From Clostridiales bacterium (lineage in GTDB: Bacteria; Bacillota; Clostridia; Lachnospirales; WRAX01): a stretch of DNA of 42,422 nucleotides. The notes under the pieces were generated by a model, which was not told the DNA's origin, searched no databases, and saw only the letters and a program-made list of their open reading frames with translations. Numbering within the stretch: the stretch's first letter is position 1; each line of letters starts with the position of its first letter. The position numbers were made by a program, and so were the translations under genes. The DNA lies in contig JAISCI010000113.1 of the NCBI GenBank assembly GCA_031265685.1, positions 1 through 42,422 on the forward strand, given 5' to 3'. Shown here piece after piece: positions 1-42,422 of this stretch.

Positions 1-184
1 TGTCAGACTGTTTAACCGCGAGACAGGCTCAATATCAATGTCTTCTACGTCAACATCGGCGTGGACAGTGAATTTTGCTTGAATCACGCAAAATTCTGTC
101 ACGCAAAATTCATCCAAGCGAAATTTAGATGTGAAATTTATGCTGAATGTCCGTCACGCCCAAACCGTCATCGTGCTTGATATG
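1..184. other. Intergenic DNA at window start
   Basis: I identify no gene here. One plus-strand frame stays open from the window edge and ends inside the hairpin at 70-96, so the tail of a gene lying to the left is possible, but there is too little of it to judge. From about 70 to 115 the sequence closely resembles 42213-42306 at the other end of the window: both hold a GAATTTTGC / GCAAAATTC pair followed by a second CACGCAAAATTC. Confidence 0.4.
70..96. repeat. REP-like hairpin, loop TTGAATCAC
   Basis: The sequence reads GAATTTTGC, TTGAATCAC, GCAAAATTC: a perfect 9-bp stem around a 9-nt loop. Copies at 39942 and 42237 have different but equally well paired stems and nearly the same loop. 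This makes it a member of a dispersed hairpin family and argues against a simple terminator. Confidence 0.75.
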
Positions 185-224
185 AACACAAGAAGCGGCG
201 ATCTGAATCGCCGCTTCTTGTGTT
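185..224 (-). terminator. Strong hairpin, likely terminator of the lectin/peptidase gene
   Basis: An 18-bp perfect stem (AACACAAGAAGCGGCGAT against ATCGCCGCTTCTTGTGTT) closes on a CTGA loop, directly past the stop codon of the leftward gene ending at 228. There is no long U run, so termination efficiency is uncertain. It could act in both directions. Confidence 0.6.
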
Positions 225-227
225 TCT

Positions 228-3200
228 CTATCTATTAGTTATAGTAACAGTTTTTGTAGCGTCTTCCCATTCCACGTTCGCCCCGAGCGCTTCCGACAGC
301 GCTCGCAACGGCAGCATCGTCCGCCCATTCATTATCATCGGCGGCACGTCTATCGCTGCCTGCTGCGGCGTCCCGTTTACCGTAATCGTTATAACCGGGT
401 TCCCTATTGTCATATTGACGTTCAGACCGCCGGAACCGTGGATTGTCACTGTTTTTGTCGGATCATTCCAATCCACGACGAGATTCATCGCCTCCGCCGC
501 CGCTCGAACCGGAACCAGCACGCGCCCCTCCACGTTTACGGGTTCCTGCTCGGTGAACACGACTTTTTTGCCGTCTACTATAACCGTGATGCCGGTCGGC
601 GCGACGGCTTTCGTGTCGATCGCCACCGACTCGCCCTCCCGCACGGTGTAACTCTGGTTAACGCCCTGCTTGTTCACCGTAAATGTTCCGTCGCCGGTCA
701 CGGTCAGTTCGCCGCCGTCGCCCGTCCGCACCGAGAAACCGTCGTTCGCCTTACCTGTTATCGTTACTTTGGTGGCCGTATCGTCTAACACCGTCACGAT
801 CTCAAACTGTTTGTCAGTGTCCCCGCGCAGTTCAACGCCAACGCCATCCTCATCGCTTATCACTATCTCGTCCGCGCCTTTAACGCCGTAATAGCTGCCG
901 TTGCTGCTGACTGACACATCGACGTCCGAACCGTCCAAAAGCCGGAAAGTGTAAATACCATGCGGAACGATCCACTGATCGTCTTCACCAGGACTGTCCG
1001 GCGCTGACGCCAAGTACGCGCCTGGTATGTTTTGGATCGGTGTGCCTCCTAAAAGCGCGGTTTTCCCCTTGGGCACGCGTATCACCATATCCGGCGTAGC
1101 CGCGTTTACGCTGACCTTGCCGCCCGAATATTTATTGATCGCGTTATCCATCGCCGTGTCGATCACCCCAGCCGATACGTACTCGAAGTAGTGCTCCGGC
1201 TTTGACCCCCAGTCGTCGTTACCCTTGTAGCTGAACGTCCGCGCCGTCGTGTTAACGCGCATCCTGCGGGCGCTGTCGTCCGGGTAGTTGGGGTCGTAGA
1301 TAGATATATCGTACACACCGGAACTGACCTGCGCTATATCATACCCGACGACCGCGTGATAAGCTTTGTCCGAATAGCACGTGATAACGAGACCCCTGCC
1401 GTTCGCGGCGGTCATCGCGTTTACCAGGCCGCTGAAATTCGCCCTGTTGCCGCGAATCTCCGACGTTATTCTGTTGTTGTCCGCCCACCATCCTTTCTGA
1501 TATGTCTCGAGCAGAACGGTTACGGCGTTAGCCGGAACGCCGGGCTTGACATACTGGTACGAATACCGCGTTTCCAAAAGATACGGCAATTCGCCCCAAT
1601 TGGCCAGCACGGAACTTGCCGAGAACCCATAGCACGATCCGCCCCACGCGCCATCGCTCTCATAGTGGATCTGGGCCTCGCTGGGCGAATACAGCGCGAG
1701 GTAACGCTCCAGCGGTATGCGGTAATCCGACGCGTAACCGAAACTGCTCCGGCTGTTAACAAAGTTGTAATTATCCTCGCTCATCACAAACTTGGCGGAT
1801 ACGGCCCGCACGGTGAATTCCAGCGCGGCGGTCGCTACCTGCTTGCCGCCTACGTACACGCGCAGTTCCGCCGTGTGTTTGCCGACGGGAAGCGCCGTCG
1901 CCGGTTTGACCGTAATGTTAGCGGTTCCGTTGCCCGCGATTGTCGTCGAGCTTGGCGCGTTAACCAGCTCGAAATATGCGCTGCTTATCGAGTATGTAAC
2001 CGGCGCGGCGGCCGCGGCGGCCGTGTTCTTTATTTGGAAGCTGGCCTGCTTTACGGTCGCGGCCGTGTAGCCCGTGGTCAGCGAAGCGAACGCGTATGAC
2101 GCCGGGGTGATAGCCAGAGACGACGCGCCGGACGTCGCGGTGACTGTGAATTCCAGCTTGGCAGTCGCTATCAGCTTTCCGGCGCTTGATACGCACAGCT
2201 CGCCGGTGTGTTTGCCTATGTTAAGCCCGGTCTTAGTATACACGTTCACGCCGGATTTCGCGCCGTTCGCGACGGTAGTAGCGTTCATGGCGCTGATCGT
2301 GAAATCACCCGTCACCTCGGCGGTAACGTTCGTTAGCGTCGCTCCCGTATTATTGGTGATCCAGATAGCCTTTAAGTCCCTTTCGGCGTATCCGGCCTCC
2401 TTCGAGGGGAAGACGTATTCTGCCGGGTCGATGGGGACGGTGGAAACTGGGGGCGCGACAACTTTCGCTATCGACAGCTCCGCCGTGTTGACGCTGGCAA
2501 CTGAGTTTCCCCTCACGTCTTTAGCGTTGCGCACGCTGACACTTACAGAGCCGGGCTTCTCGGCGTAAATCGCCAACGGTATGTCCATGGTTCTCGTCCC
2601 GTTGTTAGTATCTTCAGCATCGTACATCTCTATAGTCATTTCATTTCCGTTAATATACATCTCATAAGCAAGACCCTTATCACTGGTCACGCTTCCTGTT
2701 GTAAACTCGTAGCCCAAACCGGACATCTGGGTTGTTCTGCCATACTCGTCAAACCTTCCTCCGATAAAGTAAGTTTTCGTGTACTCAGAGGAAATGTCAG
2801 GGTATGTCTGAATATTAGACGCAATATTCGTCCAGCCTTTCGAGCCTGAAACATTTTTAGCGTAAAGAAATTCCGCGCCGCTAAGCCTCACAGTAAATGA
2901 CCTGAGGTTGTTGGGCAGTCCCGTCATATGTAAAGTAACAAGTTCAGCCGCGTAGTTAACGGTTTTTCCAGCGACAGCAAACCCCTCGGTTGGATTGTTG
3001 TCGGATTGGTAACTGTTTAATATCGAATATCCTTGTTTATCGCTCCACGAGAAACCAGCGGATGTCAAGGCAGTAGTGATTGTACGAGTCCCCCATTCGG
3101 CGTTAGCGGTAACGCCGACGGTAATCTTTGGGGTTATTATTTCCGGGGCGCCCCATTCGCACACAAAACCCATTAACGATCCGTAAGCATAATTCAAGTC

Positions 3201-4109
3201 TGCCCAAAAACCGGAATGACGACGCATCATAAGATAGTCCTCATAGCCGGTAGTGTTGCTTGGCTCGCCTGTGTCCCAGTTAGTGTAACTCCAGCTTTCG
3301 CCCGTTATCCATCGCCAGTCGCGAAGATCATTACAGGTACTTCCCAGCCAGTAATAATCTCTATCCCCATAATAGACAAGACCCTCAACAAATAAGTTCT
3401 CACCAGACGACGTTATCGTCGCCAAATACCCGCCGTTCGCTTCACACCATTCTTTGGCGTCGTACCATGAAATATCATTGGTGAAGCTTTCCAACATCGC
3501 ATACTGATGACCGTTGTACGTTCCGCTCATGGTCGAGTGCATGTTTGGGCCATCCCACTCTATGACAAAGCCGACCTTATCCGAATTAAAGAAATCACTC
3601 TCACCTTCTTTATAGCCACTCTCAGGAAGATCGTTCCACTCGCCAAGGCCAGTATATCCGGCATCCATGTATGGGTTTGCAACTCTATACATAGCGAGAG
3701 AACCCTCGTAGCCCCCGTGGTTATCCGGCTGATATGTACTCCAATTCGTATAACCGAACGATTCTCCCGTTGTCCATATGTAACCGGAATTCGACAGCCC
3801 CCCGCCCAGCCAATAGAAGTTTTGATTACCCTGCCATACAAGACTTGCTATGAAGTCGTTTTCCCCGCTGGACGTTATAGTTGCCAGATAACCGCCCCTG
3901 CTGCTAGCGATATTCTGACAATCATTCCAATAACTACCATCATCATATACCGTATAAATGTGTCCGTTGTACTCACCGCTAATTACTTTATTCGTACCAA
4001 TCGCGTATGCAACCGTACTCCCGCCCAACACCACCAACACAAAACATAGCGCGGAAACAAAAGCTTTCGCAAGCCCGCTCAACGCGCCCCCCGTACCGCG
4101 ATTTTCCAT
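228..4109 (-). CDS. Secreted multidomain protein: two C-type lectin domains, cysteine peptidase-like domain, copper-amine-oxidase-N-like C-terminus
   Basis: The 1293-residue product starts with a signal peptide (about 1-36, hydrophobic core then AYA). Two C-type lectin-like domains follow (about 44-185 and 192-325), each with GGYLATITSSGEN, YWLG, TGES..YTNW and a C-terminal EW motif. Residues 330-555 match nothing I know. Two related beta-rich repeats lie at about 556-660 and 661-770 (PAEYVF / PASYAF, then KHTGEL / KHTAEL). Residues about 775-1060 look like a papain/C39-fold peptidase: Cys826 in GSCYGF, His918 in KAYHAVVGYD and Asp939/Asn941 in YDPNYP fit a catalytic triad. The C-terminus (about 1170-1293) carries two copper-amine-oxidase N-terminal-like motifs (VLVPVRAAAEA, TMLPLRALSEA), often used as wall or surface modules. 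It is monocistronic with its own promoter and terminator. The DNA encoding the N-terminal half is visibly more AT-rich than the rest, which suggests mosaic origin. The substrate is unknown. Confidence 0.8.
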   Translation of the reverse strand: MENRGTGGALSGLAKAFVSALCFVLVVLGGSTVAYAIGTNKVISGEYNGHIYTVYDDGSYWNDCQNIASSRGGYLATITSSGENDFIASLVWQGNQNFYWLGGGLSNSGYIWTTGESFGYTNWSTYQPDNHGGYEGSLAMYRVANPYMDAGYTGLGEWNDLPESGYKEGESDFFNSDKVGFVIEWDGPNMHSTMSGTYNGHQYAMLESFTNDISWYDAKEWCEANGGYLATITSSGENLFVEGLVYYGDRDYYWLGSTCNDLRDWRWITGESWSYTNWDTGEPSNTTGYEDYLMMRRHSGFWADLNYAYGSLMGFVCEWGAPEIITPKITVGVTANAEWGTRTITTALTSAGFSWSDKQGYSILNSYQSDNNPTEGFAVAGKTVNYAAELVTLHMTGLPNNLRSFTVRLSGAEFLYAKNVSGSKGWTNIASNIQTYPDISSEYTKTYFIGGRFDEYGRTTQMSGLGYEFTTGSVTSDKGLAYEMYINGNEMTIEMYDAEDTNNGTRTMDIPLAIYAEKPGSVSVSVRNAKDVRGNSVASVNTAELSIAKVVAPPVSTVPIDPAEYVFPSKEAGYAERDLKAIWITNNTGATLTNVTAEVTGDFTISAMNATTVANGAKSGVNVYTKTGLNIGKHTGELCVSSAGKLIATAKLEFTVTATSGASSLAITPASYAFASLTTGYTAATVKQASFQIKNTAAAAAAPVTYSISSAYFELVNAPSSTTIAGNGTANITVKPATALPVGKHTAELRVYVGGKQVATAALEFTVRAVSAKFVMSEDNYNFVNSRSSFGYASDYRIPLERYLALYSPSEAQIHYESDGAWGGSCYGFSASSVLANWGELPYLLETRYSYQYVKPGVPANAVTVLLETYQKGWWADNNRITSEIRGNRANFSGLVNAMTAANGRGLVITCYSDKAYHAVVGYDIAQVSSGVYDISIYDPNYPDDSARRMRVNTTARTFSYKGNDDWGSKPEHYFEYVSAGVIDTAMDNAINKYSGGKVSVNAATPDMVIRVPKGKTALLGGTPIQNIPGAYLASAPDSPGEDDQWIVPHGIYTFRLLDGSDVDVSVSSNGSYYGVKGADEIVISDEDGVGVELRGDTDKQFEIVTVLDDTATKVTITGKANDGFSVRTGDGGELTVTGDGTFTVNKQGVNQSYTVREGESVAIDTKAVAPTGITVIVDGKKVVFTEQEPVNVEGRVLVPVRAAAEAMNLVVDWNDPTKTVTIHGSGGLNVNMTIGNPVITITVNGTPQQAAIDVPPMIMNGRTMLPLRALSEALGANVEWEDATKTVTITNR

Positions 4110-4166
4110 ATTCCAGACGCTTCCTTTCTGATCACGCTCTTCATTATCAAAAATCCGCTTTTAATA

Positions 4167-4232
4167 GCCGTTAGTTTATATTATACATATGAAAATAATG
4201 CGCGTCAACAGCGTTTTGAGTAAACTAACGGC
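4167..4232. promoter_or_regulatory. Inverted repeat bracketing the lectin/peptidase promoter (candidate operator)
   Basis: GCCGTTAGTTTA at 4167-4178 and its exact complement TAAACTAACGGC at 4221-4232 flank the promoter. On the leftward transcript one arm lies upstream of the -35 and the other just downstream of the -10. The spacing (arm centres about 54 bp apart) suits a regulator binding both arms with looping. The regulator is unknown. Confidence 0.5.
4180..4208 (-). promoter_or_regulatory. Sigma-A promoter for the lectin/peptidase gene
   Basis: On the minus strand TTGACG (4208-4203), a 17-nt spacer and a perfect TATAAT (4185-4180). Transcription would begin near 4173, about 64 nt ahead of the ATG at 4109, which is preceded by an AAGGAAG ribosome binding site. 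Confidence 0.75.
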
Positions 4233-4269
4233 GAAAAACTATAGTTATTTTATCCCAAAACCGGCATAT

Positions 4270-4300
4270 AAAAAACTCGCCTGGCTTTATGTCAGGCGAT
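4270..4300 (-). terminator. Rho-independent terminator after the Na/Pi transporter gene
   Basis: Read leftward: TCGCCTG, a 9-nt loop, CAGGCGA, then G and a T6 run. It starts 15 bp past the stop codon of the gene ending at 4315. Confidence 0.85.
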
Positions 4301-4314
4301 TATTTGTAATAATA

Positions 4315-6090
4315 TTATTGTGAATTCTCTGATAATTTGTATTTTTCATGGTAATACGCCATCAGCTCATTGTAAGCCGCCGCGCGGCCCGAGTGCATCT
4401 CCCGCAGCAGCGCGTGCGCGTCCGGGGACTTCTCCCCGCCGCCGATCAGCTTGCCCGCTATGTTTGAGCAGTGGTCCGAGATACGCTCATAATCCGCGAG
4501 GACTTCCACAAAAACTATCCCGGACTCTATCTTACACTGGCCGGTTTTAAGGCGCTCTATGTGCAGTTCGCGCAGACGCTCGCATATCTCGTCGATCGTC
4601 TCCTCCAACGGCTCGACTTTTGCCGCCAGCGCCAAGTCGCTGCCCGCGAACGCCGCCGCGCAGATCTCCAGCACCTCTGCGACGGCGTTGTCGAGAACGT
4701 CCAGCTCGCGTTTTGCCGTATCCGAAAACGTTATGCCCTTGTCGTACACCTCGCCCGCGCGCTGGACTATGTTAATCGCGTAATCGCCGATACGCTCGAA
4801 CTCGCCCACCGACGACAGCAGCATCGTGGCCTCGCGGCTTTCGCGCTCGTCAAGGTCAAAGCCGGTCACGCCGACCAGATAGTTGCTGACGGACACTTCG
4901 AGCTTGTCAAGATTCTCCTCGCGCTGATTCGCGAGACGCGCCGCCTCCTGGTCGTTGGTCAGAAGAATCGACTTGGCGTCCTTCACTATCAGCGCGGACA
5001 GCGCCGCCATCTTCCTGACGGCGGCGCGCGCCTGCGCTATCGCCGACGCCGGATTGGCGTAGAGCCGCGGATCAAGGGCGGTCGGCAACAATTCCGGATG
5101 GACGTCCCCGGCCTTCTCGGGAACGGTCAGCTCGGCCAGCCGGACCAGCACTTTATAAAACGGCAGGAATATCAGCGTCCCGCCGACGTTGAAAACCGTG
5201 TGGAACATAGCGACGTCGCCCATGTTGACGGTGTCGCCCCAGAACGGCGCGCCGAATATACCGACATAGCCGTACACCAGCGCGATGCAGATAAAGGATC
5301 CCAGCACGTTAAAATACAAGTGCGATACGGCGACGCGACGAGCCGCCCTCGACGCGCCGATTGAGGCGAGGATGGCGGTTACGCACGTGCCGATATTCGC
5401 GCCCAGCACGATCGGCACCGCCGCGCCCCACGTGATGTGTCCAGTGGTGGTGAGCGCCTGCAGTATGCCGATAGACGCGGAGGACGACTGGATGATTCCG
5501 GTAAACATAGCGCCAACCAGCACGCCCAGCACCGGGTTCTCCAGCGTCACAATGAAATCCCGGAACCACCGCGAATCGTGCAGCGGCTCCATCGCGCCCT
5601 CCATCATGAACATCCCGGTGAACAGTACGCCGAACCCGAGCAGTATCTGACCCAGGTTGCGCTTCTTGCTCTCCTTGCAGAACATGTTAAGCGACGCGCC
5701 GACGATCGCCGCTATGGGCGCGAGTGTGCTGGGCTTGAGCAATTGCAGGAAAAACCCCGCGTCCGGCGAAATGTCGGACAGCCGGATAATCTGACCCGTT
5801 ACCGTGGTTCCTATGTTCGCGCCCATTACGACGCCGAGAGCCTGTCCGAAACTCATTATGCCGCTGTTGACAAACCCGACGACGATGACGGTCGTCGCGG
5901 AAGACGACTGGATAATCCCGGTTATAACGACGCCGAGCAACGTCGCCTTGAAGAGGTTCGACGTCAGCTTCTGAAGAATACGCTCGAGCCGGGACCCGGC
6001 CAGACGCTCCAGCCCGTCGCCCATCACGTACATGCCGTAGAGGAACAGACCAAGGCCGCCGAGCAGCGTCACCACGTCAAAAAAAGTCAT
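4315..6090 (-). CDS. Na+/phosphate cotransporter family protein (NptA/YjbB type) with PhoU-like C-terminal domain
   Basis: The 591-residue membrane protein belongs to the Na/Pi-cotransporter II family, which moves inorganic phosphate across the cytoplasmic membrane with sodium. The two family repeats are visible: GIIQSSSATTVIVVGF with GANIGTTVTGQI near residues 58-105, and GIIQSSSASIGILQA with GANIGTCVTAIL near 195-240. Hydrophobic helices fill residues 1-320. From about 350 the protein is soluble and helical with PhoU-like character (ERIGDYAINI, DYERISDHCSNI), as in many bacterial members. The start is set by GGGGAGAAAG immediately before the ATG. It has its own promoter and terminator. Direction of phosphate flux cannot be told from sequence. 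Confidence 0.92.
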   Translation of the reverse strand: MTFFDVVTLLGGLGLFLYGMYVMGDGLERLAGSRLERILQKLTSNLFKATLLGVVITGIIQSSSATTVIVVGFVNSGIMSFGQALGVVMGANIGTTVTGQIIRLSDISPDAGFFLQLLKPSTLAPIAAIVGASLNMFCKESKKRNLGQILLGFGVLFTGMFMMEGAMEPLHDSRWFRDFIVTLENPVLGVLVGAMFTGIIQSSSASIGILQALTTTGHITWGAAVPIVLGANIGTCVTAILASIGASRAARRVAVSHLYFNVLGSFICIALVYGYVGIFGAPFWGDTVNMGDVAMFHTVFNVGGTLIFLPFYKVLVRLAELTVPEKAGDVHPELLPTALDPRLYANPASAIAQARAAVRKMAALSALIVKDAKSILLTNDQEAARLANQREENLDKLEVSVSNYLVGVTGFDLDERESREATMLLSSVGEFERIGDYAINIVQRAGEVYDKGITFSDTAKRELDVLDNAVAEVLEICAAAFAGSDLALAAKVEPLEETIDEICERLRELHIERLKTGQCKIESGIVFVEVLADYERISDHCSNIAGKLIGGGEKSPDAHALLREMHSGRAAAYNELMAYYHEKYKLSENSQ

Positions 6091-6136
6091 TCTTTCTCCC
6101 CATCCCGTCGCTTCTTTATATGTCGCGCCGCAAAAT

Positions 6137-6165
6137 ATTATACACTATCAGCGCGGTTTGCGCAA
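6137..6165 (-). promoter_or_regulatory. Promoter for the Na/Pi cotransporter gene
   Basis: Read leftward: TTGCGC (weak -35, 6165-6160), a 17-nt spacer and TATAAT (6142-6137). It lies about 47 bp ahead of the ATG at 6090 and just downstream of the GATTCACGC array. Confidence 0.6.
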
Positions 6166-6168
6166 CTA

Positions 6169-6250
6169 TATTCACGCCTGCGATTCACGCTGATTCATGA
6201 GGATTCACGCGGTGATTCGCCTGTGATTCACGCCTGAGACTGCGTGAATC
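6169..6250. repeat. GATTCACGC direct/inverted repeat array
   Basis: Within about 80 bp the motif (G)ATTCACGC or a close variant recurs five to six times in direct orientation (near 6170, 6182, 6192, 6202, 6213 and 6224), and once inverted as GCGTGAATC at 6242-6250. On the other strand it contains TGAATCAC and TGAATCC, which resemble the loop of the REP-like hairpins elsewhere in the window. It forms the last codons of xylB. Confidence 0.6.
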
Positions 6251-7720
6251 GGCATAAATCGACTTCAGCGCCGGGTAAATCTTCCTATATACAGCGTGCG
6301 CGCGCGCGTACTCCTCGCTGGCCGCGCCGTTCGGCTGTACCGGCTCGCCGCGCGCTATCAGCGCGTCGCACGCCTCGGGCACGGAGGCGAACGCGCCGCT
6401 GCCGACGGCGGCCAATATCGCCGCGCCCAGCGCCGGACCGTCCTGCGTCTGAGCCGTCGTCACAGCGCGGCCAAAGACGTCGGCTATCATCCCGCGCCAG
6501 AAGGCGCTTCCGCCGCCGCCGCCCGCCGCCGCGATCTCGTCTATCGGCGCGCCCATCCCCAGCATTATATCCAGACAGTCGCGCAATGAAAACGTAACCC
6601 CCTCCATTACGGCGCGTACAAGGTCGCCAAGCGTGTGGCTCGCGGACAGCCCGACAAACGCGCCGCGGCAGTCCGGATCCAGCCACGGTGCCCGCTCGCC
6701 GTTCAGGTACGGCGCGAACAGCAGCCGGTTGGCGCCGACCGGCGACGCTGCGGCCAATTCGTCCAGCCGCGCGTAGGACAGCCCGGGCGCGAAGTTTCTG
6801 CGGAACCATTGCAGCGACAGCCCCGCCGCGAGCGTAACGCCCATGACGTGCCATTCGCCCGGCACGGCGGAGCAGAACGTATGCGCCCGCCCGGCGGGAT
6901 CGAGTATCATCCTGGACGTGTGCGCGAACACGACCCCCGACGTGCCGACCGTGACAAAAGCGCGTCCGTCCCGCGCGACGCCCGTGCCGACGGCGGCGGC
7001 GGCGTTATCGCCGGCTCCGGCCACTACCGGCGTACCGGCGGGTATGCCCGTAAGCTCGGCGGCGGCGTCCGACACCACCCCCGTCACTTCGGGGGATTCG
7101 TAAACCTTGGCGAGCCAACCCGCCGGTATGCCAAGCTTTTCGAAGACTTCCGGCTCCCACGCGCGTTTCGCCACGTTGAACAGACCCGTACCGCCTGCGT
7201 CGGATACGTCCGTCGCGAATTCGCCCGTCAGTCGATAACGTATGTAATCCTTTGGCAGCAGAACCTTTCGGACCTTCGCGTACACGTCCGGCATATTCTT
7301 GCGCAGCCATAATATCTTCGGCGCGGTAAAACCTGTCAGCGCCGGATTCGCCGTCAGCTCGATCAGCCGCGCCCCGCCGACCGCCGACCTTATGTCCGCG
7401 CATTCCTCGGCCGTGCGCTGATCACACCATAGCATGGCGCGGCAGAGCGGATTGCCGTCCGCGTCCAAAAACACGGAGCTGTGCATCTGCCCCGTCAATC
7501 CGACGGCAGCCACCTTTGACGCGTCAACGCCCGCCAAAGCCTGACGCGACGCCGCTCCCGCCGCCCGCCGCCAGTCGTCCGGATCCTGTTCCGCCCAGCC
7601 GTTCCGCGGCGTGTACAGCGGATATTCGACCGAAGCGGACGCGACGACCGTGCCCGTGCCGTCCATCACTACGGCTTTAGTCCCGGACGTGCCCACGTCT
7701 ATCCCAAGGTACAGCGCCAA
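6185..7720 (-). CDS. xylB: FGGY-family carbohydrate kinase, xylulokinase type
   Basis: The 511-residue cytosolic kinase most likely phosphorylates D-xylulose with ATP, feeding the pentose phosphate pathway. The N-terminal phosphate-binding motif YLGIDVGTSGTKAVV, GLTGQMHSSVFLD, LWCDQRT, GFTAPKILWLRKN, PKDYIRYRLTGEFATDVSDA and the glycine-rich AAGGGGGSAFWR are all hallmarks of bacterial XylB. I place the start at TTG 7720, since GAGAGGG is 6-8 nt upstream of it; the GTG at 7729 overlaps that site. The natural protein seems to end at about ALKSIY; the last 25 residues are read from a GATTCACGC repeat array, which also supplies the stop. No xylose isomerase gene is adjacent, so a related ketose or polyol substrate remains possible. 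Confidence 0.9.
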   Translation of the reverse strand: MALYLGIDVGTSGTKAVVMDGTGTVVASASVEYPLYTPRNGWAEQDPDDWRRAAGAASRQALAGVDASKVAAVGLTGQMHSSVFLDADGNPLCRAMLWCDQRTAEECADIRSAVGGARLIELTANPALTGFTAPKILWLRKNMPDVYAKVRKVLLPKDYIRYRLTGEFATDVSDAGGTGLFNVAKRAWEPEVFEKLGIPAGWLAKVYESPEVTGVVSDAAAELTGIPAGTPVVAGAGDNAAAAVGTGVARDGRAFVTVGTSGVVFAHTSRMILDPAGRAHTFCSAVPGEWHVMGVTLAAGLSLQWFRRNFAPGLSYARLDELAAASPVGANRLLFAPYLNGERAPWLDPDCRGAFVGLSASHTLGDLVRAVMEGVTFSLRDCLDIMLGMGAPIDEIAAAGGGGGSAFWRGMIADVFGRAVTTAQTQDGPALGAAILAAVGSGAFASVPEACDALIARGEPVQPNGAASEEYARAHAVYRKIYPALKSIYADSRSLRRESQANHRVNPHESA

Positions 7721-7741
7721 AAGAACCACCCTCTCTTTTAT

Positions 7742-7827
7742 CTAATTTCATTTAGATTTGCGGATAAAAATTTTTCAAGATAGACACGGACTGAAAAATT
7801 TTTATCCGTCTCTTAAAATGGAATTAG
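7742..7827. mobile_element. MITE-like palindromic element, family B copy 1
   Basis: An 86-bp near-palindrome. Outer arms CTAATTTCATTTAGA (7742-7756) and TCTTAAAATGGAATTAG (7811-7827) pair imperfectly; inner arms CGGATAAAAATTTTTCA (7761-7777) and TGAAAAATTTTTATCCG (7792-7808) pair perfectly around a 14-nt loop. The outer ends and the AAAATTTTTCAAG core recur at 39845-40055. It has no coding capacity and fills the gap between xylB and the ECF gene, whose stop codon touches its right end. It might also act as a terminator. Confidence 0.7.
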
Positions 7828-7829
7828 TA

Positions 7830-8429
7830 TTATTTCTCGACTTTAGACAGCCGCGCCGCCTTCAGCGCGTACACGACCGGCGTGACCAGTACGAACGCCG
7901 CGATCATCTCCGGTATGCCGTTCGCGGCGGCTATCCCCCAAAGCAGATTGACGACGCTAGGATCCATTCCCATCCCGATAAGCTTTTCGGCCAGATCTCT
8001 CGCGTACACCACGTACAGCATTCCGAGCACCCCTGCGGTGTTAAGAACGGAACCGAACACCGCCGCCGCCGCCGAAGCGGGTATCTCGAGTTTGCCTCCC
8101 GCCAGCCGAATCAGCCTGTACAGATAGTAAGGCAGTACGCCGACGGCGACACGCGGCAGCACGCAGACAAGCGGATGCGCGATGAACGGATCGAGCGCCG
8201 AGCGCGGAAACGTCAGGCACACGAACATGCTGATGAACCCGGCGATCAGCCCCGTCACGCCCCCGGCGAACGGACCCAGCGTCAGCGACGCCACGATTAT
8301 AGGCAGCATCGCCAGCGTCATCTCCACTATGCCAAGGTTGATGGTGCCGACGTACGCCAATATGAACGTCAGCGCCGAGAGTATCGCGATTATCGCCGCG
8401 TCTCGCGCGGACAATTTGAAATAGCTCAT
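7830..8429 (-). CDS. ECF transporter substrate-binding (S) component, PanT-like
   Basis: The 199-residue integral membrane protein, with about five or six hydrophobic segments, has the make-up of an ECF-type vitamin transporter S component. The stretch around TLAMLPIIVASLTLGPFAGG, followed by LVCVLPRVAVGVLPYYLYR, is closest to the pantothenate (PanT) group. It would work with a shared EcfA/A'/T module that is not in this window. The ATG at 8429 is chosen because GGAGGCGG lies just upstream; the open frame extends further but without another good start. It lies leftward, downstream of nothing obvious, and diverges from neuB with a 76-bp gap. Substrate assignment is inference. Confidence 0.8.
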   Translation of the reverse strand: MSYFKLSARDAAIIAILSALTFILAYVGTINLGIVEMTLAMLPIIVASLTLGPFAGGVTGLIAGFISMFVCLTFPRSALDPFIAHPLVCVLPRVAVGVLPYYLYRLIRLAGGKLEIPASAAAAVFGSVLNTAGVLGMLYVVYARDLAEKLIGMGMDPSVVNLLWGIAAANGIPEMIAAFVLVTPVVYALKAARLSKVEK

Positions 8430-8466
8430 TTTATTCCGCCTCCAGCATAAAATTAGTATAAAGGTA

Positions 8467-8491
8467 ATTTTCGCGTGACCCGTGCGAAAAT
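8467..8491. repeat. REP-like hairpin, variant loop
   Basis: ATTTTCGC, loop GTGACCCGT, GCGAAAAT; flanking GTA and AC extend the pairing. The stem is nearly identical to that at 32473 and 30075, but the loop differs. It sits in the divergent gap between the ECF gene and neuB, overlapping alternative upstream starts of neuB. Confidence 0.55.
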
Positions 8492-8505
8492 ACATGGTGA
8501 TGATT

Positions 8506-9366
8506 ATGAAAATTCTGCTTTGCGCCGAGATCGGCTGCAACCACCAGGGCAGCGTCAGCCTCGCGATGTCGATGATACGCGCGGCGGCGGCCAGCGGCGC
8601 CGATATAGTCAAGTTTCAGAAGCGCAGCCCGCGCGAGCTGCTCTCGCCGACCGCGTTCAACGCCCCGCATCCCGTACCCGAAAACGCCTTCGGCGACAGC
8701 TACGGCGCTCACCGCGAACATCTGGAACTGAGCGGCGAGGACCATCAGTGGCTCGCCCTGCATTGCGCCGCGAACGGCGTCGCCTACTCGTCCTCCGTCT
8801 GGGACATAACGTCCGCGAAAGAGATAGCCACGTTCGCCCCCGCCATGATCAAGGTGCCGTCGGCCTCCAATACCGACGACGCGATGCTGGGCTGGCTGGC
8901 GGCAAACTTCGGCGGAGAGCTGCACATATCGCTCGGCATGACGTCGCCCGAGGAAGAATCCCGTATTATCGAGATTCTGTCACGGGCGAACCGCCTGTCC
9001 GACACCGTGCTGTACGCGTGCGTTTCGGGCTATCCCGTAAGCGCCGGAGACGCGTGCCTGCTCGAGATAACGCGGCTGCGGTGGCTCTACGGCGGCTCGG
9101 TCAAGATGATCGGCTATTCAGGCCATCACCTCGGCATCGCGCTGGATCCGGCGGCGGCGGCGCTCGGCGCGGGTATTATCGAACGGCATTTCACTCTCGA
9201 CAAGGAGATGAAGGGAACCGACCACTCCGCGTCGCTGACTCCATCCGAATTCGCGGCGCTGCGCGAGGCCGTAGACGACACGGCGGCGGCGCTCCAGCCC
9301 AAGCCGCTCCTGCCGCTGGCGGTCGAGCGGGAGACGCGCCGCAAGCTTAAGAACCTGTGTTCATAG
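8506..9366 (+). CDS. N-acetylneuraminate synthase family protein (NeuB-like), lacking the SAF domain
   Basis: The 286-residue protein is the TIM-barrel part of the NeuB/SpsE family, which condenses phosphoenolpyruvate with a hexosamine-type sugar to make a nine-carbon acid such as sialic, legionaminic or Kdn-type sugars. Visible motifs are AEIGCNHQGSVSLA, DIVKFQKR, IKVPSASN, a GMTS strand, CVSGYP, and GYSGHHLGIALDPAAAALGA with IIERHFTLDKEMKGTDHSAS. Family members usually have about 340 residues with a C-terminal antifreeze-like SAF domain; it is absent here. The last codons and stop are read from the left end of the MITE-like element at 9350. I favour the ATG at 8506 (GGTGA 6 nt upstream) over the GTG at 8482. 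A partner cytidylyltransferase is encoded 10 kb away at 19166. Confidence 0.85.
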   Translation: MKILLCAEIGCNHQGSVSLAMSMIRAAAASGADIVKFQKRSPRELLSPTAFNAPHPVPENAFGDSYGAHREHLELSGEDHQWLALHCAANGVAYSSSVWDITSAKEIATFAPAMIKVPSASNTDDAMLGWLAANFGGELHISLGMTSPEEESRIIEILSRANRLSDTVLYACVSGYPVSAGDACLLEITRLRWLYGGSVKMIGYSGHHLGIALDPAAAALGAGIIERHFTLDKEMKGTDHSASLTPSEFAALREAVDDTAAALQPKPLLPLAVERETRRKLKNLCS

Positions 9367-9494
9367 ATGGAATCGACGTCTTTTCAGCTGATTTCCCGTC
9401 GTTGATCGACGTTTGATGTTGTCTTATTCCGCTTCCTCGCCCGGCGGAAAATCATCGCGAAAATCCGCCGATTCCACTAATGAATACAGGTTCT
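9350..9494. mobile_element. MITE-like element, family A copy 1
   Basis: The 145-bp element has terminal inverted repeats: AGAACCTGTGTTCAT at the left and ATGAATACAGGTTCT at the right (14 of 15 pair), continuing inward to GGAATCG/CGATTCC. A second copy begins at 42123. It encodes nothing. Its left end overlaps neuB and provides the TAG stop; its right end lies 5 bp from the stop codon of the convergent HAD gene. No clear target-site duplication is visible. Confidence 0.8.
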
Positions 9495-9499
9495 AAATC

Positions 9500-10306
9500 T
9501 CACAGCACGTAATTGTCGATAAACTCCGCGACGGCTCCGTGGTTGTTGTCGCGCGCGGTCACAACTTTTGCCGCCGCCTTCACCTCGCCCAGTGCGTTCG
9601 CGACGGCTACGCCCAGACCGGCGGATTCTATCATTGATATATCGTTCTGATTGTCGCCGATGGCCGCGGTTCTACATCGCGGGATTCCCAGAATTTCCGC
9701 CAGATACAGCATGGCCGCTCCCTTTGTGGCGCCGGGCGCGGTAAACTCCAGCAAATTTTCCGCCGAGAAAAACACGTTGAACCCGCCGGAAGACAGCGCG
9801 GACGCCTTAGCGGCCAGACGCTCGAGATCGGGCCGTCCGCCCAGAGCCAGCACCTTAGGCGTCTCGTCCGCCAGCGCGTCCGCGAAGCTTCCCACTACTT
9901 TGTGCGGCAATCGCGTGGCTTCGTAGTAGAGCGCGGCATACGGCGTTTCGGCTTCCGTTACGGTGTAAGTCGGATCGTGGTACGCGATGGCGGTCAGGCC
10001 CGATTCTTTTATTATGCCGAGGATCCCGAGCGCGGTGCGCTTGTCGAGCGCGGCCCGGCGGATGATCCCGCCGTTTGTCCCGCAAATCAGGCAGCCGTTG
10101 AACGCGATAAAATACCCTTTGTCCGGATCCAATCCAAGCTCCCCGATGAATCCGAGAATATTCACGCTGGAGCGCCCCGAACAGATCACGACGCCAACGC
10201 CCGCCTCCGACGCGCGTCTTATGGCGGCGATGTTCTCCGGCGGAACGGTGTGCCGGTCGTCAAGCAGCGTGTTGTCCGCGTCTATAAAAATCAAATTATA
10301 ATTCAT
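9500..10306 (-). CDS. Cof-type HAD-superfamily hydrolase
   Basis: The 268-residue cytosolic phosphatase belongs to HAD subfamily IIB (Cof/YidA-like), whose members dephosphorylate small sugar phosphates or cofactors. Motif I is FIDADNTLLDD at the N-terminus, motif II ICSGRS near residue 40, a motif III lysine lies in TKGAAM, and motif IV is AAIGDNQNDISMI near 218, with the C2 cap between. The start ATG at 10306 has GGAGAGA upstream; a TTG nine bases earlier is possible. Its start codon almost abuts the -35 box of the divergent thiT promoter. The physiological substrate cannot be predicted; a role in thiamine metabolism is only a positional guess. Confidence 0.9.
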   Translation of the reverse strand: MNYNLIFIDADNTLLDDRHTVPPENIAAIRRASEAGVGVVICSGRSSVNILGFIGELGLDPDKGYFIAFNGCLICGTNGGIIRRAALDKRTALGILGIIKESGLTAIAYHDPTYTVTEAETPYAALYYEATRLPHKVVGSFADALADETPKVLALGGRPDLERLAAKASALSSGGFNVFFSAENLLEFTAPGATKGAAMLYLAEILGIPRCRTAAIGDNQNDISMIESAGLGVAVANALGEVKAAAKVVTARDNNHGAVAEFIDNYVL

Positions 10307-10308
10307 TG

Positions 10309-10337
10309 TTGACAATCTCTCCAGACGGTTTTATAAT
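10309..10337 (+). promoter_or_regulatory. Consensus sigma-A promoter of the TPP riboswitch-thiT unit
   Basis: TTGACA (10309-10314), a 17-nt spacer and TATAAT (10332-10337): a perfect match to the vegetative consensus. Transcription should start near 10344, right at the riboswitch P1 stem. Confidence 0.9.
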
Positions 10338-10343
10338 GGTGAC

Positions 10344-10491
10344 GTTCGCGGGGGCGTGGCGATTGCGGCTTCTGCTGTTTCAGCTAATTTGAGACAGTAT
10401 CAGCCAAAAATCGCTTCTGAGATGTACCCTTACAACCTGATCCGGGTAATACCGGCGGAGGGAAGCGAGTAAAACACACGCATTGTTTTAC
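10344..10491 (+). promoter_or_regulatory. TPP riboswitch (THI element) with expression platform
   Basis: The aptamer (about 10346-10468) has the conserved CTGAGA, ACCCTTACAACCTGATC, GGGTAATACC and GGCGGAGGGAA segments. A short P1 (TCGC with GCGA) closes it, and a long P3 arm (GCGATT with AATCGC) carries an extra hairpin. It is followed by an 8-bp hairpin, GTAAAACA against TGTTTTAC (10469-10491), without a U run. A second short stem (CCAAAA/TTTTGG) adjoins the thiT ribosome binding site. Control of translation therefore seems more likely than termination. When TPP is bound, thiT expression should fall. Confidence 0.95.
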
Positions 10492-10527
10492 CGCGTCCCG
10501 CCAAAAATTCTTTTGGAGGGATTTTTT

Positions 10528-11160
10528 ATGTCCGAGTTCTTCGGGTCGCCCATCGGCCAGCTTACGGCGGTGGGCGCGGCGGTCGTTCTCTTTCTGGCGG
10601 CCGTCGGAACCGCGACGCGGTTCGGCAGGTCCGGCGTCCGAATCACCACTGTCACGGCGGTATGCCTGGCGATGGCGACGGCGCTGTCGTTCGTCAAGCC
10701 GTTCGAGCTGTACAACGGCGGCTCGGTAACGCTGCTCAGCATGTTTTTCGTAACGGTCGTCGGATATTTCTTCGGCCTTGGTCCGGGGCTTCTGGCCGGA
10801 GCAACGTATTCGTTCATTCAGCTGGCGGTTGATCCGGTCGTCGTCAGCCCTGTTCAAGCGGCTCTTGACTACCTGTTCGGGTTTGGCCTGCTGGGCGTCT
10901 CCGGCGCGTTCGCTGGAACGAGAGGCGGGCTGTACATCGGGTACATAGCCGGCGTGACCGGGCGCTTTATCGCGACGCTTCTCTCCGGCGTATTGTTCTG
11001 GAGCGCGTACGCGCCTGAGGGCATGAACGTATGGCTCTATTCGGCGCTCTACAACGGCGGTTACATATTCGCCGAGGCCGCGATTACGCTTGTGATAATC
11101 TCGCTGCCGCCTGTTCGGGGAGCCGTCTCCCGTCTTCGGGACCGGTTCGCGCGCGCGTAA
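10528..11160 (+). CDS. thiT: Thiamine ECF transporter S component ThiT
   Basis: The 210-residue membrane protein captures thiamine for an ECF transporter. The family signature is clear: ELYNGGSVTLLSMFF, a LDYLFGFGLLGVSG helix, and the thiamine-binding GVLFWSAYAPEGMNVWLYSALYNGGY segment near the C-terminus. There are six predicted hydrophobic helices. The ATG at 10528 is preceded by GGAGGG at 7-nt spacing, so the upstream in-frame TTG is not used. It is alone behind the TPP riboswitch. The ATPases and T component must be encoded elsewhere. The N-terminus is somewhat longer than in typical ThiT proteins of 180-200 residues. Confidence 0.95.
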   Translation: MSEFFGSPIGQLTAVGAAVVLFLAAVGTATRFGRSGVRITTVTAVCLAMATALSFVKPFELYNGGSVTLLSMFFVTVVGYFFGLGPGLLAGATYSFIQLAVDPVVVSPVQAALDYLFGFGLLGVSGAFAGTRGGLYIGYIAGVTGRFIATLLSGVLFWSAYAPEGMNVWLYSALYNGGYIFAEAAITLVIISLPPVRGAVSRLRDRFARA

Positions 11161-11194
11161 CATTATTATTTATTAATCAGAAGCAGTAGTAGTA

Positions 11195-11223
11195 GGGGCG
11201 GTTGATATGTTGAAAACCGCCCC
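11195..11223 (+). terminator. GC-rich hairpin after thiT
   Basis: GGGGCGGTT and AACCGCCCC pair perfectly around an 11-nt loop, 35 bp past the thiT stop. No U run follows, so this is a weak or factor-dependent terminator candidate. Confidence 0.45.
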
Positions 11224-11290
11224 GAACCGTCTGTCCGGGACAAAAAACCGCCTTGATAGCGTTGTGGACAGACGCGCTCCGGATCATATC

Positions 11291-11382
11291 TTGTTCACAT
11301 TTTTAACGCGGCGAACCTGTCAAGAGAAGCGCGCGTCGATTTATAAACTTTATCCACATTATCCACTGTTAATTGTGAATAA
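11291..11382. promoter_or_regulatory. Cluster of DnaA-box-like 9-mers
   Basis: A perfect TTATCCACA (11350-11358), TTATCCACT (11359-11367), TTATTCACA on the minus strand (11374-11382) and a poorer TTGTTCACA (11291-11299). They lie in the 228-bp intergenic region between thiT and the 3' end of parB, with nothing else recognisable besides the hairpin at 11195. Possible roles are origin DNA, a DnaA-titration site or an accessory control region. Confidence 0.55.
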
Positions 11383-11388
11383 TTTGCC

Positions 11389-12276
11389 TTAATATCTATT
11401 TTCAATGGTACGCATCATCATTAGCAGTCGATCCAAGTCGTCGTCATTGAAAAATTCTATCTCAATACGACCTTTGTTTTTTCCGTTACGGATATTCACG
11501 CGCGTGCCGAAGATCGAGTTCAAGTCGCGTTCGATGGATTTATAGAGGACGGAGCGCTCGTCCGGCTTTTTCGGCGGCTTATCTTCCGGCGGAATGTCCG
11601 TTTTTATCTCAATCAATTCTTTTATGAGCGCTTCGGTATCTCTCGCGTTTAATCCGTCCTCGATTACGCGCTCGGCGGCCTCAAACTGCTCGCCGCCGGA
11701 CTCAAGCGCCAGAATCGCCCGCGCGTGTCCCGCTGAAATCCGTCCTTCGGTCAGGAATGTCTGAACACGAGAATCCAGCGCGAGCAGTCTTTGCGCGTTA
11801 GCGACGGCGGAACGGCTCTTTCCGACTTTTTTTGATATTTCCTCCTGCGTCAGGCCGTATTCGTCGGAAAGGCGCTTATATGTACGCGCTTCCTCGATCG
11901 GATTGAGGTCGGCGCGCTGTATGTTCTCGATCAGCGCGGCCTCCAGTGTCGCCAATTCGTCATAATCGCGGACAATGCACGGGATCGTTGAAAGCCGAGC
12001 GATCCGCGCCGCGCGCCAACGCCGTTCTCCCGCCACGATCGAGTAATACCCGTCTTCATTGCGTACTATGATCGGCTGGATCAGCCCGAATTCACGAATC
12101 GAGTCGGCGAGTTCGTTCAGCGAGCGCTCGTCAAAGTTATCGCGCGGCTGGGAACGGTTCGGCTCGATCTTGTTTATGTCTATTTCCAGCACGCCGGGCG
12201 TTTCGGAGACCGCCCTCTCATCACTCTCGGCTCCGCCGAAATACGCGTCCAATCCCTTTCCCAATCCTTTTTTCAT
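11389..12276 (-). CDS. parB: Chromosome partitioning protein ParB (Spo0J)
   Basis: The 295-residue DNA-binding CTPase loads at parS and spreads to form the partition complex. The N-terminal KKGLGKGLDAYFG (ParA-stimulating region) is followed by the ParB/Srx domain with QPIIVR and GERRWRAAR (CTP-binding and clamp motifs), then the helix-turn-helix LTQEEISKKVGKSRSAVAN, which reads parS, and a short C-terminal dimerisation domain. The length is usual. Its ATG overlaps the parA stop by 4 bp, so the two are translationally coupled. Two parS sites stand 850 bp upstream. Such genes are normally near oriC. Confidence 0.97.
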   Translation of the reverse strand: MKKGLGKGLDAYFGGAESDERAVSETPGVLEIDINKIEPNRSQPRDNFDERSLNELADSIREFGLIQPIIVRNEDGYYSIVAGERRWRAARIARLSTIPCIVRDYDELATLEAALIENIQRADLNPIEEARTYKRLSDEYGLTQEEISKKVGKSRSAVANAQRLLALDSRVQTFLTEGRISAGHARAILALESGGEQFEAAERVIEDGLNARDTEALIKELIEIKTDIPPEDKPPKKPDERSVLYKSIERDLNSIFGTRVNIRNGKNKGRIEIEFFNDDDLDRLLMMMRTIENRY

Positions 12277-13052
12277 AGCGATCCCCCTTCGCCGTATCTG
12301 GACAGCACCTCTTCTGCCAGCAGCATGTAACTTTCGGAACCCTTCGACTTCGCGTCGTACATCGTTATCGGAACGCCGTGACTCGGCGCCTCGGACAGCC
12401 GGACGTTTCGCGGGATGATACTGCGGTAGACGCTCTTTCCAAGATGCCGTTTAACCTCTTCAACAACTTCCATTGAGAGATTCGTCCTCGCGTCGTACAT
12501 TGTAAACACGACACCCTCGATAAACAGCGTCGGGTTGAGTTTACGCTGGACAAGCTCAATGGTGTGGAGTAACTGCGTAAGCCCCTCGAGCGCGTAATAT
12601 TCGCACTGAATCGGCACAAGTACTGAGTCGGCGGCGGTCATTGCGTTGATCGTCAGCATATTCAGCGACGGCGGACAGTCGATTACAATGAAATCGTAGA
12701 TATATTTAACCTGCGTGAGAATATCTTTAAGCAAAAACTCCCGGCGTTCAAACTCGATCAACTCAATCTCCGCTCCGGCTAAATCAATATTGGAAGGCAA
12801 TATATCAAGATACGGAAGCATCGTACCAATGATCGCCTGCTGAAGATAACACTCGCCAATAAGAACGTCGTAGACTGTGCGATCCATGGAAGTTTTATCG
12901 ACGCCAAGTCCGGAAGTTGTGTTCCCCTGCGGGTCTATATCCACGGTTAGCACTCGCTTACCCATCTGTGCCAGGCACGCGGAAAGATTGACGTTTGTCG
13001 TCGTCTTACCGACGCCGCCTTTTTGATTCGCGATCGCGATAATTTTACCCAT
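12273..13052 (-). CDS. parA: Chromosome partitioning ATPase ParA (Soj)
   Basis: The 259-residue ATPase has the deviant Walker A KGGVGKTTTNVNL, LTVDIDPQGNTTSGLG (Walker A') and FIVIDCPPSLNMLT (Walker B). It binds DNA non-specifically as an ATP dimer and cooperates with ParB in segregating the origin; Soj also modulates DnaA. I prefer the ATG at 13052, since GGAGG is 8 nt upstream; the ATG at 13058 would be too close to it. It is the first gene of the parA-parB operon, with a promoter flanked directly by a parS site, so autoregulation by ParB is plausible. Confidence 0.97.
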   Translation of the reverse strand: MGKIIAIANQKGGVGKTTTNVNLSACLAQMGKRVLTVDIDPQGNTTSGLGVDKTSMDRTVYDVLIGECYLQQAIIGTMLPYLDILPSNIDLAGAEIELIEFERREFLLKDILTQVKYIYDFIVIDCPPSLNMLTINAMTAADSVLVPIQCEYYALEGLTQLLHTIELVQRKLNPTLFIEGVVFTMYDARTNLSMEVVEEVKRHLGKSVYRSIIPRNVRLSEAPSHGVPITMYDAKSKGSESYMLLAEEVLSRYGEGGSL

Positions 13053-13082
13053 ACACATCGCCTCCGCCAAATTTTCATTTCG

Positions 13083-13111
13083 ATTATATCATATGGGTGG
13101 AGTGTTTTCAA
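13083..13111 (-). promoter_or_regulatory. parAB promoter
   Basis: Read leftward: TTGAAA (13111-13106), a 17-nt spacer and TATAAT (13088-13083). The -35 box lies 3 bp from parS site 1, so a ParB complex would cover or abut it. Confidence 0.8.
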
Positions 13112-13113
13112 TA

Positions 13114-13129
13114 TGTTTCACGTGAAACA
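13114..13129. promoter_or_regulatory. parS site 1
   Basis: TGTTTCACGTGAAACA: a perfect 16-bp palindrome identical to the consensus parS bound by ParB/Spo0J. It adjoins the parA promoter. Confidence 0.96.
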
Positions 13130-13150
13130 AAATTATTTGCGTGGGTTATA

Positions 13151-13166
13151 TGTTTCACGTGAAACA
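13151..13166. promoter_or_regulatory. parS site 2
   Basis: A second exact TGTTTCACGTGAAACA, 37 bp from the first (start to start) and 3 bp from the argS stop codon. The pair would nucleate ParB spreading over parAB and argS. Confidence 0.96.
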
Positions 13167-13169
13167 TTT

Positions 13170-14840
13170 CTACATTTCATCAACCACACTTACTCCAATA
13201 ATCCGCAGGCCATCTCCTATAACGTTTTTGACGGCGGCGGCAAGCGCCAGTCGCGCCGGACGTTCAGATTCTGACGCCGAGAGTATCCGGATTTCGTGAT
13301 AGAAACGGTTAAACACCTGCGCGAGCTTAATCAGGTAACGTGAGATAATGTACGGCTCATATTTCTCAGCGGCTTCGGCGACGGCGTTCGGGAAGCGCGA
13401 CAGCAACTTCACAACGTCAAACGAGAGTGGCTCAGACAGCGCGGAGTAGTTGGTCTCGCCTGTTACCCCAGCCTTGCGTGTGACGCTTGAGGCGCGGGCA
13501 TAGGTATATTGCAGATACGGGCCGGTTTCGCCTTCAAAGCTTATCATGCGTTCCAATGAGAAAACGACGTCTTTTATACGATTATTATACAGATCGTTGA
13601 AGATGACCGCGCCGACGCCGATTTTTTCCGCTACGGCGTCTTTGTCGGCCAAGTTTGGGCTGCGCTCGTCGATTATTGAGCGCGCGGCTCGGACGGCTTC
13701 GTTCAGCAGGTCTTCCATCATGACGACGCGCCCTTTGCGCGTGGAGAGCGAGCCTTCTGGCAAACTGACCAGCCCGAACGGGATATGCGCGAGTTTATCG
13801 GCGTAGCTGTCGTCCATCAGCTCCGCCACCTTAAACCACTGCGCGAAATGGAGCGTCTGATCGAGCGCGGTGACGTACAGGCATTTATCGAAGCCATAGA
13901 CCGTGCGGCGGTATTGCGCGGCGGCAATATCGCGCGTCGGGTACAGCGTACCGCCGTCGCCGCGGAGAATCAGGCACGGCGGCATTCCGTAATCTTCAAG
14001 CCGCACTACCATCGCGCCGTCGGATTCGGTGAGCAGATTCTTCGCGCGCAGCTCGTCAACGACGGCGCTCATTTTATCGTTGTAGAAACTTTCGCCTGTT
14101 ACGGCGTCGAACGTTACGCCAAGCCGTTCGTAGATCATCTCGAATTCGCGAAGGCTCAACTCACGGAACCAACTCCAGAGACGGACGGCTTCGGGATCGC
14201 CGTTTTGCAGACGGATAAACCAGGCGCGCGCCGTGTCGTCGAGAGAGGGATCTTTTTCGGCGTCCTCGTGGTACTGAACATAGACGCGCTGAAGCTCGGA
14301 GATACCGCCGCGCTCGACGGCTTTTTCTGAGCTGTGCGAAAGGTATCCGACGATGAGTTTGCCGAACTGCGTACCCCAATCGCCGAGATGGTTCACTCCG
14401 ACGACATTGGCTCCGACCGCGCGGAAGATACGCGTCAGCGCCCCTCCGATGACGGTTGAGCGGAGGTGGCCTACGTGGAAATTTTTCGCGATATTCGGTG
14501 AAGAGTAGTCGATGACGATGGTCTTGCCGGCGAAAGCGTCCGATACCAGCGTCGGCGGATTCTCGAACGTCTCCCGGGCAAACGCGGCGCGGTCTGTAAA
14601 AAAATTGACATATGGCCCAACGGCTTCGGCGCGCGCGATTATGGGTGGAAATGTCTCCTCCGCGAGATCTTTGGCTATCATGGGCGGGGATTTACGGAGC
14701 ACCTTCGCGAATTTGAAGCACGGCAGAGAGTAATCTCCGCGCGAAGAATCCGGCTGAAACTCGATGAGCGCGGCGGCATCCTCGGCGGTCATTGAAAGCG
14801 CGGGAGCCAACGCCCCGGCGATTGCTTGAATTATATCCAT
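13170..14840 (-). CDS. argS: Arginyl-tRNA synthetase
   Basis: The 556-residue class I synthetase charges tRNA-Arg. It has the N-terminal Add1 domain, the HIGH-like SPNIAKNFHVGHLRSTVIG near residue 110, a KMSKS-equivalent loop SLPEGSLSTRKGRVV (class variant), and a C-terminal helical anticodon-binding domain ending in the usual GLRIIGVSVVDEM. The ATG at 14840 is selected by GGAGG at 8-nt spacing; 16 additional upstream codons lack such support and would overlap the promoter. It runs leftward from its own promoter toward the parS sites and parAB. argS is not among the usual immediate parAB neighbours in Bacillus. Confidence 0.96.
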   Translation of the reverse strand: MDIIQAIAGALAPALSMTAEDAAALIEFQPDSSRGDYSLPCFKFAKVLRKSPPMIAKDLAEETFPPIIARAEAVGPYVNFFTDRAAFARETFENPPTLVSDAFAGKTIVIDYSSPNIAKNFHVGHLRSTVIGGALTRIFRAVGANVVGVNHLGDWGTQFGKLIVGYLSHSSEKAVERGGISELQRVYVQYHEDAEKDPSLDDTARAWFIRLQNGDPEAVRLWSWFRELSLREFEMIYERLGVTFDAVTGESFYNDKMSAVVDELRAKNLLTESDGAMVVRLEDYGMPPCLILRGDGGTLYPTRDIAAAQYRRTVYGFDKCLYVTALDQTLHFAQWFKVAELMDDSYADKLAHIPFGLVSLPEGSLSTRKGRVVMMEDLLNEAVRAARSIIDERSPNLADKDAVAEKIGVGAVIFNDLYNNRIKDVVFSLERMISFEGETGPYLQYTYARASSVTRKAGVTGETNYSALSEPLSFDVVKLLSRFPNAVAEAAEKYEPYIISRYLIKLAQVFNRFYHEIRILSASESERPARLALAAAVKNVIGDGLRIIGVSVVDEM

Positions 14841-14859
14841 TGTCTCATCCTCCGGGTAA

Positions 14860-14888
14860 ATTATATCCACGGAATAGTCAATCGTCAA
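14860..14888 (-). promoter_or_regulatory. argS promoter
   Basis: Leftward TTGACG (14888-14883), 17-nt spacer, TATAAT (14865-14860), 20 bp ahead of the argS ATG. It is arranged back-to-back with the tmk promoter. Confidence 0.82.
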
Positions 14889-14898
14889 TACAAAACAG

Positions 14899-14927
14899 TT
14901 TACAACAGCGATAAGCTCGGGTATAAT
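14899..14927 (+). promoter_or_regulatory. Promoter of the tmk operon
   Basis: TTTACA (14899-14904), a 17-nt spacer and TATAAT (14922-14927), 17 bp ahead of the tmk ATG. No terminator is visible before 20332, so the seven tightly packed genes may be one transcript. Confidence 0.85.
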
Positions 14928-14944
14928 GTATCACAGGTGATAAG

Positions 14945-15589
14945 ATGCGGCGCGGGTTATTTATAACGTTCGAGGGACTGGATTTCAGCGGAAAAACTAC
15001 GCAGGCGGCTCGGCTGGCGGATCACTTGCGTTCGCTTGGGGCTGACGTCACCGCTGTGCGTGAGCCGGGCGGAACGCCTGTCGGCGAACGCGTTCGCGAA
15101 ATCCTCGCGGATAAGTCTCTGGTGATCGGAGCGAAGACCGAGAGTTTTCTGTTCGCGGCGGCGCGGTGCCAGTTGATGACGGATGTTATGTTGCCAGCGC
15201 TTTCACGCGGCGGTATCGTCGTCGCGGATCGTTTTCTGGATTCATCGCTGGCTTATCAGGGTTACGCGGGCGGCGTGGACACGGACATAGTCGCCGAGCT
15301 GAATTTCATCGCCACGGACTGGATGGAGCCGGATATAACGTTCTTGCTGGACGTGCCCGTCAATGTCATGTTCGCGCGGCGGCCCGGGGGGTACCGCGCT
15401 GACCGGATCGAGTCGCGGGGTGTGGAGTTTTTCGAGAAGGCGCGCCGCGGATATATCGAGCTGACCAAACGATTCAAAAACCGCATTGCCATCGTCGATG
15501 GCTGCGCGCCGGAAGAACGCGTGTTTTCGGAGGTTCTGCGGTCAATCGAGCCGCGCCTGGCGCTATATATAAAGGAAGAAAAGAAGTGA
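14945..15589 (+). CDS. tmk: Thymidylate kinase
   Basis: The 214-residue kinase converts dTMP to dTDP. The P-loop is FEGLDFSGKTTQAARL; family members generally have GLDGSGKTT, so the phenylalanine is a small departure. VREPGGTPVGERVREIL and DRFLDSSLAYQGYAGG (DRY-like motif) follow, with the LID arginines in RRPGGYRADR. AGGTGAT precedes the ATG. It opens the origin-proximal replication cluster; yaaR begins 3 bp after it, whereas Bacillus has yaaQ between the two. Confidence 0.96.
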   Translation: MRRGLFITFEGLDFSGKTTQAARLADHLRSLGADVTAVREPGGTPVGERVREILADKSLVIGAKTESFLFAAARCQLMTDVMLPALSRGGIVVADRFLDSSLAYQGYAGGVDTDIVAELNFIATDWMEPDITFLLDVPVNVMFARRPGGYRADRIESRGVEFFEKARRGYIELTKRFKNRIAIVDGCAPEERVFSEVLRSIEPRLALYIKEEKK

Positions 15590-15592
15590 CGT

Positions 15593-16036
15593 ATGGCGGA
15601 CATCAGGATTGACGGCGCGAACCCGATTATCCGCGCCGGAGAAACCGCCCCGAGGGAGATCACGCGGGACGAGGATTTCAGTTTCGCGCTGAAACGCTTG
15701 GGGCAGGAAGGTTTGCGCGAGCGCGTCACGTCGCTGATGAGCGATATAACCGCTCAGGGTAAGCGCATCGCCGACCACATGGACATTAAGGATATTAAAC
15801 GCTACCGCGCTCTGATCGGTGAGTTTATAAACGAGGTCGTTACGAACGCGCACCATTTTGAGCGTGAGAATTTTCTGGACAGGCGCGGCAGGCACCGCGT
15901 GTACGGCATAGTTAAAATGGTGAACAAGGATTTGGACGACATCGCGCGGGAATTGCTGAAAGCTGAGAAGGACCACATTAAAATATTGGATAAGACCGGG
16001 GAGATCGACGGGCTTCTTCTCGATATGCTGGTATGA
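15593..16036 (+). CDS. yaaR: YaaR family protein (DUF327)
   Basis: The 147-residue helical protein fits the DUF327/YaaR family in length, position and the conserved RYRALIGEFINEVVTNA and KMVNKDLDDIARELLK stretches. The function is not established; it is almost always found between tmk and holB in Firmicutes. There is no signal peptide or membrane segment. It overlaps holB by 4 bp. Confidence 0.9.
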   Translation: MADIRIDGANPIIRAGETAPREITRDEDFSFALKRLGQEGLRERVTSLMSDITAQGKRIADHMDIKDIKRYRALIGEFINEVVTNAHHFERENFLDRRGRHRVYGIVKMVNKDLDDIARELLKAEKDHIKILDKTGEIDGLLLDMLV

Positions 16037-17037
16037 GCGCGTTTGACGGGATAATCGGCGGCGAGCGTCTGAAAGCGGCACTCGGTCGGCAGCTCGCCTA
16101 TGGGCGCGTCAGCCACGCCTATTTATTGGAAGGGACGGCGGGCACGGGAAAGGCGCTGTACGCCGATCGTCTGGCGAAAGCGTTGGTATGTCTCGCGCCT
16201 GGTGAGGATGGTTCGGCTTGCGGCGTCTGTTCGTCGTGCGCGTTGTTCGTCGCCGGAAACAATCCCGATGTTATCCGTGTCCAGCCGGACGGCGCCAAGT
16301 TGATAGGCGTAGACGAAATCCGAGAGCGCGTGAACCGCGAAGCGTCGGTGACGCCATACGCCGCCGCGCGGAAAGTGTTCATAATCCGCCGCGCGGACGC
16401 GATGACTCCGGCCGCGCAGAACGCTCTGTTAAAGACACTCGAGGAGCCGCCCGGCCACGCGGTTTTCATCCTGACGGCCCGTCCCGGCGGCGCGGTATTG
16501 CCGACAATCCGTTCGCGCTGTCAGACTTTGAATGTGCCGCCTGTTTCTGATCGGGAAGCCGCGCGGTTCGTCTCGGAGAAGACGGGAGCGGACTATTCGA
16601 GCGCGCTTGAGGCGGCTCGGTTCGCGCGAGGCGGTATCGGAGCCGCGTTGCGCATTCTGGCGAATGAACGGTTTTCGGAAATATCGGAGACTGTCCGCGG
16701 CGCGCTCGCGGGGCTTGGCGGCGCGGATATCGTGGATGTGTACGCCGCCGCGCGGAAGCTTTCGGAATACAAGGATTCCGCCGAGGAGATAGTCTTGATG
16801 GCGCTGTTGTGGTATACCGATTTGCTGGAGTTTCGGCGGATCGGCCCGGAGCGTTTCATGGATCGGCCCGGGCGTCTTGGAGATCTGTCGGCGTGCCGGC
16901 TGACCGAGTCCCAAATATTGTCGGGCGCGGAGGCCGCCGCCGAAGCCGGCGCAAAGATCCGGCGCGGCGCTAATCCGGCCCTCTCGATTGAGATAATGTT
17001 GTATAAAATGAACGACGAAAGGTTTGGAAAAGTTTAA
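16033..17037 (+). CDS. holB: DNA polymerase III delta' subunit
   Basis: The 334-residue AAA+ clamp-loader subunit has a P-loop region EGTAGTGKALYA (Ala in place of the Ser/Thr after GK, so nucleotide binding may be lost), a four-cysteine zinc-binding segment around CLAPGEDGSACGVCSSC, and the SRC arginine-finger motif in PTIRSRCQ near residue 160. ALLKTLEEPP is strongly conserved in this family. It helps load the beta sliding clamp together with delta and tau/gamma. It overlaps yaaR by 4 bp and yaaT by 1 bp, indicating coupled translation. Confidence 0.95.
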   Translation: MSAFDGIIGGERLKAALGRQLAYGRVSHAYLLEGTAGTGKALYADRLAKALVCLAPGEDGSACGVCSSCALFVAGNNPDVIRVQPDGAKLIGVDEIRERVNREASVTPYAAARKVFIIRRADAMTPAAQNALLKTLEEPPGHAVFILTARPGGAVLPTIRSRCQTLNVPPVSDREAARFVSEKTGADYSSALEAARFARGGIGAALRILANERFSEISETVRGALAGLGGADIVDVYAAARKLSEYKDSAEEIVLMALLWYTDLLEFRRIGPERFMDRPGRLGDLSACRLTESQILSGAEAAAEAGAKIRRGANPALSIEIMLYKMNDERFGKV

Positions 17038-17903
17038 TGGAGATTATCGGCGTGCGGTTCAGAACCGCCGGAAAAATATATTCGTTCGATCCCGACGGGG
17101 TTAAGTTCCGCGAGGGCGACCGCGTGCTGGTAGAAACGGCGCGCGGACTCGAGATCGGCGAGGTCGCTCGGGAAAACTGCGAAATCGGCTCGGGGCAGAC
17201 GGCTGCGCCGCTGAAAAAGATCATCCGACCGGCGACTGAAGACGACTCGGCGCATTGGGAGGAGAACGCGCGGCGCGAGGGCGAAGCCTTGGAAGTGTGC
17301 TCGAAGAAGATACTCGCGCATGGCCTGCCGATGAAGCTGATCGACGTTGAGATAACGTTTGACCGCAACAAGATTATTTTTTATTTTACCGCCGACGGGC
17401 GCGTTGATTTCCGCGAACTCGTCAAGGATCTGGCGTCTGTTTTCCGTACGCGCATTGAGCTGCGTCAGGTCGGCGTGCGCGACGAGGCGAAAATACTGAA
17501 CGGCATCGGCATTTGCGGCAGAACGCTCTGTTGCGCGACATTTCTTGAGCAGTTCGCGCCCGTTTCGATAAAAATGGCTAAAGATCAGGGATTGTCGCTC
17601 AACCCGACAAAAATTTCCGGGTCGTGCGGTCGGCTGATGTGCTGTCTTAAGTACGAGCAGGACGTCTATGAGACGCTGACGAAAAATTTGCCCGACGTCG
17701 GCGACGTCGTAATGACGCCGGACGGGCGCGGCGAAGTCGTCAGTGTGTATACGCTGCGGCAGCTTGTCCGCGTAGCCGTCGGCGAGGACGGGGAGACGGA
17801 AGTCGGCGTGTACGCGGTGTCCGAGATAAAGCCGATCCACAGGACGGGTCGAAGGCGCGAGCAGTCGGAGGACGACGAGGAAATAAAGAAGCTGCTCGAC
17901 TGA
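17037..17903 (+). CDS. yaaT: YaaT/PSP1 domain protein (RicT)
   Basis: The 288-residue protein has the PSP1 C-terminal domain. The cysteine-rich signature NGIGICGRTLCCATFL plus SGSCGRLMCCLKYEQ is that of RicT/YaaT. In Bacillus subtilis YaaT forms the iron-sulphur-containing Y-complex with YlbF and YmcA, which affects RNase Y-dependent mRNA maturation and the phosphorelay for sporulation. Its acidic tail (SEDDEEIKKLLD) is typical. It starts on the holB stop codon and is followed at once by the methyltransferase gene, whereas Bacillus has yabA between. Confidence 0.93.
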   Translation: MEIIGVRFRTAGKIYSFDPDGVKFREGDRVLVETARGLEIGEVARENCEIGSGQTAAPLKKIIRPATEDDSAHWEENARREGEALEVCSKKILAHGLPMKLIDVEITFDRNKIIFYFTADGRVDFRELVKDLASVFRTRIELRQVGVRDEAKILNGIGICGRTLCCATFLEQFAPVSIKMAKDQGLSLNPTKISGSCGRLMCCLKYEQDVYETLTKNLPDVGDVVMTPDGRGEVVSVYTLRQLVRVAVGEDGETEVGVYAVSEIKPIHRTGRRREQSEDDEEIKKLLD

Positions 17904-18718
17904 TGTTCGACCATTCGTATGTGAGGGCCGGCGAGACGGCGGTTGATCTCGGGCGCGGCGGGTACATGCTGATCCAGCCGAAGCGCGGCTATAAATTCGG
18001 GACGGACGCGGTACTTCTGGCGGCGTTCGCGGCGGGTATCGGCGAGCGTCGCTGTTTGGATTTGTGCGCGGGCAGCGGCGTCGTTTCGTTACTCATGCTT
18101 GGCCGCCGCAATCTTGCGGCCTCAGGCAAGATTGCCCTCGCGGCTTCAGGCGAAATTGCTATCGCGGCCTCAGGCAAGATTGCTGACGCTGATTTCGTCG
18201 GGATAGAGCTTCAGCGGGATTACGCTGATATGGCCGAGCGGTCGTTCGCGGCGAACGGGCTTAACGGACGAGCGCGGATCATACCGGGAGACGTCCGTGA
18301 CATTCGGGCGCTGACGCCTGCCGCGTCGTTCGACGTCGTTACCGCAAATCCGCCGTATATCCCGGCGAACGGCGGATTGCCCGGCGCGGACGCTTCGGTG
18401 GATATTTGCCGGCGCGAAACGGCTTGCACTCTGGCGGATGTCGCGCGGGCCGCCAAGTACGCGCTGCGCCCCGGCGGGTCGTTCGTTTGCGTCCATAGGC
18501 CGAAACGGCTCGGCGACATATTTGAGGTGTTCGGCGGGCAATCGCTCGGGATAACGTCGCTGCGGTTTGTACACCCGAAGGCTGACCGCGCGCCGACCGC
18601 TCTGCTGGTTCACGCGCGGCGCGGCATGAGGCCCGAGCTTAACGTACTGCCGCCGCTCATCCTGCGGGACGCGGACGGCGGGTATACACGGGAGGCGCGA
18701 TCAATTTACAATGACTGA
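17903..18718 (+). CDS. tRNA1(Val) N6-adenine methyltransferase-like (YabB/TrmN6)
   Basis: The 271-residue SAM-dependent methyltransferase has the QPKRGYKFGTDAVLLAAFA N-terminal signature, motif I LDLCAGSGVVSLLM, and the N6-adenine motif NPPYIP in TANPPYIPANGG. This is the yabB gene usually found after yaaT; E. coli TrmN6 methylates A37 of tRNA-Val. The oddity is a 24-residue insertion between motif I and the next strand, made of three near-identical 8-residue repeats (AASGKIAL, AASGEIAI, AASGKIAD). They are encoded by the 24-bp repeats at 18116-18187, and the insertion keeps the frame. The insertion falls in a loop, so activity may survive. It overlaps gtrA by 8 bp. Confidence 0.9.
   Translation: MFDHSYVRAGETAVDLGRGGYMLIQPKRGYKFGTDAVLLAAFAAGIGERRCLDLCAGSGVVSLLMLGRRNLAASGKIALAASGEIAIAASGKIADADFVGIELQRDYADMAERSFAANGLNGRARIIPGDVRDIRALTPAASFDVVTANPPYIPANGGLPGADASVDICRRETACTLADVARAAKYALRPGGSFVCVHRPKRLGDIFEVFGGQSLGITSLRFVHPKADRAPTALLVHARRGMRPELNVLPPLILRDADGGYTREARSIYND
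18108..18187. repeat. Tandem in-frame 24-bp repeats inside trmN6, related to REP-like hairpins
   Basis: Three 24-bp units (18116, 18140, 18164) differ at a few positions. GCAATCTTGC (18108-18117) and GCAAGATTGC (18126-18135) form a 10-bp stem around GGCCTCAG. On the minus strand the middle unit reads AATTTCGC, CTGAAGCC, GCGA, close to the hairpin AATTTTCGC, TTGAATCC, GCGAAAATT at 32473. The array thus looks like hairpin elements captured in a coding sequence. Confidence 0.7.
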
Positions 18719-19160
18719 GTTTATCCGCAAACAATACTCGGCTCACCGCGATGTGATACTGTACATTTTCTGGGGCGGCGTAACCACGCTTGTGAGCTAC
18801 GCGGCGTATTTCGCGTCGCGGTACGCGCTTACCGCCGCGACGGGCCGTCCGGACAAGGACAATTTGATTCTTACCGCCGCGACTGCTGTTTCGTGGATAC
18901 TGGCTGTGTCTGTCGCCTTTGTGACAAACAAATTATTCGTCTTCGAGAGCCGCTCATGGCGGCGATCCGCGCTTGCGCGAGAGTTGCCGCCGTTTTTTGC
19001 CGCACGCGCGCTGTCATATTTCATCGACGAGGGGCTTACAATACTATGTATCGGAATTTTGGGCTGGAACGAGCCGCTCGTCAAGATCATGAATAACGTG
19101 ATCATAGTGGCGTTCAATTATATCGCGAGTAAATTCGTAATATTCAGAAAGATAGGGTGA
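18711..19160 (+). CDS. GtrA family membrane protein
   Basis: The 149-residue protein has four hydrophobic helices (about 14-30, 50-70, 85-108 and 118-140) and the GtrA-like motifs FWGGVTTLVSYAAYF, AFVTNKLFVFES and NYIASKFVIFRK. GtrA proteins are thought to help move lipid-linked sugars such as polyprenyl-phosphate-glucose across the membrane during surface polysaccharide modification. Position directly before the CMP-sugar synthetase gene supports a role in a cell-surface sugar pathway. It overlaps the previous gene, and its TGA lies just ahead of the next start. Confidence 0.9.
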   Translation: MTEFIRKQYSAHRDVILYIFWGGVTTLVSYAAYFASRYALTAATGRPDKDNLILTAATAVSWILAVSVAFVTNKLFVFESRSWRRSALARELPPFFAARALSYFIDEGLTILCIGILGWNEPLVKIMNNVIIVAFNYIASKFVIFRKIG

Positions 19161-19165
19161 CACGG

Positions 19166-20332
19166 ATGGGAAACGTCGCGTTCATACCCGCCAGGGGCGG
19201 GAGCAAGTCGATCCCGGGGAAAAATATCGCCAATATGTGCGGCAGACCGATGATACACTGGGCGCTTAGCGCCGCCGAGCGCTGCCCGGAGATTGACCGC
19301 GTGTACGTATCGACCGATAACGGCGCGATCCGCGAAGCCGCTTTGTCTTTCCAGAGCGGGAAAGTCCGCGTCGTCGAGAGGGACGCGGCGCTTTGCGGCG
19401 ACGATTCCCCGACGGACGCGGCGTTTGTTTCGTTTGCCCGGGAAATGGAATTCTCCGCCGCCGCGCTGATCCAGCCGACGTCTCCGCTAGTAACGTCCGC
19501 GGACATTTCCCGGGGAATGGCTCTCATGGCTTCCGGGCGCGACTCGTGTCTGTCGGTAGTCCGGCAGAAGCGGTTCATGTGGGAGGATAGGCCCGAAGGC
19601 GCGGTTCCCGTCAATTACGCCCCGGCGGATCGCCCCGCTCGTCAGGTATTTCCCGGGCAATTGGTAGAAAACGGAGCGTTCTACATAACCACGCGAGAGG
19701 CGCTGCTGAGGACTGGCTGCCGCGTGTCCGGCAGAATCGGACTTGTAGAGATGCCGCCCGATACTTATGTCGAGGTGGACGAGCCGGCGGACTTTACTGT
19801 GGCCGAGTTGCTGCTGTCGCACCGCAAGCCGTTCGCGGGGCGGCTCGCGCGGATCAAAGCGCTGCTGGCCGACTGCGACGGCACGCTGACCGATGGCGGC
19901 ATATATTTCGCGAACGATGGCGACTTTATGAAGAAGTTTCACGCGCATGACGGCATGGCGGCGCTGATGCTGGCCGAGGCGGGTTTTGTGACGGGAGTGG
20001 TGACGGGCGCCGAGAGCGGGATTGTCGCGCGCCGCGCCGAAAGGCTCGCTTTTTCGGAAGTATGGCAGGGAGTGAGCGACAAGCTGGCGGTAACGCGCGA
20101 GATCGCCGCGCGCCGTGGTCTATCCCTCGATGAGATTGCCTTCATCGGCGACGACCTGAACGATTACGCCGCGATGCGAGCGGTGGGTTTCTCGGCCTGC
20201 CCATGCGACGCCGTGCCGGAGATAGCGCGGATCGCGGATTATGTGTGTAAAAGCCCGGGCGGATACGGAGCCTATCGAGAATTGGCGGATTTGCTGATCG
20301 ACGCTAAATCCTTTTATACATCGCCGGAATGA
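19166..20332 (+). CDS. Fusion of acylneuraminate cytidylyltransferase and KdsC-type HAD phosphatase
   Basis: The 388-residue bifunctional protein begins with a NeuA-type cytidylyltransferase (about 1-225): IPARGGSKSIPGKNI binds CTP, with YVSTDN, IQPTSPL and ENGAFYI. These enzymes activate sialic or related nonulosonic acids as CMP-sugars. From about 232 a KdsC/CMAS-C-like HAD phosphatase follows (LLADCDGTLTDGGIYF, HDGMAALML, TGAESGIVARRA, FIGDDLNDYAAM), which would remove a phosphate from a nine-carbon sugar phosphate. AGGGTG sits 7 nt ahead of the ATG at 19166; a GTG at 19157 is a less likely start. It probably works with the NeuB-like enzyme at 8506, although an unusual 10 kb separates them. 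Confidence 0.9.
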   Translation: MGNVAFIPARGGSKSIPGKNIANMCGRPMIHWALSAAERCPEIDRVYVSTDNGAIREAALSFQSGKVRVVERDAALCGDDSPTDAAFVSFAREMEFSAAALIQPTSPLVTSADISRGMALMASGRDSCLSVVRQKRFMWEDRPEGAVPVNYAPADRPARQVFPGQLVENGAFYITTREALLRTGCRVSGRIGLVEMPPDTYVEVDEPADFTVAELLLSHRKPFAGRLARIKALLADCDGTLTDGGIYFANDGDFMKKFHAHDGMAALMLAEAGFVTGVVTGAESGIVARRAERLAFSEVWQGVSDKLAVTREIAARRGLSLDEIAFIGDDLNDYAAMRAVGFSACPCDAVPEIARIADYVCKSPGGYGAYRELADLLIDAKSFYTSPE

Positions 20333-20347
20333 GATTGGTATAACGCG

Positions 20348-20413
20348 TAATCCACAGTAATTGTTGATAACTTTGTGGAAAAGTTGATAAGTGTTGTTTA
20401 TAGATGTGGAAAA
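20348..20413. promoter_or_regulatory. DnaA-box-like cluster
   Basis: Five 9-mers within 66 bp: TAATCCACA (20348), and on the minus strand TTATCAACA (20362-20370), TTTTCCACA (20374-20382), TTATCAACT (20382-20390) and TTTTCCACA (20405-20413). Each differs from TTATCCACA by one or two bases. The surrounding stretch 20333-20460 is AT-rich compared with the rest of the window, as expected for an origin or a DnaA-titrating locus. Confidence 0.6.
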
Positions 20414-20476
20414 ATAGTTAGAAGCGCCCGATGTCAGATATTATACGTTTTTTAATGAACGGCTGGAATCATGCGT

Positions 20477-20512
20477 CGCGCCGATTAATACAATACAGTA
20501 TTAATCGGCGCG
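20477..20512. promoter_or_regulatory. Perfect 15-bp-stem hairpin just before the M50 peptidase gene
   Basis: CGCGCCGATTAATAC and GTATTAATCGGCGCG pair completely around AATACA. It ends 12 bp from the TTG start at 20525 and abuts the GGCGGGTGAT ribosome binding site. No U run follows. It may be an operator, a translational control hairpin, or a barrier between the two transcription units. Confidence 0.55.
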
Positions 20513-20524
20513 GCGGGTGATTGT

Positions 20525-21115
20525 TTGCTAACATTTGGGAATAATTTTCTTGTAAAGGTGCATGTGACGTTTTTTGCGGCGGCGTTTGCGGCCGCGCTGT
20601 TTGGACATGGGTGGGAATTTTTAACGCTCGTCGGCGTCGTGTCCGCGCACGAGGTTGCGCACGTTGCCGTGGCGGCGGTATTCGGAGCGGTCCCATCCGG
20701 CGTAACGCTGACCTGCGCCGGGGAGACGGTCATAATCCCGGGTGTAGAGGATCTTTCCGCCGCTGAACGGCTCGTCGTATTCGCCGCCGGACCGGTTTTT
20801 AACCTCGCGCTGTTCGCCGCGGCATCCACCCTCGGGGATGGTTGGGGGATGTTCAGGTTTTTCAACATCCTCGTCGCCGGGTTTAACTTACTGCCGGCGT
20901 ATCCCATGGACGGCGGACGCATACTCGGCGTCATCGCCGAGATGTTCGTGGACGCGGACGCCGCCAGGAGAATAACGGCGGCAGTGTCGCGAGCGGTAAG
21001 TTGTGGCGTCATCGCGGTCGGTATCGCGGCGTTTTCGTTTTTTCCTTACAATTTGTTGGTAGTTGTGCTTGGACTTAACATGAGACGAATAGGAGCTGCT
21101 AACAAACCGCGTTAA
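20525..21115 (+). CDS. M50 family site-2 metalloprotease, SpoIVFB-like
   Basis: The 196-residue membrane protein carries the zinc motif HEVAH in SAHEVAHVAVA near residue 40 and the second site-2-protease motif FNLLPAYPMDGGR near 120. There are about five hydrophobic helices. This size and layout match SpoIVFB, which in spore formers cleaves pro-sigma-K at the outer forespore membrane; it lacks the CBS domains of longer relatives. The start is probably TTG 20525, after GGTGAT; a GTG at 20558 is the alternative. spoIVFA is not adjacent. It is separated from the neuA-like gene by a DnaA-box cluster and a hairpin. Confidence 0.85.
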   Translation: MLTFGNNFLVKVHVTFFAAAFAAALFGHGWEFLTLVGVVSAHEVAHVAVAAVFGAVPSGVTLTCAGETVIIPGVEDLSAAERLVVFAAGPVFNLALFAAASTLGDGWGMFRFFNILVAGFNLLPAYPMDGGRILGVIAEMFVDADAARRITAAVSRAVSCGVIAVGIAAFSFFPYNLLVVVLGLNMRRIGAANKPR

Positions 21116-21163
21116 CGTCAGGGACTCAAAAGCGGTTTGATGTTATCTAAGACGACAGATAGA

Positions 21164-21297
21164 GGAAAACAGACGCGATTGCACAGATACAGAGACATAT
21201 CTCCAGACGAAGTCTTAATATAACATATATTATCCGCTAAAGCCATGGACATTTCAATGATTTCATGTATTGAAGCGGCGAAAAGATGTAATTTACG
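21164..21297. repeat. Dispersed intergenic repeat, family C copy 1
   Basis: About 134 bp, beginning GGAAAACAGACGCGATTGC and ending with CATGTATTGAAGCGGCG and GATGTAATTTACG. The 3' part matches 24715-24775 over more than 50 bp with few differences. TTTCAATGATTTCATG is identical in both, and TTCAAT/ATTGAA pair. No protein is recognised. Just before it, 21134-21153 resembles the internal GTTTGATGTTGTCTTAGAC of MITE family A. Confidence 0.7.
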
Positions 21298-21320
21298 GCA
21301 CTCCCCCCGTCATACATCCA

Positions 21321-21350
21321 CCCCCGGATCGCACCGCCGCGATCCGGGGG
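21321..21350. terminator. GC-rich hairpin upstream of the metY promoter
   Basis: CCCCCGGATCGC and GCGATCCGGGGG form a perfect 12-bp stem around ACCGCC, followed by CTTTGTGCGTTT. It probably ends rightward transcription from the peptidase gene before the metY promoter begins. Confidence 0.55.
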
Positions 21351-21394
21351 CTTTGTGCGTTTATGAAACGAACGTGCAGCTTTATATTTCCATA

Positions 21395-21423
21395 TTGACA
21401 ATTCCCGCCTTGCGCGCTATAAT
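21395..21423 (+). promoter_or_regulatory. Consensus sigma-A promoter of the metY-like gene
   Basis: TTGACA (21395-21400), a 17-nt spacer and TATAAT (21418-21423), both boxes perfect. The leader would be only about 45 nt, so there is no room for a SAM riboswitch. Confidence 0.9.
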
Positions 21424-21472
21424 ACTGTTCATACATATATGTAATCACTACTTTAACGAGAGGCGGATCGAA

Positions 21473-22747
21473 ATGTCCAACTTTAAGTTTGAAACTCTGC
21501 AGCTGCACGCCGGGCAGGAGAATCCTGATCCCGCGACCGACGCGCGGGCGGTGCCGGTCTATCAGACGACAAGCTACGTATTCCCGTCCACAGCTTCGGC
21601 CGCGGCGAGGTTCGGCCTTACCGAGGCGGGTAATATTTACACCCGCATCATGAACCCCACCAACGACGTATTCGAGAAACGCGTAGCGGCGCTCGAGGGC
21701 GGCGTGGCCGCGCTCGCCGTCGCGTCCGGCGCCGCGGCCTGCTCCTATTCGATTCTCAATATCGCGCGGTCAGGCGACCACATCGTGTCCGTGACGACGC
21801 TGTACGGCGGTACGTATAATATGTTCCTCAACCTCTTTTCCGATCTTGGGATTGAGACGACGTTCATTTCGGGCGATTCGGTCGAGGAATTCGAGCGGTC
21901 CATCAGGCCAAACACCAAAGCGATCTTTATAGAGTCGCTTGGCAACCCGAATTCTTCCATCATCGACATAGCCGCCGTCGCCGAAGTAGCGCACGCCGCC
22001 GGAATACCGCTCATCGTGGACAATACGTTCGCTACGCCGTACCTGCTGCGCCCGTTCGAGTACGGCGCGGACATAGTCGTGCATTCGGCGACGAAGTTCA
22101 TAGGCGGGCACGGCACATCCATCGGCGGAGTCATCGTGGACGGCGGCACGTTCGATTGGGCGGCCAACGATAAATTCCCCGGGCTGTCCCAGCCCAACCC
22201 GAGCTACCACGGCGTGGTTCTGACCGAAGCCGCCGGGGCCGCCGCGTACATAACGAAAGCGCGCGTAACCCTGCTGCGCGACCAGGGAGCGGCGCTTGCC
22301 CCGCTCAACGCGTTTTTGTTCCTCCAGGGATTGGAAACACTGTCCCTGCGTGTGGAGCGGCACGTCTCGAACGCGCTGGCCGTCGTCGATTTCCTCGCGA
22401 AACATCCGAAAGTTCTCGCCGTCAATCACCCGGCGCTGACGAGCAGTCCATATAACGCGCTGTATAAGCGTTACTTCCCGAACGGCGGCTCGTCGATATT
22501 CACATTCGAGTACGACGGCTCCGAGGAGGAGACCAAGGCCGTCATCGACCGGCTGAAGATACACAGCCAGCTGGCCAACGTCGCAGACGCGAAGTCTCTC
22601 GTCATCCACCCGGCCAGCACGACGCACTCCCAGTTAAGCCCCGAACAGCTGCTGGAGAGCGGCATCAAACCGAACACCATACGGCTTTCGGTAGGCCTTG
22701 AACACATCGACGACATAATCGCCGACCTGACCCAAGCGCTGAACTAG
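21473..22747 (+). CDS. metY: O-acetylhomoserine sulfhydrylase/aminocarboxypropyltransferase (MetY type)
   Basis: The 424-residue PLP enzyme of the Cys/Met metabolism family begins FETLQLHAGQENPDPATDARAVPVYQ, which is characteristic of O-acetylhomoserine sulfhydrylase. It also has YTRIMNPTNDVFEKRVAALEGG, NPNSSI-DI with VDNTFATPY, and the PLP lysine in HSATKFIGGHGTSIGG. The C-terminus ends in the conserved SLVIHPASTTHSQL and IRLSVGLEHIDDI. It would convert O-acetylhomoserine and sulphide (or methanethiol) to homocysteine or methionine. GAGAGGCGG precedes the ATG at 21473. It is monocistronic, with a consensus promoter and a shared bidirectional terminator. A methionine gamma-lyase activity cannot be excluded by sequence alone. 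Confidence 0.93.
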   Translation: MSNFKFETLQLHAGQENPDPATDARAVPVYQTTSYVFPSTASAAARFGLTEAGNIYTRIMNPTNDVFEKRVAALEGGVAALAVASGAAACSYSILNIARSGDHIVSVTTLYGGTYNMFLNLFSDLGIETTFISGDSVEEFERSIRPNTKAIFIESLGNPNSSIIDIAAVAEVAHAAGIPLIVDNTFATPYLLRPFEYGADIVVHSATKFIGGHGTSIGGVIVDGGTFDWAANDKFPGLSQPNPSYHGVVLTEAAGAAAYITKARVTLLRDQGAALAPLNAFLFLQGLETLSLRVERHVSNALAVVDFLAKHPKVLAVNHPALTSSPYNALYKRYFPNGGSSIFTFEYDGSEEETKAVIDRLKIHSQLANVADAKSLVIHPASTTHSQLSPEQLLESGIKPNTIRLSVGLEHIDDIIADLTQALN

Positions 22748-22764
22748 AAAACAGAAAACAGAGA

Positions 22765-22818
22765 TCAGAAAAAGATCAAAACCTTGCGACGAACAGCCAA
22801 GGTTTTGATCTTTTCTGA
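22765..22818. terminator. Bidirectional terminator between metY and pyrG
   Basis: A 21-bp stem with one bulged A (left arm from 22765 ending AAAACCTTG; right arm CAAGGTTTTGATCTTTTCTGA from 22798 to 22818) around an 11-nt loop. T-rich tracts lie on both sides, so it can end the convergent metY and pyrG transcripts. Confidence 0.9.
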
Positions 22819-22821
22819 TTT

Positions 22822-24453
22822 CTAGTCTCTGGTTTCTGGTTTATTGCCGCCGCTTGCGGCGGCAATAAACTCTTTGAATAACGGCTGCGCCCGGTTTGGC
22901 CGGGACTTCATCTCCGGGTGGAACTGCACGCCGACGAACCAAGGGTGCGTCCCGCGCGGCAGCTCGACTGTCTCGATCAGGCGCTGGTCAGGCGACAGAC
23001 CGGATATAACCAGTCCGGCGTCCGTGAACGCGTCGCGGAACTGGTTATTGAACTCGTAGCGATGGCGGTGACGCTCGTACACGATCTCGGCGCCGGAGTA
23101 CGCTTCGGACACCAGCGTCCCCTTCGCCACGACGCACGGATATGAACCCAAGCGCATAGTTCCGCCCAACTCCTGCACGTCCTTCTGCTCGGGCATCAGG
23201 TCGATCACGCACGCGGACGATTCGGGCGCGAACTCGGCTGTGTGCGCGTCGGTAAGCCCCAGTACATTCCGCGCGAACTCGATGACGGCGCACTGCATCC
23301 CCAGGCATATGCCCAAATACGGTATGCCCCGCGTCCGCGCGTATCCCGCCCCGGCTATGATCCCCTCCACGCCGCGCTCGCCGAATCCGCCCGGCGCGAT
23401 GATTCCGTCCGCCCCGGCGAACAGCTCGTCCATGTCCGCGCCTTTTTCTATGTCCTCCGCGTCGATCCAGATGATTTCGGCGTCGGCCGCGTTCTCAATG
23501 CCGCCGTGCTTGAGCGCCTCGACCACGGAGAGATAGGCGTCGTGCAACGCGACGTACTTTCCGACGAGCGCCACGCGGACGGAGCGCGTTATGGCCTTCT
23601 GCCTTGCGACCAGCGCCCGCCATTCGGTGAGGTCCGGCTCGCCGAGACTGAGGGCGAGACGTTCGCAAACCACGCGCGCAAGGTTTTCCTCCTCCAGCAG
23701 CAGCGGCACCGCGTACAGCGACTCGGAATCTATGTTCTGCACGACGCATTCGCCCGGGACGTTGCAGAACATACCGATCTTCGCGCGCATCTCCGGCGGC
23801 ATCGGGTTTTCGGTGCGGCACACGATTATGTCCGGCTGGATACCGATGGACAGCAGTTCCTTGACGGAATGCTGCGTCGGTTTCGTCTTCATCTCGCCGG
23901 ACTTGGAGAGAAATGGTATAAGCGTCACGTGTATATACAGCACGTTCTCCCGCCCTACCTCGAACATAAGCTGGCGGATAGCTTCCAGAAACGGCAGGCT
24001 CTCGATGTCGCCGACAGTGCCGCCTATCTCGGTTATAACGACGTCGATCGGGCGCTCCTTCGCGGCGCGGTAGACGGCGTCCTTTATCGCGTTGGTGACG
24101 TGCGGAACCACCTGTATCGTCGCTCCCAAAAAGTCGCCGCGTCGCTCCTTGTTTAGCAGAGACCAGTAGATCTTGCCCGTCGTGGTGTTGGCGTTCTTCG
24201 TCAGGTTCTCGTCGATAAAGCGCTCGTAATGGCCGATGTCGAGGTCGGTCTCGCCCCCGTCCTCCGTGACGTATACCTCGCCGTGCTGATATGGACTCAT
24301 CGTGCCCGGGTCGATGTTTATATAAGGGTCGAATTTCTGTATCGTGACCTTGACGCCGCGCGCCTTGAGCAGCCGCCCGAGCGCGGCGGCCGTGATTCCC
24401 TTGCCCAGCCCGCTGACGACTCCGCCCGTCACGAAGATGTATTTTGTCGGCAT
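22822..24453 (-). CDS. pyrG: CTP synthase
   Basis: The 543-residue enzyme aminates UTP to CTP with glutamine and ATP. The synthase domain starts [23 protein letters not shown] (P-loop), followed by [37 protein letters not shown]-like sequence. The class I glutamine amidotransferase domain has the nucleophile in [12 protein letters not shown] and the C-terminal FHPE triad residues. The ATG at 24453 is preceded by AGGAGCG. The last about ten residues ([10 protein letters not shown]) are encoded by a perfect palindrome and by sequence next to the terminator. TATAAT is present 45 bp upstream, with only a poor -35. Confidence 0.97.
22840..22869. repeat. Perfect palindrome inside the pyrG 3' end
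   Basis: TTTATTGCCGCCGC, TT, GCGGCGGCAATAAA: a 14-bp stem with a 2-nt loop within coding sequence, 20 bp from the bidirectional terminator. It encodes the linker around AAASGGNK. It may strengthen termination or protect the 3' end. Confidence 0.6.
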
Positions 24454-24994
24454 GATTTTAACGCTCCTTGTTTTTGTCGGTGCTGGACAGATTATAGCAC
24501 AAGGCGGGCGAGAGCGCCAGCGTTTTTAAGATTAAACCACGTTTGTTTTACAAATTACCGGCGGCATCCAAGATAATAGGCGATCCGCGGAAGCGCGGAC
24601 GCGTCAAATACCGGCTAAGGACATGGAAATTTCAATAAATGGAAAACGGATGCACTTGCTCGGGCACGGCGCGTTTGTTCAATGAGGAAAAGCATTATAA
24701 CATGCGTTGATCGCTAAATCCATGTATATTTCAATGATTTCATGTACTGAAGGGGCGGAAAAGATATAATTTACGTTCACCTCGCCCGCATCCGCCTCAC
24801 TCTGCCCGGGAACGCGGCGGAGTGATAAGCGGAAAACGGATACACTTGCGCGGACACAGAGACATCTGTTCAGGGAAGGGCTGACATTGCGGCATATGTA
24901 TTTATCAACCGGAAAAAGCCCTCATCCCTGAAAGGAAAAACAGCCGAAAACATTACGCGACAAAGCCGGATACAGAAAATGCGCGGGCTTGGCG
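24454..24994. repeat. Intergenic region with dispersed repeat family C (one full and two partial copies)
   Basis: No gene is seen in these 541 bp. A full copy of repeat C lies at 24641-24775 (GGAAAACGGATGCACTTGC to ATATAATTTACG). A 5' partial copy begins at 24831 (GGAAAACGGATACACTTGC) and fades near 24903; its ACAGAGACATCTGTTCAG matches copy 1 at 21188 better than the full copy does. A 3' fragment is at 24614-24640 (GGACATGGAAATTTCAAT). The pyrG -10 TATAAT lies at its left edge, around 24493-24498. Confidence 0.7.
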
Positions 24995-26137
24995 TCACTC
25001 CGCCACGACCTGATTCTTCCCGGCGCGCTTCCCCTTATACAAATTCTTATCGCACCGTATGATCGACTGATCGATCTGTCTCGGTTCAAGGCGCGACAGC
25101 CCGACCGTTATCGTAAAGCTCGCCTCACGCCCGTCCAGATTGATTACGTTCTTTTCGATCCTCTGACGGATCGTGTCCGCCACGCGGAAGGCCGACTCGG
25201 AATCGGTGTTCACCATCGCGATCAGGAATTCCTCGCCGCCCCAGCGGAACACATAGTCGCTCTGCCGCAGTGACGATTTGAGCGTCGCCGAAAGCGCCAC
25301 CAGCGCCTTATCCCCGTTCGCGTGCCCGTATGTGTCGTTAATCAGCTTGAAGTCGTCGATGTCGATCATCGCCAGTTCGATATTGGCGATAGGCCCTCCG
25401 CGCCTTATTTTATTGAAGAACTCCGTCGCGAACCGCCGGTTGTACAGCCCCGTCAGCGGATCAATATTGGCCTGCTTCTCAAGCTCCGTCAGTTTATTCT
25501 CCTGGCTCAGCTCGGTCATGTTGCCGACGAATTTTTCCGTAGAGAGTATCACGACCGTCGCCAGAAAAATGAAGTCCACATTAAAATACTTGAGTCCGTC
25601 GTCCACCGTGGACGCGTAAACCGGCTCGGCGAACGATCCGATGAAAAACGATCCAAAGAAGCACGCGAACAGGATAAGCATGACAAGCATACGGTCCTTG
25701 TTGACGAATTTCAGCACGGTCATATGCGCGATGGCGACGAGCAACATAAAGAACTGGCTCTGGGCCTCGGTGCCGACGTAATAGATCATCACGAGCGACG
25801 ACACGACCACCTCCATCGAGAGTACGACGGAAGCCGTCTTATAGTAGCCGCGTCGCAGCAGCGCGTAGGTGAACACATAAACGAGCACGCTGATGCCGTG
25901 GCTTACCGTCAGCGGAGGGGCGCCCTCTATCCAGAAGTAGACCACATAGACGATATGCGGCACAACCGCCATAGCGGAGAGCATGGACATCGAAAGAAAA
26001 TGGTAGTAGGCGGCGGGATCGGGTTGTTCCTCCGCCCTTTTGATCAGATAGCGCTGTATCGCGCTAACGAGGCCCGCCCTGCGGAGCGGCCGCTCATCCG
26101 CGCTCCCGGCGTTGGTCCCCGCCGTGCCGTCAGTCAT
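24995..26137 (-). CDS. Membrane-bound diguanylate cyclase (GGDEF)
   Basis: The 380-residue protein has an N-terminal membrane sensor of six hydrophobic helices (about residues 50-205), a short coiled linker (ELSQENKLTELEKQA) and a GGDEF domain from about 215. The active-site motif is GGEEF in FRWGGEEFLIAM. The inhibitory I-site RxxD is present as RQSD, exactly five residues upstream, so product inhibition by c-di-GMP is expected. DPLTGLYNRRF starts the domain in the usual way. It should make c-di-GMP in response to a membrane or extracellular cue. A TATAAT 30 bp upstream borders the palindromic element at 26186. Confidence 0.93.
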   Translation of the reverse strand: MTDGTAGTNAGSADERPLRRAGLVSAIQRYLIKRAEEQPDPAAYYHFLSMSMLSAMAVVPHIVYVVYFWIEGAPPLTVSHGISVLVYVFTYALLRRGYYKTASVVLSMEVVVSSLVMIYYVGTEAQSQFFMLLVAIAHMTVLKFVNKDRMLVMLILFACFFGSFFIGSFAEPVYASTVDDGLKYFNVDFIFLATVVILSTEKFVGNMTELSQENKLTELEKQANIDPLTGLYNRRFATEFFNKIRRGGPIANIELAMIDIDDFKLINDTYGHANGDKALVALSATLKSSLRQSDYVFRWGGEEFLIAMVNTDSESAFRVADTIRQRIEKNVINLDGREASFTITVGLSRLEPRQIDQSIIRCDKNLYKGKRAGKNQVVAE

Positions 26138-26185
26138 ATCTCAACGCCCCATTCAACAGCCGCGCGGCATTACGCATTATACCAG

Positions 26186-26285
26186 TCCCGTTTTCAAAGT
26201 ATAGACAAGGTTTTCAAGTCCGCGTCCGAACCCGCGCGTACGCGCGTCGCTTTGAAAAATCCTGTCCGCTGATTTAACCGGGATT
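26186..26285. mobile_element. Palindromic element, family B related (copy 3)
   Basis: An approximately 100-bp imperfect palindrome centred on the perfect CGCGCGTACGCGCG (26233-26246). TTTTCAAGTCCGCG on one side and CGCTTTGAAAAATC on the other are 14-bp exact matches to the two arms of the element at 39845-40055. The outer ATACTAAT ends of that family are missing. It lies between the GAF-PAS and GGDEF genes. Confidence 0.6.
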
Positions 26286-26351
26286 ATATCAATCACGAAC
26301 GACGGTACCATGACGCGATAACGCGGCGGATATGGTTCCCAAGGCGAAGTC

Positions 26352-27686
26352 CTAAGCGGGGGGATCGGGAGCGCCGCCCCCGCGGTCCGCGCCTGTTTCT
26401 TCCCGCGCCGCGGCCGGCTTGGTTATGTCCTTGGTCACGCTCGTTATGCCGGCCAGCTCGCCGTTCTCGTTATATATGCCGAATTCGGTCGTTTCAGTCA
26501 GGCGCCGCCCGCCGCCGCGCTTGTCTCTCCAGCCGGACTCGCGGCGGAAGCCGTTTTTCGCGATCTCCGCCGCGCGCTCGTTAAAGCGCGTACCATCCGG
26601 GAACAGCGCCGACTCGTCCTTGCCGATTATCTCGTCCTCGGTTAACCCGAATATATCCTCGGCGCCCCGGTTCCACTCTAGTACGCGCCCCTCGGCGTCG
26701 GCGGCGTATATCGCGCGGTCCCGGATAGAGTCGAGCACATTCCCCAGAAACAGCGTCCGATCCCTCACCTTGCCCTCCAGCTCCTCGTTCAGGCTCTGGA
26801 TAAGGCCGTTCTGGAACTGAAGCTCGTTGGTGATCCGCTTCGAGCGCTCATATACGGAGCAGTTTCCGATCGCCGCGCCCAGATAATATTTCAGCAGATT
26901 AACCGTCTCCACCTGCTCGGGAGTGTAGTCGTACACGCTCGCCAGCCCCAGAACGCCCATCAGCGTCTCGTTGTTTATGACGGGCACCAGCATGACGCTC
27001 TTCGGCGCTATCTTGCCCAAAAACGTCCGCGTCACGAATATCGTGTCCTGAGGGATCGAGTTGAGCACGGTTATATCCTTCGCGGTGGCCGCCGCGCCCA
27101 CCAGTCCCTCGCCGATCGTTATATCAAACTCAGTGTATATGTTCTTGGAGAACCCTATCGACGAGCGCAGCTCGAGTTTGCCCGTGGCGGCGTTCGCCAG
27201 GTAGAACGCGCCCCAGTTCGAGTTGAGCCGGCGGATAAGCCCGGGCATCAGCGCCGCGAAGAGCGAGTCCACCTCCATATTGGCCGTGACGGCGTTCAGC
27301 ATGTCCATGAACTCCTGCCGGTCCTCGTCGCTTTTAAGCAGGCCGTCGTACAGCGCGCGGACGCTCTCAAGCGTCGGCCGGAAGCGCTCGGGACAGCCCG
27401 ACGCGTCCCGCGTCCAAGGAGAGCGCCGGCGCGTCTCGTCCAGAGCGTGGTTTATCGCCGCCAGACCCTCGTCCGTCCGCGCCCGCAGCGACCGGATGTA
27501 GACGTTATACAGAAGCGCGGCGATGACGGCGAGCGCCGCCGCCACAACCGTTATGCCGACCGCGACGGAAACGTCGTGGAACCCGGCTACCGCGATCCCC
27601 GCGAACGCGAGTATCTCGAGCGGAACAATATATATGGCCATATGCGGAACGTTCCCGTTCTTGCCGTCCAAGCCGCGCCCTCCCAT
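26352..27686 (-). CDS. Membrane-anchored GAF-PAS sensor protein without an output domain
   Basis: The 444-residue protein has two hydrophobic helices near the N-terminus (about 16-36 and 40-62), a GAF domain (about 150-300, with GEGLVGAAATAKDITVLN and SVMLVPVINNETLMGVLGLA), a coiled region, and a PAS/PAC domain (about 318-428, with GRVLEWNRGAEDIFGLTEDEIIGKD and GITSVTKDITK). It stops right after the PAC motif with a short tail rich in Ala, Gly and Pro; no kinase, cyclase or methyl-accepting domain follows. It reads like the sensory half of a hybrid kinase or cyclase. The GGDEF gene lies 214 bp downstream, so signalling through that protein, or loss of a domain, are both possible. The start has AGGG at about 8 nt. 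Confidence 0.8.
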   Translation of the reverse strand: MGGRGLDGKNGNVPHMAIYIVPLEILAFAGIAVAGFHDVSVAVGITVVAAALAVIAALLYNVYIRSLRARTDEGLAAINHALDETRRRSPWTRDASGCPERFRPTLESVRALYDGLLKSDEDRQEFMDMLNAVTANMEVDSLFAALMPGLIRRLNSNWGAFYLANAATGKLELRSSIGFSKNIYTEFDITIGEGLVGAAATAKDITVLNSIPQDTIFVTRTFLGKIAPKSVMLVPVINNETLMGVLGLASVYDYTPEQVETVNLLKYYLGAAIGNCSVYERSKRITNELQFQNGLIQSLNEELEGKVRDRTLFLGNVLDSIRDRAIYAADAEGRVLEWNRGAEDIFGLTEDEIIGKDESALFPDGTRFNERAAEIAKNGFRRESGWRDKRGGGRRLTETTEFGIYNENGELAGITSVTKDITKPAAAREETGADRGGGAPDPPA

Positions 27687-27715
27687 CCCGTTCGCCCTAT
27701 CCGTTACTGAATTCT

Positions 27716-27745
27716 ATTGTATCATATAACCTACAATTATTTCAA
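27716..27745 (-). promoter_or_regulatory. Promoter for the GAF-PAS gene
   Basis: Leftward TTGAAA (27745-27740), 18-nt spacer, TACAAT (27721-27716), 30 bp before the start codon. Confidence 0.6.
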
Positions 27746-27820
27746 TAATACTCTGGATTATTCCCGCCGGATGCTGTATGATAATAACGTTATATTATAT
27801 CCGGGAAGGCGGGGCGCCGC

Positions 27821-29083
27821 GTGAAGCTGCCCTTTGACAAACGATACCTCAAGCTGAGCCTTCACGTGTTCGCCGTGGCGGCGGCAATCGCCCTGTTCAC
27901 GCGGCTGCTGGACAATCTCGGGGTTATCACTTCATTTATCGGTAGTTTTTTCGGTTTCCTTACTAATATATTTACGCCGTTCATATACGGCTTTTTTATA
28001 GCGTATTTTATGAACGTGCCCGTGTCGTGGCTGGAGACGAAGGCTTTCGGGCGGATACCCCGTCTCGCGAGGCGCGGGCGGCTGATCAGGATACTGTCCG
28101 TAACCGCCGTCTATATCGCCCTGCTGGCTTCCGTTACGTGGGCGCTGGTGTTCCTGATTCCGGAGATAGCGCAAAACGCCAGCGGGCTGGCGCAGCTGAT
28201 CCAGACGTATATCGTCCGAGTCAATTCCGCCGATGAACTCGGCGCGCTGCCGGTCACGGCTATGCTGTCAGACGCTTTCGACGCGATCAACAAGGCTTTC
28301 GGGCTGACGCTCAGCCCCGGGGATATAATGGGCGCGGCACTCGAGCCGGTATCGCGGGCGCTGGCGTCCCTTCCGCAGGTGGCCGGAGCGCTGTACCAAG
28401 AGACGGTGAAGGTCGCGTCGGCGCTGTCCAACTCTTTGCTCGGGCTTATCGTCGCGTTCTACATGCTCTGCGAGAAGGAATCCGCCGCGACGATCGCCAA
28501 AAAGCTGTGCTACATAGTCCTGCGCCGCCGGCGCGCCGAGAAGGTGATCGGGATCGCGCGCGAGGCCAACGGAGTGTTCGTCAAATTCCTGATCGGCAAG
28601 GCACTGGATTCGGCGGTCATGGGTATGCTGTTCTTCACCGCCGGGTCGGTCGCGGGGCTGCCCATGATGGTTATATCCAGCCTTATACTGGGCGTCACGA
28701 ACATGATACCGTATTTCGGGCCGATATTCGGGACTGTCCCGATACTGCTCATCACGCTCATGGCGGATCCCGCCAAAGCGCTCTGGGCGTTTGTGATCAT
28801 CCTCGTACTCCAGCAGTTCGACGGGTTCATCCTGGGGCCGCGCATACTGGGCGAATCGACGGGCGTCAAGCCGATGGGCGTCATCTTCGCGATCATAGTC
28901 GGCGGAGCGCTGTTCGGACTGCCGGGGATGCTGTTCGGCGTGCCGGTGTTCGCCATGCTGCAGACCATAGCGAAGGAGATGCTTAACAAGAAATACAACG
29001 ATCAGATGACGGATACCGGAGAAGAGAAGAAAGAAGACGGGGAAGAGGCCGGACGAAAAGAAGGCATCGACAAGGGGGATTAA
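27821..29083 (+). CDS. AI-2E family transporter
   Basis: The 420-residue membrane protein of the AI-2E/PerM family has seven to eight hydrophobic helices. The family motif of the C-terminal half is seen in ILGVTNMIPYFGPIFGTVP, then FDGFILGPRILGESTGVKPMGVIFAIIVGGALFGLPGMLFGVP. Members export autoinducer-2, act as Na+/H+ exchangers, or are uncharacterised; the substrate cannot be inferred here. The start is GTG 27821, after a GAAGGCGGGG ribosome binding site. The last 35 residues are highly charged. The CPBP gene starts one base after its stop, so the pair is an operon. Confidence 0.9.
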   Translation: MKLPFDKRYLKLSLHVFAVAAAIALFTRLLDNLGVITSFIGSFFGFLTNIFTPFIYGFFIAYFMNVPVSWLETKAFGRIPRLARRGRLIRILSVTAVYIALLASVTWALVFLIPEIAQNASGLAQLIQTYIVRVNSADELGALPVTAMLSDAFDAINKAFGLTLSPGDIMGAALEPVSRALASLPQVAGALYQETVKVASALSNSLLGLIVAFYMLCEKESAATIAKKLCYIVLRRRRAEKVIGIAREANGVFVKFLIGKALDSAVMGMLFFTAGSVAGLPMMVISSLILGVTNMIPYFGPIFGTVPILLITLMADPAKALWAFVIILVLQQFDGFILGPRILGESTGVKPMGVIFAIIVGGALFGLPGMLFGVPVFAMLQTIAKEMLNKKYNDQMTDTGEEKKEDGEEAGRKEGIDKGD

Positions 29084-29084
29084 A

Positions 29085-30092
29085 ATGACGCAAGACGCGC
29101 CGAAACAGGCTAATTTTTTCTTTATGCTGTTCATGGCGTACTCGCTCGCGACGCAGACGACGCTGGTGGCGCCGGTTATGCTGATTCTGCCGGGAGCGCC
29201 GCTGATCTGGGTGCAGGGCGTTTGGTTCGCGTTTACGTTCCTGACGTTCTTCCTGATGTTCCGCTACCTTTCGCGCAGGCGGCTCCTCAGCGTTATCCCG
29301 CGCGCGCCTCTTGGTATAAAGAACGCGCTGATCATCATACCGATGACGCTGCTGCTCATACCCGTCACGGAATTTATTTCCGCGCTTTCGATGTACGTAT
29401 TCCCCAATACGATCAGCGGCACGCTGAACGAGACGCGGCAGGCCGGTCTGATCGCCAACCTCGTCATTTTCGCTGTGTTCCCGGCGCTGATGGAGGAGAT
29501 ACTCATGCGCGGGCTGCTCGCGCACGGGTACAGGGGCGTCAACGCGCTGCTGGCGGCGCTGGTTAACGGGCTGTTCTTCGGGCTGTACCACATGAACGGC
29601 AACCAGTTTTTCTACGCCGCCGCGCTCGGCGTCGTGTTCTTCCTGATCGTGCATTACACAGGGTCGGTTTACGGCTCGATGCTGGCGCATTTCGTATTGA
29701 ACGGCGTGAGCGTGCTGCTGCAGTTCGTCCTGCCCGAATCCGAGGCCGCCGCCGAGCTTACCGCCGAATCGCTCACCCAGGCCGTCGCCGCCACGGGAGT
29801 GCTGTCGCTGTTCGCGGCGCCAAGCGTCATCATACTGTTGTGGTTCATGAGACGTATCAACGGGCACGGAACGGGCCGGTTCCTGTCCGAGCGCTTTCTA
29901 GAGCGGGACGCGCCGGCGGACGAAGCCGCGCCCGCCGGCGGGAAACGGGTGTTCACATGGGAGTTCTACGTGGGGACGGCGTTCGGCGTCGCGGTTATCG
30001 CGCTCGTGTTCATGAGTTCAGGCATGGCCGGCGACGCCGCGCGGCAGCTCGAACAGCTCCGCGAGGCGGCGGCTGAATTTTCGCGGCTTTAA
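29085..30092 (+). CDS. CPBP family intramembrane glutamic/metalloprotease
   Basis: The 335-residue membrane protein has about eight hydrophobic helices. The CPBP (Abi/CAAX protease) motifs are in order: EEILMRG (EExxxR) near residue 138, FGLYHMN with the motif 2 His near 165, and the HFVLN motif 3 near 204. Such proteases may process prenylated or short peptides, or act in bacteriocin immunity; the target is unknown. AGGGGG lies just before the ATG, and the gene follows the AI-2E gene by one base. The stop TAA is inside the loop of the hairpin at 30075-30102. Confidence 0.9.
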   Translation: MTQDAPKQANFFFMLFMAYSLATQTTLVAPVMLILPGAPLIWVQGVWFAFTFLTFFLMFRYLSRRRLLSVIPRAPLGIKNALIIIPMTLLLIPVTEFISALSMYVFPNTISGTLNETRQAGLIANLVIFAVFPALMEEILMRGLLAHGYRGVNALLAALVNGLFFGLYHMNGNQFFYAAALGVVFFLIVHYTGSVYGSMLAHFVLNGVSVLLQFVLPESEAAAELTAESLTQAVAATGVLSLFAAPSVIILLWFMRRINGHGTGRFLSERFLERDAPADEAAPAGGKRVFTWEFYVGTAFGVAVIALVFMSSGMAGDAARQLEQLREAAAEFSRL

Positions 30093-30102
30093 GCGAAAAT
30101 TC
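30075..30102. repeat. REP-like hairpin at the convergent CPBP/flagellin 3' ends
   Basis: GAATTTTCGC, GGCTTTAA, GCGAAAATTC: a perfect 10-bp stem. Read on the minus strand the loop is TTAAAGCC, related to TTGAATCC at 32473. It lies over the CPBP stop codon and ends 2 bp from the flagellin stop, so it may serve as a shared terminator. Confidence 0.65.
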
Positions 30103-30103
30103 A

Positions 30104-31588
30104 TCACTTCAGCAGCTGCAAAAGCTGCTGGGGCCTTTGGTTAGCCTGCGCGAGAACCGCTATGCCCGCCTGACTTATAACGCTCAGGCGGGCGTAGTTC
30201 GTCGTCTCGGCGGCCATATCGGTATCCGCCGCGCGGCTTAAGGCCGCTTCGGTGTTCGTTATCGAGAGAGCCAGGCTCTCCTCGGTAAAGGTAAGCCTGT
30301 TCGCGAACGCTCCGATGCCGCCGCGAACGCGGGAGAGCTTGTTCAGCGCCTTGTCGCAGGCCGTGATCGCCGCCGCCGCGCCCTCCTCAGTCTGAACGTT
30401 GATGTTGCGCATACCCAGACTGTCCGCCGATACGGACGGTATGTCCGCGCGCGTTTCCATGAATTGTTCATGCCCTGTTTGCAGGATCAGCCTGCCGTGC
30501 CCCGTCACCGTTACGGACATATCGGGGATAGGCCCGAACGGCAGCGAGCCGTCGTCGCCGACGGGCGTGCCGTCCGCGAGGGAATAGACCCCGCGCGGAT
30601 CCGCTGTAGTCCGCAGATCGAAATAGACGCCCCGGTTATCCGCCCCCAGAACGCCGATCCGTTCGCCGTCCGTCGTAACGGTAGCGGCGTTCATGAAAGA
30701 ATCTATCGTGTGACCGGCGGCGTCCGCGTAATCCGCGCCGGATACGCGCGCGTCCGCTCCGTTCCACTCTCCCGCGGAAAGGCCGAAAGCGGCCAGAGCC
30801 GCGCTCCCCGCCGGACGAAGCGTTATTTTGGCGTTCTTTCCAAGCCACGCCGACGTGAGAATCAGCTGGCTCTGCTTCGGGTAATCCGGAGAGCGGACTT
30901 CAACCCCCGCCGCCAGGCAAGCCTCCTTCAGCTTCGTAAGCGCGTCGTCCGCCGAATCGGACGCGGAGACCACAACCGGCACGCCGTTTATGGTGAACGA
31001 ACCGTCCGGGAATACCGAATCGCCGCCGATAACGCCGACCGCCCTGGCCGGGACCGGCGCGCGCTCGAGCGTGAACCGGAGCGTCCCCTCCGGAACCTCC
31101 GCATCCACGAAGGTGGGCACGATGGCGTCCGTGGCCGAGCCGCCGCGAACCGCCGCAACGAAGCGGCTCCGTTCGCCGTTTATCAGGCGCGCGCCGTTGA
31201 ATTCCGTCCGCGCGACCGATGCGTCGATCTCGTCGAGCAGCTGATCGATCTCGGCCTGAATCTTCTGGCGGTCGTCGGTCGTGTTAGCGCCGTTCGCCGC
31301 GCGTACCGCAAGCTCGCGCGCGCGCTGAACCATGCCGGTTATCTCGTCCAGAGCGCCGTCGGTGATTTCGGTCATGGATACGCCGTCCATGGCGTTCCTT
31401 CGCGCTATGGCCATAACCCGCGCCTGCCGGCTCAGCAGGTTGGCGACGGCAAGCCCGGAGGGATCGTCCGCCGCCGTGTTTATTCGTCTTCCGCTGACAA
31501 GACGCGCCGCGGACGCTCCGGCCTCGCGGTTTATCCGCGTCAGCGCGGCCGCGGCGCCCGCCGCCGCTATATTCGCGTTTATTCTCAT
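30104..31588 (-). CDS. Flagellin
   Basis: The 494-residue filament subunit has the conserved N-terminal D0/D1 region (MRINANIAAAGAAAALTRIN, then LVSGRRINTAADDPSGLAVANLL and EITGMVQRARELAVRAANG) and the C-terminal region (ITNTEAALSRAADTDMA, then VLAQANQRPQQLLQLLK). The central part (about 150-400) is variable and surface-exposed, with FlgE/hook-IN-like stretches (GSFTINGVPVVVSASDSADDALTKLKEA). It has no secretion signal, as expected for type III export. GGGGGAG is well placed before the ATG. Other flagellar genes are not in the window. It is last in a leftward run with a small HPr-like gene and an unrecognised gene. Confidence 0.95.
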   Translation of the reverse strand: MRINANIAAAGAAAALTRINREAGASAARLVSGRRINTAADDPSGLAVANLLSRQARVMAIARRNAMDGVSMTEITDGALDEITGMVQRARELAVRAANGANTTDDRQKIQAEIDQLLDEIDASVARTEFNGARLINGERSRFVAAVRGGSATDAIVPTFVDAEVPEGTLRFTLERAPVPARAVGVIGGDSVFPDGSFTINGVPVVVSASDSADDALTKLKEACLAAGVEVRSPDYPKQSQLILTSAWLGKNAKITLRPAGSAALAAFGLSAGEWNGADARVSGADYADAAGHTIDSFMNAATVTTDGERIGVLGADNRGVYFDLRTTADPRGVYSLADGTPVGDDGSLPFGPIPDMSVTVTGHGRLILQTGHEQFMETRADIPSVSADSLGMRNINVQTEEGAAAAITACDKALNKLSRVRGGIGAFANRLTFTEESLALSITNTEAALSRAADTDMAAETTNYARLSVISQAGIAVLAQANQRPQQLLQLLK

Positions 31589-32141
31589 GATACCACTCCC
31601 CCGGAATGATTTCGCCGCCGAACTCCACGGTGGCGTCGAAGCGCCGGCCGCTGTTGGCCAGGTTTAACAGCGTCATGGGCGCGCCCGATTTTACGACGCG
31701 CCCCACGTCCGCGTCCGTCACGCGCGACAGGACGCGCCAGCATGTCACAAAGTCGTCGTCGTCCCAGTCGCTCACGGATTCGCGCGGTCTCAGGCGCGAA
31801 TCCAGGCGCGAATCAATCCTCTCGGTCAGTTCGTCCACGCCGGCGATCATCGGCGACATGCCGTCGCTTTTGACGCGCCGTACCGTTTCGGCGGTCATCC
31901 CGCGCCGCAGTTTTTCGAGCGAGCGGTTAATCCGCGCGGCGCGCTCTATATTGAAACGCGTCAAATCCGCCCCCGCCTTGACCAGGCCGACGGCCGCGCC
32001 GGTATGCTCGTCGTCCGTCTCGGAGCCGATCTGCCGCAGGTAGCGCGTAAGTTCGCTCATTTTGACGGAGTCGCCCAGTTTCGAGCGCGGTTTTGTCCGG
32101 TGCCGCGCCAGTTGACCGATTATCCCGCTGGTCCGCAAAAA
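31284..32141 (-). CDS. Unrecognised protein; reading frame runs 305 bp into the flagellin gene (possible frameshift)
   Basis: The clearly coding part, from about residue 28 to about 182 (roughly 32060-31600), is a soluble, charged, helical protein (RYLRQIGSETDDEHTGAAV, then FNIERAARINRSLEKLRRGM and DDDFVTCWRVLSRV). I know no family for it. The start may be TTG 32141 (GGTGGTGA 6 nt upstream) or ATG 32060. From 31588 to 31284 the frame reads flagellin DNA out of phase and becomes Arg/Gly-rich, so that part is probably not real. One extra G in the G5 run at about 31599-31603 would end the protein at a TGA overlapping the flagellin ATG, a normal coupled arrangement. A true frameshift, phase variation or a sequencing error are all possible. 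Confidence 0.5.
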   Translation of the reverse strand, partial: FLRTSGIIGQLARHRTKPRSKLGDSVKMSELTRYLRQIGSETDDEHTGAAVGLVKAGADLTRFNIERAARINRSLEKLRRGMTAETVRRVKSDGMSPMIAGVDELTERIDSRLDSRLRPRESVSDWDDDDFVTCWRVLSRVTDADVGRVVKSGAPMTLLNLANSGRRFDATVEFGGEIIPGEWYHENKREYSGGGRRGRADADKPRGRSVRGASCQRKTNKHGGGRSLRACRRQPAEPAGAGYGHSAKERHGRRIHDRNHRRRSGRDNRHGSARARACGTRGERR

Positions 32142-32216
32142 AATCACCACCGCGATTAGTTTTCGCGGCGGCGGCGGATTTAATCCTTAAAATTTTGCTT
32201 GTTATTACCCTCGGAA

Positions 32217-32450
32217 TCATCCGCGCACGAGATACTCCAAAAGCATGTTCACGTCGCCTGGGTCGGTGAACGACAGCTCGATCTCGTCGATCTCGGCGTC
32301 CCCGAACAGTTTGGACATGGCTATGTACTGGCAGAGCTTCGAGCGAAGGTTCAGCTTATCACCCTCGCTGGTCAGAAGGAATATATCGCCCTTGCACTTC
32401 TGGAGCTGAATGAAAAAACGCTCCGGATTGACGATGTTCAGAATCTTCAT
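32217..32450 (-). CDS. Small conserved protein, HPr-like fold without the phosphorylation histidine
   Basis: The 77-residue protein (begins MKILNIVNPERFFIQLQKC, then DKLNLRSKLCQYIAMSKLF) resembles short Clostridia proteins annotated as HPr-component-like. It lacks the HPr active-site His near residue 15, so a phosphocarrier role is unlikely. The function is unknown. A very strong AAGGAGGGTGA site lies before the ATG, and a consensus-like promoter and a hairpin lie in the leader. It is first in the run leading to flagellin. Confidence 0.75.
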   Translation of the reverse strand: MKILNIVNPERFFIQLQKCKGDIFLLTSEGDKLNLRSKLCQYIAMSKLFGDAEIDEIELSFTDPGDVNMLLEYLVRG

Positions 32451-32472
32451 AGTTTCACCCTCCTTTCAAGGT

Positions 32473-32498
32473 AATTTTCGCTTGAATCCGCGAAAATT
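32473..32498. repeat. REP-like hairpin in the 5' leader of the small HPr-like gene
   Basis: AATTTTCGC, TTGAATCC, GCGAAAATT: a 9-bp perfect stem with an 8-nt loop. It lies between the promoter at 32509-32537 and the ribosome binding site, so it is transcribed in the leader and could affect translation or stability. Confidence 0.7.
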
Positions 32499-32508
32499 CA
32501 TAATAAAT

Positions 32509-32537
32509 ATTATAAACGGCTCCGGACGCGGAATCAA
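32509..32537 (-). promoter_or_regulatory. Promoter of the small gene-flagellin run
   Basis: Leftward TTGATT (32537-32532), a 17-nt spacer and TATAAT (32514-32509): sigma-A-like. I saw no convincing sigma-28 (flagellar) promoter directly before flagellin. Confidence 0.75.
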
Positions 32538-32574
32538 GGGTTAAATCGCGAATTCGTACCATTAATCTCCAGTG

Positions 32575-33330
32575 TCACGTTTCTTCCATCACCCGATCCA
32601 TACCGTAAAGCCCCGCGGGCTTGCCCGCCAGAAACCGCGCCGCCTTGACCGCTCCTACCGCGAACACTTCCTTTGACGTCGCGCGGTGGGTGATCTCGAT
32701 CACCTCGTCGCGCCCCGCGAATATCACGGTGTGTTCGCCGACGATGGTGCCGCCGCGTACGGCGTGTATGCCGATCTCGTTCTTTCCGCGCCTGTCGCGC
32801 TTCTTCGTTCTGTCGTAAACATAAGAATACCGCCCGCCGCTCACCGCGTCCGCCAGCATGAGCGCCGTCCCCGACGGCGCGTCGGTCTTCTGGCTGTGGT
32901 GCTTCTCGACTATCTCGACGTCGAAGCCCGAATCCGCGAGACCCTCCGCGAAGAGCGGCATTGTCCGCGCGATAAGGTTGACCCCGACGGACATGTTGGC
33001 CGAGCGCAGTATCGCGGCGGAGCGCGACGCCTCGCTGACGCGGGCGAGCGTCGCCGGTGAAAGCCCCGTCGTACAGAGCACAAGGGCTGTCCGCGAGCGC
33101 TCGGCGTAGTCGATAACGGCCGCCGCCGCGTCGGCCGTCGAGAAATCAATGACGACGTCGGCCGTCGCCTCGCAGTCCGCGATGCTGGTATAAACCGGAA
33201 AGGCCGACTGAGGGGTCGGCGCGTTTACGTCGATTCCGGCGGCTATGGTCATATCCGGCGCCGCGTCCACCAGCTGGGATACGACCCGTCCCATTTTTCC
33301 GTTGAACCCGTTGATAATCACTCGTATCAT
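32575..33330 (-). CDS. dapB: 4-hydroxy-tetrahydrodipicolinate reductase
   Basis: The 251-residue enzyme reduces hydroxytetrahydrodipicolinate with NAD(P)H in the lysine/diaminopimelate pathway. The Rossmann start is MIRVIINGFNGKMGRVV. The catalytic region KHHSQKTDAPSGTALMLAD is the family signature, and GEHTVIFAGRDEVIEITHRA is near the end. The ATG at 33330 fits the usual N-terminus and has GGGAT at about 7 nt; the ATG at 33339 is an alternative. It is the last gene of asd-DUF4180-dapA-dapB and begins within 14 bp of the dapA stop. Confidence 0.95.
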   Translation of the reverse strand: MIRVIINGFNGKMGRVVSQLVDAAPDMTIAAGIDVNAPTPQSAFPVYTSIADCEATADVVIDFSTADAAAAVIDYAERSRTALVLCTTGLSPATLARVSEASRSAAILRSANMSVGVNLIARTMPLFAEGLADSGFDVEIVEKHHSQKTDAPSGTALMLADAVSGGRYSYVYDRTKKRDRRGKNEIGIHAVRGGTIVGEHTVIFAGRDEVIEITHRATSKEVFAVGAVKAARFLAGKPAGLYGMDRVMEET

Positions 33331-33343
33331 ACGCGCCATCCCG

Positions 33344-34234
33344 TCAGACCGCCAATTTTATGCCGTAATCCTCCATAGCCCTCCGCAGCTTCGCCTGATT
33401 CTCTTCCGAGGGCGGAACCAGCGGCAGTCGGTACCCTCCGGCGGGCAGGCCCATCATGTTCAGCGCCGCCTTGATCGGGATCGGGTTGACCTCGTTAAAC
33501 ACCTGTTTGATGAGCGGGACCGCCCGAAGCTGCAGCTCCGCCGCCCGCCGCGTGTCGCCCGCCAGGAACGCCGCGCACATCTCGTGCATATCCCCGGGGA
33601 TGATGTTCGCCACGGTGGATATGACGCCGACGCCGCCCAGAGACATCAGCGCCGTAGTCTGGTCGTCGTTGCCGGAATATATGTCGAGCCGGCCCCGGCA
33701 CAGAGCCGCCAACGCCGCGACCTGCTCGATATTGCCGCAGGCTTCCTTGACGGCGACAATGCCGTCGATTTCGCTCAGCGCGAGCATTGTCTCGGGCAGG
33801 ACGTTCAGCCCCGTGCGCCCCGGTATGTTGTAAAGTATGATCGGCAGGTCCGTCGCCTTGGCGCATTCGGTATAGTGCGCGATCAGACCGCGCGGGGACG
33901 TCTTGTTGTAATACGGCGTGACGAGCAGCAGCGCGTCGGCCCCGGCCCTCGCGCTCAGCTCGCACAATTTGACGCCGTGCCGGGTATCGTTGGAGCCGGC
34001 GCCGGCCACCACCGGAACCCGCCCGCCGACGGTCTCCGCCGCGAAGCGTATCGTTTCGATCTGTTCCTCGTCCGTCAGCGTGGACGCTTCCCCTGTCGTT
34101 CCGCATACGATGATTGCGTCGGAACCGCCCGCTATCTGAAACTCGATGAGCCGGCGCAGCGCGCCGTAATCCACGCTGCCGTCCGGCCCGAAAGGCGTAA
34201 CTATGGCGACGCCCGAACCCGTAAATATGGCCAT
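33344..34234 (-). CDS. dapA: 4-hydroxy-tetrahydrodipicolinate synthase
   Basis: The 296-residue TIM-barrel class I aldolase condenses aspartate semialdehyde with pyruvate. GTTGEASTLTDEEQ holds the substrate-binding Thr residues (family form GTTGESPTL). YYNKTSPRGLIAHY contains the catalytic Tyr, and the Schiff-base lysine is in GIVAVKEACGN near residue 160. YSGNDDQTTALMSLGGVGVIS is also typical. It sits between the DUF4180 gene and dapB in the same direction, with short spacers. The product feeds cell-wall diaminopimelate and dipicolinate for spores. Confidence 0.96.
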   Translation of the reverse strand: MAIFTGSGVAIVTPFGPDGSVDYGALRRLIEFQIAGGSDAIIVCGTTGEASTLTDEEQIETIRFAAETVGGRVPVVAGAGSNDTRHGVKLCELSARAGADALLLVTPYYNKTSPRGLIAHYTECAKATDLPIILYNIPGRTGLNVLPETMLALSEIDGIVAVKEACGNIEQVAALAALCRGRLDIYSGNDDQTTALMSLGGVGVISTVANIIPGDMHEMCAAFLAGDTRRAAELQLRAVPLIKQVFNEVNPIPIKAALNMMGLPAGGYRLPLVPPSEENQAKLRRAMEDYGIKLAV

Positions 34235-34261
34235 ATTCCCACTCCCTTTAATTCTGTCCGC

Positions 34262-34618
34262 TTACCGCCGCCCGACAAGCTTTTTGAGCGCGGCTTCCTC
34301 GCTGTCAACGAAATACAGGTGTCCGCCATTGTTGCACTCGTAAATATAATCGCGCAATGGTTCGCTCGCGTAACCGGAGAAGTCGCCGATTATCGCGACC
34401 CGGTATCCGTAATTTACAAACTTTTGGGAGACTTCACCCGCGACTCCTGTTGACAACCGGAAAAAGTCCTCGCTGACCGCGCCCTTGTTGACGGCGATCA
34501 ACCGTTCGCCGACGTTTAGGGCAAACTCTATGGCGGACTGGCCGTCGGTTATGACCGGACTGTCGCTGTGGACGACGGCGACATTGCCGCCCGGCGCGTC
34601 AATTATTTTTACTCGCAT
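34262..34618 (-). CDS. DUF4180 domain protein
   Basis: The 118-residue soluble protein fits the DUF4180 family: ITDGQSAIEFALNVG, AVNKGAVSEDFFRLSTGVAGEVSQKFVNYGYRVAIIGDFSGY, then DYIYECNNGGHLYFVDSEEAALKKL. The family function is not known to me. It overlaps asd by 10 bp and precedes dapA by 27 bp, so it is co-transcribed with the lysine pathway genes. There is no signal peptide. It is unusual to see it built into this operon. Confidence 0.85.
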   Translation of the reverse strand: MRVKIIDAPGGNVAVVHSDSPVITDGQSAIEFALNVGERLIAVNKGAVSEDFFRLSTGVAGEVSQKFVNYGYRVAIIGDFSGYASEPLRDYIYECNNGGHLYFVDSEEAALKKLVGRR

Positions 34619-35616
34619 CCGCGCCCGCCCTTCCCGCCGATTATCCTCTCCGCTATCTGGACGGCGTTGAGCGCCGCCCCTTTGCGGATATTATCAGCTA
34701 CTATCCACATATTTACGCCGGATTCCACCGAATAATCCCTGCGCACGCGCCCGACATAGACCGGGTCGGCGCCCGCCGCGTCGAGCGCGGTCGGATATAT
34801 ACCGTTCGCGGGATCGTCCATCATCACGACGCCTTCGGAGCGCGCCAGCAGCGCTTTCAGCTCGTCAAGGTCGAAGGAAGTCCGCAGCTCGGCGTTCACC
34901 GACTCGCTGTGCCCAATGAAGACCGGAACGCGCGCGCACGTGGCCGTAACCGGCAGATTAGGCAGGACGAGGATTTTCCGAGTCTCGTTGACCATCTTCA
35001 ATTCTTCCTTAGTGTAATCGCCGTCCGCGAAAACGTCGATATGCGGCAGGCAGTTACGCGCTATCGGGCGCGGAAACTTTTTCGGCGGCTTGCCTCTCTC
35101 GCCTTCTTCAAGGTCGAGCCACCCCTGTCGCCCCGCCCCCGATACCGCCTGGTAGGTGGAGTATACCACGCGCTTTAGCCCATAGCGGACGGCGAGCGGC
35201 GCCAGCGCCACAACCGCCTGAATCGTCGAGCAGTTCGGGTTCGCGATTATGCCGCTGTGCCGCGCTATATCTCCCGGGTTCACCTCGGGCACGACGAGCG
35301 GCACGGAGTCGTCCATGCGCCACCGCGACGAATTGTCAATAACGATACAACCTTTTTTCGCGGCGATGGGCGCGAAAACCTCGCTTGCGGACGCGCCCGC
35401 CGAGAACAGCGCTATGTCGATCCCCCGGTCAAACGAAGCCTCGGTCAGTTCCTCGACGGGGAATTCCCGCCCTTTGAGGATCACGGCCGTCCCCGCGCTT
35501 CTCTTGGACGCGAACGCGTAGAATTCGTCTATCGGCAGATCCTTCCCCTCCAGAACGTCCAGGAAAGCCCGGCCGACCATGCCCGTCGCTCCGACGACGG
35601 CAAGTTTTATGCCCAT
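34609..35616 (-). CDS. asd: Aspartate-semialdehyde dehydrogenase
   Basis: The 335-residue NADPH-dependent enzyme makes aspartate semialdehyde from aspartyl phosphate. LAVVGATGMVGRAFLDVLE is the nucleotide-binding N-terminus. The catalytic Cys is in GIIANPNCSTIQAVVAL near residue 130, preceded by DNSSRWRMDDSVPLVVPEVN. RVPVFIGHSESVNAEL contains the substrate-binding residues. The ATG at 35616 is chosen since GGAG is 9 nt upstream; an ATG at 35625 would overlap that site. It leads the asd-DUF4180-dapA-dapB operon. Aspartate kinase is not in the window. Confidence 0.96.
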   Translation of the reverse strand: MGIKLAVVGATGMVGRAFLDVLEGKDLPIDEFYAFASKRSAGTAVILKGREFPVEELTEASFDRGIDIALFSAGASASEVFAPIAAKKGCIVIDNSSRWRMDDSVPLVVPEVNPGDIARHSGIIANPNCSTIQAVVALAPLAVRYGLKRVVYSTYQAVSGAGRQGWLDLEEGERGKPPKKFPRPIARNCLPHIDVFADGDYTKEELKMVNETRKILVLPNLPVTATCARVPVFIGHSESVNAELRTSFDLDELKALLARSEGVVMMDDPANGIYPTALDAAGADPVYVGRVRRDYSVESGVNMWIVADNIRKGAALNAVQIAERIIGGKGGRGCE

Positions 35617-35649
35617 AAAGCCCATCTCCGTTTCTTTGGGTATCTATAT

Positions 35650-35678
35650 ATTCTAGCATGGAGGCGGGTTGATGTCAA
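35650..35678 (-). promoter_or_regulatory. Promoter of the asd-dapAB operon
   Basis: Leftward TTGACA (35678-35673), a 17-nt spacer and TAGAAT (35655-35650). The leader is about 30 nt, too short for a lysine riboswitch. Confidence 0.85.
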
Positions 35679-35951
35679 GACGGGGAGCGGCAAGGCGCGC
35701 GGCGGGATTAAGAGCCGTCTTGAACGCCTTCCGTTTGTTTCTTAGTAAGACCATATTTTATCATGTTAAGCAAGGTCGGTTTTGCGTAAGCGTTCAGGTT
35801 CAACGGTGAGTTGTCTTTCTTGGCTCTTGCCTGTATTTCTACTCGAAAAATCGGCATGGCAATGTGATTGAAATCGGCCGCCATTGTCAACGCGCGGCCA
35901 ATATTTATGTTTTAATATACACTGTGAGAATCAATAGTAACTGAAAGTGTA
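35679..35951. other. Intergenic DNA between the dap operon and the phage module
   Basis: I see no convincing gene. A short leftward frame at 35708-35890 (begins with GTG or ATG; inner part IFRVEIQARAKKDNSPLNL) could be a decayed fragment, but lacks a ribosome binding site. The segment 35890-36030 is AT-rich compared with the flanks, suggesting a junction of foreign DNA. No attachment-site repeat could be confirmed within the window. Confidence 0.35.
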
Positions 35952-35980
35952 TTGTCAGAAAGTTCACAATAAAATAGAAT
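35952..35980 (+). promoter_or_regulatory. Promoter ahead of the phage module
   Basis: TTGTCA (35952-35957), a 17-nt spacer and TAGAAT (35975-35980), about 54 bp before the first phage gene. Confidence 0.6.
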
Positions 35981-36033
35981 TCTCTCGATAACATACGAAA
36001 AAACAAGAAAAACAGGAAGAAGGAGAACGCGTC

Positions 36034-36399
36034 ATGAACGAAAATGAACTAAACCAGCTGCGCACATTGTCCAAAGAGATAAAGCGACAGCAGGAGTATC
36101 TTGTCGAGCTTCAATGCCACCCGGGCGGGTATGAGGGCGAGATAGCGGAGCTGAAGCGCGAGATCCGCAAAAACCTCGTGAGGTGCTTCGCGGAGAAATG
36201 CCGCCTGGAGCGCGTCATATCGACCGTGGACGATTCGCAGGCGCGGCTTATAATGCGGCTGCGGCACGTAAGCTGCTATTCCTGGGACGAGATCGCGGCC
36301 GAACTGGCTGTATTCGACGACGAGGGAAACTTGCTGGACGGACCCAGCCGCGCGACGGTACGCCGCAGATACCGGGAGTGCGTCCGAAAATTAGTATAA
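36034..36399 (+). CDS. Phage late-transcription-regulator-like protein (DUF1492/RinA/ArpU type)
   Basis: The 121-residue protein has an N-terminal coiled region (ELNQLRTLSKEIKRQQEYL) and a C-terminal sigma-region-4-like helix-turn-helix (LRHVSCYSWDEIAAELA, later SRATVRRRYRECVRKL). Small proteins of this layout stand directly before terminase genes in Firmicutes phages and switch on the structural genes. GAAGGAGAA precedes the ATG. The family call rests on architecture and location. Its last codons read into an AAATTAGTATAA sequence like the end of the family B element. Confidence 0.7.
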   Translation: MNENELNQLRTLSKEIKRQQEYLVELQCHPGGYEGEIAELKREIRKNLVRCFAEKCRLERVISTVDDSQARLIMRLRHVSCYSWDEIAAELAVFDDEGNLLDGPSRATVRRRYRECVRKLV

Positions 36400-36565
36400 A
36401 AAATTTGCGGAGAAAAGTCGATTTTGAACATTTTGAACATTTTGCCCTGCTACAATTATCTTAGAAGGCGGAATCGGAACGGCGGGAGAAACAATTCGCG
36501 TTGTATGCCGCCGGGGTTTTCTGATTTCTGTTTTCTGGTTTATGATCTCTGTAAGGGGGTGGATA

Positions 36566-36784
36566 ATGTCCGCAAGACGAACGACGAGGATCCGTAAGCT
36601 TAAGGACAAAGCCGTGGCCAAGCTGGACGAGATGCTCGACAGCGGGAACGACTCCATCGTGCTTAAGTCCGTGGCCGCTATCCTGGAACTGCCCGAGGAG
36701 GGCGATGGGGATGGCGCGATCGGGGCGCTGGCGGCGCTGCTGACGGGTCCCGCCGGGAAACGAGAGGGCGAGCCGCTTGAATAA
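36566..36784 (+). CDS. Small protein before TerL, probable terminase small subunit-like
   Basis: The 72-residue basic-to-acidic helical protein (MSARRTTRIRKLKDKAVAKL, then IVLKSVAAILELPEE) sits where the terminase small subunit is expected and overlaps the TerL start by 8 bp. It is shorter than usual TerS proteins (about 120-200 residues), and no clear helix-turn-helix is seen. AGGGGGTGG precedes the ATG at 36566. The assignment is positional. The 166 bp before it hold no gene; 36517-36540 has a TTTCTGATTTCTGTTTTCTGG run similar to 22813-22840. Confidence 0.5.
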   Translation: MSARRTTRIRKLKDKAVAKLDEMLDSGNDSIVLKSVAAILELPEEGDGDGAIGALAALLTGPAGKREGEPLE

Positions 36785-38123
36785 TTACGCCCCGTTTTCG
36801 GCGAAGCAGCTTCAGTATCTGAGAAAGTCCGGCGTAAGCTGGCTCAACGTCGCCGAGGGCGGCAAACGCGCCGGAAAGAACATCGTAAATATCGTCGCTT
36901 TCGCTATGGCGCTGGCGAATCATCCCGACACGCTGCACCTTGCGGCGGGGGTTACGCTGGCGGCGGCAAAAATGAACGTAATCGATTCCAACGGCTTGGG
37001 GCTTCTCAATATCTTCGGCGGAGGCTGCCGCGAGGGCCGGTATCAGGGCAAGGAAGCGCTTATCGTTAATACAGGGAGTGGAAAGAAGGTCGTCGTTATC
37101 GCGGGCGGAGGGTTATCAAACGACGCCGCGCGGATAAAGGGCAACTCGTATGGCATGGCCTACATTACCGAGGTCAACGAGTGCCACGAGGACTTCTTTC
37201 GGGAGACACTGGACCGGACACTGGCAAGCCGCGACCGACGGCTTTTTTTCGACCTGAACCCGAAGCCGCCGGGCCACTGGTTCTATCGGGAGTTTCTGGA
37301 TTTTCAGCAAAACCGGTATGACGAGGGCAAAAATCCGGGATTCAATTACGGGCATTTCACGATCTGGGACAATATGAGCCTGTCGGACGAGCGGCTGCGA
37401 GACGCGCTGTCCGTGTATGATCCCGCGGGGTTATGGTATCAGGCGGATATACTCGGCAGGCGCGTCGCGGCGGCGGGGCGGATATACACCTCCTTCGGGC
37501 GGGAGAGCGTCCTGCCCGAAGGGGAGCTGTTCGCCGGGGAATACGAGCGATTCTCAATCGGGATAGACGTGGGCGGTACGGACGCCACGGCGGCCACGCT
37601 GGTCGGGTTTGACCGGGGGTATCGCCGCGTGTCGGTTATCGACGGGTTCTATCACAAACAGGGGGGCGGCGCCGGCATGACCGACGACGCCTACGCCGCG
37701 ATGATCACGGAGAAGATCGCCCTCTGGATTGAGGCGTTCCCGAACCTTCCGGCGCGGTGCGGCGTATTCTGCGAGTCGGCGGACAAGCTGTTCCGGCAGG
37801 CGCTGGCGAACAGGCTGCGCCGCGAGGGGATCGGGCTTACGGTGTACCCGTCGTATAAAAACGACGGGATAATATACCGCATCCGTCTCATCAACATGCT
37901 GATAAGCCAGGGGCGGTTCCGGATCTCGGATCGGATGGGCAAGTGGATTGAGGCTCTGACAAACGCGGGCTGGAGCGAGAAAGAGAGGGCGAACGGCGAT
38001 TGGCGGAGGGTAGACGACGGGAGTTATCCCGTGGACTGCCTGGACAGCCTGGAATACGCCGTTACGCCGCACAAAGCCGGCATTTTGAGCGAGGGGAAAT
38101 GGAGAAATGACAAACGTTCTTGA
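36777..38123 (+). CDS. Phage terminase large subunit
   Basis: The 448-residue packaging motor has an ATPase domain with Walker A EGGKRAGKN (Asn replaces the usual Ser/Thr, a variant I recall from Firmicutes PBSX-type terminases), Walker B-like MAYITEVNECHEDFF, and FDLNPKPPGHWFYREF. The C-terminal nuclease domain begins with FSIGIDVGGTDATAATLVGF, the metal-binding Asp motif, and ends near SYPVDCLDSLEYAVTP. The start is TTG 36777, with GAGAGGG upstream. The intact length indicates that it is not degraded. It overlaps the next gene by 17 bp. Confidence 0.92.
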   Translation: MNNYAPFSAKQLQYLRKSGVSWLNVAEGGKRAGKNIVNIVAFAMALANHPDTLHLAAGVTLAAAKMNVIDSNGLGLLNIFGGGCREGRYQGKEALIVNTGSGKKVVVIAGGGLSNDAARIKGNSYGMAYITEVNECHEDFFRETLDRTLASRDRRLFFDLNPKPPGHWFYREFLDFQQNRYDEGKNPGFNYGHFTIWDNMSLSDERLRDALSVYDPAGLWYQADILGRRVAAAGRIYTSFGRESVLPEGELFAGEYERFSIGIDVGGTDATAATLVGFDRGYRRVSVIDGFYHKQGGGAGMTDDAYAAMITEKIALWIEAFPNLPARCGVFCESADKLFRQALANRLRREGIGLTVYPSYKNDGIIYRIRLINMLISQGRFRISDRMGKWIEALTNAGWSEKERANGDWRRVDDGSYPVDCLDSLEYAVTPHKAGILSEGKWRNDKRS

Positions 38124-38439
38124 AAGGACGGCGGAGACGGCCGCCGTGGTTACGCTGGAGCTTTACGACGAGCGGGCGCGGCGCGGGGCGGCGGTTCCCG
38201 GGGGAGACGGGCTGCTGATCAGGCTGCGCTCCAGCGGATGGCCGTTTGAGATACCCGCGGGCGCGGCGGCGGAACTGACGTATGAAGACGGGCGGACCGT
38301 GCCGCTCGCCGTCGCGAACCGCAGGGCCGGCGAGCTGCTGGCGCCGGGGGACGTCCCGACGGGCAAGGTTACGGCGGCGGTGCGCTACGGTCAGTTCCGG
38401 CTCGACTGGCAGCCGTTCGTTATAGCGGAGGGCGCTTAG
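38107..38439 (+). CDS. Small phage protein of unknown function between TerL and portal
   Basis: The 110-residue protein (starts MTNVLERTAETAAVVTLEL) seems beta-rich, without membrane segments. It overlaps terL by 17 bp and is followed 3 bp later by the portal gene. I do not recognise a family. The tight packing argues that it is a real gene. Confidence 0.65.
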   Translation: MTNVLERTAETAAVVTLELYDERARRGAAVPGGDGLLIRLRSSGWPFEIPAGAAAELTYEDGRTVPLAVANRRAGELLAPGDVPTGKVTAAVRYGQFRLDWQPFVIAEGA

Positions 38440-38442
38440 ACT

Positions 38443-39861
38443 ATGGGCTGGTTTTTGGACAAGATAAGGGGACTGGCCGGCATCGGCGGCGCGGCGGAGG
38501 AATACGTCTCGATTCAGCCGGCGCGCGGGTTCGAGACGGCGGCGCTAGAGAAGACCGTCTGGTACCGCGGTCAGCCGGGCGAACTGGCGCAGTTCTATTC
38601 CCAGACGGACGACTGGGCGGGGAACACGTCGTTCTGGGCGGCGAGCGCGCGGAGCGGATCGAAAGTGCGCCGGATACACTCGGGGCTGCCGGCGCTGATC
38701 GCGGATACGCTGGCGGGGATCGCCGCCAGTGACTTCCTGGGCGTCACGGTCGACAGGGCGCAGGACATATGGGACGAGATAGCGCGGGAGAACAACTTCG
38801 CCGGGCTGATCAAAAAGGCCGCGCGCGCGGCGCTTGTCGTCGGCGACGGGGCTTTCAAGCTCAGTTATGACGGCGCGGTAAGCCGTTTCCCGATCATCGA
38901 GTTTTTCGGCGGGGACCGGACGCGGTATGAGTATTCGCGCGGAAGGCTCGAGAGCGTCGTGTTCACCACGGAGTATGAACGCGGCGGCAAGCGCTGGCGC
39001 CTGCACGAGCGGTACCGCCGGGGCGGAGTCGATTACCGGCTGGCCGACGAGAGCGGGCGCGAGGTTCCGCTGTCGTCGCTGGAGGAGACGGCGTCCCTGC
39101 GTCCGGTCGTCAACGAGGAAGGTTTCATGATGGCTTTCCCGCTGATATTTGACGAGAGCGCGGCTTACCCCGGGCGCGGGAAGAGCGTTTACGAGGGCAA
39201 GCTCGGGGCGTTCGACGCGCTTGACGAGACGCTTTCGCAATGGGTGGACGCGCTGCGGGACGGGCGCGTGGTCACGTATATTCCCAGCAATATGCTGCCG
39301 AGGGACCCCGCGACGGGAGAGGCGCTCCGTCCGGACGGGTTCAGCCGCAGGTACGCCGAGACGGACGCGGACCTGTCCGAGGGCGGGGGGCATATAACCG
39401 TCGCCCAGCCGGAGATAAAGACGGACGCGCTGTTCTCGACCTACGCCAACTTTCTCGACATCGCGCTGACGGGCGTCATCGCCCCGGCCACGCTGGGGAT
39501 AGACGTAAAGAAACTCGACAACGCCGAGGCGCAGCGGGAGAAGGAGAAGGCGACGCTGTACACGCGCGGCAGGATCGTTTCGGCGCTTTCGGCCGTCCTG
39601 CCGGAGGTGGCCGACGCGGCTCTGCGGATGTATTCCGCGATAAACGGCGCGGACGAGCGCGGGCGGTTCGCGGCGGCGGCGCGGTTTGGGGAGTATCAGA
39701 ACCCAAGCTTTGAGGCGCAGATCGAGGCCGTCGGCAAGGCGGTCTCCGGCGGGATAATGTCGGTGCGGACGGCCGTGTCCGAACTGTACGGCTCGACATG
39801 GACGGCGGAGATGAAAGAAGAGGAGATCGCAAGGCTGGAATCTGATACTAATCTCCGTTAG
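38443..39861 (+). CDS. Phage portal protein (SPP1 Gp6-like)
   Basis: The 472-residue protein has the portal pattern: an N-terminal SQTDDWAGNTSFWAAS region, LPALIADTLAGIAASDFLGV, AARAALVVGDGAFKLSYD in the wing/stem, FALDETLSQWVDALRDGR-type long helix near 260, and IAPATLGIDVKKLDNAEAQREKEKATLYTR close to residue 350, which is highly typical of Firmicutes portals. It forms the dodecameric ring at the packaging vertex. The last six codons and TAG stop come from the left end of the MITE-like element at 39845. The protein ends at about the usual place. Confidence 0.9.
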   Translation: MGWFLDKIRGLAGIGGAAEEYVSIQPARGFETAALEKTVWYRGQPGELAQFYSQTDDWAGNTSFWAASARSGSKVRRIHSGLPALIADTLAGIAASDFLGVTVDRAQDIWDEIARENNFAGLIKKAARAALVVGDGAFKLSYDGAVSRFPIIEFFGGDRTRYEYSRGRLESVVFTTEYERGGKRWRLHERYRRGGVDYRLADESGREVPLSSLEETASLRPVVNEEGFMMAFPLIFDESAAYPGRGKSVYEGKLGAFDALDETLSQWVDALRDGRVVTYIPSNMLPRDPATGEALRPDGFSRRYAETDADLSEGGGHITVAQPEIKTDALFSTYANFLDIALTGVIAPATLGIDVKKLDNAEAQREKEKATLYTRGRIVSALSAVLPEVADAALRMYSAINGADERGRFAAAARFGEYQNPSFEAQIEAVGKAVSGGIMSVRTAVSELYGSTWTAEMKEEEIARLESDTNLR

Positions 39862-40055
39862 ACTGGCGGAAAAGATTTTTCAAAGCGTAAGCGCGTCCGC
39901 GTAATGAATTTTAGCATGGTTTGCGGCGCTATCGCTTGGCCGAAGTTTGCTTGAACCACGCAAACTTCTGTCGCGCGATAATGCGATGCGAAAATTACCT
40001 TGATTCAGGCGCGGACTTGAAAAATATTTTCTATTCCTTAAATGGAGATTAGTAT
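39845..40055. mobile_element. MITE-like element, family B copy 2, inside the phage head module
   Basis: The 211-bp element has ends ATACTAATCTCCGTTAG (left) and CTTAAATGGAGATTAGTAT (right), inverted copies of each other with few mismatches. Pairing continues inward through GATTTTTCAAAGCG and CGGACTTGAAAAATATTTTC. Its centre contains a REP-like hairpin (39942-39968) and CGATAATGCGATGC, the reverse complement of 42232-42245. It has no gene. It lies between portal and scaffold-like genes. Confidence 0.75.
39942..39968. repeat. REP-like hairpin, loop TTGAACCAC
   Basis: GAAGTTTGC, TTGAACCAC, GCAAACTTC. Compared with 70-96, two stem positions changed on both sides so that pairing is preserved, while the loop differs by one base. 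Confidence 0.75.
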
Positions 40056-40095
40056 AGCGGATCCGGCGGGACGATGAGGAAAGAGGAGAGATAGA

Positions 40096-40440
40096 ATGGA
40101 CGAGGATTACGCGGTCCGGACGGAGGAATTGGGCGCGAAAGCGGAGCGGCTGGCGAGGCTGCTCGCGGAGGAGCGCGTCAGAAGCGCGCTGCTTTCGGCG
40201 GGGGTTGATCCCCGGAAAGCGGAGCGCGCGGCGCGGCTTATCGACGCCGGCGCGCTGCCCGAGGACGAGGCGGAGCTTAAAGAGGCGCTGGCCCGGGAAG
40301 TGACGAAACTGCTCGAGGATTTTCCGGAGCTGCTGAAAGCGGGAGCGGAGCCAAGGAAAGGCGGCTTCAAGATCGGATCGGACGGGAAAGGCAAGGAGCC
40401 GAGCGAGGATCTTATTATGTCCCTGTTCGGCAATAAATAG
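40096..40440 (+). CDS. Phage scaffold-like protein
   Basis: The 114-residue, highly charged, helical protein (KAERLARLLAEERVRSALL, then DEAELKEALAREVTKLLEDF) with a basic, Gly-rich C-terminus lies just before the capsid gene, where scaffolding proteins are found. GGAAAGAGGAGAG precedes the ATG. The family is not recognised; the call is by composition and position. Confidence 0.6.
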   Translation: MDEDYAVRTEELGAKAERLARLLAEERVRSALLSAGVDPRKAERAARLIDAGALPEDEAELKEALAREVTKLLEDFPELLKAGAEPRKGGFKIGSDGKGKEPSEDLIMSLFGNK

Positions 40441-40455
40441 CGGGGAGGACGCCGT

Positions 40456-41334
40456 ATGGCAAACCAGATCAACTATGTGCATGTTTTTGACAACGCTCTT
40501 CGCCAGAAATATTCGCGCGAGCTGTGCACCGCGCCGCTGACGACGGAGAACGTGACATTTACCGGGGCGCAACAGATAAGCGTGCCTTACATGACGCTGT
40601 CGGGGTACCGCGATCACAACCGCCAGGGCGGGTTTAACCGGGCTTCGGCGTCTACGGGCAGCCAGTACATGAGCCTTTACTTCGACCGCGACGTGGAATT
40701 TTTTGTCGATAGCATGGACGTGGACGAAAGCAATCAGATCATCGCGGCGACCAATCTGACGAACGTGTTTGAGAGCGAGTACGCGATACCCGAGGTGGAC
40801 GCGTTCCGTATCAGCCAGCTCATCCAGCAGATGGAGAGCTTCGACCGCGCGCACGATTCGACGGAGCTGTCGGTAGACAACGTGCTGGAGGTCTACGACG
40901 ATTACATGGAGCGGATGGACGACGCGGAGGTCCCGCAGGAAGGGCGCTTGCTGTTCATTACGCCGCAGGTCAACAACATGCTGAAGCGGGCGGTGGAGAT
41001 AAACCACGCGCTGATCTACACCGACCCGTCGCAAGCGGTGAACCGCGTCATCCGGCATCTGGACGACGTACAGGTTATCGTTGTGCCGAGCAACCGCATG
41101 AAATCGAACTATTCGTTCACGAACGGCTTCAGCCCCGCGGCCAACGCCATCCAGATCAACATGATCCTCGTCCATCCGAAGAGCGTCATCGCGGTCAACA
41201 AGCACAGCTATATCAAGCTGTGGCCGCCGGGAACGCATACCCAGGGCGACGGCTACCTCTACCAGAACAGGCAGTACAGCGGGCTGTTCCTTATAGAAAA
41301 GCGGCTGAACGGGCTTCGGATTAACGCGGGCTGA
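40456..41334 (+). CDS. Phage major capsid protein (HK97-fold type)
   Basis: The 292-residue protein begins MANQINYVHVFDNALRQKYS and contains VPYMTLSGYRDHNRQGG, QYMSLYFDRDVEFFVDSMDVDE, GRLLFITPQVNNMLK, and a C-terminal MILVHPKSVIAVNKHSYIKLW. This arrangement is characteristic of capsids in Firmicutes siphophages that I take to be HK97-fold. There is no fused protease or scaffold domain, consistent with a separate scaffold. GGGGAGGACG lies before the ATG. Confidence 0.88.
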   Translation: MANQINYVHVFDNALRQKYSRELCTAPLTTENVTFTGAQQISVPYMTLSGYRDHNRQGGFNRASASTGSQYMSLYFDRDVEFFVDSMDVDESNQIIAATNLTNVFESEYAIPEVDAFRISQLIQQMESFDRAHDSTELSVDNVLEVYDDYMERMDDAEVPQEGRLLFITPQVNNMLKRAVEINHALIYTDPSQAVNRVIRHLDDVQVIVVPSNRMKSNYSFTNGFSPAANAIQINMILVHPKSVIAVNKHSYIKLWPPGTHTQGDGYLYQNRQYSGLFLIEKRLNGLRINAG

Positions 41335-41352
41335 AAGCGGAGCCGGAAAGAG

Positions 41353-41383
41353 GGGCCGCCGGAAGCTAATCCTACGGCGGCCC
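41353..41383. terminator. GC-rich hairpin after the capsid gene
   Basis: GGGCCGCCG (41353-41361) and CGGCGGCCC (41375-41383) pair perfectly around 13 nt, between capsid and connector genes. With no U run it may only attenuate read-through or stabilise the capsid message. Confidence 0.5.
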
Positions 41384-41399
41384 GGAAGGGGGAATCGGG

Positions 41400-41747
41400 T
41401 TGGCGTCATACGCTGACGTGAGATATTACCGCGCGAAATTCGGGTGCGCCTTCGGCGGGGACGACAAGAAGCTGAAGCGCGCTCTGGAACTGGCGAGCGC
41501 GTGGATCGACCGGGTTACGCTGGGGAGGGCGCGCGCGCGGCTTACGGAGTTTCAAACGAGCCGCGTCCGGGACGCCTGCTGCCGGCAGGCGGATTGGCTG
41601 GATGAGAACGGCGCGGACGGCGAGAGTATATCGGGCTATTCGCTGGGCGACCTGAGCGTGAGCCTGGCGAAGGGCGGGCGCGGCGGTTTCTCCCGGGCGG
41701 CCTGGGTACTGCTCGAGGGCGCCGGGCTGCTGACCGGGGAGGTGTAG
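41400..41747 (+). CDS. Phage head-tail connector protein (gp6/gp15-like adaptor)
   Basis: The 115-residue helical protein (ASYADVRYYRAKFG, LKRALELASAWIDRVTLGR, RVRDACCRQADWLDENG) and its GYSLGDLSVSL stretch resemble head-tail adaptors placed after the capsid gene. The start is TTG 41400, with GGGGGAA upstream. It is followed by another small gene 2 bp later. Confidence 0.72.
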   Translation: MASYADVRYYRAKFGCAFGGDDKKLKRALELASAWIDRVTLGRARARLTEFQTSRVRDACCRQADWLDENGADGESISGYSLGDLSVSLAKGGRGGFSRAAWVLLEGAGLLTGEV

Positions 41748-41749
41748 CC

Positions 41750-42106
41750 TTGCCGAAGAAGAAACTGGCCTTTCCGCGTTTTCTGACGCGGGTACCCTGC
41801 CGCGCGGTCATAGCGGAGGGCGGCCCGGATATGGACGGCGCGGAGACGGGCGGCGCGGTCTACGAGGGTCGCTGCGTACTCAGCGAGAAGACGGTTCGCG
41901 TCGTTACGGACGGCGCGGTATTCTCGGACGCCCGCGGGCGCGTCTATATCGACGGCGACGCGGCGCCCGGTCTCGCGAAGCCGAGCCGGGGTTCGGTCGT
42001 CGTATGGCCTGGCGGGGCGAACGAGACGCGTTACTCCGTGATCCGGGCGGACAGGCCGAGAAACCCGGACGGCAGCGTCAACCATACTATACTGTATCTG
42101 CTGTAG
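41750..42106 (+). CDS. Phage head closure/connector-like protein
   Basis: The 118-residue protein (starts MPKKKLAFPRFLTRVPCRA) has a beta-rich make-up with VYEGRCVLSEKTVRVV and GDAAPGLAKPSRGSVVVWPGG, as in head-closure proteins that follow the first connector. The start TTG 41750 has GGGGAGGTG upstream. The family call is positional. After it the head module stops at a MITE-like element; no tail gene is visible to the window end. Confidence 0.6.
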   Translation: MPKKKLAFPRFLTRVPCRAVIAEGGPDMDGAETGGAVYEGRCVLSEKTVRVVTDGAVFSDARGRVYIDGDAAPGLAKPSRGSVVVWPGGANETRYSVIRADRPRNPDGSVNHTILYLL

Positions 42107-42122
42107 CGCTAATCCCGTTCTA

Positions 42123-42422
42123 AGAACCTGTGTTCATAGATGGAATCGACGTCTTTTCGGCTGATTTCCCGTCGTTGACCGACGTTTGATGTTGTCTTAG
42201 ACAGCATCTGAATTTTGCTTGAACGAATTTTGCATCGCATTATCGTTTGAACCACACGATAATGCCTCGAACCACGCGAAATTCCATCACGCAAAATTCA
42301 TCAAGCCATCTTCTTCATCGTCAGCCAAAAACTTGCGTACTCTCTGAGTACGCGGCGTTTTCCGCTTCCTCGCCCGGCGGAAAATCATCGCGGAAATCCG
42401 CCGATTCCACTAATGAATACAG
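42123..42422. mobile_element. MITE-like element, family A copy 2 (longer form, cut by window end)
   Basis: The left 78 bp match 9350-9427 almost exactly (AGAACCTGTGTTCATAGATG onward), and the right 64 bp match 9427-9490 (TTCCGCTTCCTCGCCCGGCG, to CACTAATGAATACAG). Between them about 159 bp (42201-42358) are absent from copy 1. This internal part holds nested REP-like hairpins and a GCGTACTC/GAGTACGC hairpin (42335-42353). The final GTTCT of the right end lies beyond the window. No gene is seen from 42107 on. Confidence 0.8.
42213..42285. repeat. Nested REP-like hairpins within MITE A copy 2
   Basis: GCATTATCGT, TTGAACCAC, ACGATAATGC (42237-42265) is a perfect 10-bp-stem copy. It is flanked by GAATTTTGCTTGAAC (left) and CGAACCACGCGAAATTC (right), which look like the two halves of a further copy split in its loop. 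CACGCAAAATTCATCAAGC follows, as at the window start. Confidence 0.65.

Follow-up and report, generated by a model that had tools for sequence, protein, structure and literature searches.

A MITE with IS5-type ends in a Clostridiales genome and its foldback core across the order

A short repeat in the genome of a Clostridiales bacterium is very probably a non-autonomous transposable element, a MITE, served in trans by an IS5-family transposase and built on a foldback core whose ends have changed. It occurs twice in the window, the 42,422-nt stretch of DNA analyzed here, which is contig C36 of a 2.2-Mb assembly (130 contigs, 91% complete). Copy 1 is 143 bp long (9351–9493), has TAA on both flanks, and carries 14-bp ends in near-perfect inverted match (GAACCTGTRTTCAT). 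Sites resembling these ends lie at 9350–9364 (+), 9480–9494 (-), and 42123–42137; four matches were observed in the window against a mean of 0.59 in dinucleotide shuffles, and none of 100 shuffles had four or more. The inverted-repeat ends described in a first-pass annotation are thus real, with the outer A/T of its 15-mers belonging to the target duplication, outside the element proper. The annotation had also called the element non-coding, and we found no conserved open reading frame in it, for a transposase or otherwise. The second copy that it placed at 42123 starts at 42124 and is indeed nearly identical in two common blocks (93% and 98% identity), its extra interior being 160 bp and not 159 bp; its last bases are missing because the contig stops there. 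The features of the two copies are as follows.

9348–9350, no strand: left target-site duplication TAA, copy 1
9351–9364, + strand: left terminal inverted repeat GAACCTGTGTTCAT
9351–9493, - strand (strand of the core model): MITE copy 1, 143 bp, derived by deletion from the 303-bp form
9404–9426, + strand: remnant left half of nested palindrome D (GATCGACGTTTGATGTTGTCTTA), with the deletion junction at 9426/9427
9433–9453, - strand: conserved core motif GATTTTCCGCCGGGCGAGGAA, copy 1
9480–9493, - strand: right terminal inverted repeat GAACCTGTATTCAT
9494–9496, no strand: right target-site duplication TAA, copy 1
42121–42123, no strand: left target-site trinucleotide TAA, copy 2
42124–42422, - strand: MITE copy 2, 303-bp form minus its last 4 bases
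42177–42208, + strand: left part of nested palindrome D, copy 2
42209–42300, + strand: nested repeat E (TGAATTTTGC...GCAAAATTCA) within D, copy 2
42301–42315, + strand: right part of nested palindrome D, copy 2
42366–42386, - strand: conserved core motif, copy 2

Copy 1 lies between convergent genes and overlaps the 3' terminus of a neuB-like open reading frame (8482–9366), to which it supplies the stop codon and last residues (KSHST-stop to KNLCS-stop); apart from this C-terminal change the insertion looks near neutral. Copy 2 sits just downstream from a phage-type region (36777–42106; terminase large subunit match at 36777–38123). Elsewhere in the window are a TPP riboswitch aptamer above the Rfam cut-off (10340–10481, +), upstream of a + strand open reading frame (10483–11160); a 66-bp repeat pair, 82% alike (21219–21284 and 24696–24761); and three 31-nt repeats at 24-base spacing within an open reading frame (18116–18194).

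The repeat is dispersed throughout the genome. BLAST returned 71 matching stretches, and the end pattern was found at 54 sites, compared with one for a reversed control pattern. We extracted at least 22 complete copies, with about eight more broken by contig ends, or about 30 in total, at unrelated loci; neither of the outcomes that would have spoken against a MITE (only two, locally duplicated copies, or ends not shared among copies) occurred. The 3-bp flanks were identical in 20 of the 22 complete copies, all of the form TNA (TAA, TTA, or TCA on the element strand), for which the probability at 1/64 each is ∼1e-34; the other two had no matching duplication. An empty site was available within another repeat of the same genome, repeat B, the other genomes compared being different species. 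Seven uninterrupted repeat B copies read CAAGGAACTAAAA(G/A)TAGA (also given as GGAACTAAAA(G/A)TAGA), and the copy on C110 is interrupted, with GGAACTAA before the element, TAAAAGTAG after it, and the element between TAA duplications. Some copies are close neighbors (C34, C46, C4), as they might be had the repeats been dispersed by recombination and not by transposition; the exact ends, the TNA duplications, and the empty site leave that account next to no probability, the duplications refuting it. Several contigs, this window among them, terminate inside a copy, and the elements disrupt assemblies.

In keeping with a MITE, the copies are below 500 bp (63–326 bp), non-coding, numerous, and dispersed, with common terminal inverted repeats and a target duplication of fixed length, and autonomous-type elements with the same ends exist: decayed in this genome, complete in others. 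The decayed one is a 750-bp IS5-family relic (C19:5687–6436) with a broken transposase, the target duplication TCA, and the ends GAACTTGTATTCAG and GAATCCGTATTCAA. Related IS5 elements in other genomes (e.g., Streptococcus and Ruminococcaceae) are about 800–845 bp long, end in GAACCTGTATTCA, and make TNA duplications; the transposase of one family relative scored 127.7 bits against the NF033580 IS5 cut-off of 110. The assembly, at its 91% completeness and 130 contigs, yielded no intact transposase with these ends; present activity is thus putative, and mobilization in trans is what we infer. Matches to PF01609 and PF13340 in this genome, at C14, C66, C75, and C88, did not have these ends.

The resemblance to the IS5 family (NF033580, about 800–845 bp) consists of the terminal 13 bp and the 3-bp TNA duplication; the element here differs in having no transposase gene and an unrelated interior. 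It therefore has the ends and target of an IS5-family member without the encoded transposase. The first-pass annotation had proposed internal deletion from a longer autonomous parent, which would make the repeat a Type I MITE derived from an IS5 element that shares its ends. The IS5 relic in the same genome, with which the repeat has ∼13-bp ends and the TNA target in common, fits that origin, but no subterminal homology to an IS5 parent extends beyond the terminal repeats: a covariance model of the core, run against 45 loci with related IS5 elements from other bacteria, found nothing convincing (one weak 34-bp match), and the interior is also conserved in elements whose ends differ. We consider descent from an autonomous IS5 parent improbable and disfavor it. 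The idea of internal deletion holds at a smaller scale, for copy 1 only, as a deletion of the 303-bp form.

The forms measure about 63, 75, 135, 143, 163, 239, and 303 bp. The 163-bp form is a foldback over its full length, and the 303-bp form consists of this ∼163-bp core with the ∼45-bp palindrome D at one fixed place and the ∼92-bp repeat E inside D. D stands alone at C46, C80, C83, and C106, and with E at C53. Since D is both nested in the long form and present alone, a fragment at 21134 that had been likened to the interior of the element is real but resembles half of D and is no further copy. The 303-bp form occurs at several loci, each with its own TNA duplication, so the composite itself was amplified. 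The left part of copy 1 stops inside D, and copy 1 therefore descends from the long form; the ancestral form is the ∼163-bp foldback. Among the 163-bp copies, those at C55, C75, and C82 look like the uninserted ancestor; some others still carry GATCG or GACCG at the junction and seem to have arisen later, by deletion between short repeats. Repeat E has dozens of copies in the genome. In the window its units (GAATTTTGC / GCAAAATTC) occur at 78–129, 39950–39986, and 42209–42302; one copy lies within the C19 relic and a similar repeat within another IS5-type remnant at C88. Two contigs, C107 (locus L095) and C53 (locus L104), end identically after repeat E, a probable assembly fork; a composite of repeat B and the present element on C107 shares that contig end, so this side may be misassembled, and we left it out of the evidence.

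The core folds strongly: the window copy has a z-score of -6.6, and most values among the remaining copies and the relatives fall between -4 and -18. In relatives it is 160–165 bp long, with about 60–71 end-to-end pairs and a differing interior sequence; it comprises a stem in which GATTTTTCGCC pairs with GGCGGAAAATC, an asymmetric loop (AATCAAGGA/GACGAAGAG), and an apical hairpin. In an alignment of 24 cores from six genomes, 84% of cells in a 66-pair hairpin were paired, and 43 of the 66 pairs had changes on both sides. The covariation score was 0.374; shuffled controls gave 0.170 and slid controls no more than 0.126. Taking the structure from the same sequences works somewhat in its favor, and what matters is the size of the gap. 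The covarying arms could be due partly to palindrome correction in replication rather than to selection.

Our best guess is that the element owes some of its persistence and spread to the hairpin structure as such, with RNA-level action on neighboring genes as the main alternative role. In its full form that alternative would make the repeat a transcribed structured RNA or mRNA 3'-end hairpin (an RNase III substrate, a terminator, or a small RNA) that is selected by the host and only secondarily mobile. The compensatory changes and constant length across diverged genomes, the conserved asymmetric internal loop, and the place of copy 1 between convergent genes would all suit such an RNA. Rfam, however, yielded no family at cut-off and only weak, sub-cut-off microRNA matches, a terminator scan of the window copy gave no convincing signal, and DNA-level signs of mobility accompany nearly every locus; we regard a host-selected RNA as unlikely, and a mobile element as the better reading.

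The core extends well beyond this genome. Elements ending in TNAGAACCTGTRTTCA were found at 218, 39, and 22 sites in three other genomes of the order (control, 0), mostly with TNA duplications. The covariance model, which scored copy 1 at 111.7 bits on the - strand and 66.6 on the + strand, had matches in 54 of 295 genomes of the order, from at least nine families; nearly all of the listed matches were full length (155–170 bp), the model favoring full-length matches near 163 bp. Matches were weaker in a phylum-wide sample (six of about 390 other genomes). One distant genome of the phylum (G410) has a 146-bp weak match (L369) with TGTTCAAAAAGGCCATCG ends and a CAAGGCGCGAAGG motif, which may hint at a wider group. 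A pattern of the left 35 bases had no match in genome contigs; a similar pattern and the core motif had none in viral contigs, and BLASTN of two relatives against plasmids and phages returned nothing.

Among relatives, the core carries many types of ends, including GAACCTGTRTTCA, GAAGCTGTATTCAAC, GAAGGTGTGTTCATAG, GAACCTGCGGTCAATAA, GAGCCTGTTCAAGATCT, GGGCGTGTTGCCACTA, and GGTAGTGTCTGCGTAAG, several of which have IS5 counterparts (GAAGCTGTGTTCATAG in G007, GAACCAGCGGTCAATAA in G010, and GAAACCGTTCAGAATCT in G053). In the core, the blocks around GATTTTTCGCCAATCAAGGA and GTGGCGGAAAATCGACCG held about 1.04 bits per position across 24 genomes outside the model, compared with 0.4 at end positions 9–16, model-based selection inflating all values. 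The outermost eight end positions (1.17 bits in the same genomes) are as conserved as the core, and the contrast is therefore confined to positions 9–16 and to a minority of elements with quite different ends. The same genome has two or three end-types on the common core. Repeat B (160 bp, ends GGGCGTGTTTGAAAAC, often with TA duplications) was absent from the model, yet scored up to 108 bits (E = 1e-30) on one strand and at most 47 on the other; given this strand difference, the core has a direction and is more than a generic palindrome. A third end-type on the core (AGACSTGTC...) is found at C55:5927–6089. A separate foldback in the window (7742–7827; CTAATTTCATTT...AAATGGAATTAG, 36-bp arms) has ends similar to sequences that adjoin several repeat B copies.

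In our reading, the hairpin core has been conserved while the ends by which transposases recognize the element have changed. How the differences arose is the one point on which two accounts diverge. Under the first, to which we give a little less than an even chance, this is one old MITE family whose ends drifted along with its IS5 partners, with no exchange between unrelated elements; many end-types are single-step variants of one another (GAACCTGT, GAAGCTGT, GAAGGTGT, GAGCCTGT), and IS5 ends vary in like manner. Very different ends on one core in a single genome (GAACCTGTATTCAT with TNA, GGGCGTGTTTGAAAAC with TA) argue against drift alone. The second account, which we put forward tentatively, is that the ∼160-bp foldback core is a module conserved in its own right, which has time and again taken over the ends of different transposases and so outlasts any single insertion sequence.

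Under the proposed mechanism, an IS5-family DDE transposase of the NF033580 type would bind GAACCTGTRTTCA at both ends in trans, cut out or copy the element, and join it to TNA targets. In this genome the ∼163-bp foldback core would have gained palindrome D carrying repeat E, and the 303-bp composite would have been amplified as a unit; later deletions would have produced the forms of 63, 75, 135, 143 (copy 1), and 239 bp, along with some secondary ones of 163 bp. Throughout the order this foldback core occurs with several other ends, so these would have evolved or been exchanged to suit different transposases while the hairpin core was retained.

Several known systems bear comparison. The Chunjie MITE of Geobacter uraniireducens (178–235 bp, about 38 copies) is likewise a size-variable family with terminal and direct repeats; it was reported for one species, and we set it beside the present element by description only (PMC10969869). 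Correia elements from Neisseria, whose transcripts are cut by RNase III, and ERIC from enterobacteria are also short repeats with many copies, again compared by description only, and differ in their reported hosts (PMC10969869). TIMEs, miniature elements derived from Tn3, share the non-autonomous state and the ability to form composite structures, but have Tn3-type ends where the element here has IS5-type ends (PMC4133298). We found no description of the hairpin group in the open literature, subscription journals being outside the scope of the search; as far as that search could see, a long-lived foldback core with varying ends is new, and a MITE is a known kind of element.

Bacterial MITEs are usually described species by species and regarded as dead remains of a single parent. 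A covarying hairpin of fixed length, common to several families of an order yet bearing different transposase ends, would point to some MITEs being long-lived lineages that switch their mobilizing enzyme. The covariance model makes such elements findable, and this genome, with several end-types on a single core, permits direct comparison.
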